IMG/VR virus record: IMGVR_UViG_3300050343_000069
Location: 1 to 45,225 of that record
DNA: 45,225 nt
Source: a virus
Reading direction: 5' to 3' (one strand)
A program made the position numbers and the translations under genes. Below are positions 1-45,225 of the stretch, piece after piece (within the stretch, counting starts at the first letter, position 1; each line of letters opens with the position of its first letter). The notes beneath the pieces were generated by a model. It was not told the DNA's origin. It saw only the letters and a program-made list of their open reading frames with translations, and did not search any database.

Positions 1-235
1 GGGGAGAGGAGCAGGAAATCAAGCCGGGCTGATGCCTCGCGTGCGCCCACCTGCCTGCCCGCGTGTGTTGGTCGTGCGTTAGATACTCAAACTAATGAGA
101 CCCCCTGCTATGACTGGGGCCTGGCCTCCCTGGTCGATACTGGACCTACCCCACCACCCCTCAATTCTCAATAGGGGGGCCTGATTCTCAACAGCCGGGG
201 GGTATGCGGGGGAAGCGCCAGCTTTGCGCTAGTAG
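1..235. repeat. Left direct terminal repeat (235 bp)
   Basis: The first 235 bases recur at the right end of the window. The repeat begins with the first base of the window and ends with its last base, as expected for the direct terminal repeats of a T7-like linear genome. It is rich in G and C runs and contains two copies of ATTCTCAA followed by a G run, and a short hairpin (AGCGC...GCGCT) at its inner edge. Five bases differ from the right copy, all between positions 60 and 73. No convincing gene lies inside. Confidence 0.93.
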
Positions 236-267
236 GTATCCCTTCAGAAATTTATGATTAAATACTC

Positions 268-275
268 GAGGAGGT
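268..275 (+). promoter_or_regulatory. Strong Shine-Dalgarno for the + strand gene
   Basis: GAGGAGGT lies 7 bases before the ATG at 283. It is the best Shine-Dalgarno match I noticed in the window, where most genes have weak or no such sites. It is the main reason for accepting the + strand gene. A TATGAT at 253-258 could be a -10 box, but I see no good -35. Confidence 0.7.
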
Positions 276-282
276 ACAAACC

Positions 283-468
283 ATGGAAATCCCCTGCAAA
301 GTCTGCGGAGTAATTATCAAAGTCCCAGCAAAGTATGGGATGGCTAAATCAGCTCGTTGTGGGACTTGTGTGTTCCCCATCGAGGACACCGGAGCTCGAA
401 GAGCGAGGTGGCGGAGATGGGATGGCTTTCCTTTTTTTCAACGCCAGAATTCATCCATTTCGGGGTGA
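283..468 (+). CDS. Small zinc-ribbon-like protein, only + strand gene
   Basis: This ORF encodes 61 residues. The N-terminal part has a CKVC pair (Cys5, Cys8) and a CGTC pair (Cys26, Cys29), the spacing of a small zinc ribbon. It is followed by a basic Arg-rich stretch around residues 39-44. The ATG has an excellent Shine-Dalgarno at -7. It lies just inside the left terminal repeat and converges on the last minus-strand gene, overlapping it by about 30 bases. It is the only + strand ORF I accept. I do not recognise the family. The last 15 or so residues look random, so the true end could differ if there is a sequencing error. Confidence 0.6.
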   Translation: MEIPCKVCGVIIKVPAKYGMAKSARCGTCVFPIEDTGARRARWRRWDGFPFFQRQNSSISG

Positions 469-614
469 ATACTCGGTAGGTCTGAGATTGGGTTGTAATC
501 ACGCCCCTCAAGGGCTGCATTAATACTCTTAACCAGATAGGGGTTCTTAGCTTTACGAGCTGCCCTGAGAGCAGCTAGGAGCCTCTCACGGTGCTCAGGG
601 GTTGGGAATGTCAA
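438..614 (-). CDS. Hypothetical protein downstream of thyX
   Basis: The reading frame continues past the thyX stop and overlaps the last 20 bases of thyX in another frame. No ATG is available near the overlap. A TTG at 614 gives 58 residues beginning with the TFPTPEHRERLL segment, and the frame is open further upstream inside thyX. The protein looks real: a charged helix (RERLLAALRAARKAKNPYLVKS) and a Pro/Asp-containing tail ending in EMDEFWR. No function is recognised. The start is uncertain. Confidence 0.5.
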   Translation of the reverse strand: MTFPTPEHRERLLAALRAARKAKNPYLVKSINAALEGRDYNPISDLPSIHPEMDEFWR

Positions 615-1239
615 AACAGGCTGAGTAAATGTTAGGTAGTTGTTTACGAAGAACTTCCGCACAAGCCAAAGCAACATCACGATGTTCTTTCTGAGTCCCA
701 TTAGCGGATCTCAGATCGATGTAATGCAACCAGGATCTAATAGTCCCAGACATATAGAGCCTTGAAGGAGTACCTAGAGGGAGAATCTCTCTAGCGCATT
801 CTTTCGCAACTCCATCCTCCAGAAGTTGGTTATAGAGAGTTTCAGAGTTCATATAAAGCCTCTCTATCTGTTGTTGTCTTAGACGGGTAAGATCAGGATC
901 TAAATCATTAATACTGTTCTGCCTGTTCTTAGTGTCTTGTCGACGAAGTTCAGGTGGAGTAGCAAAAGCCATCATAGATACATCGGCATAACGTTGACTA
1001 AACTCCTGAAAGGAGAAGCTACGATGTCTAAGTATCTGAGCAGCAATAGCTCTAGTAGTATTAATCTCTAGCACCATATGAGCCATCTCAAAGGGGCTCC
1101 AGTGCTTATGTTTAATTAGGTATTTAAGTAGTCTCTCACTCTCAGTATTTAACTGATTAGAGGGGTTAGAAACCCTAGCACAATAAGCAATAAGCTCTTC
1201 TGCTTTTGGTGTAATAGAGACTAGGTTTACTATGCGCAT
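595..1239 (-). CDS. thyX: Flavin-dependent thymidylate synthase ThyX
   Basis: The 214-residue protein makes dTMP from dUMP using FAD, NADPH and methylene-tetrahydrofolate. The family signature RHRxxSxxxxSxR is intact at residues 71-83 (RHRSFSFQEFSQRY), and the C-terminal region has the expected LPLGTPSRLYMSGTIRSW block with the substrate-binding Arg. Length is normal for the family. It lies at the far left end, beyond the terminase, away from the other nucleotide genes, as in several cyanopodoviruses. With the RNR and MazG genes it should help turn host nucleotides into phage DNA. The ATG at 1239 is the first in frame and is repeated in the context ATGCGCATAG. Confidence 0.95.
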   Translation of the reverse strand: MRIVNLVSITPKAEELIAYCARVSNPSNQLNTESERLLKYLIKHKHWSPFEMAHMVLEINTTRAIAAQILRHRSFSFQEFSQRYADVSMMAFATPPELRRQDTKNRQNSINDLDPDLTRLRQQQIERLYMNSETLYNQLLEDGVAKECAREILPLGTPSRLYMSGTIRSWLHYIDLRSANGTQKEHRDVALACAEVLRKQLPNIYSACFDIPNP

Positions 1240-1508
1240 AGTAGTGGTATTACTGTATAGAAGACTCAGGTCGGATGTTGTGAGATAAATCTCCCAATCC
1301 GAATGACTTCGTCTTGAGGCTGTGATGTGATCGCTGTCGCTCTCAAATCTACGCCTAGGCCTAGTGCATTTGTGTTACTTAGAGGCCGCCTAGAAAGCCT
1401 CTCAAGCACTGTGTTGTTAACTCACAGTCCAGTCAATTTGTACGGTATGTATGTGGTGGTAGAAGGAAAGGCCCCCTGTCAATCGGAGGCCAATCACCGC
1501 AAATCCAC

Positions 1509-1532
1509 ACAAGAGAGCACCACTTCTCTTGT
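1509..1532. other. 8-bp perfect hairpin
   Basis: ACAAGAGA (1509-1516) and TCTCTTGT (1525-1532) are perfect reverse complements around an 8-base loop GCACCACT. The 3' arm overlaps the start of the 24-base repeat shared with the RNA polymerase gene. Confidence 0.65.
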
Positions 1533-1551
1533 AAACGGGCGACACCAAAAC
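1528..1551. repeat. 24-bp exact repeat, copy 1 (non-coding)
   Basis: The 24 bases beginning CTTGTAAACGGGCGAC and ending ACCAAAAC are identical, in the same orientation, to 40648-40671 inside the RNA polymerase gene. The match ends one base after the terminase stop flank and is immediately preceded by the 8-bp hairpin. A chance 24-base match within 45 kb is very unlikely. Confidence 0.9.
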
Positions 1552-1552
1552 C

Positions 1553-2329
1553 TTACCAACCCCAAACCTTAGTACTACCAGTGTTCTTCAGGTGTTTAAA
1601 GGACTGGCCAAGGACCAATGCATCTGTGGCTAAGTGGGGGTGATCTTCAAAGGCTTGTGTCATTGCTTTCCACTCTTCGTGTTTCCTCATTGCTTGTGCT
1701 TTGAAGGCGCTCTGAGCGACAGCATCAACGAAGTATTGGACGCCTTGGGCTAGTGCATCGACGCGGTCATCGTGTTTGACAGCACCTCTGTCACGACACA
1801 TACGAGACATCTGATATCCGAGCATGTACTCCAGTCGTTTTTCAGGAGCAGCGTCAGGGTTGGAGGTGTAGTCGTACTCCCAGACCTTGGGGTCAATGAT
1901 CAGCTTGTGCTGGTTCATGACAGGTTCAAGGGTTTCAATGATCCGCTCTTCTTTACGGGAAGAGGCACGAACTTCTTCAATATCCATACCAGCACCCATT
2001 TGTGATGTATGGCGTTTAAATAGTTCGCAAATCATTCCGTCTCCGAAGTTACTTTCGATGAGAAGACGAGTTGCCCTATATCTTTTGCCAAGCCGTACAA
2101 TACTACTGAGGGTGCTATCAGAGTACCCATCACGGAAAGCAAGCATATCCCTAACAAAGAGGTAACCATTAGCTTGTGAGATAACCACAGCAGTTGTTTC
2201 ATCTGTACCACGTCCAGAAGGGTCTACAGAGACGATTGTTTCTGCGAAGGGTACGATTCCCTCATCAATAAACATTGGCCCGTAGAAGCGGTCTCCGGGC
2301 AGTCCTACGGGGTTTAACTCTTTATGCAT
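1553..2329 (-). CDS. terL: Terminase large subunit, C-terminal nuclease part
   Basis: This frame carries the RNase H-like nuclease domain of the T7 gp19-type packaging motor. It shows the first acidic residue in SVDPSGRGTDET, a second block around IESNFGDG and the late acidic motif KHDDRVDALAQG. The first ATG in frame is at 2329, but homologous-looking sequence (TPLGNECAEAYAWS...) extends upstream in this frame to about 2380, where it meets the N-terminal ATPase frame. The two parts together give about 574 residues, close to T7 gp19 (586). So this is most likely not a separate gene but the second half of terL, reached by a +1 shift or separated by an indel. Confidence 0.88.
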   Translation of the reverse strand: MHKELNPVGLPGDRFYGPMFIDEGIVPFAETIVSVDPSGRGTDETTAVVISQANGYLFVRDMLAFRDGYSDSTLSSIVRLGKRYRATRLLIESNFGDGMICELFKRHTSQMGAGMDIEEVRASSRKEERIIETLEPVMNQHKLIIDPKVWEYDYTSNPDAAPEKRLEYMLGYQMSRMCRDRGAVKHDDRVDALAQGVQYFVDAVAQSAFKAQAMRKHEEWKAMTQAFEDHPHLATDALVLGQSFKHLKNTGSTKVWGW

Positions 2330-2372
2330 ATATCGAGGATCAGCAGACCATGCATAAGCCTCAGCACATTCA

Positions 2373-3275
2373 TTACCTAAAGGGGGTAACGATTAGATCT
2401 TGGAACTTAAGTGGAAACTTCTCAGAGTCAGACAAGCTGGTATCCAGCATGAACTGCAGCATGAAGTTCGAGCGGCCCATAGCCGCCTCCCTTTCCATCA
2501 AGTCCAGGTCACTAAACCTCGTATCTGTAGGTGTGCCGGGATCCTGTCCTCTCTCAATATCCTCGACCAACTGTGGTGCGAGTAATCCTTCATACTTTCC
2601 GAGATCTTTCGGGTATCTAGCTGGCCAGACAAATGGCCTGTACGAACGCTCGGCCAACTTTCTATAGACTGTGAATGTCGACTGCGGTGTCCCGAGAAAG
2701 AGTATTCGGCTATCATCTTGAGGTGTTAAAATAGATTCTGATTCGGTAACTAGCTGAAGCAACTTTTCCCGTTGCATGTCTGTAGCTGAGTTGGAAGGTA
2801 CTTCAACGTCATCAAAGATCATCAGATCTGCGCGGCTCCCGGTCATCTGACCTTGGATTCCAACGCTCTTGACGGACGGGGCTTGATGAGGTTTAGCGGG
2901 GCCAACATCAAAAGAGATACGACTCCAACGTTGGTCGCTGTCTTTAGGTCCTAGATGTCCTAACCACTCAATATCTAGGATAAGTTTCTGACAGAAGATT
3001 GAGAAGTTATCGGCTCGTTCCTTGGAGGCTGAGATGACCATGACCTTGCGATCTGGATCATTAAATAAAATCCAAAGCACAAATGCAGCACTAATCCAAG
3101 ACTTACCAACACCTCGAAATGCACTAATCTGTAATCGTTTGGGTCCATATTGCAAGTATTCAGCTATTGCTAGTTGTGCCCTTGTGGGCTTTGGGAGATC
3201 TAGTTCTCTCCACACCAGTGTCAGAAAGACTCTGAAGTCTTCCTTCATCTTGGTCTCTAGTTCTTGTAAATCCAT
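2373..3275 (-). CDS. terL: Terminase large subunit, N-terminal ATPase part
   Basis: This is the packaging ATPase half of T7 gp19-like terminase. It has the Walker A-like SAFRGVGKSW at residues 51-60, Walker B LMIFDDVE with the catalytic Glu, and a coupling motif region ILFLGTPQS. I chose the ATG at 3275 (MDLQELETK). The open frame reaches 3305 with an alternative start. It ends early at TAA (2373-2375), right after the codons ACC CCC TTT AGG. Reading CCC then skipping one base gives TTA GGT AAT and joins the nuclease frame smoothly (VTP-LGN). The upstream ORF overlaps by 116 bases, which is unusually long for this genome. Confidence 0.88.
   Translation of the reverse strand: MDLQELETKMKEDFRVFLTLVWRELDLPKPTRAQLAIAEYLQYGPKRLQISAFRGVGKSWISAAFVLWILFNDPDRKVMVISASKERADNFSIFCQKLILDIEWLGHLGPKDSDQRWSRISFDVGPAKPHQAPSVKSVGIQGQMTGSRADLMIFDDVEVPSNSATDMQREKLLQLVTESESILTPQDDSRILFLGTPQSTFTVYRKLAERSYRPFVWPARYPKDLGKYEGLLAPQLVEDIERGQDPGTPTDTRFSDLDLMEREAAMGRSNFMLQFMLDTSLSDSEKFPLKFQDLIVTPFR
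2378..2387 (-). promoter_or_regulatory. Candidate +1 frameshift site in terL
   Basis: On the minus strand the zero-frame codons are ACC CCC TTT AGG TAA. Shifting +1 after CCC gives TTA GGT and continues into the nuclease domain. CCC followed by U is a known kind of +1 slip site. A one-base insertion error in the C5-T3 run would give the same picture. Confidence 0.55.
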
Positions 3276-3537
3276 ATTTGTATTCGAGGATCGGCAGCCC
3301 TTCAACTTCAGAAGGCTCTGAGTGATATGTAGGAGGCTCTATAAGGGGCTCAGGAGGTGCTACAGGTGCGATGGCATCATCGACAGTTTTACGCACCTTG
3401 TGGTCGATGTAATACGTCTCTAAGCCGAACAACCAAGATTTAATAAACCATCGAATAATCGGGGGCAGCTTGAGCTTGTCAATCCACCCCGCGATCATCT
3501 TGAAGTCATTCAGCCGATAGTTAATCGGCGGTAGCAT
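3160..3537 (-). CDS. Hypothetical protein upstream of terminase
   Basis: The 125-residue frame starts at an ATG that overlaps the stop of the previous gene (TAATG). Residues 1-60 include a hydrophobic/amphipathic region (KLPPIIRWFIKSWLFG) that could bind membrane, followed by a Pro/Glu-rich linker (APPEPLIEPPTYHSEP). The last 35-40 residues overlap the start of terL in another frame and look less natural. So the real protein may end earlier, or the overlap may reflect an indel. I do not recognise a function. Its place next to the terminase and lysis-type genes is the only context. Confidence 0.6.
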   Translation of the reverse strand: MLPPINYRLNDFKMIAGWIDKLKLPPIIRWFIKSWLFGLETYYIDHKVRKTVDDAIAPVAPPEPLIEPPTYHSEPSEVEGLPILEYKYGFTRTRDQDEGRLQSLSDTGVERTRSPKAHKGTTSNS

Positions 3538-3671
3538 TACTTCTTCTTCTTTGGAGACTTCTTGAACCCACCCTGCATATTCCTATAGGAAGCAGGAGAG
3601 ATCGTGGACTTCTTCTTTGAGCGTGAAGTACCAGCCTTCCTCCGCTTGTTAATGTTGGCGTAAAGGCTCAT
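3537..3671 (-). CDS. Small basic cyanophage-type protein
   Basis: 44 residues, beginning MSLYANINKRRKAGTSRSKK and ending in a Lys-rich KSPKKKK tail. I recognise the opening as a type seen widely in cyanophages, without a known role. It starts at the TAATG overlap with the preceding gene and its stop overlaps the next start, so it sits in a tightly coupled run. The strong positive charge suggests nucleic acid binding, perhaps linked to packaging. Confidence 0.75.
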   Translation of the reverse strand: MSLYANINKRRKAGTSRSKKKSTISPASYRNMQGGFKKSPKKKK

Positions 3672-3778
3672 TACTTTCTCTTCAGAAGTTTTGTATAAGC
3701 AGCGTTCTGCTTTTGCCTAGTTTGCTGAACCTGGGTGAAGATATTCATCTTCTTAGGCTTGTTAGGTTTAGGTTTCAT
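3671..3778 (-). CDS. Small Lys-rich protein
   Basis: 35 residues, MKPKPNKPKKMNIFTQVQQT at the N-terminus and LLKRK at the end. The ATG overlaps the upstream stop (AATGA) and the stop overlaps the downstream ATG (TAATG). No family recognised. Its charge and location match the neighbouring small basic proteins. Confidence 0.6.
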   Translation of the reverse strand: MKPKPNKPKKMNIFTQVQQTRQKQNAAYTKLLKRK

Positions 3779-4086
3779 TTCTTCTTACGTGAATCATTGG
3801 CACGTCGATAGCTACTTTTAAAGACTGAGTTTTTACTAGCTCTTTCCCGTGCAGCTCGTTCCGCCGCACGACGGTTGTTAGCTAAACCACGTTCGCGTGC
3901 AGCCGTACGACGACTTTGTGCAGTAGTAGAACTTCGACGCTGTTCTGGCAGCTCTGCAGCTGTCACCCGTCTTGTTGGACTTGTTGGGGTGGTCTTCAGT
4001 AACCAGAGCCGGGGTTCGCACGGCACGCACGCCAGCGCGAGGTCCTTGCCCAGATCTCGTTGTTGTAGCGGGTGTCGTTTTAACAA
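3775..4086 (-). CDS. Basic protein, C-terminal part (second frame)
   Basis: The distal two thirds of this frame is strongly basic and helical (QSRRTAARERGLANNRRAAE, then SYRRANDSRKKK), like a natural protein tail. Its N-terminal part overlaps the frame at 3878-4351 and is out of character. I infer that it is the C-terminal end of that upstream gene, separated by a +1 shift or an indel. The first residues of the ORF, before about position 3990, are probably not translated in this frame. Confidence 0.55.
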   Translation of the reverse strand: MLKRHPLQQRDLGKDLALACVPCEPRLWLLKTTPTSPTRRVTAAELPEQRRSSTTAQSRRTAARERGLANNRRAAERAARERASKNSVFKSSYRRANDSRKKK

Positions 4087-4351
4087 CAGGAGGTGTTACT
4101 GTCTTCTTAGCAGGCTTAGTGGCAGCCTGAGTTTTTGCAACAGGAGCCTTTTTAGCGGGCTTAGTTGCTGCTGGTTTAGGAGCACTACCTTTAGGCTTTC
4201 CTTTAGCAGCTGTTCGGAATGTTTCAACGTTTGCCTTACGTTGAGCAGGGGTCATTTTGCTCCAGCGCCGCTTCATAGCAGCTAGAGTTTTATCACCTTT
4301 GAAAGGGTTAGTAGCAGCTTTAACTCGTGCTACTTCGTTGGTCTTGGACAT
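3878..4351 (-). CDS. Conserved basic Ala/Lys/Pro-rich cyanophage protein, N-terminal part
   Basis: The N-terminus (VARVKAATNPFKGDKTLAAM, then KRRWSKMTPAQRKANVETFR) is a type I associate with cyanophages. It is followed by a histone-like low-complexity Ala/Lys/Pro linker. After about residue 120 the frame becomes Cys-rich and atypical (FYYCTKSSYGCTRTWFS), while the overlapping +1 frame continues with a basic tail. The change probably occurs near CAC CCC AAC at 3983-3991, again a CCC codon. The role is unknown; DNA binding is plausible from charge. Confidence 0.65.
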   Translation of the reverse strand: MSKTNEVARVKAATNPFKGDKTLAAMKRRWSKMTPAQRKANVETFRTAAKGKPKGSAPKPAATKPAKKAPVAKTQAATKPAKKTVTPPVVKTTPATTTRSGQGPRAGVRAVRTPALVTEDHPNKSNKTGDSCRAARTASKFYYCTKSSYGCTRTWFS

Positions 4352-4371
4352 TATTCAATAGGTGTTAGGGA

Positions 4372-4623
4372 TTAACATTTCCAGCGTTTACGTGCTGCCT
4401 TTCCGCGCTCACCCGTCCATCCACGGGAGCGAGCACAGAATGATTTCTTACGGGCAGCATCTTTAGAGCCAGCTTTAGGTTTACCGGTTACAGGGGCCTT
4501 AAGTTTTGAACCGGTCTTAGCATTTATACGGGCACGGCCTTTTGCAGTCAGGCCGCCTTTTTTGGACTTACATCCATTTTTGACTCCGCACCCTTTCATA
4601 GCCCCCTTTTTCTTGGAGGCCAT
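4372..4623 (-). CDS. Small basic cyanophage protein (DUF6321-like)
   Basis: 83 residues rich in Lys, Gly and Arg. The GGLTAKGRARINAKTGSKLK block, followed by GSKDAARKKSFCARSRGW and a C-terminal RKRWKC, matches my memory of a widespread phage domain called DUF6321. The function is unknown. Four or five Cys residues (GCGVKNGCK, SFCAR, terminal C) might bind metal. It is in the late cluster of small basic proteins between the HNH gene and terL. Confidence 0.75.
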   Translation of the reverse strand: MASKKKGAMKGCGVKNGCKSKKGGLTAKGRARINAKTGSKLKAPVTGKPKAGSKDAARKKSFCARSRGWTGERGKAARKRWKC

Positions 4624-4626
4624 TTA

Positions 4627-4857
4627 TCAGGTGTTGTCAACAGAAGTTGCACGACCAATAGAGTTGGTAGTTACAACACAGTCAGCTTCAACAACCTCAG
4701 AAAGGATGTCGAGAACTGCAGAGACGGTTGTAGCGGTGCTGACGCCTGCAAGGGCGGTCACAGCAGCAGAGGTTAGAAGAGCGGCTCCACCTTTCTTCTT
4801 CTCAGTAGAGAAGACAGAAGAGGGTCGCACCACAACGGTATGAGTAGTAGCAGACAT
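4627..4857 (-). CDS. Hypothetical protein with a hydrophobic segment
   Basis: 76 residues. A short Lys-rich patch (STEKKKGG) is followed by an Ala/Thr/Val-rich stretch at residues 24-50 (AALLTSAAVTALAGVSTATT) that could be a weak membrane segment. No family recognised. In T7 the holin gene lies in this part of the genome, so a lysis role is possible but only by position. Confidence 0.5.
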   Translation of the reverse strand: MSATTHTVVVRPSSVFSTEKKKGGAALLTSAAVTALAGVSTATTVSAVLDILSEVVEADCVVTTNSIGRATSVDNT

Positions 4858-4862
4858 AATAA

Positions 4863-5132
4863 TTAAGCAGTTTTTAAAACGATGAAATCTTCCACCCGCA
4901 TGGATCCCTTAAGTTGATTACAGGAACGACATGCCGTCGTGCAGTTGGAAGCTGACCATCTATCACCACCCCTAGACCTGGGGTGTATATGGTCGATAGT
5001 TAGGTTATCTGTAGAGCCGCAATAGGTGCAGGCATTTCCGTCCCGATTAAAGATGTTTTCCCTCCACATTCTTTTCGCGTCAGAAGCGCGAAAGGTGAGG
5101 AGTTCGTGCATGAGGCTTCGGGGCGTATCCAT
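4863..5132 (-). CDS. HNH endonuclease
   Basis: 89 residues. The core shows CTYCGSTDNLTIDHIHPRSR with the HNH-type DH pair, then GGDRWSASNCTTACRSCNQLKG with the Asn/His-like positions and the second CxxC zinc pair. Such small HNH proteins are either free-standing homing endonucleases or partners of terminase in packaging. This one sits between the small and large terminase genes, the arrangement seen when HNH nucleases assist cos or concatemer cleavage. The role here is inferred. Confidence 0.85.
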   Translation of the reverse strand: MDTPRSLMHELLTFRASDAKRMWRENIFNRDGNACTYCGSTDNLTIDHIHPRSRGGDRWSASNCTTACRSCNQLKGSMRVEDFIVLKTA

Positions 5133-5154
5133 CGGTGGCTCATTTAATTAGGGT

Positions 5155-5433
5155 TTACTTTTTGGTCGATTTACCGCCCGATCCGTTGCGTGCCCGGTTC
5201 TTTTTGGCGCTCTCGCGCACAAGTCTTCCGGACCTTGTATGGCTGTAGTCAGCTCCACCTTTGCCGTAGTTATCGTCCTTACGGCGAGCTGCATTCAGCT
5301 CTGCCCGATACTTTTTATTGGCGGAGGTTTTATTGCGCTTACGCTGCGCTGCGTTTTTCTTGGCCCTGGCTGCAGGGCTCTTCGCGTAATACCTTGCAGT
5401 TTTGCCAGGGTTGGTTGCACGTTTAGGGGCCAT
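5155..5433 (-). CDS. Basic cyanophage protein, unknown role
   Basis: 92 residues, with more than a third Lys and Arg. The TARYYAKSPAARAKKNAAQR and KYRAELNAARRKDDNYGKG segments resemble a small protein family seen in many cyanophages, next to the small terminase. The stop of the small terminase overlaps this ATG. Charge suggests nucleic acid binding. No enzymatic motif. Confidence 0.75.
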   Translation of the reverse strand: MAPKRATNPGKTARYYAKSPAARAKKNAAQRKRNKTSANKKYRAELNAARRKDDNYGKGGADYSHTRSGRLVRESAKKNRARNGSGGKSTKK

Positions 5434-5663
5434 TAGAAAGACCTCTGAACATCGTCAAAAGTTAGTTCTGGGATCAACCCGGCGAGGGACGCCAAAGGAG
5501 AACCTGAGATAGGAACTCCCGTGATGTCATTCTTCGATAGCCAATCAATAGCGGCACGAAGATCAGCCGTGCTGGCTTCCCCAGACTTAATACGAGCAAC
5601 TAGCTCAGTAGTTAGTAGAGAATGGAGCTCATCAAATAGCTCTTCACCTGCACGCTTAGCCAT
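5433..5663 (-). CDS. terS: Terminase small subunit (T7 gp18-like)
   Basis: 76 residues starting MAKRAGEELFDELHSLLTTE. The N-terminal helix followed by AARIKSGEA-type and TADLRAAIDWLSKNDITGVP segments is the pattern I associate with T7 gp18-like small terminases. T7 gp18 is 89 residues. It would bind concatemeric DNA and stimulate the large subunit. I chose the ATG at 5663 rather than an in-frame TTG at 5669, because ATCATGGC places it just past the previous gene's stop. Confidence 0.78.
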   Translation of the reverse strand: MAKRAGEELFDELHSLLTTELVARIKSGEASTADLRAAIDWLSKNDITGVPISGSPLASLAGLIPELTFDDVQRSF

Positions 5664-5665
5664 GA

Positions 5666-5836
5666 TCAATCCTCTACGTGGAGGGCACGGCGGAGGCCAG
5701 CTACCAGAGCATCATCAACTTCGTTATCAGTCTTAGCTGCAAGCTTCTCAAGAACTTCAACTAGAACGGTACGAGCTCGTTCACTGACAAGCCAACGTAA
5801 AACAATAGGTTTTACTACTTCAAATACTAATGTCAT
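5666..5836 (-). CDS. Small conserved phage protein
   Basis: 56 residues: an N-terminal hydrophobic segment (LVFEVVKPIVLRWLV), then a helical acidic part (LEKLAAKTDNEVDDALVAGL). It looks like a short cyanophage protein found near terminase genes. It ends 2 bases before the small terminase start. The function is unknown; a membrane-associated lysis accessory role is possible. Confidence 0.65.
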   Translation of the reverse strand: MTLVFEVVKPIVLRWLVSERARTVLVEVLEKLAAKTDNEVDDALVAGLRRALHVED

Positions 5837-5842
5837 AATAAG

Positions 5843-6103
5843 TTAGAGGTTGTATTTTTCTTTAATGACTCGTTTTCTCTGAGAATCATCAGAGAGATGA
5901 GCGTCAATTTTGTCTTCAATTCTGATGAAGACTCTCAGCATCTCGTCCCAGCGTCGATTAAATTCGGAATAGGACACATAATTTTCAGCCACCTTAAGTT
6001 CCAATTGGTCTTGACGTCGCTCAACCAAATCAATCTTTCGATTAATAAGACCGCAGATCGCGAACAAGCCTGAGAACATAAGGCCTAGGGCATATTCGGG
6101 CAC
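5843..6103 (-). CDS. Membrane-anchored coiled-coil protein, candidate lysis protein
   Basis: 86 residues. Residues 4-21 form one transmembrane segment (YALGLMFSGLFAICGLI). The rest is a charged helix with heptad-like spacing (DLVERRQDQLELKVAENYVS). One membrane anchor plus a long helix fits an Rz-like spanin or a small holin, and T7 places its holin (17.5) and Rz (18.5) genes around the small terminase. No sequence motif proves this. No endolysin is obvious nearby. Confidence 0.65.
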   Translation of the reverse strand: MPEYALGLMFSGLFAICGLINRKIDLVERRQDQLELKVAENYVSYSEFNRRWDEMLRVFIRIEDKIDAHLSDDSQRKRVIKEKYNL

Positions 6104-6118
6104 TGTTAGTACGGGGGG

Positions 6119-6490
6119 TTAGGTAAATAATCGGAGATATGGTTTTATTTGGGCAAGCTCCAGAACTTTGAATCGACCTTCAGTCATTCCTTTTGCTTCC
6201 ATCGCCCACACCCTATGTCGACCATCGAGGAGTCGATAAGGAAGTCCTGCTGGATTATCAGCTTGAAGAACTATGCCGGGTTTTGATATGTCAGCGTAAT
6301 ACATACCTTCGCCATTGCAACACAAACAACATTCGCGTTTATGTGTTGAGGGTTCATACATATCTATGCGACATATATCGCTAAATTCAATGGTAACAAG
6401 TGGCGCTTGTTTAGCCAGCTCTATTATGTTGCCAACAAACACACGATCTAAGGGATCGATACGCCACTCGTTATAGAACCATTTGTGCAT
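6119..6490 (-). CDS. ParB/sulfiredoxin-fold-like protein
   Basis: 123 residues. The segment GLPYRLLDGRHRVWAMEAKG contains the DGRHR signature of ParB-like (Srx-fold) domains. A Cys cluster lies upstream (RECCLCCNGEG). ParB-like single-domain proteins in phages may be nucleases or CTP/ATP-binding, but function is not assignable here. The gene starts right after the zinc-ribbon gene stop (TAAATG). Confidence 0.65.
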   Translation of the reverse strand: MHKWFYNEWRIDPLDRVFVGNIIELAKQAPLVTIEFSDICRIDMYEPSTHKRECCLCCNGEGMYYADISKPGIVLQADNPAGLPYRLLDGRHRVWAMEAKGMTEGRFKVLELAQIKPYLRLFT

Positions 6491-6640
6491 TTACCAGCGA
6501 TCGTCTGGACATGGTTGACTGGTGAAAGCTTTTGCATCAACAAAACAACCGCATAGCTTGCATTGCATAACCTCTGTACGCAAATGTGGGCACTTTCGAC
6601 AAAGCTTTACTTTACGTTTCCACTCGCCTAAATACGTCAT
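6491..6640 (-). CDS. Small zinc-ribbon protein
   Basis: 49 residues beginning MTYLGEWKRKVKLCRKCPHL. It has CRKC and CKLCGC pairs and a final CPDDRW, a pattern of small phage zinc ribbons that I remember as DUF6171. The start overlaps the previous stop (AATGA), and the next gene begins immediately after its TAA. Function unknown. Confidence 0.75.
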   Translation of the reverse strand: MTYLGEWKRKVKLCRKCPHLRTEVMQCKLCGCFVDAKAFTSQPCPDDRW

Positions 6641-7071
6641 TTCAGTAAAAATTCAGAAAGTTCAGCACGAGTCATAGGTTTGAGGCCTTTGGGAATAGTG
6701 GTTTTAATTTCCAAGATGGCAGCGTCAATTTCTTCTTGCTGTTTTGTATCCCCTTGCCTAGCCCAGTAAGCAGCGTCCATTTGCTTATTAAGATCAGGGT
6801 AAAGACTTTTACGCATTTCCTTGTAACCCATTTTGGGTTCTACGTATGGTTCGTCAGCAGGCTTATTAGTAGGCCCATCAAACACAATTTCATCACCAGC
6901 ATGAAATGGCATTTGCTCCCAGCTAACTTGCTGAGGGTTAAATTCAAGAACCCATTCGCAGAGTTCAGACTTTGAAAGGACTCCTTTGACAGCAGGAACG
7001 ACAGCCCAGGTTCCATCTGGAAAGTCAACAGTAATATCCTTATCGGATATTTCTCGAACAGTAAATTTCAT
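6637..7071 (-). CDS. Hypothetical protein after the adhesin, possible tail-fibre accessory
   Basis: 144 residues. The N-terminal half is beta-rich (MKFTVREISDKDITVDFPDG). The C-terminal half has YKEMRKSLYPDLNKQMDAAY and a helix ending in RAELSEFLLK, similar in feel to tail-fibre assembly chaperones or phage tail accessory proteins. It lies 2 bases downstream of the Gly-rich adhesin gene, as fibre chaperones usually do. No firm family assignment. Confidence 0.65.
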   Translation of the reverse strand: MKFTVREISDKDITVDFPDGTWAVVPAVKGVLSKSELCEWVLEFNPQQVSWEQMPFHAGDEIVFDGPTNKPADEPYVEPKMGYKEMRKSLYPDLNKQMDAAYWARQGDTKQQEEIDAAILEIKTTIPKGLKPMTRAELSEFLLK

Positions 7072-7073
7072 AG

Positions 7074-8453
7074 TTATGCACCGGCTACTGAGCCGTTGTT
7101 AGTGAAAGAAAGTGATCCACGGTTAGTGATATATGTGCCACGCGATCCTCCAGAGGATCCTCCTAGGCCAGAGCCACCGCTCGAGCCGCCACTACCGGAG
7201 TTGCCGCCAGAGCCGCCAGAGCCGTTTGTGCGGTTTCCATTAGCACCGCTTCCGCCTGTATTACCAGTCGAACCTTGGTTACCAGTCAAGCCAGTCGCGC
7301 CGTTAGAACCGCTGTTTCCGTTCTGACCCCAGTCACCGCCGTTACCGCCGCCGCCGCCTGTTCCACCAGTACCGCCTTGGCCACCAGTTCCACCTTGGCC
7401 ACCAGTACCACCAGAGCCAGCGTTAGTACCGCCAGAAGAGCCACCAGAGCCATTGGAACCACCAGATCCGCCGTTACCAGTACCACCGCCGCCACCACCG
7501 GAACCGTTGTGACGTGTTTGGTTGTAGCCGCGTCCACGGCCTCCATTACCACCGCCACCACGGCCGCCGCCAGCGCCGCCGCTACCACCGCCACCGCCAG
7601 ATCCACCGGATCCACCGTTGGTGTTGGTAGTGACATCCTTTCTGCAGTAGTAGCAAAAGCAAGTGCCGAAGTAGCAGTCAGCGCAGCCAAATGGGTAGTT
7701 GCCCGGACCTTGTGGGTTACCGCAAGCCAATCCACCCCAGGAGTAGGGAGGGTGGTAATGGCAGTACCAGCCACTACCCCATTTACTGGAGCAGGAAGTA
7801 TTAGCGCAGTTTGGAAAGCCACTACTGCAACCAACGTTGTTTCCGTAGAGTCCTTTCCATTGCACAGCGGTGTATTGACCGCCACCACCAGTACCGCCCG
7901 AGCCGCCTGCGCCACCCGAGCCGCCTTGGCCACCGACGCCACCTTGACCACCTTGGCCACCACCGCCACCTCCGGCGTAAATCTGTCCGCCAGATTGGTT
8001 GATGATAGTGACGCCAGAGGTCTGGTCGGCTTGAATAGCGTTGCTGCCATTACCGCCATTAGCGGCTCCACCTTTACCTTGTATCGATCCATAGTTTTGG
8101 ATGATTAGGGTGCCTCCCATAGATCCATTGATCCGTAGGGCATAACTACCAGTTCCACCAATAGTGACACCGGAGTTGATAATTAGGCGTTTAGGTACAG
8201 AGGACCCCCAGTTCGATCCGAACGTGGAGGACAACTGCATGTTTGTAGTGCTGGAAGACTGTGTATGAACAATCTCGTTAACAGCACCATAAAAATCATC
8301 GAGTTGGATGGTTCCAGATGTAGGGACGTTGGTGTTATTACCAGGGACTAGACCCCCATTTCGGTAATATTCCGACAGGGAGTGAGGTTGAGAACCTCCA
8401 AACTCCCCTGCTAAATCGTTATTAGAGATTGATCCAGAAGATTGAATAGCCAT
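7074..8453 (-). CDS. Gly-rich, Cys-containing tail adhesin-like protein
   Basis: 459 residues. Residues 8-58 form a module common in cyanophage tail proteins (DLAGEFGGSQPHSLSEYYRN ... PTSGTIQLDDFYG). A beta-helix-like part follows (GSYALRINGSMGGTLIIQNY). The rest is two long poly-glycine tracts, in which repeats such as GGTGGQGGTGGQ dominate. Between them is a Cys/aromatic island (CSSGFPNC ... CADCYFGTCFCYYC) of about 12 cysteines. Gly-rich tracts of this kind form polyglycine-II helices in gp38-type fibre adhesins of T-even-like phages, so I infer a receptor-binding tip. The stop and start overlap with the fibre gene (ATG within TAATGG). Confidence 0.8.
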   Translation of the reverse strand: MAIQSSGSISNNDLAGEFGGSQPHSLSEYYRNGGLVPGNNTNVPTSGTIQLDDFYGAVNEIVHTQSSSTTNMQLSSTFGSNWGSSVPKRLIINSGVTIGGTGSYALRINGSMGGTLIIQNYGSIQGKGGAANGGNGSNAIQADQTSGVTIINQSGGQIYAGGGGGGQGGQGGVGGQGGSGGAGGSGGTGGGGQYTAVQWKGLYGNNVGCSSGFPNCANTSCSSKWGSGWYCHYHPPYSWGGLACGNPQGPGNYPFGCADCYFGTCFCYYCRKDVTTNTNGGSGGSGGGGGSGGAGGGRGGGGNGGRGRGYNQTRHNGSGGGGGGTGNGGSGGSNGSGGSSGGTNAGSGGTGGQGGTGGQGGTGGTGGGGGNGGDWGQNGNSGSNGATGLTGNQGSTGNTGGSGANGNRTNGSGGSGGNSGSGGSSGGSGLGGSSGGSRGTYITNRGSLSFTNNGSVAGA

Positions 8454-11400
8454 TACAGAAGCTCCAGTTCACTAACGCGAGCTTCGAGTTCCTTAATGGA
8501 CTCAATTAGCAGACCGACGAGGTTGCCATAAGCGACAGAGAGATACTCTTCGCCTTCCATAACAGCCTCAGGTAGTACGGCTTGTACGTCCTGGGCGAGT
8601 ACACCAGTACGACGGTCTTCTGTCTCTTTATCTGTATAAGTAACACCCCGTAGGCTGAGAACTTTGTCCAGAGCATGTGGGATAACCTCAATGTCTTTCT
8701 TCAGACGGATATCTGAGTAAGCAGTGACGTTACCGTCTGCAATTATGTTACCTGAACTGTCGATATTAACAACATTAGAACCACCAGAGTTCCGAAACAT
8801 TACCTGCGACGAGAACTGTATAAGGAAGCTGTTGTCGTGGTATTGAATCTTACCTGCATGTTCTCCAGTCCAGGCTCCACTGGCAAAACGTATGTCACTG
8901 GCAGCGGCGATAGATACTGCACCAGCGCCACCTGAGAAGGTGATGTCACCAGAAGCGGTATCGGCAGAGCCACTCAGGAGGAAGTCAGAAGAACTATAAG
9001 TGTCAAGAGTGCTGGCGTTGATATTTAGGGCATCAATCTCTGCCTTGGTCTGATCTGCAGTTGCATTAGCCTCAATGGCATTAAGCTTGTTCTTCAGAGC
9101 ATCTGTGAAGACGTTTGAGTCACTAGCAGAACCCACAAGAGTTCTAATCTCAGCAGCTGATTGATCTGCAGTTGCGCTGGCTTCGATGCCATCTAACTTG
9201 TTATGGTGTGCAACTGACATAACGCCAGCGGCACTTCCAGTTGCTTCACCGATAGAGATATCAGCACCAGTTGAGCTTGTAATACTGACAGCGGTAGTTG
9301 ACGTTGAAACACCTAAGTTTGTGTCAACATTTACTTCTGCACCTGCAGCAATACCGTTCAGTTTGGTGTGATCAGCGTCAGTAAATACGTTTGAATCAGT
9401 AGCAGCTTCAACAGCAGCTCTGATCTCAGCATTGGTCTGATCACCAGTAGCACCGGATTCAATACCGTCGAGCTTCGAGCCATCAGCAGATACGTCACGA
9501 CCGTCGAAGGTCTGACCAGCATTGAAGGTGATGTCGCCGGTCATCGTGCCACCAGCCGTGGCAAGTGCGCTCACATCGGAAGGTCCCAGCACAACTGTGC
9601 CGGTCTGACCGTTTACGGTCTGGATTGCATCGGTAGGTGTCTCCAGTTCCTGCCAGTCGCTCAGGGTTGAGCCACCGTCAGAGGTAAGGACAAAGGTTGA
9701 ACCTGTATCACTACGAATAGCGAAGTCACCACGTTGACCAGTCAGGGCCAGCATGGCGGTTTGATTCGCCGCAGTTCCGAGGAACTCAGTAACAGCCAGA
9801 GCAGGTAGCTGAGAGGTGGGGACCACACCACCGACAAGGTCGGCTTTAGTCTCTACTTCAGTCTCCAGATCCTGCAAAGCAGCCTTAATAGTGCTGCTGT
9901 CAGCAATCGTGGAGCCGGTAAACGTACCCAGGTCAGTGTCGTTAAGGGCAACACCTGAGAGGGTTGCAGCATCGACAGTGTTCTGACGGGTTACATCAAC
10001 GTAAGGCGGGTAGCCGTAGCGATCATCAGGATCGTTGGCGTTGTAAGCGATGTAGTTCCACTTGCTAGCGCTCGAGCTGTAGATGATCTCGACGTTGATA
10101 CCCGAATCACCCACAAAGCCACTAGGGACACCCTGCACTGAGCTTGTCGACTCAATGTTTGTGGAGTTCACCACCCGAATAGCGTCGTTGTTGCTGGGAT
10201 TCGAGGGGATATTTGCAACGGCAGCAACCGGCGAGAACAGGTAAGAACTGGCCACAGTGTTTGCTGCGGACTGCGCCAAAGAGGCTGCGTTACTGGCAGT
10301 CGTCGAAGCTGCATTAGCCGTAGTTACAGCACTGTTTGCAGTGGTTTGAGCAGTCGATGCGTTGCTGATTGCTGTCGATGCGTCTGTAGAAGCTTGGTTA
10401 GCGGTTGAGACAGCGCTGCTTGCATTTGTTGATGCAGTGTTTGCTGTTGATAGAGCTGTAGAAGCATCAGTTGAGGCACTGTTAGCAGTTGTAGCAGCAC
10501 CGTTTGCGGTGTTTACGGCTGTTGTTGAAGACGACGACGCAGTGTTTGCAGTGCTTACTGCGGCTGTTGCGTTGGTGTCTGCAGTGTTTGCTGTTGATAG
10601 AGCCGTAGAAGCATCAGATGCAGCTGTATTGGCAGTGCTGAGAGCAGAGGCAGCGTTAGTTGCAGCGGTGTTGGCAGTGCTTACAGCGCTTGAAGCATCC
10701 GATGCAGCGGTGTTAGCGGTAGTGACAGCACTCGCAGCATTAGTCGAAGCTGTATTAGCTGTTGCGGCGGAGCCATTAGCTGTAGATACAGCGTTATTGG
10801 CAGCCGTTAGGGCTGTAGAAGCATCAGAAGAGGCTGTGTTGGCTGTACTTACAGCAGTCGCGGCATCAGTAGCTGCTGTATTTGCCGAAGCAGCTGCAGC
10901 ATTTGCCTGATTAAGGGCGTTAGAGGCTGAGGTTTGAGCGGAGGTTGCGGATGTACCAGCTGCAGTGGCTTGGGTTTGAGCTGCGGATGCTGATGATGCA
11001 GCACTATGGGCCTGCGCTTGAGCAGATGTGGCTTGAGTTGCAGCAGAAGAGGCTGACGTAGCAGCAGCAGCAGCATCACTTGCAGCCAGACCAGCGTTGG
11101 TGTTTGCCGTATTGGCTGCAATTACGGCGTTGTTAGCCGTAGTTACAGCTGAGTTAGCTGTCGTGACGGCGGTGTTTGCATCTGTCGCCGCATTTGAAGC
11201 CGCTGTCTGTGCGGCATTCACCTGGGCCTGTGCCGTAGATGCAGCAGCTTGTGCAGAGGTGGCAGCTGTTGTAGCAGTAGCCGATGCAGCTAGAGCAGCG
11301 GTAGTTGCGATCTGGGCCTGGTCAGCAGCCAGCTCAGCACGCTCAGAAATAGCGTCAGCTTCCTGAGTAACAAACAAGATCTGCTCAAAGTTATCGTTGA

Positions 11401-11656
11401 GATCCTGAGCACGGATAGCAGAACCCGGAAAGAAGGTTGCTTTTGGATCATTAACTGTCGTGTTGCGGTAGATCCTAATAGCAGCACCAGAAGCAGGGGC
11501 TGTATTGAACTCAATAGTTGTACTGTTGGCCAGTGAGTATTCAGTTGTAGCGAGAGTGACGGAATTAATAGAGACTTCTACGTCAACTTCTTCAATATAT
11601 TCAAATGTAAATGAAAAGAGAACGGTCGAGCCGTTCCCTGTATAGAGAATTTTCAA
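8453..11656 (-). CDS. Tail fibre protein (T7 gp17-like N-terminus, S74 chaperone C-terminus)
   Basis: 1067 residues. The N-terminal ~110 residues (MKILYTGNGSTVLFSFTFEY ... PGSAIRAQDLNDNFEQILFV) match the virion-attachment domain of T7 gp17-type fibres. Residues ~110-470 are an Ala/Thr/Ser/Asn repeat of about 14 residues (for example STANTAATNA), expected to form a trimeric coiled-coil shaft. Collagen-free globular modules follow. The C-terminus has an intramolecular chaperone of peptidase S74 type: AYSDIRLKKDIEVI carries the Ser and Lys of the self-cleaving dyad, and the end is a leucine-rich coil (LIESIKELEARVSELELL). The fibre binds the host surface. Confidence 0.92.
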   Translation of the reverse strand: MKILYTGNGSTVLFSFTFEYIEEVDVEVSINSVTLATTEYSLANSTTIEFNTAPASGAAIRIYRNTTVNDPKATFFPGSAIRAQDLNDNFEQILFVTQEADAISERAELAADQAQIATTAALAASATATTAATSAQAAASTAQAQVNAAQTAASNAATDANTAVTTANSAVTTANNAVIAANTANTNAGLAASDAAAAATSASSAATQATSAQAQAHSAASSASAAQTQATAAGTSATSAQTSASNALNQANAAAASANTAATDAATAVSTANTASSDASTALTAANNAVSTANGSAATANTASTNAASAVTTANTAASDASSAVSTANTAATNAASALSTANTAASDASTALSTANTADTNATAAVSTANTASSSSTTAVNTANGAATTANSASTDASTALSTANTASTNASSAVSTANQASTDASTAISNASTAQTTANSAVTTANAASTTASNAASLAQSAANTVASSYLFSPVAAVANIPSNPSNNDAIRVVNSTNIESTSSVQGVPSGFVGDSGINVEIIYSSSASKWNYIAYNANDPDDRYGYPPYVDVTRQNTVDAATLSGVALNDTDLGTFTGSTIADSSTIKAALQDLETEVETKADLVGGVVPTSQLPALAVTEFLGTAANQTAMLALTGQRGDFAIRSDTGSTFVLTSDGGSTLSDWQELETPTDAIQTVNGQTGTVVLGPSDVSALATAGGTMTGDITFNAGQTFDGRDVSADGSKLDGIESGATGDQTNAEIRAAVEAATDSNVFTDADHTKLNGIAAGAEVNVDTNLGVSTSTTAVSITSSTGADISIGEATGSAAGVMSVAHHNKLDGIEASATADQSAAEIRTLVGSASDSNVFTDALKNKLNAIEANATADQTKAEIDALNINASTLDTYSSSDFLLSGSADTASGDITFSGGAGAVSIAAASDIRFASGAWTGEHAGKIQYHDNSFLIQFSSQVMFRNSGGSNVVNIDSSGNIIADGNVTAYSDIRLKKDIEVIPHALDKVLSLRGVTYTDKETEDRRTGVLAQDVQAVLPEAVMEGEEYLSVAYGNLVGLLIESIKELEARVSELELL
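10260..11340. repeat. Degenerate ~42-bp coding repeats in the tail fibre shaft
   Basis: The fibre shaft DNA is built from many diverged copies of a unit of about 42 bases, encoding 14-residue Ala/Thr/Ser/Asn/Val repeats (two heptads). This explains the long Ala/Val-rich mirror ORFs on the opposite strand. Confidence 0.75.
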
Positions 11657-11665
11657 TTGTGGCCA

Positions 11666-14600
11666 TTACTGGTTCCTAAAGTTAAGTAGTGATTCGTATC
11701 CATTAGGTAGTCGATCAGCCTGGGCTGCATATTTATCCATCATGATCTCTGCATTGAGATCTGGATAGTCTTCACGTAAACGCAAGACGGCAATCTTCTT
11801 AGCCTCACGCAGCATAGATGTGATCTGCCTATAGAAGAACTGATTCTCTTTCTTGACTCGATGCCCTTGCTTAAGTTTATCCTGATACTCCTTGACTGCT
11901 ACCTTGAAATTAGGCTTAGTAACCCAACTCTTTAGCTTTTCATGGATACCAGTTTCAGAGATATATTTTGCAAAGGTGGCTGTCTGTTCGGGTGTTAATT
12001 CAACACCACCAAGCTCTTCAGAAACAACTGAAGTATCAAACTCAATATCCTCTAGAGCATCTTTAACAACATCATCACCACGCTTCACAGTCTTGAATGG
12101 TAGGACAGCATTACCTAGGCCACCACTACCGCCTGTAATCTTTTCACCAGTAAGCCAATCAATACGATCTTTAGTATTACCCAGAATACCCAAGGAAGCT
12201 GAGTGCAAAGAACGGTCGTACTGCTCATTAAACTCCTGCATATAAGGATGCAAGGCATTGGTCAGGGCACGACGGGCACCAGACAGGGGGATGAAGTTGT
12301 TAGCAGTATCCAAACCCATAGCCAAGAATGAATCGGGGCTGAAGTTACGGCTGTTAAGCAGGGCGGACATAGGCTCCAACCCTTGGAACATAGACTTATC
12401 GGTCAGGTTTACACCTAGAGCATGGGTTAGATATCCAGCCAGGTATTTAGCCTTATCTTCTTCTAGGTCTCCACTCTCAAAAGCGTAGTTGATATCAGCA
12501 ACGGCAGAGAAGATCTGCCCAAAGGGCTCAATACGGTCATAAGAAACCCAGCGATCACCAACTTTGAAGGATCGGGGCTGGTGGGTCTTAAGCCATTCCC
12601 TACGACGTTGTCCACCTGCAGGACCATTACCAGTGATCATGCCTGAAGCAGCCAGAGTTGCGGCACCCATGATCGACATGGTTCCGAACGCAAGACGTCC
12701 GCGCATGATTGCACCTTCTATCGTGTCTTGAGCGATCACATCACGGCTCTCTTTGAGGGCCATGTTTAAAACTGGGACATGTGTCCCGGTATATACCAAG
12801 ACGTTGTGGCCAGTCTTAACGAAGGGGAAGAATATACGCAAAGCTGGGACATCGTTGAGGAAGCTTGCAAACTTTGCAGCAGGTCCGGCGAGCTCAGTTT
12901 GGAAAGTTACTTCCTTAGCACCTTTCAACAGTTCATCATTAAGCACACCCCCGGACTTAGTAAAGTTACGGGAGTATTCAGACTTAAGTAGACGCTCAAA
13001 AGCTTCGTTAACAGCAGACTCACCTTCACCACCAGCTAGATCAATAGCCTTCTCCATACTGAAGCGGTTGTACTCCATACGGGTAACCATGACCTTGAAG
13101 AATTCATCAGAGGTGGTCAGGAACCTAGAAGGCCAATCAAATAGTGGAAAGTTAGCAACATCGTGCATCATGTGAAGGAGGCCAGATCCACCCTTCAGCG
13201 CAAGATCATCACTTTCAGATGCTTCTTGGGCTAGAGCCTTTAGGGCTGCACCTGTTGCATTTGTCTGAACCATGTCACGAGTACCACCGACGTTAGATAC
13301 ACCGGTCTTGGCGGTACGAACAGCCAATTCAAAGGCTTCAGGGATAGTCTTAAAGAAGTTGTGATAAGAAGCGATAGCTGCTTTCTTCTTCTTAGCGTTG
13401 CCACCTACAGCAGCTGTCAATGGCCTATAGACCATATTGAAGGCGTTAGATAGGTTGTTAACTAAGTGAGTAGCAGGGCTCGAAAGCATCGAGTTATACA
13501 TCAACTTCAGAGCTGCATCTGTTCCCAGCTCTTTTAAGTTCTTGGTCACGTCAACCATCTTGGTAACGTCACCAGCAGTCAACTGGAGCATTGATGCAGT
13601 CCGCTGAGCCTGCTGCAGGGCTTTGGGGTCGCCAGATTGAACTCCCTTAACCATATCTTCGAGCTGTTTAGATGCTGCTTCGATGGTTTCATCCAACTTG
13701 CTGGGGTCAGCAGATTTCATGAACCCTTCCATGGTCAAATTCATGTCACCGACATTGATGCTGTAGTCAGCCAGTCGAGTACCAACAAGGTTGCTGGTGT
13801 GCTTGTGCATCTTCAGCAGAGCCAGAAGGTTGTCCTTCAGGTTGGCTATGTGCATATCAACAGGGATGCCCTCATCGGCTGTTTTAGACACCTTGTAGGC
13901 GGCGTCATAAATCGCTGAGGCAGTGTTAGCCATCATGGCTCGCACTTGGAAAGCACCACGACGAGACAGGATTGACTCATCGCCGTACTTGACGGTTGAG
14001 AAGGACTCTTTAATTAGCTTCCCGTCAACGTCCAGGAAGTTAGCCAGGTCACCCTCGACGATTTCACGGAGAGAAGAGACTGTCAGGCGGGCCTCTTTGG
14101 CCAGATCTGACGGGTCAACCTCTACAGCCTTGATAAGACTGTCGATAGCTTCACCAGCGCCGTCACCACGGGCGTCCGCAATCTGCTTTACCTGGGCATT
14201 GGTAGCCAGACGGCCACCGCCACCACCGTTAGCAGGCTTAGCAAGTGATGTAGCCGCTTCCATCTGCTGAGCAGCAACTTTGGCTGCAGGCGTGATGGTG
14301 GGCTCATGGGGAGTTGTGTAGGCAGACCTCAGATGTTGGCCTTTCGTTTGGCGTAGTGCATCTGAACCATCAGTCGTTATGTACTCGAAGTCATCTAAGC
14401 GGAAGATACCTTCCTGATCAAACATGCGGCCCAACATATCTGCTTCAGTACCATCTTTAACTAATCGAGAAAGTTCAACTACTGGTTTTCCAGTCTTTTC
14501 ACTTACCCAGCTGCCTAAATACACATCCTCGCGAGCAAGAATCGCATTATTTTGGGAGATAAAGGAAGCAATCGCGCTGGGGTTATCCAACTCTTCCAGC

Positions 14601-15913
14601 ACTGCGCCATCGATAGCAACCATGTGGCCACTAGTAGGCACTTCACCAGTGAATGGATTAATACTTGCACCAACCTCAGGTTTTTCACCTTTGGCTACAA
14701 GCTCGTCAAATTCAGCTTGTAACTCATCGAGCTTTATCCTTACACCTGGGTGAAACGTTGCTGGAACTTCTCGGGCTGAACCGGGGGTGAAGTATTCAGG
14801 AACTACAGCAGCAGCATCATCCCAAGTTGTAGGGATACCTGCAGCTTCCATATCCTGGATCTGTGAAAACCGATCGAACCGGACAGTGTCACCAGAGTCG
14901 ATGATCCGTCGAGATACGATGTCTAGGTTTTCGTTGCGCGTAATAGTCGGGGCAGCTTCAGCAGCTACCTCTGCAGCAGGTTTGCCCTTAAGCAACCCTT
15001 TGGCACCACGCCATGCCATGCGGACGCTGGTCTCAATAGCAGCACCAGCACCAAAGCCTTCAAGGGCTGTTTTAGTAGCTGCAGAGAACACATTGTCTTC
15101 TTTATCTATAGCTAACGCAGTTAGCCAAGTGTCTTTTAACTCGGGGAAAGATTCTTCGAGCATGTTGGACATATTTCCGTCGCCGGATACAGCAGATATG
15201 GCATCAGCTGCAATACCGCGTACACCACCACGTAGAACTTGGCCAACCAGGGTTTTACCTACACCACCAAATCCACCGGTCATAGCCATAGTCAGGCCGA
15301 ACTCGGTGATGCCTTGAATAGCTTTACCAATACCGGTCTGTGCTCCGTACTCGTCTTTACCTAAGTTCCAAGTAGCCCAGTCGTAGTTTTCAGATAAGGG
15401 GTTATCCTTACCACCACGGGTCCAATTGGGCTGCACCGTGTCACGGGTGACGAAACGGACAGCAGTTTCAGCAAGGGATTTGACGGAATCACCAACTACT
15501 TCAGCGAGGCCGAGGGTCTGCTCACCAACACCAAGGAGTGAACCTTTGACAACACCCGAGACTTCATCGAGTGCTCCTGCAACTGGGTTTTCACTACGAG
15601 CTTCTTCACGCTGGCTGTCAGCCTCACGCATATCTTCCCGTACTTGTTCATAATCACGGTCTTGATCGAAGAAATCGACTACAGCAGCAACGCCATCGCC
15701 AATGAGGTTGTTTACGTCGAAGTTACGCTCAGAGCCAACGTTGGCTGCTGGCTCTGGTGACTGAGTACCCTCCTGCAAAGAAGGTACTTGGTTATCAAGG
15801 ATGTCTTCATCCTGTTGCTCAGTTTCCTGAGTAAGACTATTTGAAAAGGCTGAGCGGGCTTCCGCAGACGCACCCTCAGTCACTCCATCTTGGAAGAGGT
15901 TAATTTGATCCAT
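11666..15913 (-). CDS. Internal core protein D (T7 gp16-like)
   Basis: 1415 residues, close to T7 gp16 (1318). It occupies the gp16 position between gp15-like and fibre genes. It contains Gly-rich hydrophobic segments (GGFGGVGKTLVGQVLRGGVR), long helical regions and a Thr/Lys-rich C-terminal third, but I do not see the lytic transglycosylase domain that T7 gp16 has at its N-terminus. In T7 this protein is ejected into the cell with DNA, spans the periplasm and motors the first part of the genome in. The assignment rests on size and synteny. Confidence 0.85.
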   Translation of the reverse strand: MDQINLFQDGVTEGASAEARSAFSNSLTQETEQQDEDILDNQVPSLQEGTQSPEPAANVGSERNFDVNNLIGDGVAAVVDFFDQDRDYEQVREDMREADSQREEARSENPVAGALDEVSGVVKGSLLGVGEQTLGLAEVVGDSVKSLAETAVRFVTRDTVQPNWTRGGKDNPLSENYDWATWNLGKDEYGAQTGIGKAIQGITEFGLTMAMTGGFGGVGKTLVGQVLRGGVRGIAADAISAVSGDGNMSNMLEESFPELKDTWLTALAIDKEDNVFSAATKTALEGFGAGAAIETSVRMAWRGAKGLLKGKPAAEVAAEAAPTITRNENLDIVSRRIIDSGDTVRFDRFSQIQDMEAAGIPTTWDDAAAVVPEYFTPGSAREVPATFHPGVRIKLDELQAEFDELVAKGEKPEVGASINPFTGEVPTSGHMVAIDGAVLEELDNPSAIASFISQNNAILAREDVYLGSWVSEKTGKPVVELSRLVKDGTEADMLGRMFDQEGIFRLDDFEYITTDGSDALRQTKGQHLRSAYTTPHEPTITPAAKVAAQQMEAATSLAKPANGGGGGRLATNAQVKQIADARGDGAGEAIDSLIKAVEVDPSDLAKEARLTVSSLREIVEGDLANFLDVDGKLIKESFSTVKYGDESILSRRGAFQVRAMMANTASAIYDAAYKVSKTADEGIPVDMHIANLKDNLLALLKMHKHTSNLVGTRLADYSINVGDMNLTMEGFMKSADPSKLDETIEAASKQLEDMVKGVQSGDPKALQQAQRTASMLQLTAGDVTKMVDVTKNLKELGTDAALKLMYNSMLSSPATHLVNNLSNAFNMVYRPLTAAVGGNAKKKKAAIASYHNFFKTIPEAFELAVRTAKTGVSNVGGTRDMVQTNATGAALKALAQEASESDDLALKGGSGLLHMMHDVANFPLFDWPSRFLTTSDEFFKVMVTRMEYNRFSMEKAIDLAGGEGESAVNEAFERLLKSEYSRNFTKSGGVLNDELLKGAKEVTFQTELAGPAAKFASFLNDVPALRIFFPFVKTGHNVLVYTGTHVPVLNMALKESRDVIAQDTIEGAIMRGRLAFGTMSIMGAATLAASGMITGNGPAGGQRRREWLKTHQPRSFKVGDRWVSYDRIEPFGQIFSAVADINYAFESGDLEEDKAKYLAGYLTHALGVNLTDKSMFQGLEPMSALLNSRNFSPDSFLAMGLDTANNFIPLSGARRALTNALHPYMQEFNEQYDRSLHSASLGILGNTKDRIDWLTGEKITGGSGGLGNAVLPFKTVKRGDDVVKDALEDIEFDTSVVSEELGGVELTPEQTATFAKYISETGIHEKLKSWVTKPNFKVAVKEYQDKLKQGHRVKKENQFFYRQITSMLREAKKIAVLRLREDYPDLNAEIMMDKYAAQADRLPNGYESLLNFRNQ

Positions 15914-15950
15914 AATGATTATTTAGTAAACCTCTCCACGCATGGAGGGG

Positions 15951-18470
15951 TCATTGAGCATTGATCATGTTTTCAGCATCCACCCACCGATTACCGGTAT
16001 AAGCTGGATCGAATCCCCAATAGGTAGACACGGCCCACTGCAAATCTGCAGAGGATGCGTTGGGGTTATTGAAGATCCGATATGCAGATGGGTAGTCAGT
16101 CTTCATCTCATATTGCATATATTCCAACTGCTCAGTTTCCGTAATGGAACTGATGCTGCGACCGAAATGAGCTTCAACAGCGCCCAGACGAGCAGCGTTG
16201 TCATGCCATGAAGCCCAAGAAATTAGACCGCCATTACGGTTTGTACCGTCGCCTTCGACTTCTTCCCACTCGCGCATCCCATTCCATGCAGATTCATGAG
16301 AAATAGCGGAGGTGAGGTAGGCACTCCCGCGCACAGGAAAGCCCATACTCTGTAGATGTGCGAAGCCAGATACTGGCGTTAGATCAGCACCTGGCTCAAC
16401 TGCTTTGGGAGATTGATCTCTAAGAAGTCGGATGGATGGTTTTCCGTTGCGTTCGAGTTGAGCATCGATAAAGGCACGGTCAGATAGACCAAGCCAACGA
16501 GCCCACTTACGAGAGGCAGGACTAATTTCTTTCTTTTGTATAAGGTTGTTAACATCAGTATTAAGTTGATCAGCGTTGAGAATCAAATCGTCGGTGGCAC
16601 TAAATTCAGATCTAGGGACACTCGTAGTTATCTCTGTAAAATCTTGACCACGAAAATCCTGCTCACCGGGAGCAATGGTTATTTCTTTGAATTCAGGAGA
16701 GCGGGTTGTACCCAGATCAGCAAGAAAGCGCATACCGTCTTTAGGGTCAAGAGTCATCTGATATTCAGGCCGCGCTAACACTGCATCCATGGCAGCGCTA
16801 AGTACCCTGGCACTTTCTTCGGGATTATCTAGTAAACCCTCTTTTGCAGAACGGACTTCTGCAGCGATTTGCTTAGCTATCTGAGCACTGGCAATTAGCA
16901 CCCGCTTGTCAAACGCAGCGCGAGTGGCCTTAGGCATATTAGACATTTTATTACCGCCCAATATCCGGCTCTGAATTGTGTCTTTTTCTGCTTCAACTAA
17001 TTCCCTAGTTTTAGTAGTTAATTGGACATCAGGATTACCAGCAGCAAGGGCCTTGTGAACTTCAGGACGGATACTCCCGCTATTCAAATGGCCATTTAAT
17101 TCATCTTGAGATATAAAATCTCCAGCAGCTTGACGTCGAGTAAGCTCAGCCTCTAGTTCAGGGTCGTTGTCAAAACCTGCAGCGGTTAAGTTATCCAGTT
17201 CTCGACGTACTGCGGTGGTTTGAGGTAGACCTTGAAGCTGCCTAATTAACGTTTGCTTGGCATCTTTTTTGGTTGGGTCGCTGTAATAAGCAGTTACGGC
17301 TGCTTTTGCCTCCTGGTCTGTAGCTTGCCTCTGAGTGTTGATTGCTCTAGTACGGTTCGTTTTAGCCCGCTCTATAGCTGGACCAAGTAAATGTGCAAAG
17401 TCATCACCCAGGGTAGGACCATTCGGCTGGTCAGCCATCTTGGGAGTAGTAAGTAACTGCTCAAGTAATGTTGCGTCACCACTCTGTTCAGCAGCCTGAA
17501 TTATATAAGTAATTGCAGTTTCATTGGATGCTGCAGAGAATCCAGAATGACCAATGTTCCCATGGGCTGCACCTTCTGAGGCGAGTTTCCATACCTCAGC
17601 TGCACTCTTATTAGAGTCGGTTGCAGAATAGATGGTAGCTTGCAGTTGATTTTGATTAGCCTTCTGGTCAGCCTTAATAGAGTTTCCTACAAGTTGTCTA
17701 GCTAATTGTGCATTGTTTTCAATAACTGTCGGGGCTAACTCTTCAGCAAGTAAGGAGCGCATATCGGGGTCCATCAAACCACCGACTGCGAGAAACTGAC
17801 GGTTAAGGCTTCGTAAAAGCGCTCTAGCTTCAGGTAATGAACGAGGCTTTTGATTATCAGGGATTAGACGTAATGCTTCCTGCATAAAGACGCCATGAGA
17901 AGCTCTAGCCTCATAGATATCACCCTTGATAGCTGCAGCAATATTATGTGCAGATCCCTGGCGTAGTTGATGACCTACATCACGATCTTCAAGAGTACCA
18001 GCAGCTTCAACTTCTGAGGCTGTTTCATTAATAGCAGCGGCTTGAGCATTGGTAGAAGTATCAAAAGCTTTTACCTCTTGGGAGTCAGACTCAGTAGGCC
18101 CTGTCTCATCTTGGTCTAAACCAATCGAGTCTAGAAGGCGATTTTGTTTCTCAAGAGCTTCTTTCTGTTCAAGCTGTGTTGTACGAGCTTTGAGTGCAGT
18201 TTGTGATAGCGAGAGTAAGCCCTGGACCGCTGTATTAGTTGCTTGTAAGTTAGCCCGTTCTACACCTTGGACGGAAGACTGAAAAGTCCTCTCCATCTGT
18301 TGGTCACGGTCAAGGATTTTAATCTCACGGTTAATGTTGTCGACAGCCTCTTGGGCTTTCTTGCGTTCATGCTTAGAACGATCAATAGCAGATACAGGGT
18401 TAAACCCACGGCTCTGAATAGAACCCTGGAAGTTGTCCCCGTACTGCTCAGGGTTATAGATACGAGCCAT
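15951..18470 (-). CDS. Internal core protein C (T7 gp15-like) with C-terminal lysozyme-like domain
   Basis: 839 residues (T7 gp15 is 747). Most of it is helical with many Gln and Ala, as in gp15. The last ~140 residues look like a phage tail lysozyme domain: TSAISHESAWNGMREWEE puts a Glu (about residue 726) in a lysozyme-like EXAW context. It is followed by GGLISWASWHDNAARLG and a conserved-looking ALQYEMKTDYPSAYRI-type helix. It would cut peptidoglycan during DNA entry. In T7 that activity is in gp16 instead. The next gene begins 2 bases after the gp14-like stop. Confidence 0.85.
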   Translation of the reverse strand: MARIYNPEQYGDNFQGSIQSRGFNPVSAIDRSKHERKKAQEAVDNINREIKILDRDQQMERTFQSSVQGVERANLQATNTAVQGLLSLSQTALKARTTQLEQKEALEKQNRLLDSIGLDQDETGPTESDSQEVKAFDTSTNAQAAAINETASEVEAAGTLEDRDVGHQLRQGSAHNIAAAIKGDIYEARASHGVFMQEALRLIPDNQKPRSLPEARALLRSLNRQFLAVGGLMDPDMRSLLAEELAPTVIENNAQLARQLVGNSIKADQKANQNQLQATIYSATDSNKSAAEVWKLASEGAAHGNIGHSGFSAASNETAITYIIQAAEQSGDATLLEQLLTTPKMADQPNGPTLGDDFAHLLGPAIERAKTNRTRAINTQRQATDQEAKAAVTAYYSDPTKKDAKQTLIRQLQGLPQTTAVRRELDNLTAAGFDNDPELEAELTRRQAAGDFISQDELNGHLNSGSIRPEVHKALAAGNPDVQLTTKTRELVEAEKDTIQSRILGGNKMSNMPKATRAAFDKRVLIASAQIAKQIAAEVRSAKEGLLDNPEESARVLSAAMDAVLARPEYQMTLDPKDGMRFLADLGTTRSPEFKEITIAPGEQDFRGQDFTEITTSVPRSEFSATDDLILNADQLNTDVNNLIQKKEISPASRKWARWLGLSDRAFIDAQLERNGKPSIRLLRDQSPKAVEPGADLTPVSGFAHLQSMGFPVRGSAYLTSAISHESAWNGMREWEEVEGDGTNRNGGLISWASWHDNAARLGAVEAHFGRSISSITETEQLEYMQYEMKTDYPSAYRIFNNPNASSADLQWAVSTYWGFDPAYTGNRWVDAENMINAQ

Positions 18471-18471
18471 A

Positions 18472-19113
18472 TCAGGTAGGAATATTTAGACCTGCCATCC
18501 CATAGGGATCCAGGATGGGAGCTTGAGCGGTAACGTCGGTTCGACTGAAGGCTTGGTTAGCAGAGCTTTGAGCCTGGTCGAAGGCAACGTCCTGCGTGAT
18601 TGCACCTTGGATAGCAGCGCTATCTACAGAGGCGTTTGTCTGAGCCTGGGCGAAGCCTGCTTGACGATCAGCATCTAGAGATAGGAGTCCAACAGACTGA
18701 CCAGTAGCACCGGAGGCAAGGATCTTGCCTTGAGCACCGATCGATTTGCGGAGGATATCTTGACTCTTAAATGCTGCTTTGGTCTGCGCTTCTTCGAATT
18801 TTAGTTGTTCTTGAATGTAGGTCTTATTAACACCAGAGTTGATGTTATCTAATTGTTTATAGAATGAAAGATGGGAGGCTTGCTGAGCCCTGATCTTACC
18901 GTTATAAGCCGTCATAGCAGCTTGATTACTGAGGGAGGCTTGCTCACGCCTTTGACGATTTTGCAAGTCCACCTGTTGCTGGGCTTGGGCTGCCTGCTGT
19001 TGAGCAGACATAAATGCCAAACCAATAGAAGCGACAGTTGATGCAGCAGATATTGCTAGACCAGCGTTTGTGGCTGCTGCGGCTGTCACTGCCGTCCCTG
19101 TTGCGATACACAT
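18472..19113 (-). CDS. Internal core protein B (T7 gp14-like)
   Basis: 213 residues (T7 gp14: 196). An Ala-rich hydrophobic N-terminus (TAVTAAAATNAGLAISAAST) is followed by a Gln-rich helix (AQQQAAQAQQQVDLQNRQRR). This is the usual pattern of gp14-type proteins, which form the outer-membrane pore during ejection. It lies between the gp13-like and gp15-like genes and overlaps the former by 28 bases. Confidence 0.85.
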   Translation of the reverse strand: MCIATGTAVTAAAATNAGLAISAASTVASIGLAFMSAQQQAAQAQQQVDLQNRQRREQASLSNQAAMTAYNGKIRAQQASHLSFYKQLDNINSGVNKTYIQEQLKFEEAQTKAAFKSQDILRKSIGAQGKILASGATGQSVGLLSLDADRQAGFAQAQTNASVDSAAIQGAITQDVAFDQAQSSANQAFSRTDVTAQAPILDPYGMAGLNIPT

Positions 19114-19553
19114 AGTTTTACGATCTCCAAATAGGGCAATGACTGCGGCCCGCTTGGTACAGACCTAAGGGCCTTAAATCCGAGCATCCGCAAAAGTTTG
19201 TGGTGGTAGAGGTTCCTAGCGTCAGCCAGGTTCCATAGGAGGCGGTAGTTGCACTGTTCTTCGTTAAGCCAGCGTCTGGCGTGTCGGACAAAAGTATGAG
19301 GATTCAATTCGACTGCAGGTGTGCAAAGCATCCAGATGACACCCACCTCGTCGGATTCTTTAACGATCCCGGCAACGCCAGCAATCTCCCCCTCTGTATT
19401 AAAGAAGGAGACCGCTACGTCACTTGCTAGAACACTGAAAACGACGCCCAGGCGGTTATGGCCCAGGCCTTCGATCTCTTGTAAATCTTCCGGTCGAAGA
19501 TTGTTGGCAACCTTTACCGCATCCTGCACAGTGGCAGTGCGGAAATGCTTCAT
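19086..19553 (-). CDS. Internal virion protein A (T7 gp13-like, GNAT-like)
   Basis: 155 residues (T7 gp13: 138). MKHFRTATVQDAVKVANNLR PED is the typical opening of the gp13/DUF2833 family, with a GNAT-like fold (EIAGVAGIVKE, then LWNLADARNLYHHKLLRMLG). In T7 it is needed for assembly of internal core proteins. It overlaps the gp12-like stop by 4 bases (ATGA). Confidence 0.82.
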   Translation of the reverse strand: MKHFRTATVQDAVKVANNLRPEDLQEIEGLGHNRLGVVFSVLASDVAVSFFNTEGEIAGVAGIVKESDEVGVIWMLCTPAVELNPHTFVRHARRWLNEEQCNYRLLWNLADARNLYHHKLLRMLGFKALRSVPSGPQSLPYLEIVKLCVSQQGRQ

Positions 19554-22500
19554 CGTATTGGTCTGATTCCTCGGTTGTTGTAGTGACCTTCCCAGCTATA
19601 ACCAGTGATGGCGGAGGGGAAAGGATCTAGTGCATTAATTGTAGTTTTGACGATATCACCTCGACTCATAACAGGAATTGTCTGCGTAGAGATCTCATTG
19701 ATAGGAGCATCATCAGCGTCATAGACATTTGAACGAGTCATATCTGCATCTAATCGTTGCTGAGGGTATCCCAGCTTGTCGATCACAATTTCGTACCGAC
19801 CTGAGTAGTAAAGGTCCAGGTGCAGAAGCGTTACTGTTGGAACATTTACACGATCAGATCTACCTTCCTCAGTAACAAAGATAGAGGGGAGAGTTATAGA
19901 AGCATTATACTGACACCCTAAAACCCAGTCGGCCGTTAGTAGATCTGTGTTAGCAATAATGTAGTGATTATTGTTAACCGAATCATACTGAGGTGTGACT
20001 CGCCTGAATGTTGATCGGAAGCTGCCAGACGTAACAACTACGTTATAAGTAGCTCCAAAGAACATGACATCTGCTGGAACAATGATTCTGGTATTAAGAG
20101 CATCTTCAACAGAAGTTGTCAATGTAGAACCACTAACCATCGCATCTAAACGCGGCGTAAATTTAGAGAATCCAACATCGATAGGAGCTTCATCAGGATC
20201 ATCGATAAGCTCAGTTTTCATAAGGATATGGTTACCGTCAATAGTCTTGGCAATGATGTAACAAAGGTCATCCTCGGCAGCAAACATACTAATGTCACCA
20301 GGGTAGATCCACTTTGTCCAGCCAGCTAGTTGACGCTCGTCGCCATTGTTGAAGAACTTAAAGGTATAAATAGTCTCGGAACCATCCCCAAAGATTATCA
20401 TATTATTATTAGGCATGACTTCACCCCACTTAAAGTTGGAGGGAAGGTACTCAGGAATCACCCTTGTGATGTCAGCCACAACAGGTCTATTAGCTACAGA
20501 GTCAACGGCCATCTCCATAACTTTCGAGTAAGTAGCGCTTTCAGAAATGAAGGCGACGCTTACACCGGTATTGAGAGGTTGAACCTCAGACCTATAATAA
20601 TAGTTAGAGATTTCTTTGATCTGTGCAGTAGATGATCCGAAGATAACCTCCTCGGAACTCATGAGGAATTGACTATACTCTGCAAATAAAATTAAACCTT
20701 TTGGTGAAGGTACAGCCGCTTTAAGGATGGCAGGTCTAGTAGAACTTGCCGTCATGTCAATAGGATCTGCATCACTAACAGCAATTGCAGAACCGACAAA
20801 GAAATTGAAGTAGTCACCAGGTTGCGACATGACCACTGCATCCTCAGACAAGAATCCAAGACGGTTCTTGTGGAAGAACATGTCAGTAATCGTGCGGCCC
20901 ACGAACGATGGTTCAGGGTTGGAGGTTTCGTCGCCAACTTTTCGACCAGCCCAGCCACCAAACGCTGAGGAGGTGTTGAGGCTATCGAGAATAAAGCTAC
21001 CGTCTGCTTGACGAATTAAAGCGTGGGGAAGTGTCGAGGTGTTTAAGCTGGTTTTTATACCAGGGGCGACAGTCTCTTCCCAGCTTCCTGCACCTTTACC
21101 ACCAGGAGCCTGGGTGACAAACTTGACGTAGTAGTCATCAGCATCTGATTCTTCAGTATTGGAGACCTTTAAGACAAACCCGTCGAAGCATTGATCAGGT
21201 AGTTTTGAAATATCACGCGCAAAACCTTTAACGGCCCGCATGGCACTGTTGACCGTACCGCCTCGTACAGACACGTTGAAGTCTCTGTTATGGGGGCAGC
21301 TTATTCGAATAACATTACCAACATTCTCAGCAGTGAAGTGTGTACCAGAGTTTATGTCGTTTGTTAGATCTGTGACAACAGCGGCAACATCTAGTACACC
21401 TGACGATTGATCAGCAGGGGTAGTAAAACTTGCACCGCCTAGGTTGTTATAGGCATAGACAAACCTTTCTGTTGTTACGCGAATTGTGAAGGGTTTACCT
21501 TGCATCGTTACGGCAACAGTATCACCCACACGCCAGCCAGTGCCACCGTTCTGAAGAACAGCTTCGACCTGGTACTTAGAGACATAGCGTTGGTTGCTCT
21601 CGATACGACTCGAAGCAGAACGGACACGAACTGTATTACCTAAGGAACCAGTGAAGGTCTTGTCCTTAGGGTCGCTATTACTGTAAGCCCATTGAGCATT
21701 AATGACGTAAGCCTCGATACCTACGTCTTCATCTTCTACCCAGTTAATGTCGAAGTCACCGAAGTCTTCTGTGAAAGAGTCTCCATCGCTGTGCCCAGAC
21801 GGCTTATTAAAAGGCTGTCCATAGGCAGTAGTAACGCGGTACTCGGTGTAGTCCGCACCTTCAAGGAAGGCGGAACACTGGTTAACTAGACGAAACTGAA
21901 GACCAGTTTTAGTGCTATCTGTAGGGTGGTTTTCTGAGAAGTTCTGAGCATCTACATCACCACATGTTCCACCGTCCTCATCTATATAGGAGCCTGGAAT
22001 CACCTCGATACCAGTAGCGCTATAAACAGGACTAGCCCCTGCTGAGTGGTCTGCCAGATCAATGTTGTAAGTGGTGTTATAAGCCACTTGGTTGACTACA
22101 ACCAAAGCCTCATCATCAGAGATGGTCGAGCGGTCAGAGCTCATTGACACCTGCATCTTGGGATTAACCAGCAAGGTGTAATCAGCAATCGTTAGTTGAT
22201 TAACGTCCTGATAATTGCAATTCGAGAAGTAGCTCGATGCAGATGAGCTCATCGTGACGGTACGCTCTGAGCCGTCGTTGAGGTCCCACACGCGAAGGTA
22301 GAACGAATTGGCAACCTTATACATACATACCGCGTAGCGTTCATTGTCGTCACGGAAGATGGGGAACCACTTGGATTCGTTAGGGATACCAGTCGCCAGT
22401 GCTGCGGTGAACTCACTACCAGGCCGTTTACGGCAGCCGAAAGTTGGATCTAGATAAACATTTTCAGCTGCACGTACTTGCCCAGGCAGCTTCACGGGGT

Positions 22501-22558
22501 CAGGTTGTTGTGACACCCCACCTAGAAGGTTAGGGATCTTTTGTGAGATAGCTGCCAT
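19550..22558 (-). CDS. Tail tubular protein B (T7 gp12-like)
   Basis: 1002 residues, longer than T7 gp12 (794). The N-terminus (ISQKIPNLLGGVSQQPDPVK, AENVYLDPTFGCRKRPG) is the hallmark of this family. It forms the nozzle to which the fibres attach. The late part contains the FHKNRLGFLSEDAVVMSQPG block typical of gp12 proteins. It follows the gp11-like gene by 5 bases. The extra length lies in internal loops. Confidence 0.94.
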   Translation of the reverse strand: MAAISQKIPNLLGGVSQQPDPVKLPGQVRAAENVYLDPTFGCRKRPGSEFTAALATGIPNESKWFPIFRDDNERYAVCMYKVANSFYLRVWDLNDGSERTVTMSSSASSYFSNCNYQDVNQLTIADYTLLVNPKMQVSMSSDRSTISDDEALVVVNQVAYNTTYNIDLADHSAGASPVYSATGIEVIPGSYIDEDGGTCGDVDAQNFSENHPTDSTKTGLQFRLVNQCSAFLEGADYTEYRVTTAYGQPFNKPSGHSDGDSFTEDFGDFDINWVEDEDVGIEAYVINAQWAYSNSDPKDKTFTGSLGNTVRVRSASSRIESNQRYVSKYQVEAVLQNGGTGWRVGDTVAVTMQGKPFTIRVTTERFVYAYNNLGGASFTTPADQSSGVLDVAAVVTDLTNDINSGTHFTAENVGNVIRISCPHNRDFNVSVRGGTVNSAMRAVKGFARDISKLPDQCFDGFVLKVSNTEESDADDYYVKFVTQAPGGKGAGSWEETVAPGIKTSLNTSTLPHALIRQADGSFILDSLNTSSAFGGWAGRKVGDETSNPEPSFVGRTITDMFFHKNRLGFLSEDAVVMSQPGDYFNFFVGSAIAVSDADPIDMTASSTRPAILKAAVPSPKGLILFAEYSQFLMSSEEVIFGSSTAQIKEISNYYYRSEVQPLNTGVSVAFISESATYSKVMEMAVDSVANRPVVADITRVIPEYLPSNFKWGEVMPNNNMIIFGDGSETIYTFKFFNNGDERQLAGWTKWIYPGDISMFAAEDDLCYIIAKTIDGNHILMKTELIDDPDEAPIDVGFSKFTPRLDAMVSGSTLTTSVEDALNTRIIVPADVMFFGATYNVVVTSGSFRSTFRRVTPQYDSVNNNHYIIANTDLLTADWVLGCQYNASITLPSIFVTEEGRSDRVNVPTVTLLHLDLYYSGRYEIVIDKLGYPQQRLDADMTRSNVYDADDAPINEISTQTIPVMSRGDIVKTTINALDPFPSAITGYSWEGHYNNRGIRPIR

Positions 22559-22563
22559 AAGAA

Positions 22564-23157
22564 CTAGTACCGATTTACGGCGTTAAAGGGTCGGTAAGTG
22601 GGGATATTGCGGTTATCTGTTGTTCCTAGATAGTTGTAGTCACCCTGTTGGGTCTCGTACTCGATCATTGCTGAACGAGCTTGAGCTTCTTCACGCTCAC
22701 CAAACTTGACGGCTTCAGCAGATCCAACAGCGCGGCCTGCATAAAGATTGGCAGCACGCATAGAAATGTACTGTTTGAATGCTTCTGGCATGTCATCAAA
22801 TTCAACTAGCCAGACAACATCAGCAGCTACCTGTTCGGTAAAGTTGTAGGTGTGATCACGCTTGTTATAAAGCTTGCCTTCACGGAGGACTACGTCTAGC
22901 AAAGAAGTGTAGGACGTATCAATCTGAAGAATGTTATTTGGGATGTTGATCTTCTTACTGTTATCAGGAGTAAAGGGGTAGGACTTCTCAGTGTTAAAAG
23001 TCCAGCCCTCAGATTGCACCGAGTTTGTTACTTCATCAATAACGTTGGCAGCCATAACAACCATAGGGTTATCGTTGTCGACTGTTGTTACTGGAGCCTG
23101 CCCTACATTCGATAGAACGATGTTTACTGCAGACAGTTTCGTAAGTTTAGTAGCCAT
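22564..23157 (-). CDS. Tail tubular protein A (T7 gp11-like)
   Basis: 197 residues from the ATG at 23157, matching T7 gp11 (196). Sequence hallmarks are KLSAVNIVLSNVGQAPVTTV near the N-terminus and FKQYISMRAANLYAGRAVGS in the C-terminal half. It forms the gatekeeper ring between portal and nozzle. The frame is open upstream (to 23238), but that part overlaps the capsid stop and is not needed. Confidence 0.93.
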   Translation of the reverse strand: MATKLTKLSAVNIVLSNVGQAPVTTVDNDNPMVVMAANVIDEVTNSVQSEGWTFNTEKSYPFTPDNSKKINIPNNILQIDTSYTSLLDVVLREGKLYNKRDHTYNFTEQVAADVVWLVEFDDMPEAFKQYISMRAANLYAGRAVGSAEAVKFGEREEAQARSAMIEYETQQGDYNYLGTTDNRNIPTYRPFNAVNRY

Positions 23158-23171
23158 TAATTTACTTAGGG

Positions 23172-23199
23172 AATGGGAAACCCAAAGGGCCGAAGCCCT
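23172..23199 (-). terminator. Hairpin downstream of the capsid gene
   Basis: On the minus strand AGGGC-TTCG-GCCCT forms a 5-bp stem with a stable UUCG loop (23186-23199), followed by TTGGGTTTCCC. It lies 14 bases after the capsid stop, the place where T7 has its late terminator. The T tract is poor, so it may be a partial terminator or an RNA-stabilising hairpin. Confidence 0.5.
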
Positions 23200-23212
23200 A
23201 AGGATTGAATTA

Positions 23213-24208
23213 TCAAACAGCCTGGAAAGATCCAGCAACGGCGGTACGCAGTGAACCTGCGCCCATAGCCAATTTGCCCACGATCAGGTCGCCCTGATAC
23301 TGGACATTGAAGTCACCAGACGTGGTCTGGATTGAAGGAGCAACCGACTGGATGCAGCCAGCAGCTTCGCGGTGGAACACGAGTCCTGCGAGGTTGGAAG
23401 CGTCTACCTGGTAGTCGTTGTTCTCACCAGTGATGGCGGCAGAACTCAAGTCCTGGCCATAGAGAGCAGCAAGATTGTTGCTCTTGAGGATGCGAATACC
23501 AGCAATGCTGTAAAGACCCTTGCCGCTGTTCATGTCACCCTGAGTGTTACCGATTTCACGGTTCAGGATGTTGGTGTCAACGGAAGAGATCAGTGAGTAA
23601 TATTGCCTAGGTGCTAATACGGCCACACGGCCCTCAGCAGGGGCGTCACGACCGTCGAGGACAGCAGCAGCTTCGAAGAAGCCGTCTACAAGTGCCTGAG
23701 CGTCGAAGGTGTTACCAGAGCCAAGGTTGACGTGGAAACCACCGTCTTCACCCGTCACAGGAGCGCCTTCAGCAGAAGCTTTGGCAAGGACGCGAGCAAG
23801 GCGCTCGTCGTAGAACTTGGCAAGAGCCTCACCGATCTGAGTAGAAATCTCAGCGCGTGTTGAATACTGAGCGAAGACTTCGTCCAAGGAGTAAACGAAC
23901 TGGCTGCTTACCAGCAGGTCGTCCATGATCAAGGTCTTCTCGTTCGTCTTCAGTCCAGCGTCTCCGACGATTGCCTGGCCAGGTGTGTGATACCCAGCGC
24001 TCAGCTTCGAGGTGAACAGGAACTGCTTGCTCTTACCACCACGGAGGTCGTAGTTCTTAACTAGGCCCTTAAAAATCGAGGCTGAGTTAAACGCATTATA
24101 AACCTCTCCACTGAAAAGTTTAAGCGCCGTGGCGTAACGAGTATCGTAAGTGGCGCTACGTGAGCCGCCATTTACCTGGTTAGGTAGTTGAAAATTAGAG
24201 ATAGTCAT
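23213..24208 (-). CDS. Major capsid protein (T7 gp10-like)
   Basis: 331 residues (T7 gp10A: 345). It shows the family pattern with GGKSKQFLFTSKLSAGYHTP in the N-terminal third, LDEVFAQYSTRAEISTQIGE in the middle and a C-terminal DFNVQYQGDLIVGKLAMG. It forms the HK97-fold icosahedral shell. The start at 24208 is preceded by an AT-rich leader. Confidence 0.95.
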   Translation of the reverse strand: MTISNFQLPNQVNGGSRSATYDTRYATALKLFSGEVYNAFNSASIFKGLVKNYDLRGGKSKQFLFTSKLSAGYHTPGQAIVGDAGLKTNEKTLIMDDLLVSSQFVYSLDEVFAQYSTRAEISTQIGEALAKFYDERLARVLAKASAEGAPVTGEDGGFHVNLGSGNTFDAQALVDGFFEAAAVLDGRDAPAEGRVAVLAPRQYYSLISSVDTNILNREIGNTQGDMNSGKGLYSIAGIRILKSNNLAALYGQDLSSAAITGENNDYQVDASNLAGLVFHREAAGCIQSVAPSIQTTSGDFNVQYQGDLIVGKLAMGAGSLRTAVAGSFQAV

Positions 24209-24474
24209 TTTGATTAATTAATAGGCAAATATCGGTTTAGTCAAACGTTCTAGAACTATGTAAGGTTTGTCGATTTAGGCCATCGACTAGGCACGCGTAC
24301 CTAATAAGTTATCCGACGTATCGGGCTTAAAAGGCAAATAGGTAGGGAAGGGATCGAACCTTCCATTAAGCACCAGCTCTACCAGACACCCCAGCCTTCC
24401 GGAGCCGGGGTTCCATAAACCGTCCCCTCAGGTTTTACAACCGGAAGGTGCCGATATTGTGAGCCTCGGGTGGG
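24209..24474. other. Structured intergenic region between oxygenase and capsid genes
   Basis: No gene fits in these 266 bases. On the minus strand they hold a strong hairpin (ACCCC...GGGGT, about 24391-24415), a longer-range pairing CCTTCCGG/CCGGAAGG, a tRNA-like segment at 24341-24396 and two copies of TATTTGCCTWTTAA at about 24217 and 24328. A promoter for the capsid gene is expected here. Confidence 0.55.
24341..24396 (-). pseudogene. tRNA-like remnant lacking an anticodon arm
   Basis: The minus strand reads a D-arm-like TGTCTGGTAGAGC followed 12 bases later by a complete T-arm, GAAGG-TTCGATC-CCTTC, then CCTACC. Five of seven acceptor positions pair (GGCTGGG with CCCTACC). The gap between D and T arms is too short for an anticodon arm. 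So this is a decayed tRNA or a tRNA-like fold, not a working tRNA. Confidence 0.45.
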
Positions 24475-25011
24475 CTAGATGTAGGTCGCCACAAGCACGA
24501 TCCGATAAGGGCTTTCTATTGGAAAGTATCCAGAGTGAGGGACCTTACCGAATTGAATCACCTTGTCTTGCTTTGGCTTACTACGGGCAATGATCTGACC
24601 TTTTTGGTTATACATTACCGTGTCGCCATCTGCATCATTTAGATAAATGAGAATGTGCTTGTAATCCCAGACGTGGTCAACGTGTGGGTCAGGGATCGTT
24701 GGCTTAGGTTGACGCGGCATCAAGTTTGCCGAGATCCTATAGAAGAGCATCGGATTGATGCCATTGTGGTTCAGAATTTCAGTACAAACCTCCATGGCAA
24801 GTGGAGCCAGATTGCTTACAGGCACGCTGGCCTTATGCACACTGGGACCCTTAATGATTGCGTGATTAAAAATCACATAATCTGGATCAGGCTCCTGCGT
24901 TACCGGGTTGACCTTCAATCGAAACCACTGCGTGTTTTCATGCAAAAGCTGATCTTTTAGTTCTAGATATTGATCAGTGCATTCATTTTTTAGCTCTTTG
25001 AATTGAGACAT
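24475..25011 (-). CDS. 2-oxoglutarate/Fe(II)-dependent oxygenase
   Basis: 178 residues. The double-stranded beta-helix signature is visible: H110-V-D112 in DPHVDHVWDYKH, a distal H159 in GKVPHSGYFP, and R170 in SPYRIVLVATYI. These are the three iron ligands and the 2-oxoglutarate-binding Arg. It resembles prolyl-4-hydroxylase-like proteins common in cyanophages. The substrate is unknown. It is placed between scaffold and capsid, an unusual spot for an auxiliary gene in a T7-like phage, and is flanked by structured non-coding DNA on both sides, suggesting later insertion. Confidence 0.85.
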   Translation of the reverse strand: MSQFKELKNECTDQYLELKDQLLHENTQWFRLKVNPVTQEPDPDYVIFNHAIIKGPSVHKASVPVSNLAPLAMEVCTEILNHNGINPMLFYRISANLMPRQPKPTIPDPHVDHVWDYKHILIYLNDADGDTVMYNQKGQIIARSKPKQDKVIQFGKVPHSGYFPIESPYRIVLVATYI

Positions 25012-25054
25012 ACTTGGTGTACTTAACGCCGCGATAAGTGAGAGTTACAGACAT

Positions 25055-25126
25055 GATTAACGAGATAGCCCATGCGCGTTCCAGCCTTGGGTAACCCGCC
25101 CCTATTGGGGTGAACGGTCGTTAATC
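25055..25126. other. Inverted-repeat element between scaffold and oxygenase genes
   Basis: GATTAACGA at 25055-25063 and TCGTTAATC at 25118-25126 are exact reverse complements (9 bp). Between them are two small hairpins (GGGTAACCC and CCCCTATTGGGG). The right arm includes the scaffold stop codon. It could be a three-way RNA structure, a terminator-like element or the edge of an insertion. Confidence 0.55.
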
Positions 25127-25934
25127 AGAGAAGGTCGCCAGATTTAGATAATCGGGCTTCAACATCTGCACGGAATGCAGGGTCATTGCTGTAACGAGGA
25201 TCGCTGATATCGCGAGCTAGCTCTGCATTGGATCGATAACCCTGCACCTTTGGAGCAGACTTACCACCAGTGACTAGAGGGGCCTCATAGCCAACGGAAT
25301 TGGCGTAGCGATTAGCCATAGCTTCAACAGCGAATTTGATCGCAGCTGTGTTGCCTGAATTGGTAACACTGTTATATGCGTCGATCTCAGTCTGATCAAG
25401 AGTGGAGGCAGCCCATGTAACCATTTCGGTATAGGCTTCCTGGCCTCCAACAGAATCAACAATAGATTTAGCATCAGCGTCAGATGTAGCCTTTGCTTCT
25501 ACTTGCTGCTGGTTTTGAGAGTAATACTGGACGTATTGCTGAATGAGATCTTTGGAGTCCATCTGGCTCAGGGCTTCGATAGTTTCCTCAGAGATCTCAC
25601 CGTTAGCAAACTCTTCAGAAGCCTTGGCAAAGTTCTCAAACTTGGGGGCTTCTTCAGACTCTTCGGTTTCAGTGGATTCTTCGACGTCTTCAGATTCGAC
25701 TTCCTCTTTAGCTTCACCGCGCTGACGCTCAAGTTCTTGGTAGGCCTTAAGTAGGTCTTCCTGAGTCTTAAACTTACCGCCGATTAGATCTTCAGATTCA
25801 TTCTTTTCCCAGGTTGCATCGCGTTGGGCTGATTCTTCCTGGGATAACTTTTCACCGATCTCAAGAGCTTTGGCTTCTGCAACCTTTTGCTCATCAGATA
25901 CAGGCTCGTTGACGTCAAATGTGGTGGTAGGCAT
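25125..25934 (-). CDS. Scaffolding protein (T7 gp9-like)
   Basis: 269 residues (T7 gp9: 307). It is highly acidic and helical with a GGKFKTQEDLLKAYQELERQ motif, common in podovirus scaffold proteins, then a Glu/Ser-rich stretch (EEVESEDVEESTETEESEEA) and a C-terminal basic/polar part. It directs capsid assembly around the portal. The gene lies between portal and capsid as expected. Confidence 0.9.
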   Translation of the reverse strand: MPTTTFDVNEPVSDEQKVAEAKALEIGEKLSQEESAQRDATWEKNESEDLIGGKFKTQEDLLKAYQELERQRGEAKEEVESEDVEESTETEESEEAPKFENFAKASEEFANGEISEETIEALSQMDSKDLIQQYVQYYSQNQQQVEAKATSDADAKSIVDSVGGQEAYTEMVTWAASTLDQTEIDAYNSVTNSGNTAAIKFAVEAMANRYANSVGYEAPLVTGGKSAPKVQGYRSNAELARDISDPRYSNDPAFRADVEARLSKSGDLL

Positions 25935-25935
25935 G

Positions 25936-26187
25936 TTAGTGGAATGTGGAGGTTACTTTTCCAAAGGTTGGTTTATCGACCTTGGATTGTTTGGAGTATT
26001 TGCCAGAAGTATCAACACTGAGGCCAGACACCTTATTAGTGCCTACTTTCTTAGGTAGAGCTTCTTCTGTAGGTACAGACTCCCAGGCTTCATTAACTGG
26101 GGTAGTTGGATCATCAGCCTTGAAGTGGCCGTTTTTGTTACGCGCCCGGCGGCGGGCCGGACGGGGCTTGTTGCTGTCCTGGGGCAT
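25936..26187 (-). CDS. Small hypothetical protein between portal and scaffold
   Basis: 83 residues. A basic N-terminus (DSNKPRPARRRARNKNGHFK) and a polar remainder without recognisable domain. It overlaps the last 50 bases of the portal gene in another frame and ends 1 base before the scaffold start. Proteins of similar size occur here in cyanopodoviruses. Virion association is possible; function unknown. Confidence 0.65.
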   Translation of the reverse strand: MPQDSNKPRPARRRARNKNGHFKADDPTTPVNEAWESVPTEEALPKKVGTNKVSGLSVDTSGKYSKQSKVDKPTFGKVTSTFH

Positions 26188-27766
26188 CTTTCATTTGTTG
26201 CATCATTTCTTCGCCCATTGGGCTCTTAGCTAGTTGGCCAACCTGATTAGTCAGAGAGGCCATCATCTGTTGCTGTTGAGCTTCACCTTTCTGCTGTGCC
26301 ATCGTCTCGGGAGACTTGACCAGATTGAGGGTATCGATTCCAGAAGCGGCGGCGAGTCGCCTTAGGAATTCAGTGGGATCAATAAATTGCTGAAGGGCTT
26401 CAGGACCCATCGCTTGTCCCACGGTTTGCATGAACTCGATAAGTGCTGCGCGATCTTCACCACGGCCAACACCACCTAGACCAGCTACGACAGTTGGCAT
26501 CACCAGACCCTTAGGCAGGGAGGGCAGCTGCTTTGAGCGCTGCATCAGGTGAAGCTTCCTGTTGAGATAGGGGGTCAGTAGTTCTACGGTTAGTGCGCCA
26601 TAAATACCTGAGAGTTGTCGATCCAGCTCCATACGAGTCGCGTTGACTTCGGTAGCTGTTGTTCTCTCAGATTGGCGAACGTTGAGGATCAGGAACGCAT
26701 CACTGATTCTCTGAGTTAAGTCTCGGATCATCTCCTGGACTGTGCGGAAGTCTGCTGTCTTTCCAACTTGAACGACAGACACATCCTCAGCACGGCCTTG
26801 GATGATTGCACCAGTACCTGCAGCAGCTAGTGATTGCGGTTTGGTAGTAGCCGAAGGGCTAACCATAAACACAACTTTGGCAGCAGCTGCGGAGCCTTCG
26901 ATGAGGCTACGGGTGAGAGAGTTAAGTGAGGTGAGATCACCAAAGAACTCCTCAACGCGACCGCGTCCATATGACTCACCTTGCACCACATTAAACCTGA
27001 GAGGCATCCACGCGGAATGCTTCAAGGGGCTACTAGATTTGGATCCAGGGATAATTTTACCGTCACATTCTTGATGCCATCGGTGTTGACCATCGACCAA
27101 CTTGACGCAGGTATAAACCTCAGCTTCTTCTGCATGAGACTTACTTCCTACAACACCAAGTTTGGGACCATCTTCACCAACAGCGTTTGAATCGTTGCCA
27201 GCTAGTAAGGATTTCTTTTGGAACTCAGCAGGAAGGAGACTGCGATCAATCACTTCACGAGTGATGATTTCCATGACTGTTCCTTCGCCGTCACGTTCAA
27301 TAACGAAACGGTCTAGGGGGTAAACCTTCAGGGCTTTCTTCCCGGCGAATACGAGAACGTTGCCGGTGACGATCAGATGCTTCATTGCGACCGTTAGATG
27401 AACCCGGTCAGAACTTTCGGAGATCTGTTGCATTACCTGCTTTTCCATCTTGGAAAGGCTTAAGTCGATCTCGGAACGGACTTGGGGGGTTAGCTCGGGT
27501 ACTTTGGCAATCTCTGCATCATTGATCTGCAGCTTAAAGAAGCTTGTTTGGATGGGGAAGAGACTCAGCATTAACTGTGAGCTGAGTGCGTTGACACCCT
27601 TGCTGCCCAATGATTGATAGGGCTGCTGTAAACGCCCACCCTCTACATATCCATCTTCAGTGATTAGGTATGGGAGAGTAAGCGCTGCACACCGTCGTGC
27701 CATGTCAAGGTAATCTTCCCTATCTGCGCTTAGTTGTTGATAACGAGAAAGGGCTTGATATGTCAT
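26138..27766 (-). CDS. Portal (head-tail connector, T7 gp8-like)
   Basis: 542 residues (T7 gp8: 536). It has typical features: an N-terminal helix with DMARRCAALTLPYLI, GSKGVNALSSQLMLSLFPIQ early, FFGDLTSLNSLTRSLIEGSA in the core and SERTTATEVNATRMELDRQL in the clip/stem part. The last 60 residues are Gln/Pro-rich (QQQQMM ... GQQQAPSGPPPGA). The dodecamer forms the packaging and ejection channel. Confidence 0.95.
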   Translation of the reverse strand: MTYQALSRYQQLSADREDYLDMARRCAALTLPYLITEDGYVEGGRLQQPYQSLGSKGVNALSSQLMLSLFPIQTSFFKLQINDAEIAKVPELTPQVRSEIDLSLSKMEKQVMQQISESSDRVHLTVAMKHLIVTGNVLVFAGKKALKVYPLDRFVIERDGEGTVMEIITREVIDRSLLPAEFQKKSLLAGNDSNAVGEDGPKLGVVGSKSHAEEAEVYTCVKLVDGQHRWHQECDGKIIPGSKSSSPLKHSAWMPLRFNVVQGESYGRGRVEEFFGDLTSLNSLTRSLIEGSAAAAKVVFMVSPSATTKPQSLAAAGTGAIIQGRAEDVSVVQVGKTADFRTVQEMIRDLTQRISDAFLILNVRQSERTTATEVNATRMELDRQLSGIYGALTVELLTPYLNRKLHLMQRSKQLPSLPKGLVMPTVVAGLGGVGRGEDRAALIEFMQTVGQAMGPEALQQFIDPTEFLRRLAAASGIDTLNLVKSPETMAQQKGEAQQQQMMASLTNQVGQLAKSPMGEEMMQQMKDAPGQQQAPSGPPPGA

Positions 27767-27767
27767 G

Positions 27768-28022
27768 TCACTTTGGGATATTTAGGCCTGATTTCGAAGG
27801 TCCACCTGTATTAAGGGGGATACGAAGTGCGGCAGTTCCGCGTTGAGCCTGTTGCTGTTGCTGCCTGCTACTCTTACGTTTCTTCACTTTTGCTTCAGTT
27901 TCAGGTTTTACAATCTCAGGGGGAGGTGTAACTTTCTGAGGCTCGATCATTGGAGCTGGTGGTGGAGCAGTTGGAGCTGGAGGTGGCATCTCCGGCATTT
28001 TCGGAGGGGAGGGCATACACAT
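27768..28022 (-). CDS. Proline-rich hypothetical protein
   Basis: 84 residues. The N-terminal half is a Pro/Met/Ala tract (PKMPEMPPPAPTAPPPAPMI), followed by a Lys-rich patch (KVKKRKSSRQQQQQAQRG). Similar small Pro-rich proteins precede the portal gene in cyanopodoviruses. Unknown role, probably virion-related. It ends 1 base upstream of the portal ATG. Confidence 0.7.
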   Translation of the reverse strand: MCMPSPPKMPEMPPPAPTAPPPAPMIEPQKVTPPPEIVKPETEAKVKKRKSSRQQQQQAQRGTAALRIPLNTGGPSKSGLNIPK

Positions 28023-28025
28023 GAT

Positions 28026-28208
28026 TTAGTCCTCAAGTTTATTAAATAAAAATTCGACAACATGACGCTGACCAGCACGAAACATGATGATGGCGATGTC
28101 GTCAGTTGGTTGGGGTGTGACCTGCGGGAATACTTCGTCGAGCTCTTCTACCAACTTGGGTAGGAACTCAGCAGTACCGAAGATCTCATCGCGTGAGAGC
28201 TCAGCCAT
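28026..28208 (-). CDS. Small hypothetical protein
   Basis: 60 residues, acidic at the N-terminus (MAELSRDEIFGTAEFLPKLV), helical at the C-terminus (AGQRHVVEFLFNKLED). It overlaps the end of the RNR small-subunit gene by 8 bases. No family recognised. Confidence 0.65.
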   Translation of the reverse strand: MAELSRDEIFGTAEFLPKLVEELDEVFPQVTPQPTDDIAIIMFRAGQRHVVEFLFNKLED

Positions 28209-28923
28209 ACTTCGGGAGATTTACATTAGAGGCCTCAAAAAAAGCAGGCATACGTGAACGGCGAGTTTCCTCTAAGCCGTCTGCCTTACCCCTGAGATAA
28301 AGGTTGTCTGATTGTTTTAACCAGAAATCTTTGTCGAGGTATTTATCTTCAGGGCTACAGCCGAGGCCGTCCATAACCCAAGCAACGGTGGCTCTCCGTA
28401 GTTTGTTGAGAGCGGGGGTCGTGGATTCTCCAAGGTCTTTTGCACACATAGCGTGGAGAAGTACGTGGGTTTGTTCGTCCCGGCTGATATCAGCTGCAAC
28501 GCTTCTGAGCCCCATGTCTCCGCAGAATCTGAACATTGGGAGAAGTACAAAAAAGACCGAACGCTCGAGGATCGCCGTCTTAAGGATCGGATGTGACGGG
28601 TCGCTGAGCCAAGCTTCGCGTATCTTCTGGGCTTCGAGTTCATACTTAGGGTTAGTCCCGTGAGCATCAACGACGTAGCCAAGAGCCATATCATGCTTAT
28701 CTTCATCGGCCATGTTGGAGGTAAGGGCCGGGATAACTCCAGGATCATCAGGGAGATCACGCTCAAGACCCTGTGAGAGCATCTCCTTTACAGGAAGTTC
28801 TAAAGTTCGGAGGGCAAGAGCCCTGAAGATTGCATCCTCAGAGCCTGCCTTAAATTCTCCTTTATCAACAGCAACGGGTGTCCAGGTTCTTTTCCGGGAC
28901 ATTACTTTCAAATAGTTAGACAT
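28201..28923 (-). CDS. nrdB: Ribonucleotide reductase small subunit-like (ferritin-like dimetal protein)
   Basis: 240 residues. Six metal-ligand candidates are spaced as in class I R2 proteins: E42, E74-x-x-H77, E120 and E150-x-x-H153. The E42-to-E74 gap (32) matches D84-to-E115 of E. coli R2 (31). The position of the radical tyrosine (four after the first His) is Leu81, so this protein cannot form the usual tyrosyl radical. It directly follows the large subunit gene, 1 base away. As I recall, published re-analysis of the P-SSP7 enzyme assigned such a neighbour as the beta subunit of a class I RNR. Confidence 0.82.
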   Translation of the reverse strand: MSNYLKVMSRKRTWTPVAVDKGEFKAGSEDAIFRALALRTLELPVKEMLSQGLERDLPDDPGVIPALTSNMADEDKHDMALGYVVDAHGTNPKYELEAQKIREAWLSDPSHPILKTAILERSVFFVLLPMFRFCGDMGLRSVAADISRDEQTHVLLHAMCAKDLGESTTPALNKLRRATVAWVMDGLGCSPEDKYLDKDFWLKQSDNLYLRGKADGLEETRRSRMPAFFEASNVNLPKYG

Positions 28924-30306
28924 TTACTCAGCACAAGAGGAACAGAATGGATCGATTTCTGCGTCATCAAAGCCAAAGAGATCTGCATAATCATCACCCT
29001 CTAAGAGTGAAGTTGCATCATCTTTACGGAGTGTATCCGGGGCGACCTGAAGCGCATAATAAAGGGAGGTCTGATATGAATCAAACCAGTTGTTTATAAA
29101 GGCTTGGTCGTAGGTCACGACGTCACTCCATGAGTTATATGAATAGCCATGAAACAGGCCAGTCTCTTCGAACGTGCGGCAGATCTGGTCTGCCACTAAG
29201 TTATATGTATCCCACCCTACCGAACTCGCAATCTCAACAGGACCGTAGTCAAAAGACTCCACACCGAACGTGCCACTATCTCTGTCGACATGCCGACTAA
29301 TAGGAGGAGCAATCTCAGGAGCTGTAGTAAATCCTTCGAGATCTTTGTAACGGTATGAGCAGCTAGCTGTAGGGGCAATAGTAAAAGCCCGGTCCATGTT
29401 ATTAACGCGAGCAATCTGGGCGGCTCCGGATACAGCTCGAACCCACTCTCTGGCAAGAATAATTGCAGGAGTGATGTCTGTATCTGTTCCGTCGTTGACT
29501 GCCTTAAGCGCTTCACCGAACTCGAGATAGGTGATTCCATGAATACGAAGGAAGTTAGCAAGTCCGAGAACACCGAGACCAACTTGTCGGTCCACGTCGG
29601 AGGACAAGTATTCACCCGTATCTCCAACCCCTGTTCGCCCATGCAGAGCGACCAGTTCGGACATACCTTTGGTAAAAGCTGGGAATAAATCCTCGACATT
29701 ACATGCGCCGAGTTGAATATGTTGGAGCAAACATGTACCCCTTGAATGTAATCGTATCTCGAGGCAAACGTTACCAAAAATACGTTCGCCTCTTTGGTCG
29801 TATGCAACTTTGTTGAGCCAGATATCACCAGCTTGTATTGCTTTAAGGATCTTTTCTTGAAGGGGTACATCTAGTTCTTCCCACCATTCGCGGGTTACAT
29901 CAATACACTTCTTGACCCAGGGGAGATCTCTACGTGTTGCGTCTACAAACTCTTCTAGGTCGGCATGATTTGCGTCAATATGAATCACGCACGCGCCGTT
30001 CTTAAAATGACCACCGCGTCGTAAAGTCTCGTTAAGTACTGAATAGACTCGGGCGAATGATACAGGGCCGCTAGCCACAAGACCCTTTCCATTCGACGTT
30101 CCTCGGGGACGTAACTTAGAAAGGTGTACAGCGACCCCGGCCGCATTCCGAAGTGCATGAGACACAAATCGCCAAGAGGCTTCGATTCCATTAGGACCTT
30201 CCATAGTGTCTTCAACGACGAAGACTGTGCAACTAACTGGGAGCTTTGATTCAGGGTTGTCGAGCCAGCTCTGCACTCGACCTGTACGGGCGATTAAATC
30301 AGTCAT
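28924..30306 (-). CDS. nrdA: Ribonucleotide reductase large subunit, compact cyanophage type
   Basis: 460 residues, much shorter than E. coli NrdA (761), with no ATP-cone. Active-site elements are present: C26 in LPVSCTVF, the N-x-C-x-E loop in FGNVCLEIRL, Cys in LGACNVEDL, and a C-terminal CSSCAE redox pair. A tandem Tyr in SLYYALQ resembles the radical-transfer pair of class I enzymes, which class II enzymes lack. Older annotations call this type class II. It reduces ribonucleotides to deoxyribonucleotides for phage replication. The start ATG overlaps the MazG stop (TGATG). An in-frame TTG at 30309 is less likely. Confidence 0.9.
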   Translation of the reverse strand: MTDLIARTGRVQSWLDNPESKLPVSCTVFVVEDTMEGPNGIEASWRFVSHALRNAAGVAVHLSKLRPRGTSNGKGLVASGPVSFARVYSVLNETLRRGGHFKNGACVIHIDANHADLEEFVDATRRDLPWVKKCIDVTREWWEELDVPLQEKILKAIQAGDIWLNKVAYDQRGERIFGNVCLEIRLHSRGTCLLQHIQLGACNVEDLFPAFTKGMSELVALHGRTGVGDTGEYLSSDVDRQVGLGVLGLANFLRIHGITYLEFGEALKAVNDGTDTDITPAIILAREWVRAVSGAAQIARVNNMDRAFTIAPTASCSYRYKDLEGFTTAPEIAPPISRHVDRDSGTFGVESFDYGPVEIASSVGWDTYNLVADQICRTFEETGLFHGYSYNSWSDVVTYDQAFINNWFDSYQTSLYYALQVAPDTLRKDDATSLLEGDDYADLFGFDDAEIDPFCSSCAE

Positions 30307-30686
30307 CAAACGAGATCAATAAGGGTAGGTTTTTTGTAGTTAGGTCCTTTGATGACCTTTCCGTCTTCTCGCTTGATAGGCTTCAAATCGTCATCAAGTT
30401 TCGACAGGTTGGATGCATGAACTCTGTCGAGGGCTTCGTCTAAGTCCCAGCCAGATGCTGCTGCATATTGATACGCCACATAGACAACATCGGCCAACTC
30501 TTTCAGAGTATTCTCACGAGCTCTTAAGTTTGAAAGGTCAAGAGATGCTATGTGGTGGGATTCAACTAACTCCTCTACTTCTTCTAGGATCAGGATTAGT
30601 TGGGTGCGTACTACGTCAGGTTTAAATAGGCCAGAAGGCTGGCTCATGATTCTCCTGAACTGTTCAGCTTGCTGCTGGTGATTCAT
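30306..30686 (-). CDS. mazG: MazG-like nucleotide pyrophosphohydrolase
   Basis: 126 residues. The all-alpha NTP-PPase pattern is present: EEVEEL (E35, E36, E39) on one helix and KELADVVY (E63, D66) on the next, the Mg-binding residues. A tail with VHASNLSKL and PNYKKPTLIDL is typical of phage MazG-like proteins. It hydrolyses (d)NTPs or an alarmone-like substrate; the true substrate in cyanophages is debated. It overlaps the DUF3310 gene by 23 bases. Confidence 0.88.
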   Translation of the reverse strand: MNHQQQAEQFRRIMSQPSGLFKPDVVRTQLILILEEVEELVESHHIASLDLSNLRARENTLKELADVVYVAYQYAAASGWDLDEALDRVHASNLSKLDDDLKPIKREDGKVIKGPNYKKPTLIDLV

Positions 30687-30885
30687 TGGTGATGGTGATG
30701 AGTTTGTGGAGGTATGCTTGGGCTTTCAGAAGATCATCAAGCTTGCTTTCTTCTGGCTTGTTACCAGCCCTGCAGATGTACTTGATAATGTTTCCGGTGA
30801 AGTAATCACAGTCCTGTGAGGCAATGAAGTCCCAGACCTCAATACCACCAAGTTTGTAGTGATCAGGAGAGTGCTTCGAGCTCAT
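30664..30885 (-). CDS. DUF3310-type protein
   Basis: 73 residues. SPDHYKLGGIEVWDFIASQD, then GNIIKYICRAGNK and a DLLKAQAYLHKLI helix are the pattern of the DUF3310 family (small phage proteins near nucleotide genes, sometimes called nucleotide kinase-like). No verified activity. The ORF start overlaps the preceding small gene by 23 bases. Confidence 0.85.
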   Translation of the reverse strand: MSSKHSPDHYKLGGIEVWDFIASQDCDYFTGNIIKYICRAGNKPEESKLDDLLKAQAYLHKLITITNESPAAS

Positions 30886-31021
30886 CGTTAATCTTGGTTA
30901 GGAGGGTTTGCATGTAGGGCTCCCAGATGACTGCTGAGAGCGGCACATTTACGTTCTCGTAGGCTCTGCGAGACTGGAGATAGTTGCGGATTAGAACCAT
31001 CTCCCTAAACGACAACTTCAT
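30863..31021 (-). CDS. Small hypothetical protein after exonuclease
   Basis: 52 residues, MKLSFREMVLIRNYLQSRRA at the start and LLTKINDELEALS at the end. Start and exonuclease stop overlap as ATGA. Helical and charged, no family recognised. Tight coupling and a clean frame support it being real. Confidence 0.7.
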   Translation of the reverse strand: MKLSFREMVLIRNYLQSRRAYENVNVPLSAVIWEPYMQTLLTKINDELEALS

Positions 31022-31749
31022 GGTGTAAATAAGATTGGTTCTTGCTTCTCTGCATCCCAGTCGGTGTGCTGAAGTATGCGAGCTAATCGAAGGTTTCTCA
31101 GAGCGTCTTGTTCGGTAAGTCCAGCGGCGATAAAGGCGTCAACGGTTGAGGCCCAGTAATTCGAAGGATTATCCAAGATGAGATCAGCCCGCTTAGGACC
31201 AACGCCAGGACAGCCCCTATAGCCATCAGTAGCGTCGCCTTGAAGGCACTGTTGATACAGCTTTTTCTCTGCTTCCTCTGGCGTTTGAGTGAACTCATGT
31301 TTGAGGTTGTAGATACGACACGGGATCTGTTCCATATCTTTGTCAGGCGAGATCAAGACAAAGTTGGTTACCTCCCCTTTTGTGGCAACTATCCCCAAAG
31401 CGTCATCAGCCTCTAAGCCAGGCTTGAGAACACTCTTCCAGGTGGATATACACCACTGCTTTAGCTTCATGTAGCCAGCAGGTTTGCGCTTAGTCCGGTT
31501 ACCTTTGTAAGTGGGATCGACATACTTTCGGAAGTTCTTTTTGTCAGTCCAGAAAAGAACTAAGTCGTCACTCCCGAAACGATTACGGAGTTGGTTTAGC
31601 TGTTCTTTAATAATCCGCTGACCTGTTTTGAACGAGCCAGTGACAACGGTTAAGTCGCTGTCGAACTCGAGCTCCACTTCGGCAGCCTGTGCGGCGCGAT
31701 AGCAGAAGAAGTCCATATCGACCAGAAGGGTTGGGGGCTCAAAGGTCAT
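31018..31749 (-). CDS. 5'-3' exonuclease (T7 gp6-like)
   Basis: 243 residues from ATG 31749 (open frame reaches 31866). Metal-binding acidic residues appear in LLVDMDFFCYRAA (D11, D13), GLEADDALGI and LISPDKDMEQ. A helix-hairpin-helix-like GDATDGYRGCPGVGPKRADL follows. T7 gp6 is 300 residues; it removes RNA primers and degrades host DNA. The chosen ATG is preceded by CACTAAGCACA, a copy of the recurrent early motif. Confidence 0.9.
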   Translation of the reverse strand: MTFEPPTLLVDMDFFCYRAAQAAEVELEFDSDLTVVTGSFKTGQRIIKEQLNQLRNRFGSDDLVLFWTDKKNFRKYVDPTYKGNRTKRKPAGYMKLKQWCISTWKSVLKPGLEADDALGIVATKGEVTNFVLISPDKDMEQIPCRIYNLKHEFTQTPEEAEKKLYQQCLQGDATDGYRGCPGVGPKRADLILDNPSNYWASTVDAFIAAGLTEQDALRNLRLARILQHTDWDAEKQEPILFTP

Positions 31750-32179
31750 TGTGCTTAGTGTAAGTGAATGGAACTGCGGATTTACCCCAAAAGTCAGTGA
31801 GCTCTTCCGGGTAGCGGTTTCGGATCCATTGGACCTTCCAATTTGAAATGTCCCCAGTAGGCACAACTAGAACGGGGATCACTGGATCTTTAACCTTGTC
31901 TGTATTGCCTCTCCAAGCGCCGTTCCCATTGGGCCGGGCAAGTTTGACGTCGAGCTGGTAAGCCCTACCGTCAACGACCATGATCAGGTCAGAAGAGCCG
32001 GTGCTATTGAGGTTTGGATAGACCTCCGCACCTTTCCAGGCCGCAAGCAATGCAACCCAGTGTTCGGCCATATCGCCTAAGCGGGAGGGGCCTGGAGATT
32101 TAGTGGCAGTCTGCCCAGGAGTTACCTGTTTTAGCCTCTGAGTCAAGCTCGCAACGGAATTTAAAATGGTGTTGGACAT
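31739..32179 (-). CDS. PD-(D/E)XK nuclease-like protein
   Basis: 146 residues. GDMAEHWVALLAAWKGAEVY, then STGSSDLIMVVDGRAYQLDVKLA, gives a Glu on a helix, an Asp after a beta strand and a D-V-K, the order of the PD-(D/E)XK/Holliday-junction-resolvase-like fold. The role in the phage is not known; it could cleave branched DNA or host DNA. It overlaps the end of the DNA polymerase gene by 80 bases and the exonuclease start by 11. Confidence 0.65.
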   Translation of the reverse strand: MSNTILNSVASLTQRLKQVTPGQTATKSPGPSRLGDMAEHWVALLAAWKGAEVYPNLNSTGSSDLIMVVDGRAYQLDVKLARPNGNGAWRGNTDKVKDPVIPVLVVPTGDISNWKVQWIRNRYPEELTDFWGKSAVPFTYTKHNDL

Positions 32180-33848
32180 CTTTCATAGCGGCGGTGATTA
32201 AGAAGGTGGCCTGCTCAGCTTGGTTAGGTGCAACTGAGATCTGAAGCTCGTCATGAACGAACGCCAGTGGCCGGTAGTCGATATTTGCTTCGTCCAATAA
32301 CTCGTAAGCTTTGAGCAGCCAAACCTTGCAGATGCAGGCTCCAGCCGATTGCAGCAGGTAGTTTAAAGCCGCATGAGCTTTATTACCTATACGAATTGGA
32401 CGACCATCTAGACCTTTCAACACACCAGACTTGGCACGTTGAGCAACAGCTGCTGATAGTTCAGCGAAGCCATCTAGGTCTTTCATGATCCGGTTGCGGA
32501 TCTCTTTACCTTTCTTGGCAGCAGTTTGTTTAGAAGCACCAGCTGTAAGGCCGAGCTTTACATCCCCGCCCCCATAGATCAGGCAATATGTAACCGGCTT
32601 GGAGTCCTTACGAGATGTTTTGTAGATAGCAGCGAGCTTGGTGTGAATGTCACCTTCGACTACTTCCTTGGCAAAATCTCCGTGATCGTAAGGATGGATA
32701 TAATGGCCAAGACAGCGAAGCTCAAGGCCGCTGGCATCAGCTCCGACTTGGACTCTGGATTCCCCAGGACCGAACAAAGAACGATATGTAGCATCTGAGG
32801 GCACTTGTGCAATATTTGGTCGCATATGGGCCTGACGCCCCGTGGCTGTATTCAGCACACAGGAGTGGTGAATCTTTCCGCCCCGCTCGAGCTTGAGCCA
32901 AGCGTTCTTACCTTCAGCAACTTGTCCTAGATGCTTTTGAAGTTCGAGGATTCTTGCGAACTCGAGAGCCTCATCTGTACCTAGTTCTCGTAGTGTTGCT
33001 TCATCAATTTTTGGCTTACCTGAATCGGTAAACTCTTTTGGCTTCCATGCTCTGAATGTTTGAAACGCCCAGGCAATATGATGGCGAGATGTTGGATTGA
33101 ACTCCTTCAGCTTTGACATAGGCGCATCAGCCCAGTAACCCTGGGTCTTGTTGTTACGTCTAGGGGTAAAAGTGCCGCCGTCTACAAATAAGAAGGTGGA
33201 ACGCATCTGGTCTGAGAGTGCGTCGAGTTCTGTCCGTAACTTGGACTCCAGCTGTTGAGCACCCTTTACATCAAAAGGGAAGCCGCTGGTCTCCTGCCAA
33301 GCCATGATCGCGGCTAGGTGGTGTTCTGTATCAATACAGTCGGCGTATTGCTCGAGCTTTGGCTCAAACATCTTCGCCACTTGAACTGAAACTATGACGT
33401 CTTGGGCGCAATACTCCAGCATTTCTGGGGTGTACGTGCTCCAATCGCCGTTTAGTTGCTTGCCGAATTCAGACTTGTGAACTCCAAGGCGATGGCCCCA
33501 GGACTCAAGACTGTGGCGACCGTAAAGATTGCCCGGCATGTTGGCTGGTCTGCTGCGGAAGTCACGATCCAGTAGATCAGTGAAGAAGAGGCGAGACAGG
33601 ATCAAGGTGTCGTAGAGCTTGGCCTTAGTTGTCCACTTCGGGTAGATCTCTTTGATGGCCTCGATGTCGTAGCCAATGATGTTGTGTCCCCATAGCTCGT
33701 CTGCTTCTTGCAGGAACTGGAGGCCGGTTTTGATGTCGTCGTCCCAGCGGTACTCCTCGTCGGTGTCGAGGTCACGGGCAACGATGCAGTGGATGACAGA
33801 CAGCCCACGAAGTAGGCCATCGGTCTCAATGTCAAAGACTAATCGCAT
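32100..33848 (-). CDS. DNA polymerase, family A (T7 gp5-like)
   Basis: 582 residues, versus 704 for T7 gp5. The 3'-5' exonuclease motifs are intact: FDIETDG (D6, E8), GHNIIGYDIEA, YCAQDVIVSV. Polymerase motifs A (GADASGLELRCLG, about residues 365-377), B (DSKPVTYCLIYGGG) and C (FVHDELQI, D about 532) are also intact. The thumb insertion that binds thioredoxin in T7 looks much reduced (DGGTFTPRRNNKTQGYWADA before the conserved FNPTSRHHI). The ATG is preceded by TTTAACACTCA, similar to the early motif. Confidence 0.96.
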   Translation of the reverse strand: MRLVFDIETDGLLRGLSVIHCIVARDLDTDEEYRWDDDIKTGLQFLQEADELWGHNIIGYDIEAIKEIYPKWTTKAKLYDTLILSRLFFTDLLDRDFRSRPANMPGNLYGRHSLESWGHRLGVHKSEFGKQLNGDWSTYTPEMLEYCAQDVIVSVQVAKMFEPKLEQYADCIDTEHHLAAIMAWQETSGFPFDVKGAQQLESKLRTELDALSDQMRSTFLFVDGGTFTPRRNNKTQGYWADAPMSKLKEFNPTSRHHIAWAFQTFRAWKPKEFTDSGKPKIDEATLRELGTDEALEFARILELQKHLGQVAEGKNAWLKLERGGKIHHSCVLNTATGRQAHMRPNIAQVPSDATYRSLFGPGESRVQVGADASGLELRCLGHYIHPYDHGDFAKEVVEGDIHTKLAAIYKTSRKDSKPVTYCLIYGGGDVKLGLTAGASKQTAAKKGKEIRNRIMKDLDGFAELSAAVAQRAKSGVLKGLDGRPIRIGNKAHAALNYLLQSAGACICKVWLLKAYELLDEANIDYRPLAFVHDELQISVAPNQAEQATFLITAAMKDVQHHFKFRCELDSEAKTGNSWADCH

Positions 33849-34099
33849 TGAGTGTTAAACAATCGTGGTTTTATTCGTCCATAGCCCTGCTTAATTTCCA
33901 GGACTTCCCACCCTTGGTCATGAAACTGATCAAAGATGTCCGACATCTTGTAGGCGCGAACAGCGCTGATCTTTTCCTTCTTCTTCCAGGTAGGCTTGCG
34001 GTACCGGACAAGATGAATATCAGAAGGTAAGGTTCTCTCTAATTCCACCAACTTGTCGTGGGTGGTTGATTCGATTTGAACGATGACGTCCTGTTTCAT
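33839..34099 (-). CDS. Hypothetical protein between thioredoxin and DNA polymerase
   Basis: 86 residues. Beta-rich start (MKQDVIVQIESTTHDKLVEL) and a Lys patch (KPTWKKKEKISAVRAYKMSD), ending in IKPRLFNTQCD. Overlaps the polymerase ATG by 10 bases and the thioredoxin stop by 4. No family recognised. Confidence 0.7.
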   Translation of the reverse strand: MKQDVIVQIESTTHDKLVELERTLPSDIHLVRYRKPTWKKKEKISAVRAYKMSDIFDQFHDQGWEVLEIKQGYGRIKPRLFNTQCD

Positions 34100-34392
34100 G
34101 AGTCGCGGTTGGCTTTAATAGTGTTCAGGATGTTGAGCAGTTGTTCTCGGACGTTCTTGCTACCGATAACTTTGTCCACCTCGACGCCGTCTCTATCCAC
34201 TATTAAAAGAGTCGGATACTTACTGAGCTCATAGGCTGCAACAAGTGCCGAGTGATTTTCCTTCTGCATGATTGAGAGGTTCTCAGTCAAGTGAGGCTTA
34301 AGCGCGAACACAAAGTCTTTGGTTGCATCACAAGGTGGGCAGCCCTGCTTGCAGAACAGGACGGCCCTGTGGGCTACGTCAGAAGTCGTCAT
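34096..34392 (-). CDS. Thioredoxin/glutaredoxin-like protein
   Basis: 98 residues from ATG 34392. LFCKQGCPPCDATKDF has a CPPC redox centre (C18, C21), and SKYPTLLIVDRDG contains the family's cis-Pro (YPT). It overlaps the primase-helicase end. It may reduce the phage ribonucleotide reductase, whose C-terminus ends in CSSCAE, or act with the DNA polymerase as E. coli thioredoxin does for T7. The first is more likely, given the shortened polymerase thumb loop. An in-frame TTG at 34425 would add 11 residues. Confidence 0.85.
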   Translation of the reverse strand: MTTSDVAHRAVLFCKQGCPPCDATKDFVFALKPHLTENLSIMQKENHSALVAAYELSKYPTLLIVDRDGVEVDKVIGSKNVREQLLNILNTIKANRDS

Positions 34393-35971
34393 AACTTGCG
34401 GGAGTGGAAGTGGTGGATTCGTCAAATAGGGCTTGTGTAAGGCGGCCTGTTTCGGCTCCGTAGGAGAGTTTTCCGGCAGGGCCTGTGCATCCGTTGAAGC
34501 GGTTCTTCAGCACTACCAGTTCAGCTCGGTTGTCACCACTGCTGATGTCGCGTTGCAATGCGCAAACAAGGTCGGAGAGCTGCGCAATTGAGTGCGAGCC
34601 CCTAAGTTGGCCTAGTGACACTGAAGCGCCGTCCTCATGGCCCTTGTCGCCCTGGTTGCGGCGTAGGTGGCTGATCAGGATCATTCCGATCCCGGTCTCC
34701 TCAACGAAGCTGCGGAGTTTGGTCATTACAACGTCAATCAGCTTGCGCTCATCGTTCGTCTCATTACCTGATAACAGGATCGAGAGGTGATCCAAGACGA
34801 TCCACTTAACCTCGTGATTCATCACAAGGAAGCGGACATCGTTTAGTAGCTGGTCAGGGTCAACAGAACCAAAGCCATCGCGTAGATAGACATTGCCAGA
34901 ACCAAGCGTTGCGTCGAAGGCTCGTTGGAAATCTGCCTCAGGTATTTCATTATTAAGATGCAAAGGTTTGTTTGCCTCCACAGTCATGAGTCTGAGGCCG
35001 GTTCTTTTAACCGACTCTTCCAACGCTATGTAGCCAACGTTCTGCGATTGCTTGATAAGGCTTACCGCAATTTCTCCACATAGCGTGCTTTTACCCGTAC
35101 CTGAACCGGCTGTAATAGTGACGAGTTCACCGAGGCGCAGCCCACCAGTAACAGTATTGAGATCAGGATAAGGATAGTCAGCGTCACGCCCGTGAAGAGG
35201 GGTACTAACGAGATCAAAAAGGGTTCGGCCATCGATAATAGATTTAGGACTATATGTTCGTTTATTCCATACGGCTTGACGGATGGCATCCGTGTCACCG
35301 GCCTGGAGAGCTTCACAAGCGTCTTTGTACTGAGACAAAGTAGCTAGAAAGATCTTGTTGGCTGGGAATAGTTGAACGCATTCTTCGGCAGCTGTAACAC
35401 CGGCCTCATCGTTGTCGAACATGAGGACGATCTCGTTAAACTTGAGGAGATAGTCGAGCTGTAATGACAGTGCTTTCTTTGCACCTTGTGCCCCGTTTGG
35501 AACGGAGCAGACGGGCCAGTTAGGACGTGCTTGCCAGACGGCGAGCGCATCAAATTCTCCTTCAGTGATGACAATACATTTGCCACCGCCAAAGAGTTGC
35601 TGACCGAAGAGTTGTTTGTCTTCGTTCTTCCCTACCCAGTGAAACTCCTTGGTCATGGGCCGCTCTTTATAAGCAGCAACACGACCAGCCGAGCTGTAAT
35701 AGGGAAACCGAATGACAGGGCCAGAATCGACCCTTACGTTGAACTTCTTGCAGGTCTCTTCGGTTATTTTCCGAGACCTGATCCCGGAGAAGTCGCCGGA
35801 GTACGTGATGGACAAAGCAGGTTTATTTGTTTGGATTGGGTCCCCATTACCACGAGTAGAGTGCCCACAACTAAAGCAATAACCACTCCCATCTGAGTAG
35901 ATGGCAAAGGCATCTGATGAAGGGCATACCGGGCAATGTTCGTGTCTGACGAATTCGTTTTCATCAGTCAT
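34379..35971 (-). CDS. Primase-helicase (T7 gp4-like)
   Basis: 530 residues (T7 gp4: 566). The N-terminal zinc module has C13-x2-C16 and C32-x2-C35 (EHCPVCPSSDAFAIYSDGSG, YCFSCGH). A TOPRIM primase segment follows (CIVITEGEFDALAVWQ, and VLMFDNDEAG). The DnaB-type helicase has Walker A TAGSGTGKSTL at about 285-295, Walker B IVLDHLSI and SHLRRNQGDKGHEDGASV. It unwinds DNA and primes the lagging strand. I chose the ATG at 35971, which lies within the preceding gene's stop region; upstream sequence of the open frame is not conserved-looking. Confidence 0.95.
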   Translation of the reverse strand: MTDENEFVRHEHCPVCPSSDAFAIYSDGSGYCFSCGHSTRGNGDPIQTNKPALSITYSGDFSGIRSRKITEETCKKFNVRVDSGPVIRFPYYSSAGRVAAYKERPMTKEFHWVGKNEDKQLFGQQLFGGGKCIVITEGEFDALAVWQARPNWPVCSVPNGAQGAKKALSLQLDYLLKFNEIVLMFDNDEAGVTAAEECVQLFPANKIFLATLSQYKDACEALQAGDTDAIRQAVWNKRTYSPKSIIDGRTLFDLVSTPLHGRDADYPYPDLNTVTGGLRLGELVTITAGSGTGKSTLCGEIAVSLIKQSQNVGYIALEESVKRTGLRLMTVEANKPLHLNNEIPEADFQRAFDATLGSGNVYLRDGFGSVDPDQLLNDVRFLVMNHEVKWIVLDHLSILLSGNETNDERKLIDVVMTKLRSFVEETGIGMILISHLRRNQGDKGHEDGASVSLGQLRGSHSIAQLSDLVCALQRDISSGDNRAELVVLKNRFNGCTGPAGKLSYGAETGRLTQALFDESTTSTPASYDDF

Positions 35972-36104
35972 CCAGCATTTCGCAGATGGCGACGTACTCT
36001 TTGATCTCGGAGAGGATCTCCTGGAAAGGAATACCTTTGTCTTCGAGTTCAACAACAAACTGATCGATTTTGATGATCAGGTCGTTTGTGAGGGTTTGAG
36101 CCAT
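35964..36104 (-). CDS. Small acidic hypothetical protein
   Basis: 46 residues, acidic and helical (MAQTLTNDLIIKIDQFVVEL, ending CEMLDD). It overlaps endonuclease I by 28 bases and the primase-helicase by 8. No family recognised. Coupling to both neighbours supports it being translated. Confidence 0.65.
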   Translation of the reverse strand: MAQTLTNDLIIKIDQFVVELEDKGIPFQEILSEIKEYVAICEMLDD

Positions 36105-36445
36105 GATGGTGGGATGTCGGGGTAAATACACCAGGGGAAACTGTGCTTATCAGCCCAATCTCCGTAGGTTGTTTTGGATTGTTTGCTTAAAGTGTTATTG
36201 CGCTGAAATACAAATCGGATATCTAGTTCTGGGTGTTGCTGTTTAACCGCGAGCATCTTTCGTCGATCGCTTGGCTTAAAGAAGCCTTTGCACTCGATGA
36301 TGATCCCTGACTGCAAAAAGAAGTCCGGGGTGTATCTGCTCTCGGTCACATAGGCGAACTTCTCAGCCTCAAAGAGGTAGGCGCAGCCCTGTTTGTCCAG
36401 GTATTTAGAGAACCGATCTTCCAGGCCAGATCGGAAGCCAGCCAT
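36077..36445 (-). CDS. Endonuclease I, Holliday junction resolvase (T7 gp3-like)
   Basis: 122 residues (T7 gp3: 149). Catalytic residues in the PD-(D/E)XK-like order are E9 (GLEDRF), D41 (RYTPDFFL), E51 and K53 (IIECKGFF); D-to-E and E-to-K spacing match T7 (10 and 2). It resolves branched replication intermediates before packaging. The ATG shares its first base with the SSB stop. Confidence 0.92.
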   Translation of the reverse strand: MAGFRSGLEDRFSKYLDKQGCAYLFEAEKFAYVTESRYTPDFFLQSGIIIECKGFFKPSDRRKMLAVKQQHPELDIRFVFQRNNTLSKQSKTTYGDWADKHSFPWCIYPDIPPSWLKPSQTT

Positions 36446-37023
36446 TAGAAGTCGTAGCTGTCACCGTCTCCCACGGTTTCTTCTGCTTTGCGTACAGCAG
36501 GCTCAGAGGCTTTGTAGCCATCAGCCTTACCAAACAGAGCAGCAACATCAGTGACGCTCAGGTCACCGGAGTCCACAGCACCGTTACCGGTGGCGAGCTC
36601 GATGATTTGAACACCAAGGACACGGAGGCTGGTTCCGATGTTTGCCCCCATCGAGTAGGGCTTCTGTTGAACGATCAGTCGAACCTTTGACCCGCGACGA
36701 ATGTCTTTAAGAACAGAGCGCTCTACGACCTCACCTTCAGAGTCAACAAAGATCGGCTCAGGCTTGGCCTTGCGACTCCCATCACCTTCGCCGTAGGTGT
36801 ACTTACAGAGTCCTTCGTCATCCCAGGGGCTGAGGGCCTCTTGGACTCGTCCGGTTGTTTTGGACTTGGCCCACCTGAGAAGCTCTCCGCGATCCGTCTC
36901 AGCTTGAGACAAGGTTTCGGCGTCGAATTTGTAGGCGAAAGTCCGGTTGTTGAACTTGCCAGAGTCCTCATAGACGTTGATGAAGCCCTCGAGGGTGGAG
37001 TTAAAAACGTAGCGATTTGCCAT
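36445..37023 (-). CDS. Single-stranded DNA-binding protein (T7 gp2.5-like)
   Basis: 192 residues (T7 gp2.5: 232). Beta-rich OB-fold-type body (NRTFAYKFDAET, VVERSVLKDIRRGSKVRLIV, GTSLRVLGVQIIELATG) and an acidic tail ending GDGDSYDF. The final Phe and acidic tail are hallmarks that bind polymerase and helicase in T7. It is the first gene of the replication module. Confidence 0.88.
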   Translation of the reverse strand: MANRYVFNSTLEGFINVYEDSGKFNNRTFAYKFDAETLSQAETDRGELLRWAKSKTTGRVQEALSPWDDEGLCKYTYGEGDGSRKAKPEPIFVDSEGEVVERSVLKDIRRGSKVRLIVQQKPYSMGANIGTSLRVLGVQIIELATGNGAVDSGDLSVTDVAALFGKADGYKASEPAVRKAEETVGDGDSYDF

Positions 37024-37034
37024 TTGTATGTGGT

Positions 37035-37139
37035 TTAGTGGGATTGAAGATTTGCTAAAAACAGGGCGATAAGAGGCATCAGAAAACCCGTGATGAAGAT
37101 CGCCGCGATGATTTCAGGGGGATAGGGAAACAGGGTCAT
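37035..37139 (-). CDS. Small membrane protein
   Basis: 34 residues. EIIAAIFITGFLMPLIALFL is one transmembrane segment. Its ATG overlaps the stop of the upstream basic protein (ATGA). No family recognised. Tiny membrane proteins near the early/middle boundary may alter host membranes. Confidence 0.65.
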   Translation of the reverse strand: MTLFPYPPEIIAAIFITGFLMPLIALFLANLQSH

Positions 37140-37264
37140 CTGCCTTGGCCCTTGTATTTCTTGGTTCTTTTGAAGCTGCCGCTCTTGCGACGGCCATCAC
37201 CGATCGAGGTTTTCTTTCTGATGGGTGCGGGTCGATCGATGCCAGTTAACGAGCGCTTGGGCAT
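37136..37264 (-). CDS. Small basic protein, cyanophage type
   Basis: 42 residues: MPKRSLTGIDRPAPIRKKTS, then a basic GRRKSGSFKRTKKYKGQGR end. I recognise it as a small protein type common in cyanophages, function unknown. It overlaps the next upstream gene by 68 bases in another frame and couples to the membrane protein by ATGA. High charge suggests RNA or DNA binding. Confidence 0.72.
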   Translation of the reverse strand: MPKRSLTGIDRPAPIRKKTSIGDGRRKSGSFKRTKKYKGQGR

Positions 37265-37355
37265 AAGTGTCCGGGTAGTGGATTTGGAGGTTGATCAGTT
37301 CTTGTCGGATCTCCTCGATCCGCATCTGTATGTATTTCTCAATTGAGTTCGACAT
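37197..37355 (-). CDS. Small hypothetical protein
   Basis: 52 residues from ATG 37355 (MSNSIEKYIQMRIEEIRQEL), a single helix followed by a basic tail (HRSTRTHQKENLDR). Overlaps both neighbours. No family recognised. Confidence 0.6.
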   Translation of the reverse strand: MSNSIEKYIQMRIEEIRQELINLQIHYPDTYAQALVNWHRSTRTHQKENLDR

Positions 37356-37479
37356 CGCGATCAAGCGACCCGTAGGCCAGAAAGAGAGAGAACTGTTCAG
37401 CCGTGAGCTCCTGAATCTCATGCGAGTTGCCGGACAGAAGGTCTTGCAAGACCTCGAAAGCGTCTGTGTTGATGTCCAT
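37339..37479 (-). CDS. Small acidic hypothetical protein
   Basis: 46 residues, MDINTDAFEVLQDLLSGNSH at the start and GSLDRDVELN at the end; acidic and helical. It overlaps the next gene by 17 bases. It is the first gene downstream of the attP/terminator region, and a copy of the recurrent early motif lies 21 bases upstream (37500-37513). Confidence 0.65.
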   Translation of the reverse strand: MDINTDAFEVLQDLLSGNSHEIQELTAEQFSLFLAYGSLDRDVELN

Positions 37480-37527
37480 TAGATTGTGGAATTAGTCAGT
37501 TGGCTGAGTGAAAGCGTGTGAAGCCAA

Positions 37528-37555
37528 TAAAAAAGAGGGCTTTCGAAGCCCCCTT
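37528..37555 (-). terminator. Rho-independent terminator downstream of attP
   Basis: On the minus strand AGGGGGCTTCGAAAGCCCTCT folds into a G/C-rich stem followed by TTTTTTATTGG. It lies after integrase and attP and before the middle genes. It would stop early transcripts or host read-through in the integrated state. Confidence 0.8.
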
Positions 37556-37584
37556 GAAGTTCTTTATGCACGCATCAAGCCTCG

Positions 37585-37626
37585 AGAACCTGAAACTAGC
37601 GCGTCTACCAATTCCGCCACATCCGC
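37585..37626 (-). other. attP-like site: 5' half of a tRNA-Leu gene
   Basis: The minus strand reads GCGGATGTGGCGGAATTGG followed by TAGACGCGCTAGTTTCAGGTTCT. This is a good match to the acceptor, D arm and anticodon arm of a bacterial tRNA-Leu with CAG in the anticodon position. The sequence then diverges, so only about 42 bases are tRNA-like. It lies 84 bases downstream of the integrase. T7-like cyanophages such as P-SSP7 carry a 42-bp tRNA-Leu match in the same place. Integration into the host tRNA-Leu is inferred. Confidence 0.85.
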
Positions 37627-37630
37627 CAAG

Positions 37631-37660
37631 GGATCTCAGCGATTGGCTGAGTCCGTTTTT
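37631..37660 (+). terminator. + strand terminator-like hairpin beside attP
   Basis: GGATCTCAGC-GATTG-GCTGAGTCC followed by GTTTTT forms a 9-bp stem with one bulge and a T tract on the + strand. It sits between attP and the integrase stop and could block antisense transcription into the integrase. Confidence 0.55.
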
Positions 37661-37709
37661 GAGAGTAGCAGAGCAGAAAACGGGCTAAATCAAGAACCGT
37701 TAGTCGCGC

Positions 37710-38549
37710 CTAGATGGCCGATATGGCCTGTCTAAGCGCATCGTCTGTGGGCTTGATGTAGCGCAGCGTGGTCTCGATGTTCTTGTGCCCCATCAGCTCT
37801 TGGATCTGTTTGGGGTGGCATACCTCACCGAGCCATGTCCCGAAGGAATGACGCAATGAATGCCAGACATAATCCTCCGCGATACCGCAGTAAGCCCGAA
37901 CCTTTTTAAAGCGACCATAAAGCTGGTCTTTGTTGTTCCAGTCATCTCTAAAGAGATAGGACCGGCTCAATCGGTTCTGAATGATGGGCTGAACCTGCTC
38001 GTGCAAAAACACAGAGCGGACGTTCTTACCTTTGGTTTCGCGCTTGGGCTTACCGCCGATCCAAATCAGACCGTGTGCCAAGTCGACATCCTCTGCCTTG
38101 AGCTTGAGCAGCTCGCCTTGCCTGACGCCTGTGTAGGCGGAGAAGACGATCGCATCGGCTAGGTCAGGACGGTCGAAGACGGTGGTGGCGGCGTAGGCCA
38201 TCCTTTGGACCTCTTCTTTAGTGAAGTAGGTCTTGCGGGCCTCACCTTCGTTTTGACGGGCGACCGTTGGCCAGGTGTGATTGTGAAGTTCCGCCAGTTG
38301 GCTGGTCTCGAACACCGTGCGACCAGCGGAGATGATCCGGTTGATCGTTGAGGTGTTGCGCCCCTCTTCCTTCTGGTCAGCAATGAACTCCATCCACCAA
38401 GAAGCCTTTGAGAGGTTCTTCATGGGGGAGGACTTACCACATGCATTGGTGATGTGGTTTGAGTTGTTCGCGTTCGTTTTGGCTGAGCGCAAGTGACGCC
38501 ACCGAACTTTAGTGGTGTATTGGAGGCATTCGCCCCAGGTTGCAGTCAT
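37710..38549 (-). CDS. int: Tyrosine recombinase / integrase
   Basis: 279 residues. All catalytic residues are visible: R143 (TGVRQGELLKL), H230 and R233 (VWHSLRHSFG), H255 (ELMGHKNIET) and the nucleophile Y264 (TLRYIKP). A core-binding domain lies at residues 45-100. The attP-like tRNA-Leu site follows it. The gene overlaps the MarR-like gene by 4 bases (ATGA). An intact enzyme suggests the phage can integrate. Confidence 0.94.
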   Translation of the reverse strand: MTATWGECLQYTTKVRWRHLRSAKTNANNSNHITNACGKSSPMKNLSKASWWMEFIADQKEEGRNTSTINRIISAGRTVFETSQLAELHNHTWPTVARQNEGEARKTYFTKEEVQRMAYAATTVFDRPDLADAIVFSAYTGVRQGELLKLKAEDVDLAHGLIWIGGKPKRETKGKNVRSVFLHEQVQPIIQNRLSRSYLFRDDWNNKDQLYGRFKKVRAYCGIAEDYVWHSLRHSFGTWLGEVCHPKQIQELMGHKNIETTLRYIKPTDDALRQAISAI

Positions 38550-38950
38550 TGGTCTTTGATAGGCATGGTGAGCTGTTGTTCAACAAGGTTGGTGAATTGT
38601 TCACCCTTAGGGGTAAGAAACAATCTCCAACACTTGGGGTTTACGGGATCAACTTCCCTTCTCACGAGCTTCAGGCCTGAGCGATGCTCGAGCCTGTGCT
38701 GTGGTCCTAGCCAAGTGACACAGCGTGACACCGATGATGGCGACATACCCACCGCTGCGGCTACATCCTGTTGTTTGCAGCCGTTGTGAGCGGCTACCCA
38801 GAAGTAGACAGACGCCAGCTGTAGTGGAAACTCTCTCTCGTTTTGCGAGCGGAGAAGTTCCATCACCAGATAGGTGCGATACAGGTTGGTGTTGGTGAGC
38901 TTTGGCTTACTCATGAGGCGGGGAGGTGAGCCGTACATAGATTGTAGCAT
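38546..38950 (-). CDS. MarR-like winged-helix regulator
   Basis: 134 residues from ATG 38950 (other starts at 38938 and 38914 are possible). A winged-helix pattern is present: QLASVYFWVAAHNGCKQQDV, AAAVGMSPSSVSRCVTWLG as recognition region and a wing (REVDPVNPKCWRLFLTPKGE). The tail matches the MarR style (QFTNLVEQ). It precedes and overlaps the integrase, so it may control integrase expression. The recurrent motif directly abuts the first ATG. Confidence 0.82.
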   Translation of the reverse strand: MLQSMYGSPPRLMSKPKLTNTNLYRTYLVMELLRSQNEREFPLQLASVYFWVAAHNGCKQQDVAAAVGMSPSSVSRCVTWLGPQHRLEHRSGLKLVRREVDPVNPKCWRLFLTPKGEQFTNLVEQQLTMPIKDQ

Positions 38951-38964
38951 TGGCTAAGTGCAAA
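38950..38964 (-). promoter_or_regulatory. Recurrent early motif (MarR-like gene)
   Basis: Minus strand TTTGCACTTAGCCA directly followed by ATG of the MarR-like gene. A perfect copy of the consensus. Confidence 0.65.
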
Positions 38965-38966
38965 CG

Positions 38967-39131
38967 TCAGCTCGGATGATCTGTCGGTGTGAACGAGAGC
39001 TCCCAGTGGTAGTTCTCTTCCAACTGGTCGCCTATGGCCACAAGGATTTCGGCTTGCTCATAAAACCCCCCATCGACATAGGTGGCTATTCGTTCAAGCA
39101 GAGTTTCGTTGGTAAACGTTGGGAGGTTCAT
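38967..39131 (-). CDS. Small acidic hypothetical protein after RNA polymerase
   Basis: 54 residues: MNLPTFTNETLLERIATYVD ... AIGDQLEENYHWELSFTPTD. Its ATG overlaps the polymerase stop as TGATG. Helical and acidic. No family recognised. Its stop lies just upstream of the motif copy preceding the MarR-like gene. Confidence 0.75.
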   Translation of the reverse strand: MNLPTFTNETLLERIATYVDGGFYEQAEILVAIGDQLEENYHWELSFTPTDHPS

Positions 39132-41476
39132 CAGCAGAAGAAGTAAGTGGACTCTTTGACCGTTTCAGGGTCGAAGGTGTACTGCATCGGCGGTGGGGTT
39201 TCGGCCCCGATCGCCTCGGCAAAGTCGTGTAAGGGGGAGTGATGGAGAAAGATCTCCACGTAGGCATCCCGAACAGCGGCTTGCATCGCATCCATGTGAT
39301 TTGCACCACATAGGACCGAGTCATGGATCACCGTGAAGGGTCCAGCGAAGTCCTTAAGACCGATCTGGAGGATGGAGGAGTCCAAGCTGTGGATCAGATT
39401 CGGACTACCTGCGTTCTTGTGGTGGTTGAGGTCTGGCTCACCTAGTGAGGTGCCGATATGGAGATCCACTCGGCCCATAAGGTGGGCTTTGATCCGCTCA
39501 GTGTTGACCTTGCGGAGATCTTGTTTAACAGCGAAACCAGAGGGCGTGGTCCACTCAATGTGATCCCTGCCGCTTTTGATCGCGTTGCTGATCTCTTTGT
39601 TCAACCAACTCATTACCTCCATAGGACCGGGAACGATCTCATTCATGGCCTCGCGTGTGAGGCGGACGATGATCGTCAGTTGGTCTGGTGTGATTTCCAG
39701 GCCGCGATCCTTCAGCGCATCACGTATCGACTGGCGATTGGAGTGAGGCTGTGAGTTGTACGGAACAGTCATCACGACTTTTTTGACGTCGGATCTCGAG
39801 AGTTGGATGGCCCATTCCTGAGGGAGCTTTGGGTTGACCCGATTGGCTACTGCTTTGTAGGCATCGCTCGGTTTAGAACCGGGGAACACATTCACAAGCT
39901 CAGCTGTCGAACCGTCGTGGCTCAAACCCGCCAGGACCTGGAGGCCCGAGCAGGTGGCGTCTACGGCCGTAGCGAGGCGCGTGTGAGTTCTGGTCTTAGC
40001 GATCACGAGGGAGTAATACTCCTCAGCAGCAGCCAAGAACAGGAACGGCTCGTCGCATCCTTCCCATTCGGAGATGTTTCCGATCGGGTCGGTAGCGATC
40101 GCCGTGATGATGGCGAGAGCCTCGGGGGATTTGGCCCACTCTTGGCGCTCCTCCATCGTTGCTTTGTCCAACCCGTAGGTGGTGGCCAGTTGGAAGCGCA
40201 ACCAATAAAGGCCACGTTCAGTCAACGGCTCACCGTCCGCGAATCTCACAAGGCTCTTACCAAAGCAAGTGTCCTGAGGCGTGAGGAAAGCAGGGATTGG
40301 GTAGACACGGCCCCGGTAGTCGTAGCTCCAGGGGAGGTAGTAGCGCTCTTCCTTCGCGAAGCGGCGAGCTGTTGCCAGCGTCAGCTTTGTGCGAATGCAG
40401 CGCTTGAGGCTTGTGCTGTTGTGGTCGTAAACCTCAACGCATTGTTTCCGATAAGCTGACCTCGCCTCCTTGTTGGTGGCGATGTCGTACGGCTTCTCGG
40501 GAAGCGGGAGTGTGTCGGCTGGAAGGAATTTCCCAAGCTTTACAGCGTAGGAATCCTGCTCCAACCGATTTGCCACACCGAGAATGAACGGATTGACTTG
40601 ATAGGCGACCCGTTGCAAGTGATTTAGGAACTGGAGAGGCGTCTCTCCTTGTAAACGGGCGACACCAAAACTTCGTATCAGCTTGTTACCGACACGAGCT
40701 TGGTTGCAGTAGTAACCACCGGCTTGTTCATTAGTCCAGTCATTTGGCTCGCAGATCATCGGAAGGTTGATGGGCGCGAAGAGTTCCGCGTTTCTCATCA
40801 AGCCGTTGATGATGGTGAGCATCTCCGGGGTCGGCTGGATGTAGGCATTAGTGCGCTTACCTGTCCGCTTCAGTTGGCGTTGCCACCAACCCGTCGCAGT
40901 ACAGGCAGCCTCAGTAAAGGCGGCCCCGATCTTGACTCGTGAGAGGCGCGGCCAAGGGTCCCAGCTGATGCCCTTTTCCTTGAATCTGCGGGTGCAGTCG
41001 TAGTCCTTGTAATGGAGACCTTTGCCGGAGTGCTGCCCTTGTGTGATCCATTTAAGGAGCAGTGGATCCTTCTCGTTGAAGTACCTCCACTTAGCTTCCT
41101 GTTCGACGGCAATGCCAACGCGATCGATGACGTTGTTGGCGAGGTCATCACGATCCTTTGGGGATGTGCAGACATCGAACAGCACCTTGATCACCAAGAG
41201 GGCCAAAGTCTCATCGTCGATTGTCATTGTGTAGTGCGCGAGATCCGCCAGAGCAGCGCCAGCCTTACCTCGGATGAGGCGGTTGATTCTGATCTTGTTG
41301 ATCTCTTGCGCTACCGCAGGGATGGCCGTTCTCAGCATCTTTTGGGCGTAAGCCGTTGATGATGCGTAGGCGTTGTCCTCTGCTTTGCGTGTGTTGTCGC
41401 GTAGCTGAGTGATGCCGTCTTGGATCTGTTGGGTCTCCAGCTGGATCTGTCGCTCGATCTGTGCTGGTGTTGGCAT
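39131..41476 (-). CDS. T7-like single-subunit RNA polymerase
   Basis: 781 residues (T7: 883; the N-terminal domain is shorter). Catalytic elements are D506 in AVDATCSGLQ, the lysine/tyrosine region DVKKVVMTVPYNSQPHSNRQ at about 560, and D719 in VIHDSVLCGAN. The C-terminus ends YFFC, close to the FAFA end of T7. It would transcribe middle and late genes. The start ATG at 41476 directly follows a copy of the recurrent motif (TTGCCACTAAGCCAAC). The codons at 40648-40671 (FGVARLQG) are the source-like copy of the 24-bp repeat. Confidence 0.97.
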   Translation of the reverse strand: MPTPAQIERQIQLETQQIQDGITQLRDNTRKAEDNAYASSTAYAQKMLRTAIPAVAQEINKIRINRLIRGKAGAALADLAHYTMTIDDETLALLVIKVLFDVCTSPKDRDDLANNVIDRVGIAVEQEAKWRYFNEKDPLLLKWITQGQHSGKGLHYKDYDCTRRFKEKGISWDPWPRLSRVKIGAAFTEAACTATGWWQRQLKRTGKRTNAYIQPTPEMLTIINGLMRNAELFAPINLPMICEPNDWTNEQAGGYYCNQARVGNKLIRSFGVARLQGETPLQFLNHLQRVAYQVNPFILGVANRLEQDSYAVKLGKFLPADTLPLPEKPYDIATNKEARSAYRKQCVEVYDHNSTSLKRCIRTKLTLATARRFAKEERYYLPWSYDYRGRVYPIPAFLTPQDTCFGKSLVRFADGEPLTERGLYWLRFQLATTYGLDKATMEERQEWAKSPEALAIITAIATDPIGNISEWEGCDEPFLFLAAAEEYYSLVIAKTRTHTRLATAVDATCSGLQVLAGLSHDGSTAELVNVFPGSKPSDAYKAVANRVNPKLPQEWAIQLSRSDVKKVVMTVPYNSQPHSNRQSIRDALKDRGLEITPDQLTIIVRLTREAMNEIVPGPMEVMSWLNKEISNAIKSGRDHIEWTTPSGFAVKQDLRKVNTERIKAHLMGRVDLHIGTSLGEPDLNHHKNAGSPNLIHSLDSSILQIGLKDFAGPFTVIHDSVLCGANHMDAMQAAVRDAYVEIFLHHSPLHDFAEAIGAETPPPMQYTFDPETVKESTYFFC
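40648..40671. repeat. 24-bp exact repeat, copy 2 (inside RNA polymerase)
   Basis: Identical to 1528-1551, same orientation. Here it is coding and specifies VARLQ and flanking residues in the N-terminal half of the polymerase. The other copy is non-coding. Confidence 0.9.
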
Positions 41477-41477
41477 G

Positions 41478-41492
41478 TTGGCTTAGTGGCAA
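41478..41492 (-). promoter_or_regulatory. Recurrent early motif (RNA polymerase)
   Basis: Minus strand TTGCCACTAAGCCAAC followed immediately by the polymerase ATG. The TAA within it is the stop of the metallopeptidase gene. One base longer than the consensus. Confidence 0.55.
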
Positions 41493-41929
41493 TAGGCTTT
41501 GAAAATGGAAGCGATCTCGTGTTCCGAGTAATTAGCAGCAGCGTTTCGGGCTTCCGCTTCGATCTCCCACTGGTTTCGCGGGTAGTCCGTGGGATCCCAT
41601 CCCGCTCGAACGGCTTCACCAACCTCGCGATCGAGGTCATACATAAGGGGTCCACGGTTGCAGGCTTGGATTACATGCCAAACCTCGTGGCGGACAGTGT
41701 CCGTCAGTTCTTTGACGTTTCCGTTGTGGAACTTTTCGCAGATGTGAACAACCCCACCGCGAGCTATCCCGTAAACCGGATACTTCTTACAGGCAGCAGA
41801 GTCCACGTAGTAGCGGCCACCGGCGGCTGTAAGGTTTCCGAGAAGCTCAAACGATTGAGTGGGCAGGGCTTGAACAGGCGCGGTCGTGATAGTGAATGCG
41901 CCTAGTGCAAGGAGGAATCGATTGAACAT
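41483..41929 (-). CDS. Secreted metallopeptidase-like protein
   Basis: 148 residues. An N-terminal signal peptide (MFNRFLLALGAFTITTAPVQ, then ALP) predicts export. VRHEVWHVIQ is an HExxH zinc motif. A downstream helix with EIEAEARNAAANY could supply the third ligand Glu. Two or three Cys pairs could form disulphides. It lies directly before the RNA polymerase. Substrate unknown: a periplasmic host protein or cell-wall component is possible. It could also be an inactive relative. Confidence 0.75.
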   Translation of the reverse strand: MFNRFLLALGAFTITTAPVQALPTQSFELLGNLTAAGGRYYVDSAACKKYPVYGIARGGVVHICEKFHNGNVKELTDTVRHEVWHVIQACNRGPLMYDLDREVGEAVRAGWDPTDYPRNQWEIEAEARNAAANYSEHEIASIFKAYCH

Positions 41930-42129
41930 GGCGGGTCGTAGTTGTTGGATGCGTGTATCCCCTCCAACTCGTCAAGGGACAGCCCGCGTCGGCTTGCCTC
42001 CCAGAAGATCTCGGAGAAGTGATGGGTATTTGTGGCGTCCATGTATTGGACGTAGGCATCAGCCAACTGGTCGTCGCTGAAGTCGTAGAAGCGGTTCTCG
42101 TAGGGCTCCCACGGGCGTGGGTCAACCAT
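41902..42129 (-). CDS. Small acidic hypothetical protein
   Basis: 75 residues: MVDPRPWEPYENRFYDFSDD, then a helical part (DAYVQYMDATNTHHFSEIFW) and a polar tail. Start overlaps the previous stop (TGATG); its end overlaps the signal peptide of the metallopeptidase by 28 bases. No family recognised. Confidence 0.7.
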   Translation of the reverse strand: MVDPRPWEPYENRFYDFSDDQLADAYVQYMDATNTHHFSEIFWEASRRGLSLDELEGIHASNNYDPPCSIDSSLH

Positions 42130-42329
42130 CAGGAGTCCTCCCCGATCCAGAGGCCACGGGCTGTGAGCTCGGCCACGATCGTGTCGAAGGCCAGGCAGAG
42201 CTTGTCGAAGTAGTAAACCTCGGAGCCTGTAGCCATCAGCTGCTCACCAATCGAATCGATAGCGGTGACCAGGACGTCAGAAGGGAGGGCGGCACAGAAT
42301 TCAGTCGTGCTGAGCTGGGTTGCTGTCAT
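42129..42329 (-). CDS. Small hypothetical protein
   Basis: 66 residues from ATG 42329, MTATQLSTTEFCAALPSDVL ... LTARGLWIGEDS. Helical. Upstream, the recurrent motif is followed by a six-codon leader ORF whose TGA overlaps this ATG. No family recognised. Confidence 0.7.
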   Translation of the reverse strand: MTATQLSTTEFCAALPSDVLVTAIDSIGEQLMATGSEVYYFDKLCLAFDTIVAELTARGLWIGEDS

Positions 42330-42346
42330 GGATGGCTTGAAAACAT
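42326..42346 (-). other. Six-codon leader ORF coupled to next gene
   Basis: ATG TTT TCA AGC CAT CCA TGA (MFSSHP). It begins 5 bases after the motif copy at 42352-42366, and its TGA overlaps the ATG of the 42129-42329 gene (ATGA). Confidence 0.35.
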
Positions 42347-42351
42347 TGTGG

Positions 42352-42366
42352 TTGGCTATGTGCAAG
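42352..42366 (-). promoter_or_regulatory. Recurrent early motif
   Basis: Minus strand CTTGCACATAGCCAA, 5 bases before an ATG that opens a six-codon leader ORF. Confidence 0.6.
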
Positions 42367-42373
42367 CTGAAGA

Positions 42374-42475
42374 TCAGCCGGTGATCTCGAAGGCCTTGAT
42401 GAATTGGGCACGAAGAGCGGCATACCTGCGGCGAGCTCTCATCGTTTTGCGCTGGATGATTGAGAGGATGTTCAT
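42374..42475 (-). CDS. Small basic protein
   Basis: 33 residues: MNILSIIQRKTMRARRRYAA, then LRAQFIKAFEITG. Strongly basic helix. It fills the gap between two other small genes and ends 8 bases before the motif copy. Too short for family assignment. Confidence 0.5.
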   Translation of the reverse strand: MNILSIIQRKTMRARRRYAALRAQFIKAFEITG

Positions 42476-42517
42476 CGTTAAAGGAGGACTGATTGAAGGA
42501 AATGGGTGACTCGGCAT

Positions 42518-42688
42518 CTAGTCCCATTCGCCCATCGGGTAGACATGAATAACCCGAACACAGTCGTTGCAGAGTTCTGTTACTGATTCGATTGCGTGGG
42601 CCAAGCTGCGGGCAAAGACTGAGAAGACGATGCGGCGATCGTCAACGGTTTCGTAGGTGGTCTGGTAAATCCGGAGGGGCTCGGTCAC
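42518..42688 (-). CDS. Small hypothetical protein
   Basis: 56 residues from a GTG at 42688 that overlaps the upstream stop (GTGA); an in-frame TTG at 42703 is an alternative. Sequence has IYQTTYETVDDRRIVFSVFA and a Cys pair (ELCNDCVRVIHVYPMG). Similar in style to small cyanophage early proteins. Function unknown. Confidence 0.6.
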   Translation of the reverse strand: MTEPLRIYQTTYETVDDRRIVFSVFARSLAHAIESVTELCNDCVRVIHVYPMGEWD

Positions 42689-42744
42689 TTGGCGGATCTC
42701 CAATAGCGGCGGTAGATGGACTCAGGCTTGGATTGATGGCTCAT
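42685..42744 (-). CDS. 19-residue coupled ORF
   Basis: MSHQSKPESIYRRYWRSAK. Its ATG overlaps the upstream stop (TAATG) and its TGA overlaps the downstream GTG (GTGA). It may be a coupling peptide or a real microprotein. Weak support beyond the two overlaps. Confidence 0.4.
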   Translation of the reverse strand: MSHQSKPESIYRRYWRSAK

Positions 42745-42926
42745 TAGTTGTTCTCAAGAAAGGTTTTGATGAACAAATCAAGCGCTTGCCGGTTGCAGTC
42801 GTGCTTGAGAGTCTTTGGGTTCCACGTGAGAACCGAGGGCTTGTCAGGCGGCAGTGCAGTGATCAACTCGCGGTTGCGGGCGATGTGCTGCTCGAGGTCA
42901 ATTGCTGGAACGGTTGAGTAACGCAT
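42744..42926 (-). CDS. Small hypothetical protein
   Basis: 60 residues from ATG 42926: MRYSTVPAIDLEQHIARNRE ... DLFIKTFLENN. The motif copy TTTGCACTCAGCA abuts this ATG. Overlaps the preceding gene by 29 bases. No family recognised. Confidence 0.65.
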   Translation of the reverse strand: MRYSTVPAIDLEQHIARNRELITALPPDKPSVLTWNPKTLKHDCNRQALDLFIKTFLENN

Positions 42927-43098
42927 TGCTGAGTGCAAATGATAGTGAAGTGATTGATGGGAAGGCTTGATCGATGCGCGTGATGTCGTAACCCAGGCGT
43001 GTTAGGTCTGCGACTGCCTCTGTGACTGAGGAGCTGATCACCGGGTGTGAGTGAAGGTTGTTAAGGCGGTCTCGGTATGTGATGCGGTAACAGGTCAT
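42898..43098 (-). CDS. Small hypothetical protein
   Basis: 66 residues from ATG 43098: MTCYRITYRDRLNNLHSHPV ... LSNALLNRSSN. The pattern ITYRD...VSSSVTEAVADLTRLGY resembles small phage proteins with a beta-alpha fold. The ATG overlaps an upstream stop (ATGA) and follows a motif copy. Confidence 0.65.
   Translation of the reverse strand: MTCYRITYRDRLNNLHSHPVISSSVTEAVADLTRLGYDITRIDQAFPSITSLSFALSNALLNRSSN
42926..42939 (-). promoter_or_regulatory. Recurrent early motif
   Basis: Minus strand TTTGCACTCAGCA directly abutting ATG. It lies inside the 3' end of the upstream gene. Confidence 0.6.
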
Positions 43099-43196
43099 TG
43101 ATAAGGCTGAGTGCAAGTGGTGGGGCCATAGGATGGCCAGGCCTGAGCTCGGATTCGATCCACGATCCACTGTCTAGTGATCGGCTCAGGCTCCAT
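43095..43196 (-). CDS. Small ORF with Shine-Dalgarno
   Basis: 33 residues: MEPEPITRQWIVDRIRAQAW, then a short polar end. GAGGAA precedes the ATG by 4 bases, and the TGA overlaps the ATG of the next gene. The motif copy at 43103-43117 lies within its last codons. Plausible small gene. Confidence 0.5.
   Translation of the reverse strand: MEPEPITRQWIVDRIRAQAWPSYGPTTCTQPYQ
43103..43117 (-). promoter_or_regulatory. Recurrent early motif
   Basis: Minus strand ACTTGCACTCAGCCTTA, 4 bases before the ATG at 43098. Confidence 0.55.
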
Positions 43197-43240
43197 CTAT
43201 TCCTCGATGGGTAGGTCAGCTCGATCCGGCTTACGGTCGG

Positions 43241-43363
43241 CTATCCGTTGCCGTGTGGCCGGGTCAGTTGCTCCCGGTGCTCTTGGTCGGTCGGCTTGCG
43301 GTGGCCTGTCGATGCATCAAGTATTGCGAGTGGTTGGCTATGTGCAAGGTCACATAGATACAT
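43241..43363 (-). CDS. Doubtful 40-residue ORF
   Basis: MYLCDLAHSQPLAILDASTG ... LTRPHGNG. It runs through a motif copy and has no Shine-Dalgarno. It is the only open frame in the 43197-43520 gap, which otherwise holds terminators. Could be non-coding leader. Confidence 0.25.
   Translation of the reverse strand: MYLCDLAHSQPLAILDASTGHRKPTDQEHREQLTRPHGNG
43334..43348 (-). promoter_or_regulatory. Recurrent early motif
   Basis: Minus strand CTTGCACATAGCCAA. A TTGCAC with AATACT 16 bases on looks like a sigma70-type promoter, and GCATCG follows as in two other copies. Confidence 0.55.
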
Positions 43364-43413
43364 GATCGATTGTTTCTTTTTACGTCGCTTTGTGTTCTTT
43401 GTTACAGCGCCTA

Positions 43414-43434
43414 GGGGTTGACACGAAAAACCCC
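43414..43434 (-). terminator. Second terminator-like hairpin
   Basis: Minus strand GGGGTTTTTCGTGTCAACCCC can fold as a 6-bp stem. The preceding CTAACACTGGGGTTTTT resembles the downstream arm of the stronger terminator at 43461-43487, as if partly duplicated. No good T tract after the stem. Confidence 0.4.
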
Positions 43435-43460
43435 AGTGTTAGCAAGGCTCAACTAATCAC

Positions 43461-43487
43461 AAAAAAACCCCCAGCGTTAGCCGGGGG
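43461..43487 (-). terminator. Rho-independent terminator in early region
   Basis: On the minus strand CCCCC-GGCTAACGCT-GGGGG is followed by TTTTTTT. It lies just after the 43521-43715 gene and before the next small genes. It may limit host-polymerase transcription from the first promoters. Confidence 0.8.
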
Positions 43488-43520
43488 CGGTGATGATGGC
43501 GAGTTGTTGGCTAGGTGGGA

Positions 43521-43715
43521 TCAATCATCGAGGCGGTAGAGCTCCTCTTCAATTGACTTGATCATGTGCTGCGCCCAGGTGCGCTGTTCTTTTGAAGTCG
43601 TTTCCCAGAAGATCGTCGTGAAGTCAATCAAGTCGGCTCTGAGTTCTTCACGGTGGCGGCGGGTGCCTCTGAATTCCGCTAGTAGTTCGAGCTCTTGTTC
43701 TGTTTGCCAATGCAT
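43521..43715 (-). CDS. Small hypothetical protein
   Basis: 64 residues: MHWQTEQELELLAEFRGTRR ... SIEEELYRLDD. Helical, charged. Preceded by a degenerate motif copy (43736-43750) and followed directly by another (43507-43521) and by the terminator. No family recognised. Confidence 0.7.
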   Translation of the reverse strand: MHWQTEQELELLAEFRGTRRHREELRADLIDFTTIFWETTSKEQRTWAQHMIKSIEEELYRLDD

Positions 43716-43753
43716 GGTGGTGAGTGCGGTGGTGTTTGGCTAGGTGGGAATGA

Positions 43754-43969
43754 TCAGACGTTGGTCAGGTAGTCAAGGACTTCATCGTTTTCTGTGATGT
43801 AGTCCTGCACGTCGTAGAGGTCATCGAAGAGGTCACCCATTACATCGCCGCAGCCATCGCGTAATGCGTAGGCCAGCTCGCCGTCCTCATCGCGCTCCTT
43901 GGTCAGGTTGCAGGGCGTGCAGGACAGGAGAGCGGAGTTGAGTTCGTCGAAGGTGTGGGTGGTGGTCAT
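43754..43969 (-). CDS. Small acidic hypothetical protein
   Basis: 71 residues from ATG 43969: MTTTHTFDELNSALLSCTPC ... DYITENDEVLDYLTNV. Strongly acidic, which might mimic DNA as some early phage anti-host proteins do, but this is a guess. A motif copy with TAATAT and a mini-ORF lies upstream. Confidence 0.7.
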   Translation of the reverse strand: MTTTHTFDELNSALLSCTPCNLTKERDEDGELAYALRDGCGDVMGDLFDDLYDVQDYITENDEVLDYLTNV

Positions 43970-44012
43970 GGTTTGGAGGGGGTGTCCGATGCCCTGAATA
44001 TTAGAGCATCGG

Positions 44013-44027
44013 TTGGCTAAGTGCAAG
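44013..44027 (-). promoter_or_regulatory. Recurrent early motif with promoter-like -10
   Basis: Minus strand CTTGCACTTAGCCAA. TTGCAC is followed 17 bases later by TAATAT, a good sigma70-type arrangement, then GGGCATCGG. Four bases after the motif, ATG CTC TAA (44001-44009) is a two-codon mini-ORF. Confidence 0.6.
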
Positions 44028-44034
44028 CGATTGG

Positions 44035-44364
44035 TCAGACGACATTGAAAGGGAATGAGATTCCATCAACGCCACTGAACTCGGCGGTCTTGCCGTTGTA
44101 GCTGATAAACCAAGTGTGAGCCTTGGCAAAGATGCGAGCCCCAGGGACCAGCACATCTAAAACAGCATTGAGGCGAGACTTGGTGGTGGTGGTCTCCCAG
44201 CCTGCTGAAGTGATTGTGAGCCAGCCGTTGTCGATCTGGGCGATCTTGTTGCCGTGAAGGCGGACGATCTGACCGTGGTCGGTGTTGTCGACCGTGGTGT
44301 TGGCTGATCTGAACTCGCGGCCGTTGGTGATGGCTGTTTGGAGTTGGATTTCAATCTTACGCAT
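44035..44364 (-). CDS. Hypothetical early protein
   Basis: 109 residues: MRKIEIQLQTAITNGREFRS ... HTWFISYNGKTAEFSGVDGI. Beta-rich. The ATG is abutted by a motif copy (TTTCCACTCAGCACC). No family recognised with confidence; proteins of this type occur in other cyanophage early regions. Confidence 0.75.
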   Translation of the reverse strand: MRKIEIQLQTAITNGREFRSANTTVDNTDHGQIVRLHGNKIAQIDNGWLTITSAGWETTTTKSRLNAVLDVLVPGARIFAKAHTWFISYNGKTAEFSGVDGISFPFNVV

Positions 44365-44379
44365 GGTGCTGAGTGGAAA
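44365..44379 (-). promoter_or_regulatory. Recurrent early motif
   Basis: Minus strand TTTCCACTCAGCACC directly before the ATG at 44364. Confidence 0.55.
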
Positions 44380-44453
44380 TGCTTAGAGGATCGAGAGAGT
44401 GAAGGGCTGAGGCCTTCGTTGCCTCTCCGATGTCCCTATATTAACCACATCAT

Positions 44454-44468
44454 TTGGCTGAGTGCAAA
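44454..44468 (-). promoter_or_regulatory. Recurrent early motif with promoter-like -10
   Basis: Minus strand TTTGCACTCAGCCAA followed at once by ATG ATG TGG TTA ATA TAG. TTGCAC and TAATAT are 18 bases apart, and GGGACATCGG follows, as at 44013. Confidence 0.65.
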
Positions 44469-44474
44469 CCATCT

Positions 44475-44603
44475 TTACAATTGATTCCGATTTGATGGGT
44501 CGAACGTGATGGTGAATGGTTGGCCTAGTTGCTGGCTATAAGCCCACGCCAAGTTGAACGTGTCGAAGTGGGTCGTTGAGTCGGCCGTGTGGACTGAGTA
44601 CAA
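44475..44603 (-). CDS. Small hypothetical protein, TTG start
   Basis: 42 residues if TTG 44603 is the start (MYSVHTADSTTHFDTFNLAW ... PFTITFDPSNRNQL). No ATG is available; a stop lies 4 codons upstream of the TTG. The C-terminal part looks like a real small protein. An overlapping ORF in another frame (from an ATG at about 44656) could be its N-terminus if there is a frameshift. Confidence 0.45.
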   Translation of the reverse strand: MYSVHTADSTTHFDTFNLAWAYSQQLGQPFTITFDPSNRNQL

Positions 44604-44716
44604 AGGGAGATTTCACTTGACCAAACGAAATTAGGTTTGCCGAAAATCGTTGTCATGTACCAGTCGATACATAAACACAACTATGTATCTAAAATCACTG
44701 CACCTGCAGAGTACTT

Positions 44717-44953
44717 TTACTTATCGTCTTCGATCCAATCCAACAGGGAGATCTCGGCCCGTGTGGTCTCGTCGATGATCCACTCCTGTTCGATTGCTTC
44801 AACTCGGCTGATCACTTCGAGCTGATCTTCTGTTAGGTCCTTCTCATCAATGTCGTCGGGGATGGCCTTCAGCATGGATTCCATGTGGTGGTACATCTCA
44901 GCCAGCGATCTGGTGATGTGGGCGTGATACAGCTTTTCCTTGTCGTTCAGCAT
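44717..44953 (-). CDS. First early gene, acidic hypothetical protein
   Basis: 78 residues from ATG 44953: MLNDKEKLYHAHITRSLAEM ... SLLDWIEDDK. Acidic and helical. It is the first gene to enter the cell if the right end is injected first, as in T7. GAGG precedes the ATG by 6 bases. The open frame extends into the terminal repeat but without support. Possible anti-host role by position only. Confidence 0.75.
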   Translation of the reverse strand: MLNDKEKLYHAHITRSLAEMYHHMESMLKAIPDDIDEKDLTEDQLEVISRVEAIEQEWIIDETTRAEISLLDWIEDDK

Positions 44954-44990
44954 GGTGGCCTCATGTTTGTGATTGTGAGTTGAAACAGAT

Positions 44991-45225
44991 GGGGAGAGGA
45001 GCAGGAAATCAAGCCGGGCTGATGCCTCGCGTGCGCCCACCTGCCTGCCTGCGCATGTTGGGTGTGCGTTAGATACTCAAACTAATGAGACCCCCTGCTA
45101 TGACTGGGGCCTGGCCTCCCTGGTCGATACTGGACCTACCCCACCACCCCTCAATTCTCAATAGGGGGGCCTGATTCTCAACAGCCGGGGGGTATGCGGG
45201 GGAAGCGCCAGCTTTGCGCTAGTAG
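44991..45225. repeat. Right direct terminal repeat (235 bp)
   Basis: Second copy of positions 1-235, with differences at 45050, 45054, 45055, 45062 and 45063. It ends with the last base of the window, so the window is probably the whole linear genome. The host-polymerase early promoters should lie in or just inside it, but I see no strong -35/-10 pair. Confidence 0.93.

Follow-up and report, generated by a model that had tools for sequence, protein, structure and literature searches.

The two identical 24-bp sequences at positions 1528-1551 and 40648-40671 of the window, the whole 45,225-nt stretch of DNA analyzed here, are best read from their sequence and placement as two promoters, probably the only two, of the phage's own T7-like RNA polymerase (RNAP), both acting on the minus strand (probability about 0.94). 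The window represents the genome of a Syn5-like cyanopodovirus and carries 235-bp direct repeats at its termini (1-235 and 44991-45225), which are 98% identical to each other and differ at five positions. Promoter pairs of this kind are known from phage Syn5, and the present pair adds a new member.

The repeat and its counterpart in Syn5

Repeat analysis of the window, in which the pair forms repeat family D19, confirmed that the two same-orientation copies are identical over 24 bp, as the first-pass annotation had reported, and its estimate of chance occurrence (about 1 in 10^5 or lower) was fair, the expectation for 24-mers in 45 kb being (45225^2/2)/4^24, or near 4e-6. When the 20-base core of the repeat was searched on both strands of the whole window with up to three mismatches allowed, only the 1528 and 40648 copies were recovered, and the same core had zero matches in 100 dinucleotide-preserving shuffles. 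Since the RNAP gene and terL, which encodes the terminase large subunit, both lie on the minus strand, the repeat reads GTTTTGGTGTCGCCCGTTTACAAG in the phage sense. The 40648 copy is coding and lies within the RNAP gene (39131-41476, minus strand), whose 781-aa product was assigned as a T7-like single-subunit RNA polymerase by alignment and by its match to T7 RNAP structures. The 1528 copy is non-coding, as also annotated earlier; in the phage sense, it directly follows the terL stop codon (1553-1555) and belongs to no recognised gene. An assembly artefact at this copy, which would have undermined the original observation, is unlikely because an independent IMG/VR contig (L008/L086) carries both copies. 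In the adjacent terL region (1553-3305, minus strand), a frameshift within a C-rich run breaks the open frame, likely a sequencing or assembly error since the near-identical contigs L006-L008 carry intact copies. A separate short repeat, GTGGTTGGCTATGTGCAAG, occurs with variants in the early region at 42348-42366, 43330-43348, 44009-44027, and 38950-38979 (repeat families D10 and D12).

The Syn5 RNA polymerase recognises ATTGGGCACCCGTAA and initiates at the next base, and only two RNAP promoters were described in the Syn5 genome, one of them within the RNAP gene; initiation by the cognate polymerase at the promoter word has been shown for Syn5 only (PMC3950665). In the Syn5 genome, we located exactly two promoter copies, at 4929 (within the RNAP gene) and at 44797 (directly past the terL stop). 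The window likewise has exactly two copies at the same two places, both oriented like the late genes, with the 40648-40671 copy at the homologous codons of the RNAP gene (counterpart of 4929) and the 1528-1551 copy directly past terL (counterpart of 44797). The promoter word itself differs between the two phages, which have in common only this general layout and the sequence past the start site. Beyond the right-end copy, the window and Syn5 continue identically with CAAGAGAAGTGGTGCTCTCTTGTGTGGATTTGCGGTGAT, and this run fixes the register, placing +1 at A1532 and, in the same register, at A40652. Promoter activity and the start site in this phage are what we infer from these comparisons, the start site being transferred from Syn5. 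Around this start, the identity between the copies spans about -19 to +5, mostly DNA that would be untranscribed from that promoter, and it ends at promoter-sized boundaries. The RNAP-internal promoter would drive transcription of roughly 37 kb of downstream genes, the body of the genome, and the right-end promoter, close to that end of the genome, would initiate an RNA at A1532.

Matching pairs of probable promoters and the polymerase specificity loop

The comparison suggested by the first-pass annotation, namely whether the terL 3' flank of each cyanopodovirus genome repeats a word of that genome's RNAP gene, gave a uniformly positive outcome. The shared words measure 24 bp in the window, 20 in Syn5, 23 in S-TIP28, 25 in S-CBP42, and 21 in both P60 and SS120-1; among further phages, they measure 20 in P-SSP7, 21 in S-CBP4, and 25 in P-SSP10. 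The first set comprised 34 genomes or contigs, reduced to 33 by leaving out L052, which does not span the RNAP site. At the homologous RNAP position, 32 of the 33 carry the flank word over 12 bp or more without a mismatch, and the remaining contig, L057, matched there at 17 of 19 bases. Addition of 15 genomes, one of which (L128) duplicates P-SSP2, brought the total to 47 distinct cases, which are partly non-independent phylogenetically: the terL 3' flank copies the genome's own polymerase-internal sequence in 47 of 47 holding both sites, and in 46 of them the exact word is 12 bp or longer.

The promoter words differ between lineages, though each within-genome pair is nearly identical. Comparisons between different genomes of the first set gave longest words mostly of 8-11 bases, and the longest exceptions came mainly from close relatives. 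The contrast between own-genome and cross-genome matches is weaker in the P-SSP7 set because the promoters of different genomes are more alike there and the cross-genome words longer. No third copy of the word was found with up to three mismatches in 13 genomes, and the Roseobacter phage CRP-118, a non-cyanobacterial relative, has no comparable pair at the site.

Within the RNAP gene, the promoter coincides with a linker that is variable and carries codon insertions; a Q-G motif that is nearly invariant follows directly. The word co-varies with the RNAP specificity loop, whose residues 660-673 (T7 745-758 by alignment to T7 RNAP) are encoded at 39458-39499 on the minus strand of the window. 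The RNAP of the sister contig L089 shares 91% identity with that of the window, and the L089 promoter differs at -11, -10, -8, -6, and -5, with the five changes identical in both copies. Substitutions between the two polymerases are densest over 14-residue stretches at 660-675 (those starting at 660, 661, and 662 tie), and residues 660-673 are substituted at 6 of 14 positions versus 65 of 767 elsewhere (Fisher p 8e-4). The changes include the counterparts of T7 N748 (K to D), R756 (D to A), and Q758 (H to N). In T7, N748 contacts -10/-11, R756 contacts -9, and Q758 contacts -8 (PMC5937735); base -9 is unchanged between the window and L089 promoters. Among 17 Syn5-type polymerases, the distance between promoters correlates with that between specificity loops even when overall RNAP distance is accounted for (partial Mantel r 0.25, p 0.008). 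Such co-change, as read from the sequences, is what a polymerase-promoter pair predicts.

Change of the word together with the specificity loop is expected of a promoter and is not required of an antisense RNA, a sponge, or a recombination site. A purely DNA-level role, in which the copies serve as a site for recombination, replication, or packaging recognition, would suit the location of one copy near the genome end adjoining terL, and gene conversion could keep the pair identical. We consider this role very unlikely given that the same positions are promoters in Syn5 (PMC3950665), that the sequence changes coincide with those in the promoter-reading loop of the polymerase, and that the identity stops at promoter-sized boundaries. 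The earlier suggestion of a recombination or recognition site on the concatemer holds in the broad sense of a recognition site; recombination lacks support, since the word tracks the specificity loop.

A conserved RNA element at the probable right-end promoter

The hairpin noted in the first-pass annotation as bordering the non-coding copy is present, but it overlaps the repeat: one 8-base arm, ACAAGAGA (1532-1525), pairs with TCTCTTGT (1516-1509) around the loop AGTGGTGC. It begins exactly at the inferred +1 of the right-end promoter, so that the putative RNA would carry a 5' hairpin (1509-1532, minus strand) with an 8-bp stem from +1 and the loop AGUGGUGC. Across 38 distinct Syn5-type sequences, all 304 stem cells pair, 7 of the 8 pairs show double compensatory changes, and shifting the stem partner by 1-3 columns abolishes the pairing pattern. 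Past the stem, Syn5-type elements have an invariant loop followed by a conserved tail, which alignment places in the window at 1494-1508 (minus strand) as the single-stranded GUGGAUUUGCGGUGA; the covariance model matches 1494-1533. The 38 sequences were retrieved via loop and tail, with the stem outside the search pattern, and the conservation of loop and tail is therefore partly a matter of ascertainment.

All wobble cells in these 38 sequences are G-U in the phage-sense RNA. They would be C-A mismatches in a plus-strand RNA, which indicates that the hairpin is structured in the minus-strand sense. This bears on two roles proposed in the first-pass annotation, a plus-strand RNA of 1528-1551 acting antisense to the polymerase mRNA and a late-transcript copy acting as a sponge for such an antisense RNA. 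The repeat itself offers perfect 24-nt complementarity, and P-SSP7 transcripts are described, in the introduction of one study, as widely covered by antisense RNAs in infection (PMC9692554). However, no sigma-70-like promoter was detected at 1200-1700 on either strand, the wobble pairs favor a minus-strand RNA, and what the two sites share in each genome is the same short block of promoter size, which changes between lineages together with the specificity loop. Both roles lack support and appear very unlikely.

The Syn5-type motif was matched directly in 71 of 99 terL-retrieved flanks, and most of the other flanks carry variants, either Syn5-type elements with insertions or a second type. Among newly fetched loci, all 32 that match the motif exactly have a terL end at most 250 nt upstream. 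The second type, with the loop AAGGGUGGA on a largely co-varying stem, was found past terL in 76 of 76 P-SSP7-type loci. Several Syn5-type elements (L055-L059, L062, and L070) have an extra stretch between hairpin and tail that resembles a second hairpin, which suggests that the tail is an independent module.

A host origin of the tail was rejected, as its 6 exact matches in a single scan of bacterial genomes are about the chance expectation for 18 bases plus phage-derived ones. A host RNA was also rejected; the covariance model matches only 3 of 34 genomes of the Synechococcus genus concerned, consistent with phage contigs or mobile elements. Relatives of the element outside lytic cyanopodoviruses were seen in the Synechococcus genomes of L247 (G018:C48), L250 (G025:C1, chromosome position 871746), and L203 (G019:C65). 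One is a contig with an integrase and its own single-subunit RNA polymerase upstream of the element, another is a chromosome with an RNA polymerase remnant upstream, and one contig carries the element without a recognised polymerase. These relatives possibly represent integrated phages or satellites.

Possible roles of the right-end unit

Downstream of the tail, a terminator-like hairpin with a T-rich tract (1462-1491, minus strand; stem 1491-1470) provides the putative 3' end of an RNA of ~70 nt. Terminator-like hairpins were found past 42 of 70 Syn5-type elements versus 1.6 in shuffles, and past 18 of 65 P-SSP7-type elements versus 0.2. The Syn5 RNAP ignored a T7 terminator in vitro (PMC3950665), which makes the 3' end uncertain. 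The genes past the element vary, with thyX in the window and Syn5, none annotated past terL in S-TIP28, and talC in P-SSP7; because the module stays constant while these genes change, it probably does not serve to express one downstream gene. According to the proposed mechanism, the RNA starting at A1532 would fold at once into the 8-bp 5' hairpin with the invariant loop, and the transcript would then run through the conserved tail to the terminator-like hairpin, giving ~70 nt. Right-end transcription would yield either this short RNA, its 5' end sealed, or a read-through transcript at the genome terminus.

The two copies could both be promoters while the right-end element is a mere 5' stabiliser of a long read-through transcript, with no separate small RNA. 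A stem from +1 would seal the 5' end, host RNase E goes up in P-SSP7 infection (PMC9692554), and the disregard of the T7 terminator by the Syn5 RNAP would also fit. A generic stabiliser leaves unexplained the invariant loop and conserved tail, the terminator-like hairpins, and the constancy of the module despite changing downstream genes, and we regard it as possible but rather unlikely. A dedicated small structured RNA appears to have about an even chance of being correct. In that case, the right-end promoter would make an RNA present in nearly all marine cyanopodoviruses, either with loop AGUGGUGY and tail UGUGGAUAUGCGGUGA or with loop AAGGGUGGA, and acting late in infection in packaging, genome-end processing, or host takeover. 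It would constitute a new family of phage RNAs, with related forms on polymerase-bearing elements in Synechococcus genomes.

Among other known systems, T7 has about 17 promoters in total, the rightmost being phi-OR. The right-end promoter resembles phi-OR in that it would be read by a phage RNAP and lies close to the right end of the genome, downstream of a packaging gene and about 1.3 kb before the terminal repeat (1-235), whereas the window has two promoters, with a conserved hairpin and a terminator-like element following the right-end one. The T7 gene 10 mRNA leader likewise has a stem-loop at the extreme 5' end of a transcript made by a phage RNAP; in the cyanophage element, in contrast, loop and tail are nearly invariant across diverged phages and the stem co-varies. 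The phi29 pRNA, a phage packaging RNA, is similarly a small structured RNA encoded near the genome end of a tailed phage, but the cyanophage element matches no Rfam sequence or structural family, and the analogy would be functional only. As a guess held at somewhat less than even confidence, the right-end unit may be a phi-OR-like terminal promoter that contributes, through its transcription or through the short RNA, to replication, genome-end processing, or packaging, while the hairpin would additionally shield the 5' end of the RNA.

Neither element type matched Rfam 15, with none above the gathering score, and no description of the conserved RNA was found in the literature searched; its function is therefore a concrete, testable question. 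As far as checked, this RNA, the lineage-specific words in every cyanopodovirus tested, and their match to specificity changes are new, and earlier notice of pairs in other cyanophages is possible. A 2024 survey identified promoter prediction as the bottleneck in putting new RNA polymerases to use, and for P-SSP7 and S-CBP42 it relied on other promoters, predicted computationally (PMC11475235). The words found here, AACCCCTACGTATACAGGGG in P-SSP7 and CATCTGGCCCATGTAAGCAGGGAGA in S-CBP42, differ from those promoters. By the rule that the promoter is the word common to the terL 3' flank and the polymerase gene, the promoter of a cyanopodovirus polymerase could be read directly from the genome. 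The pairs would also provide many natural polymerase-promoter combinations for the study of specificity co-evolution, with the promoter written within the coding sequence of the polymerase itself.
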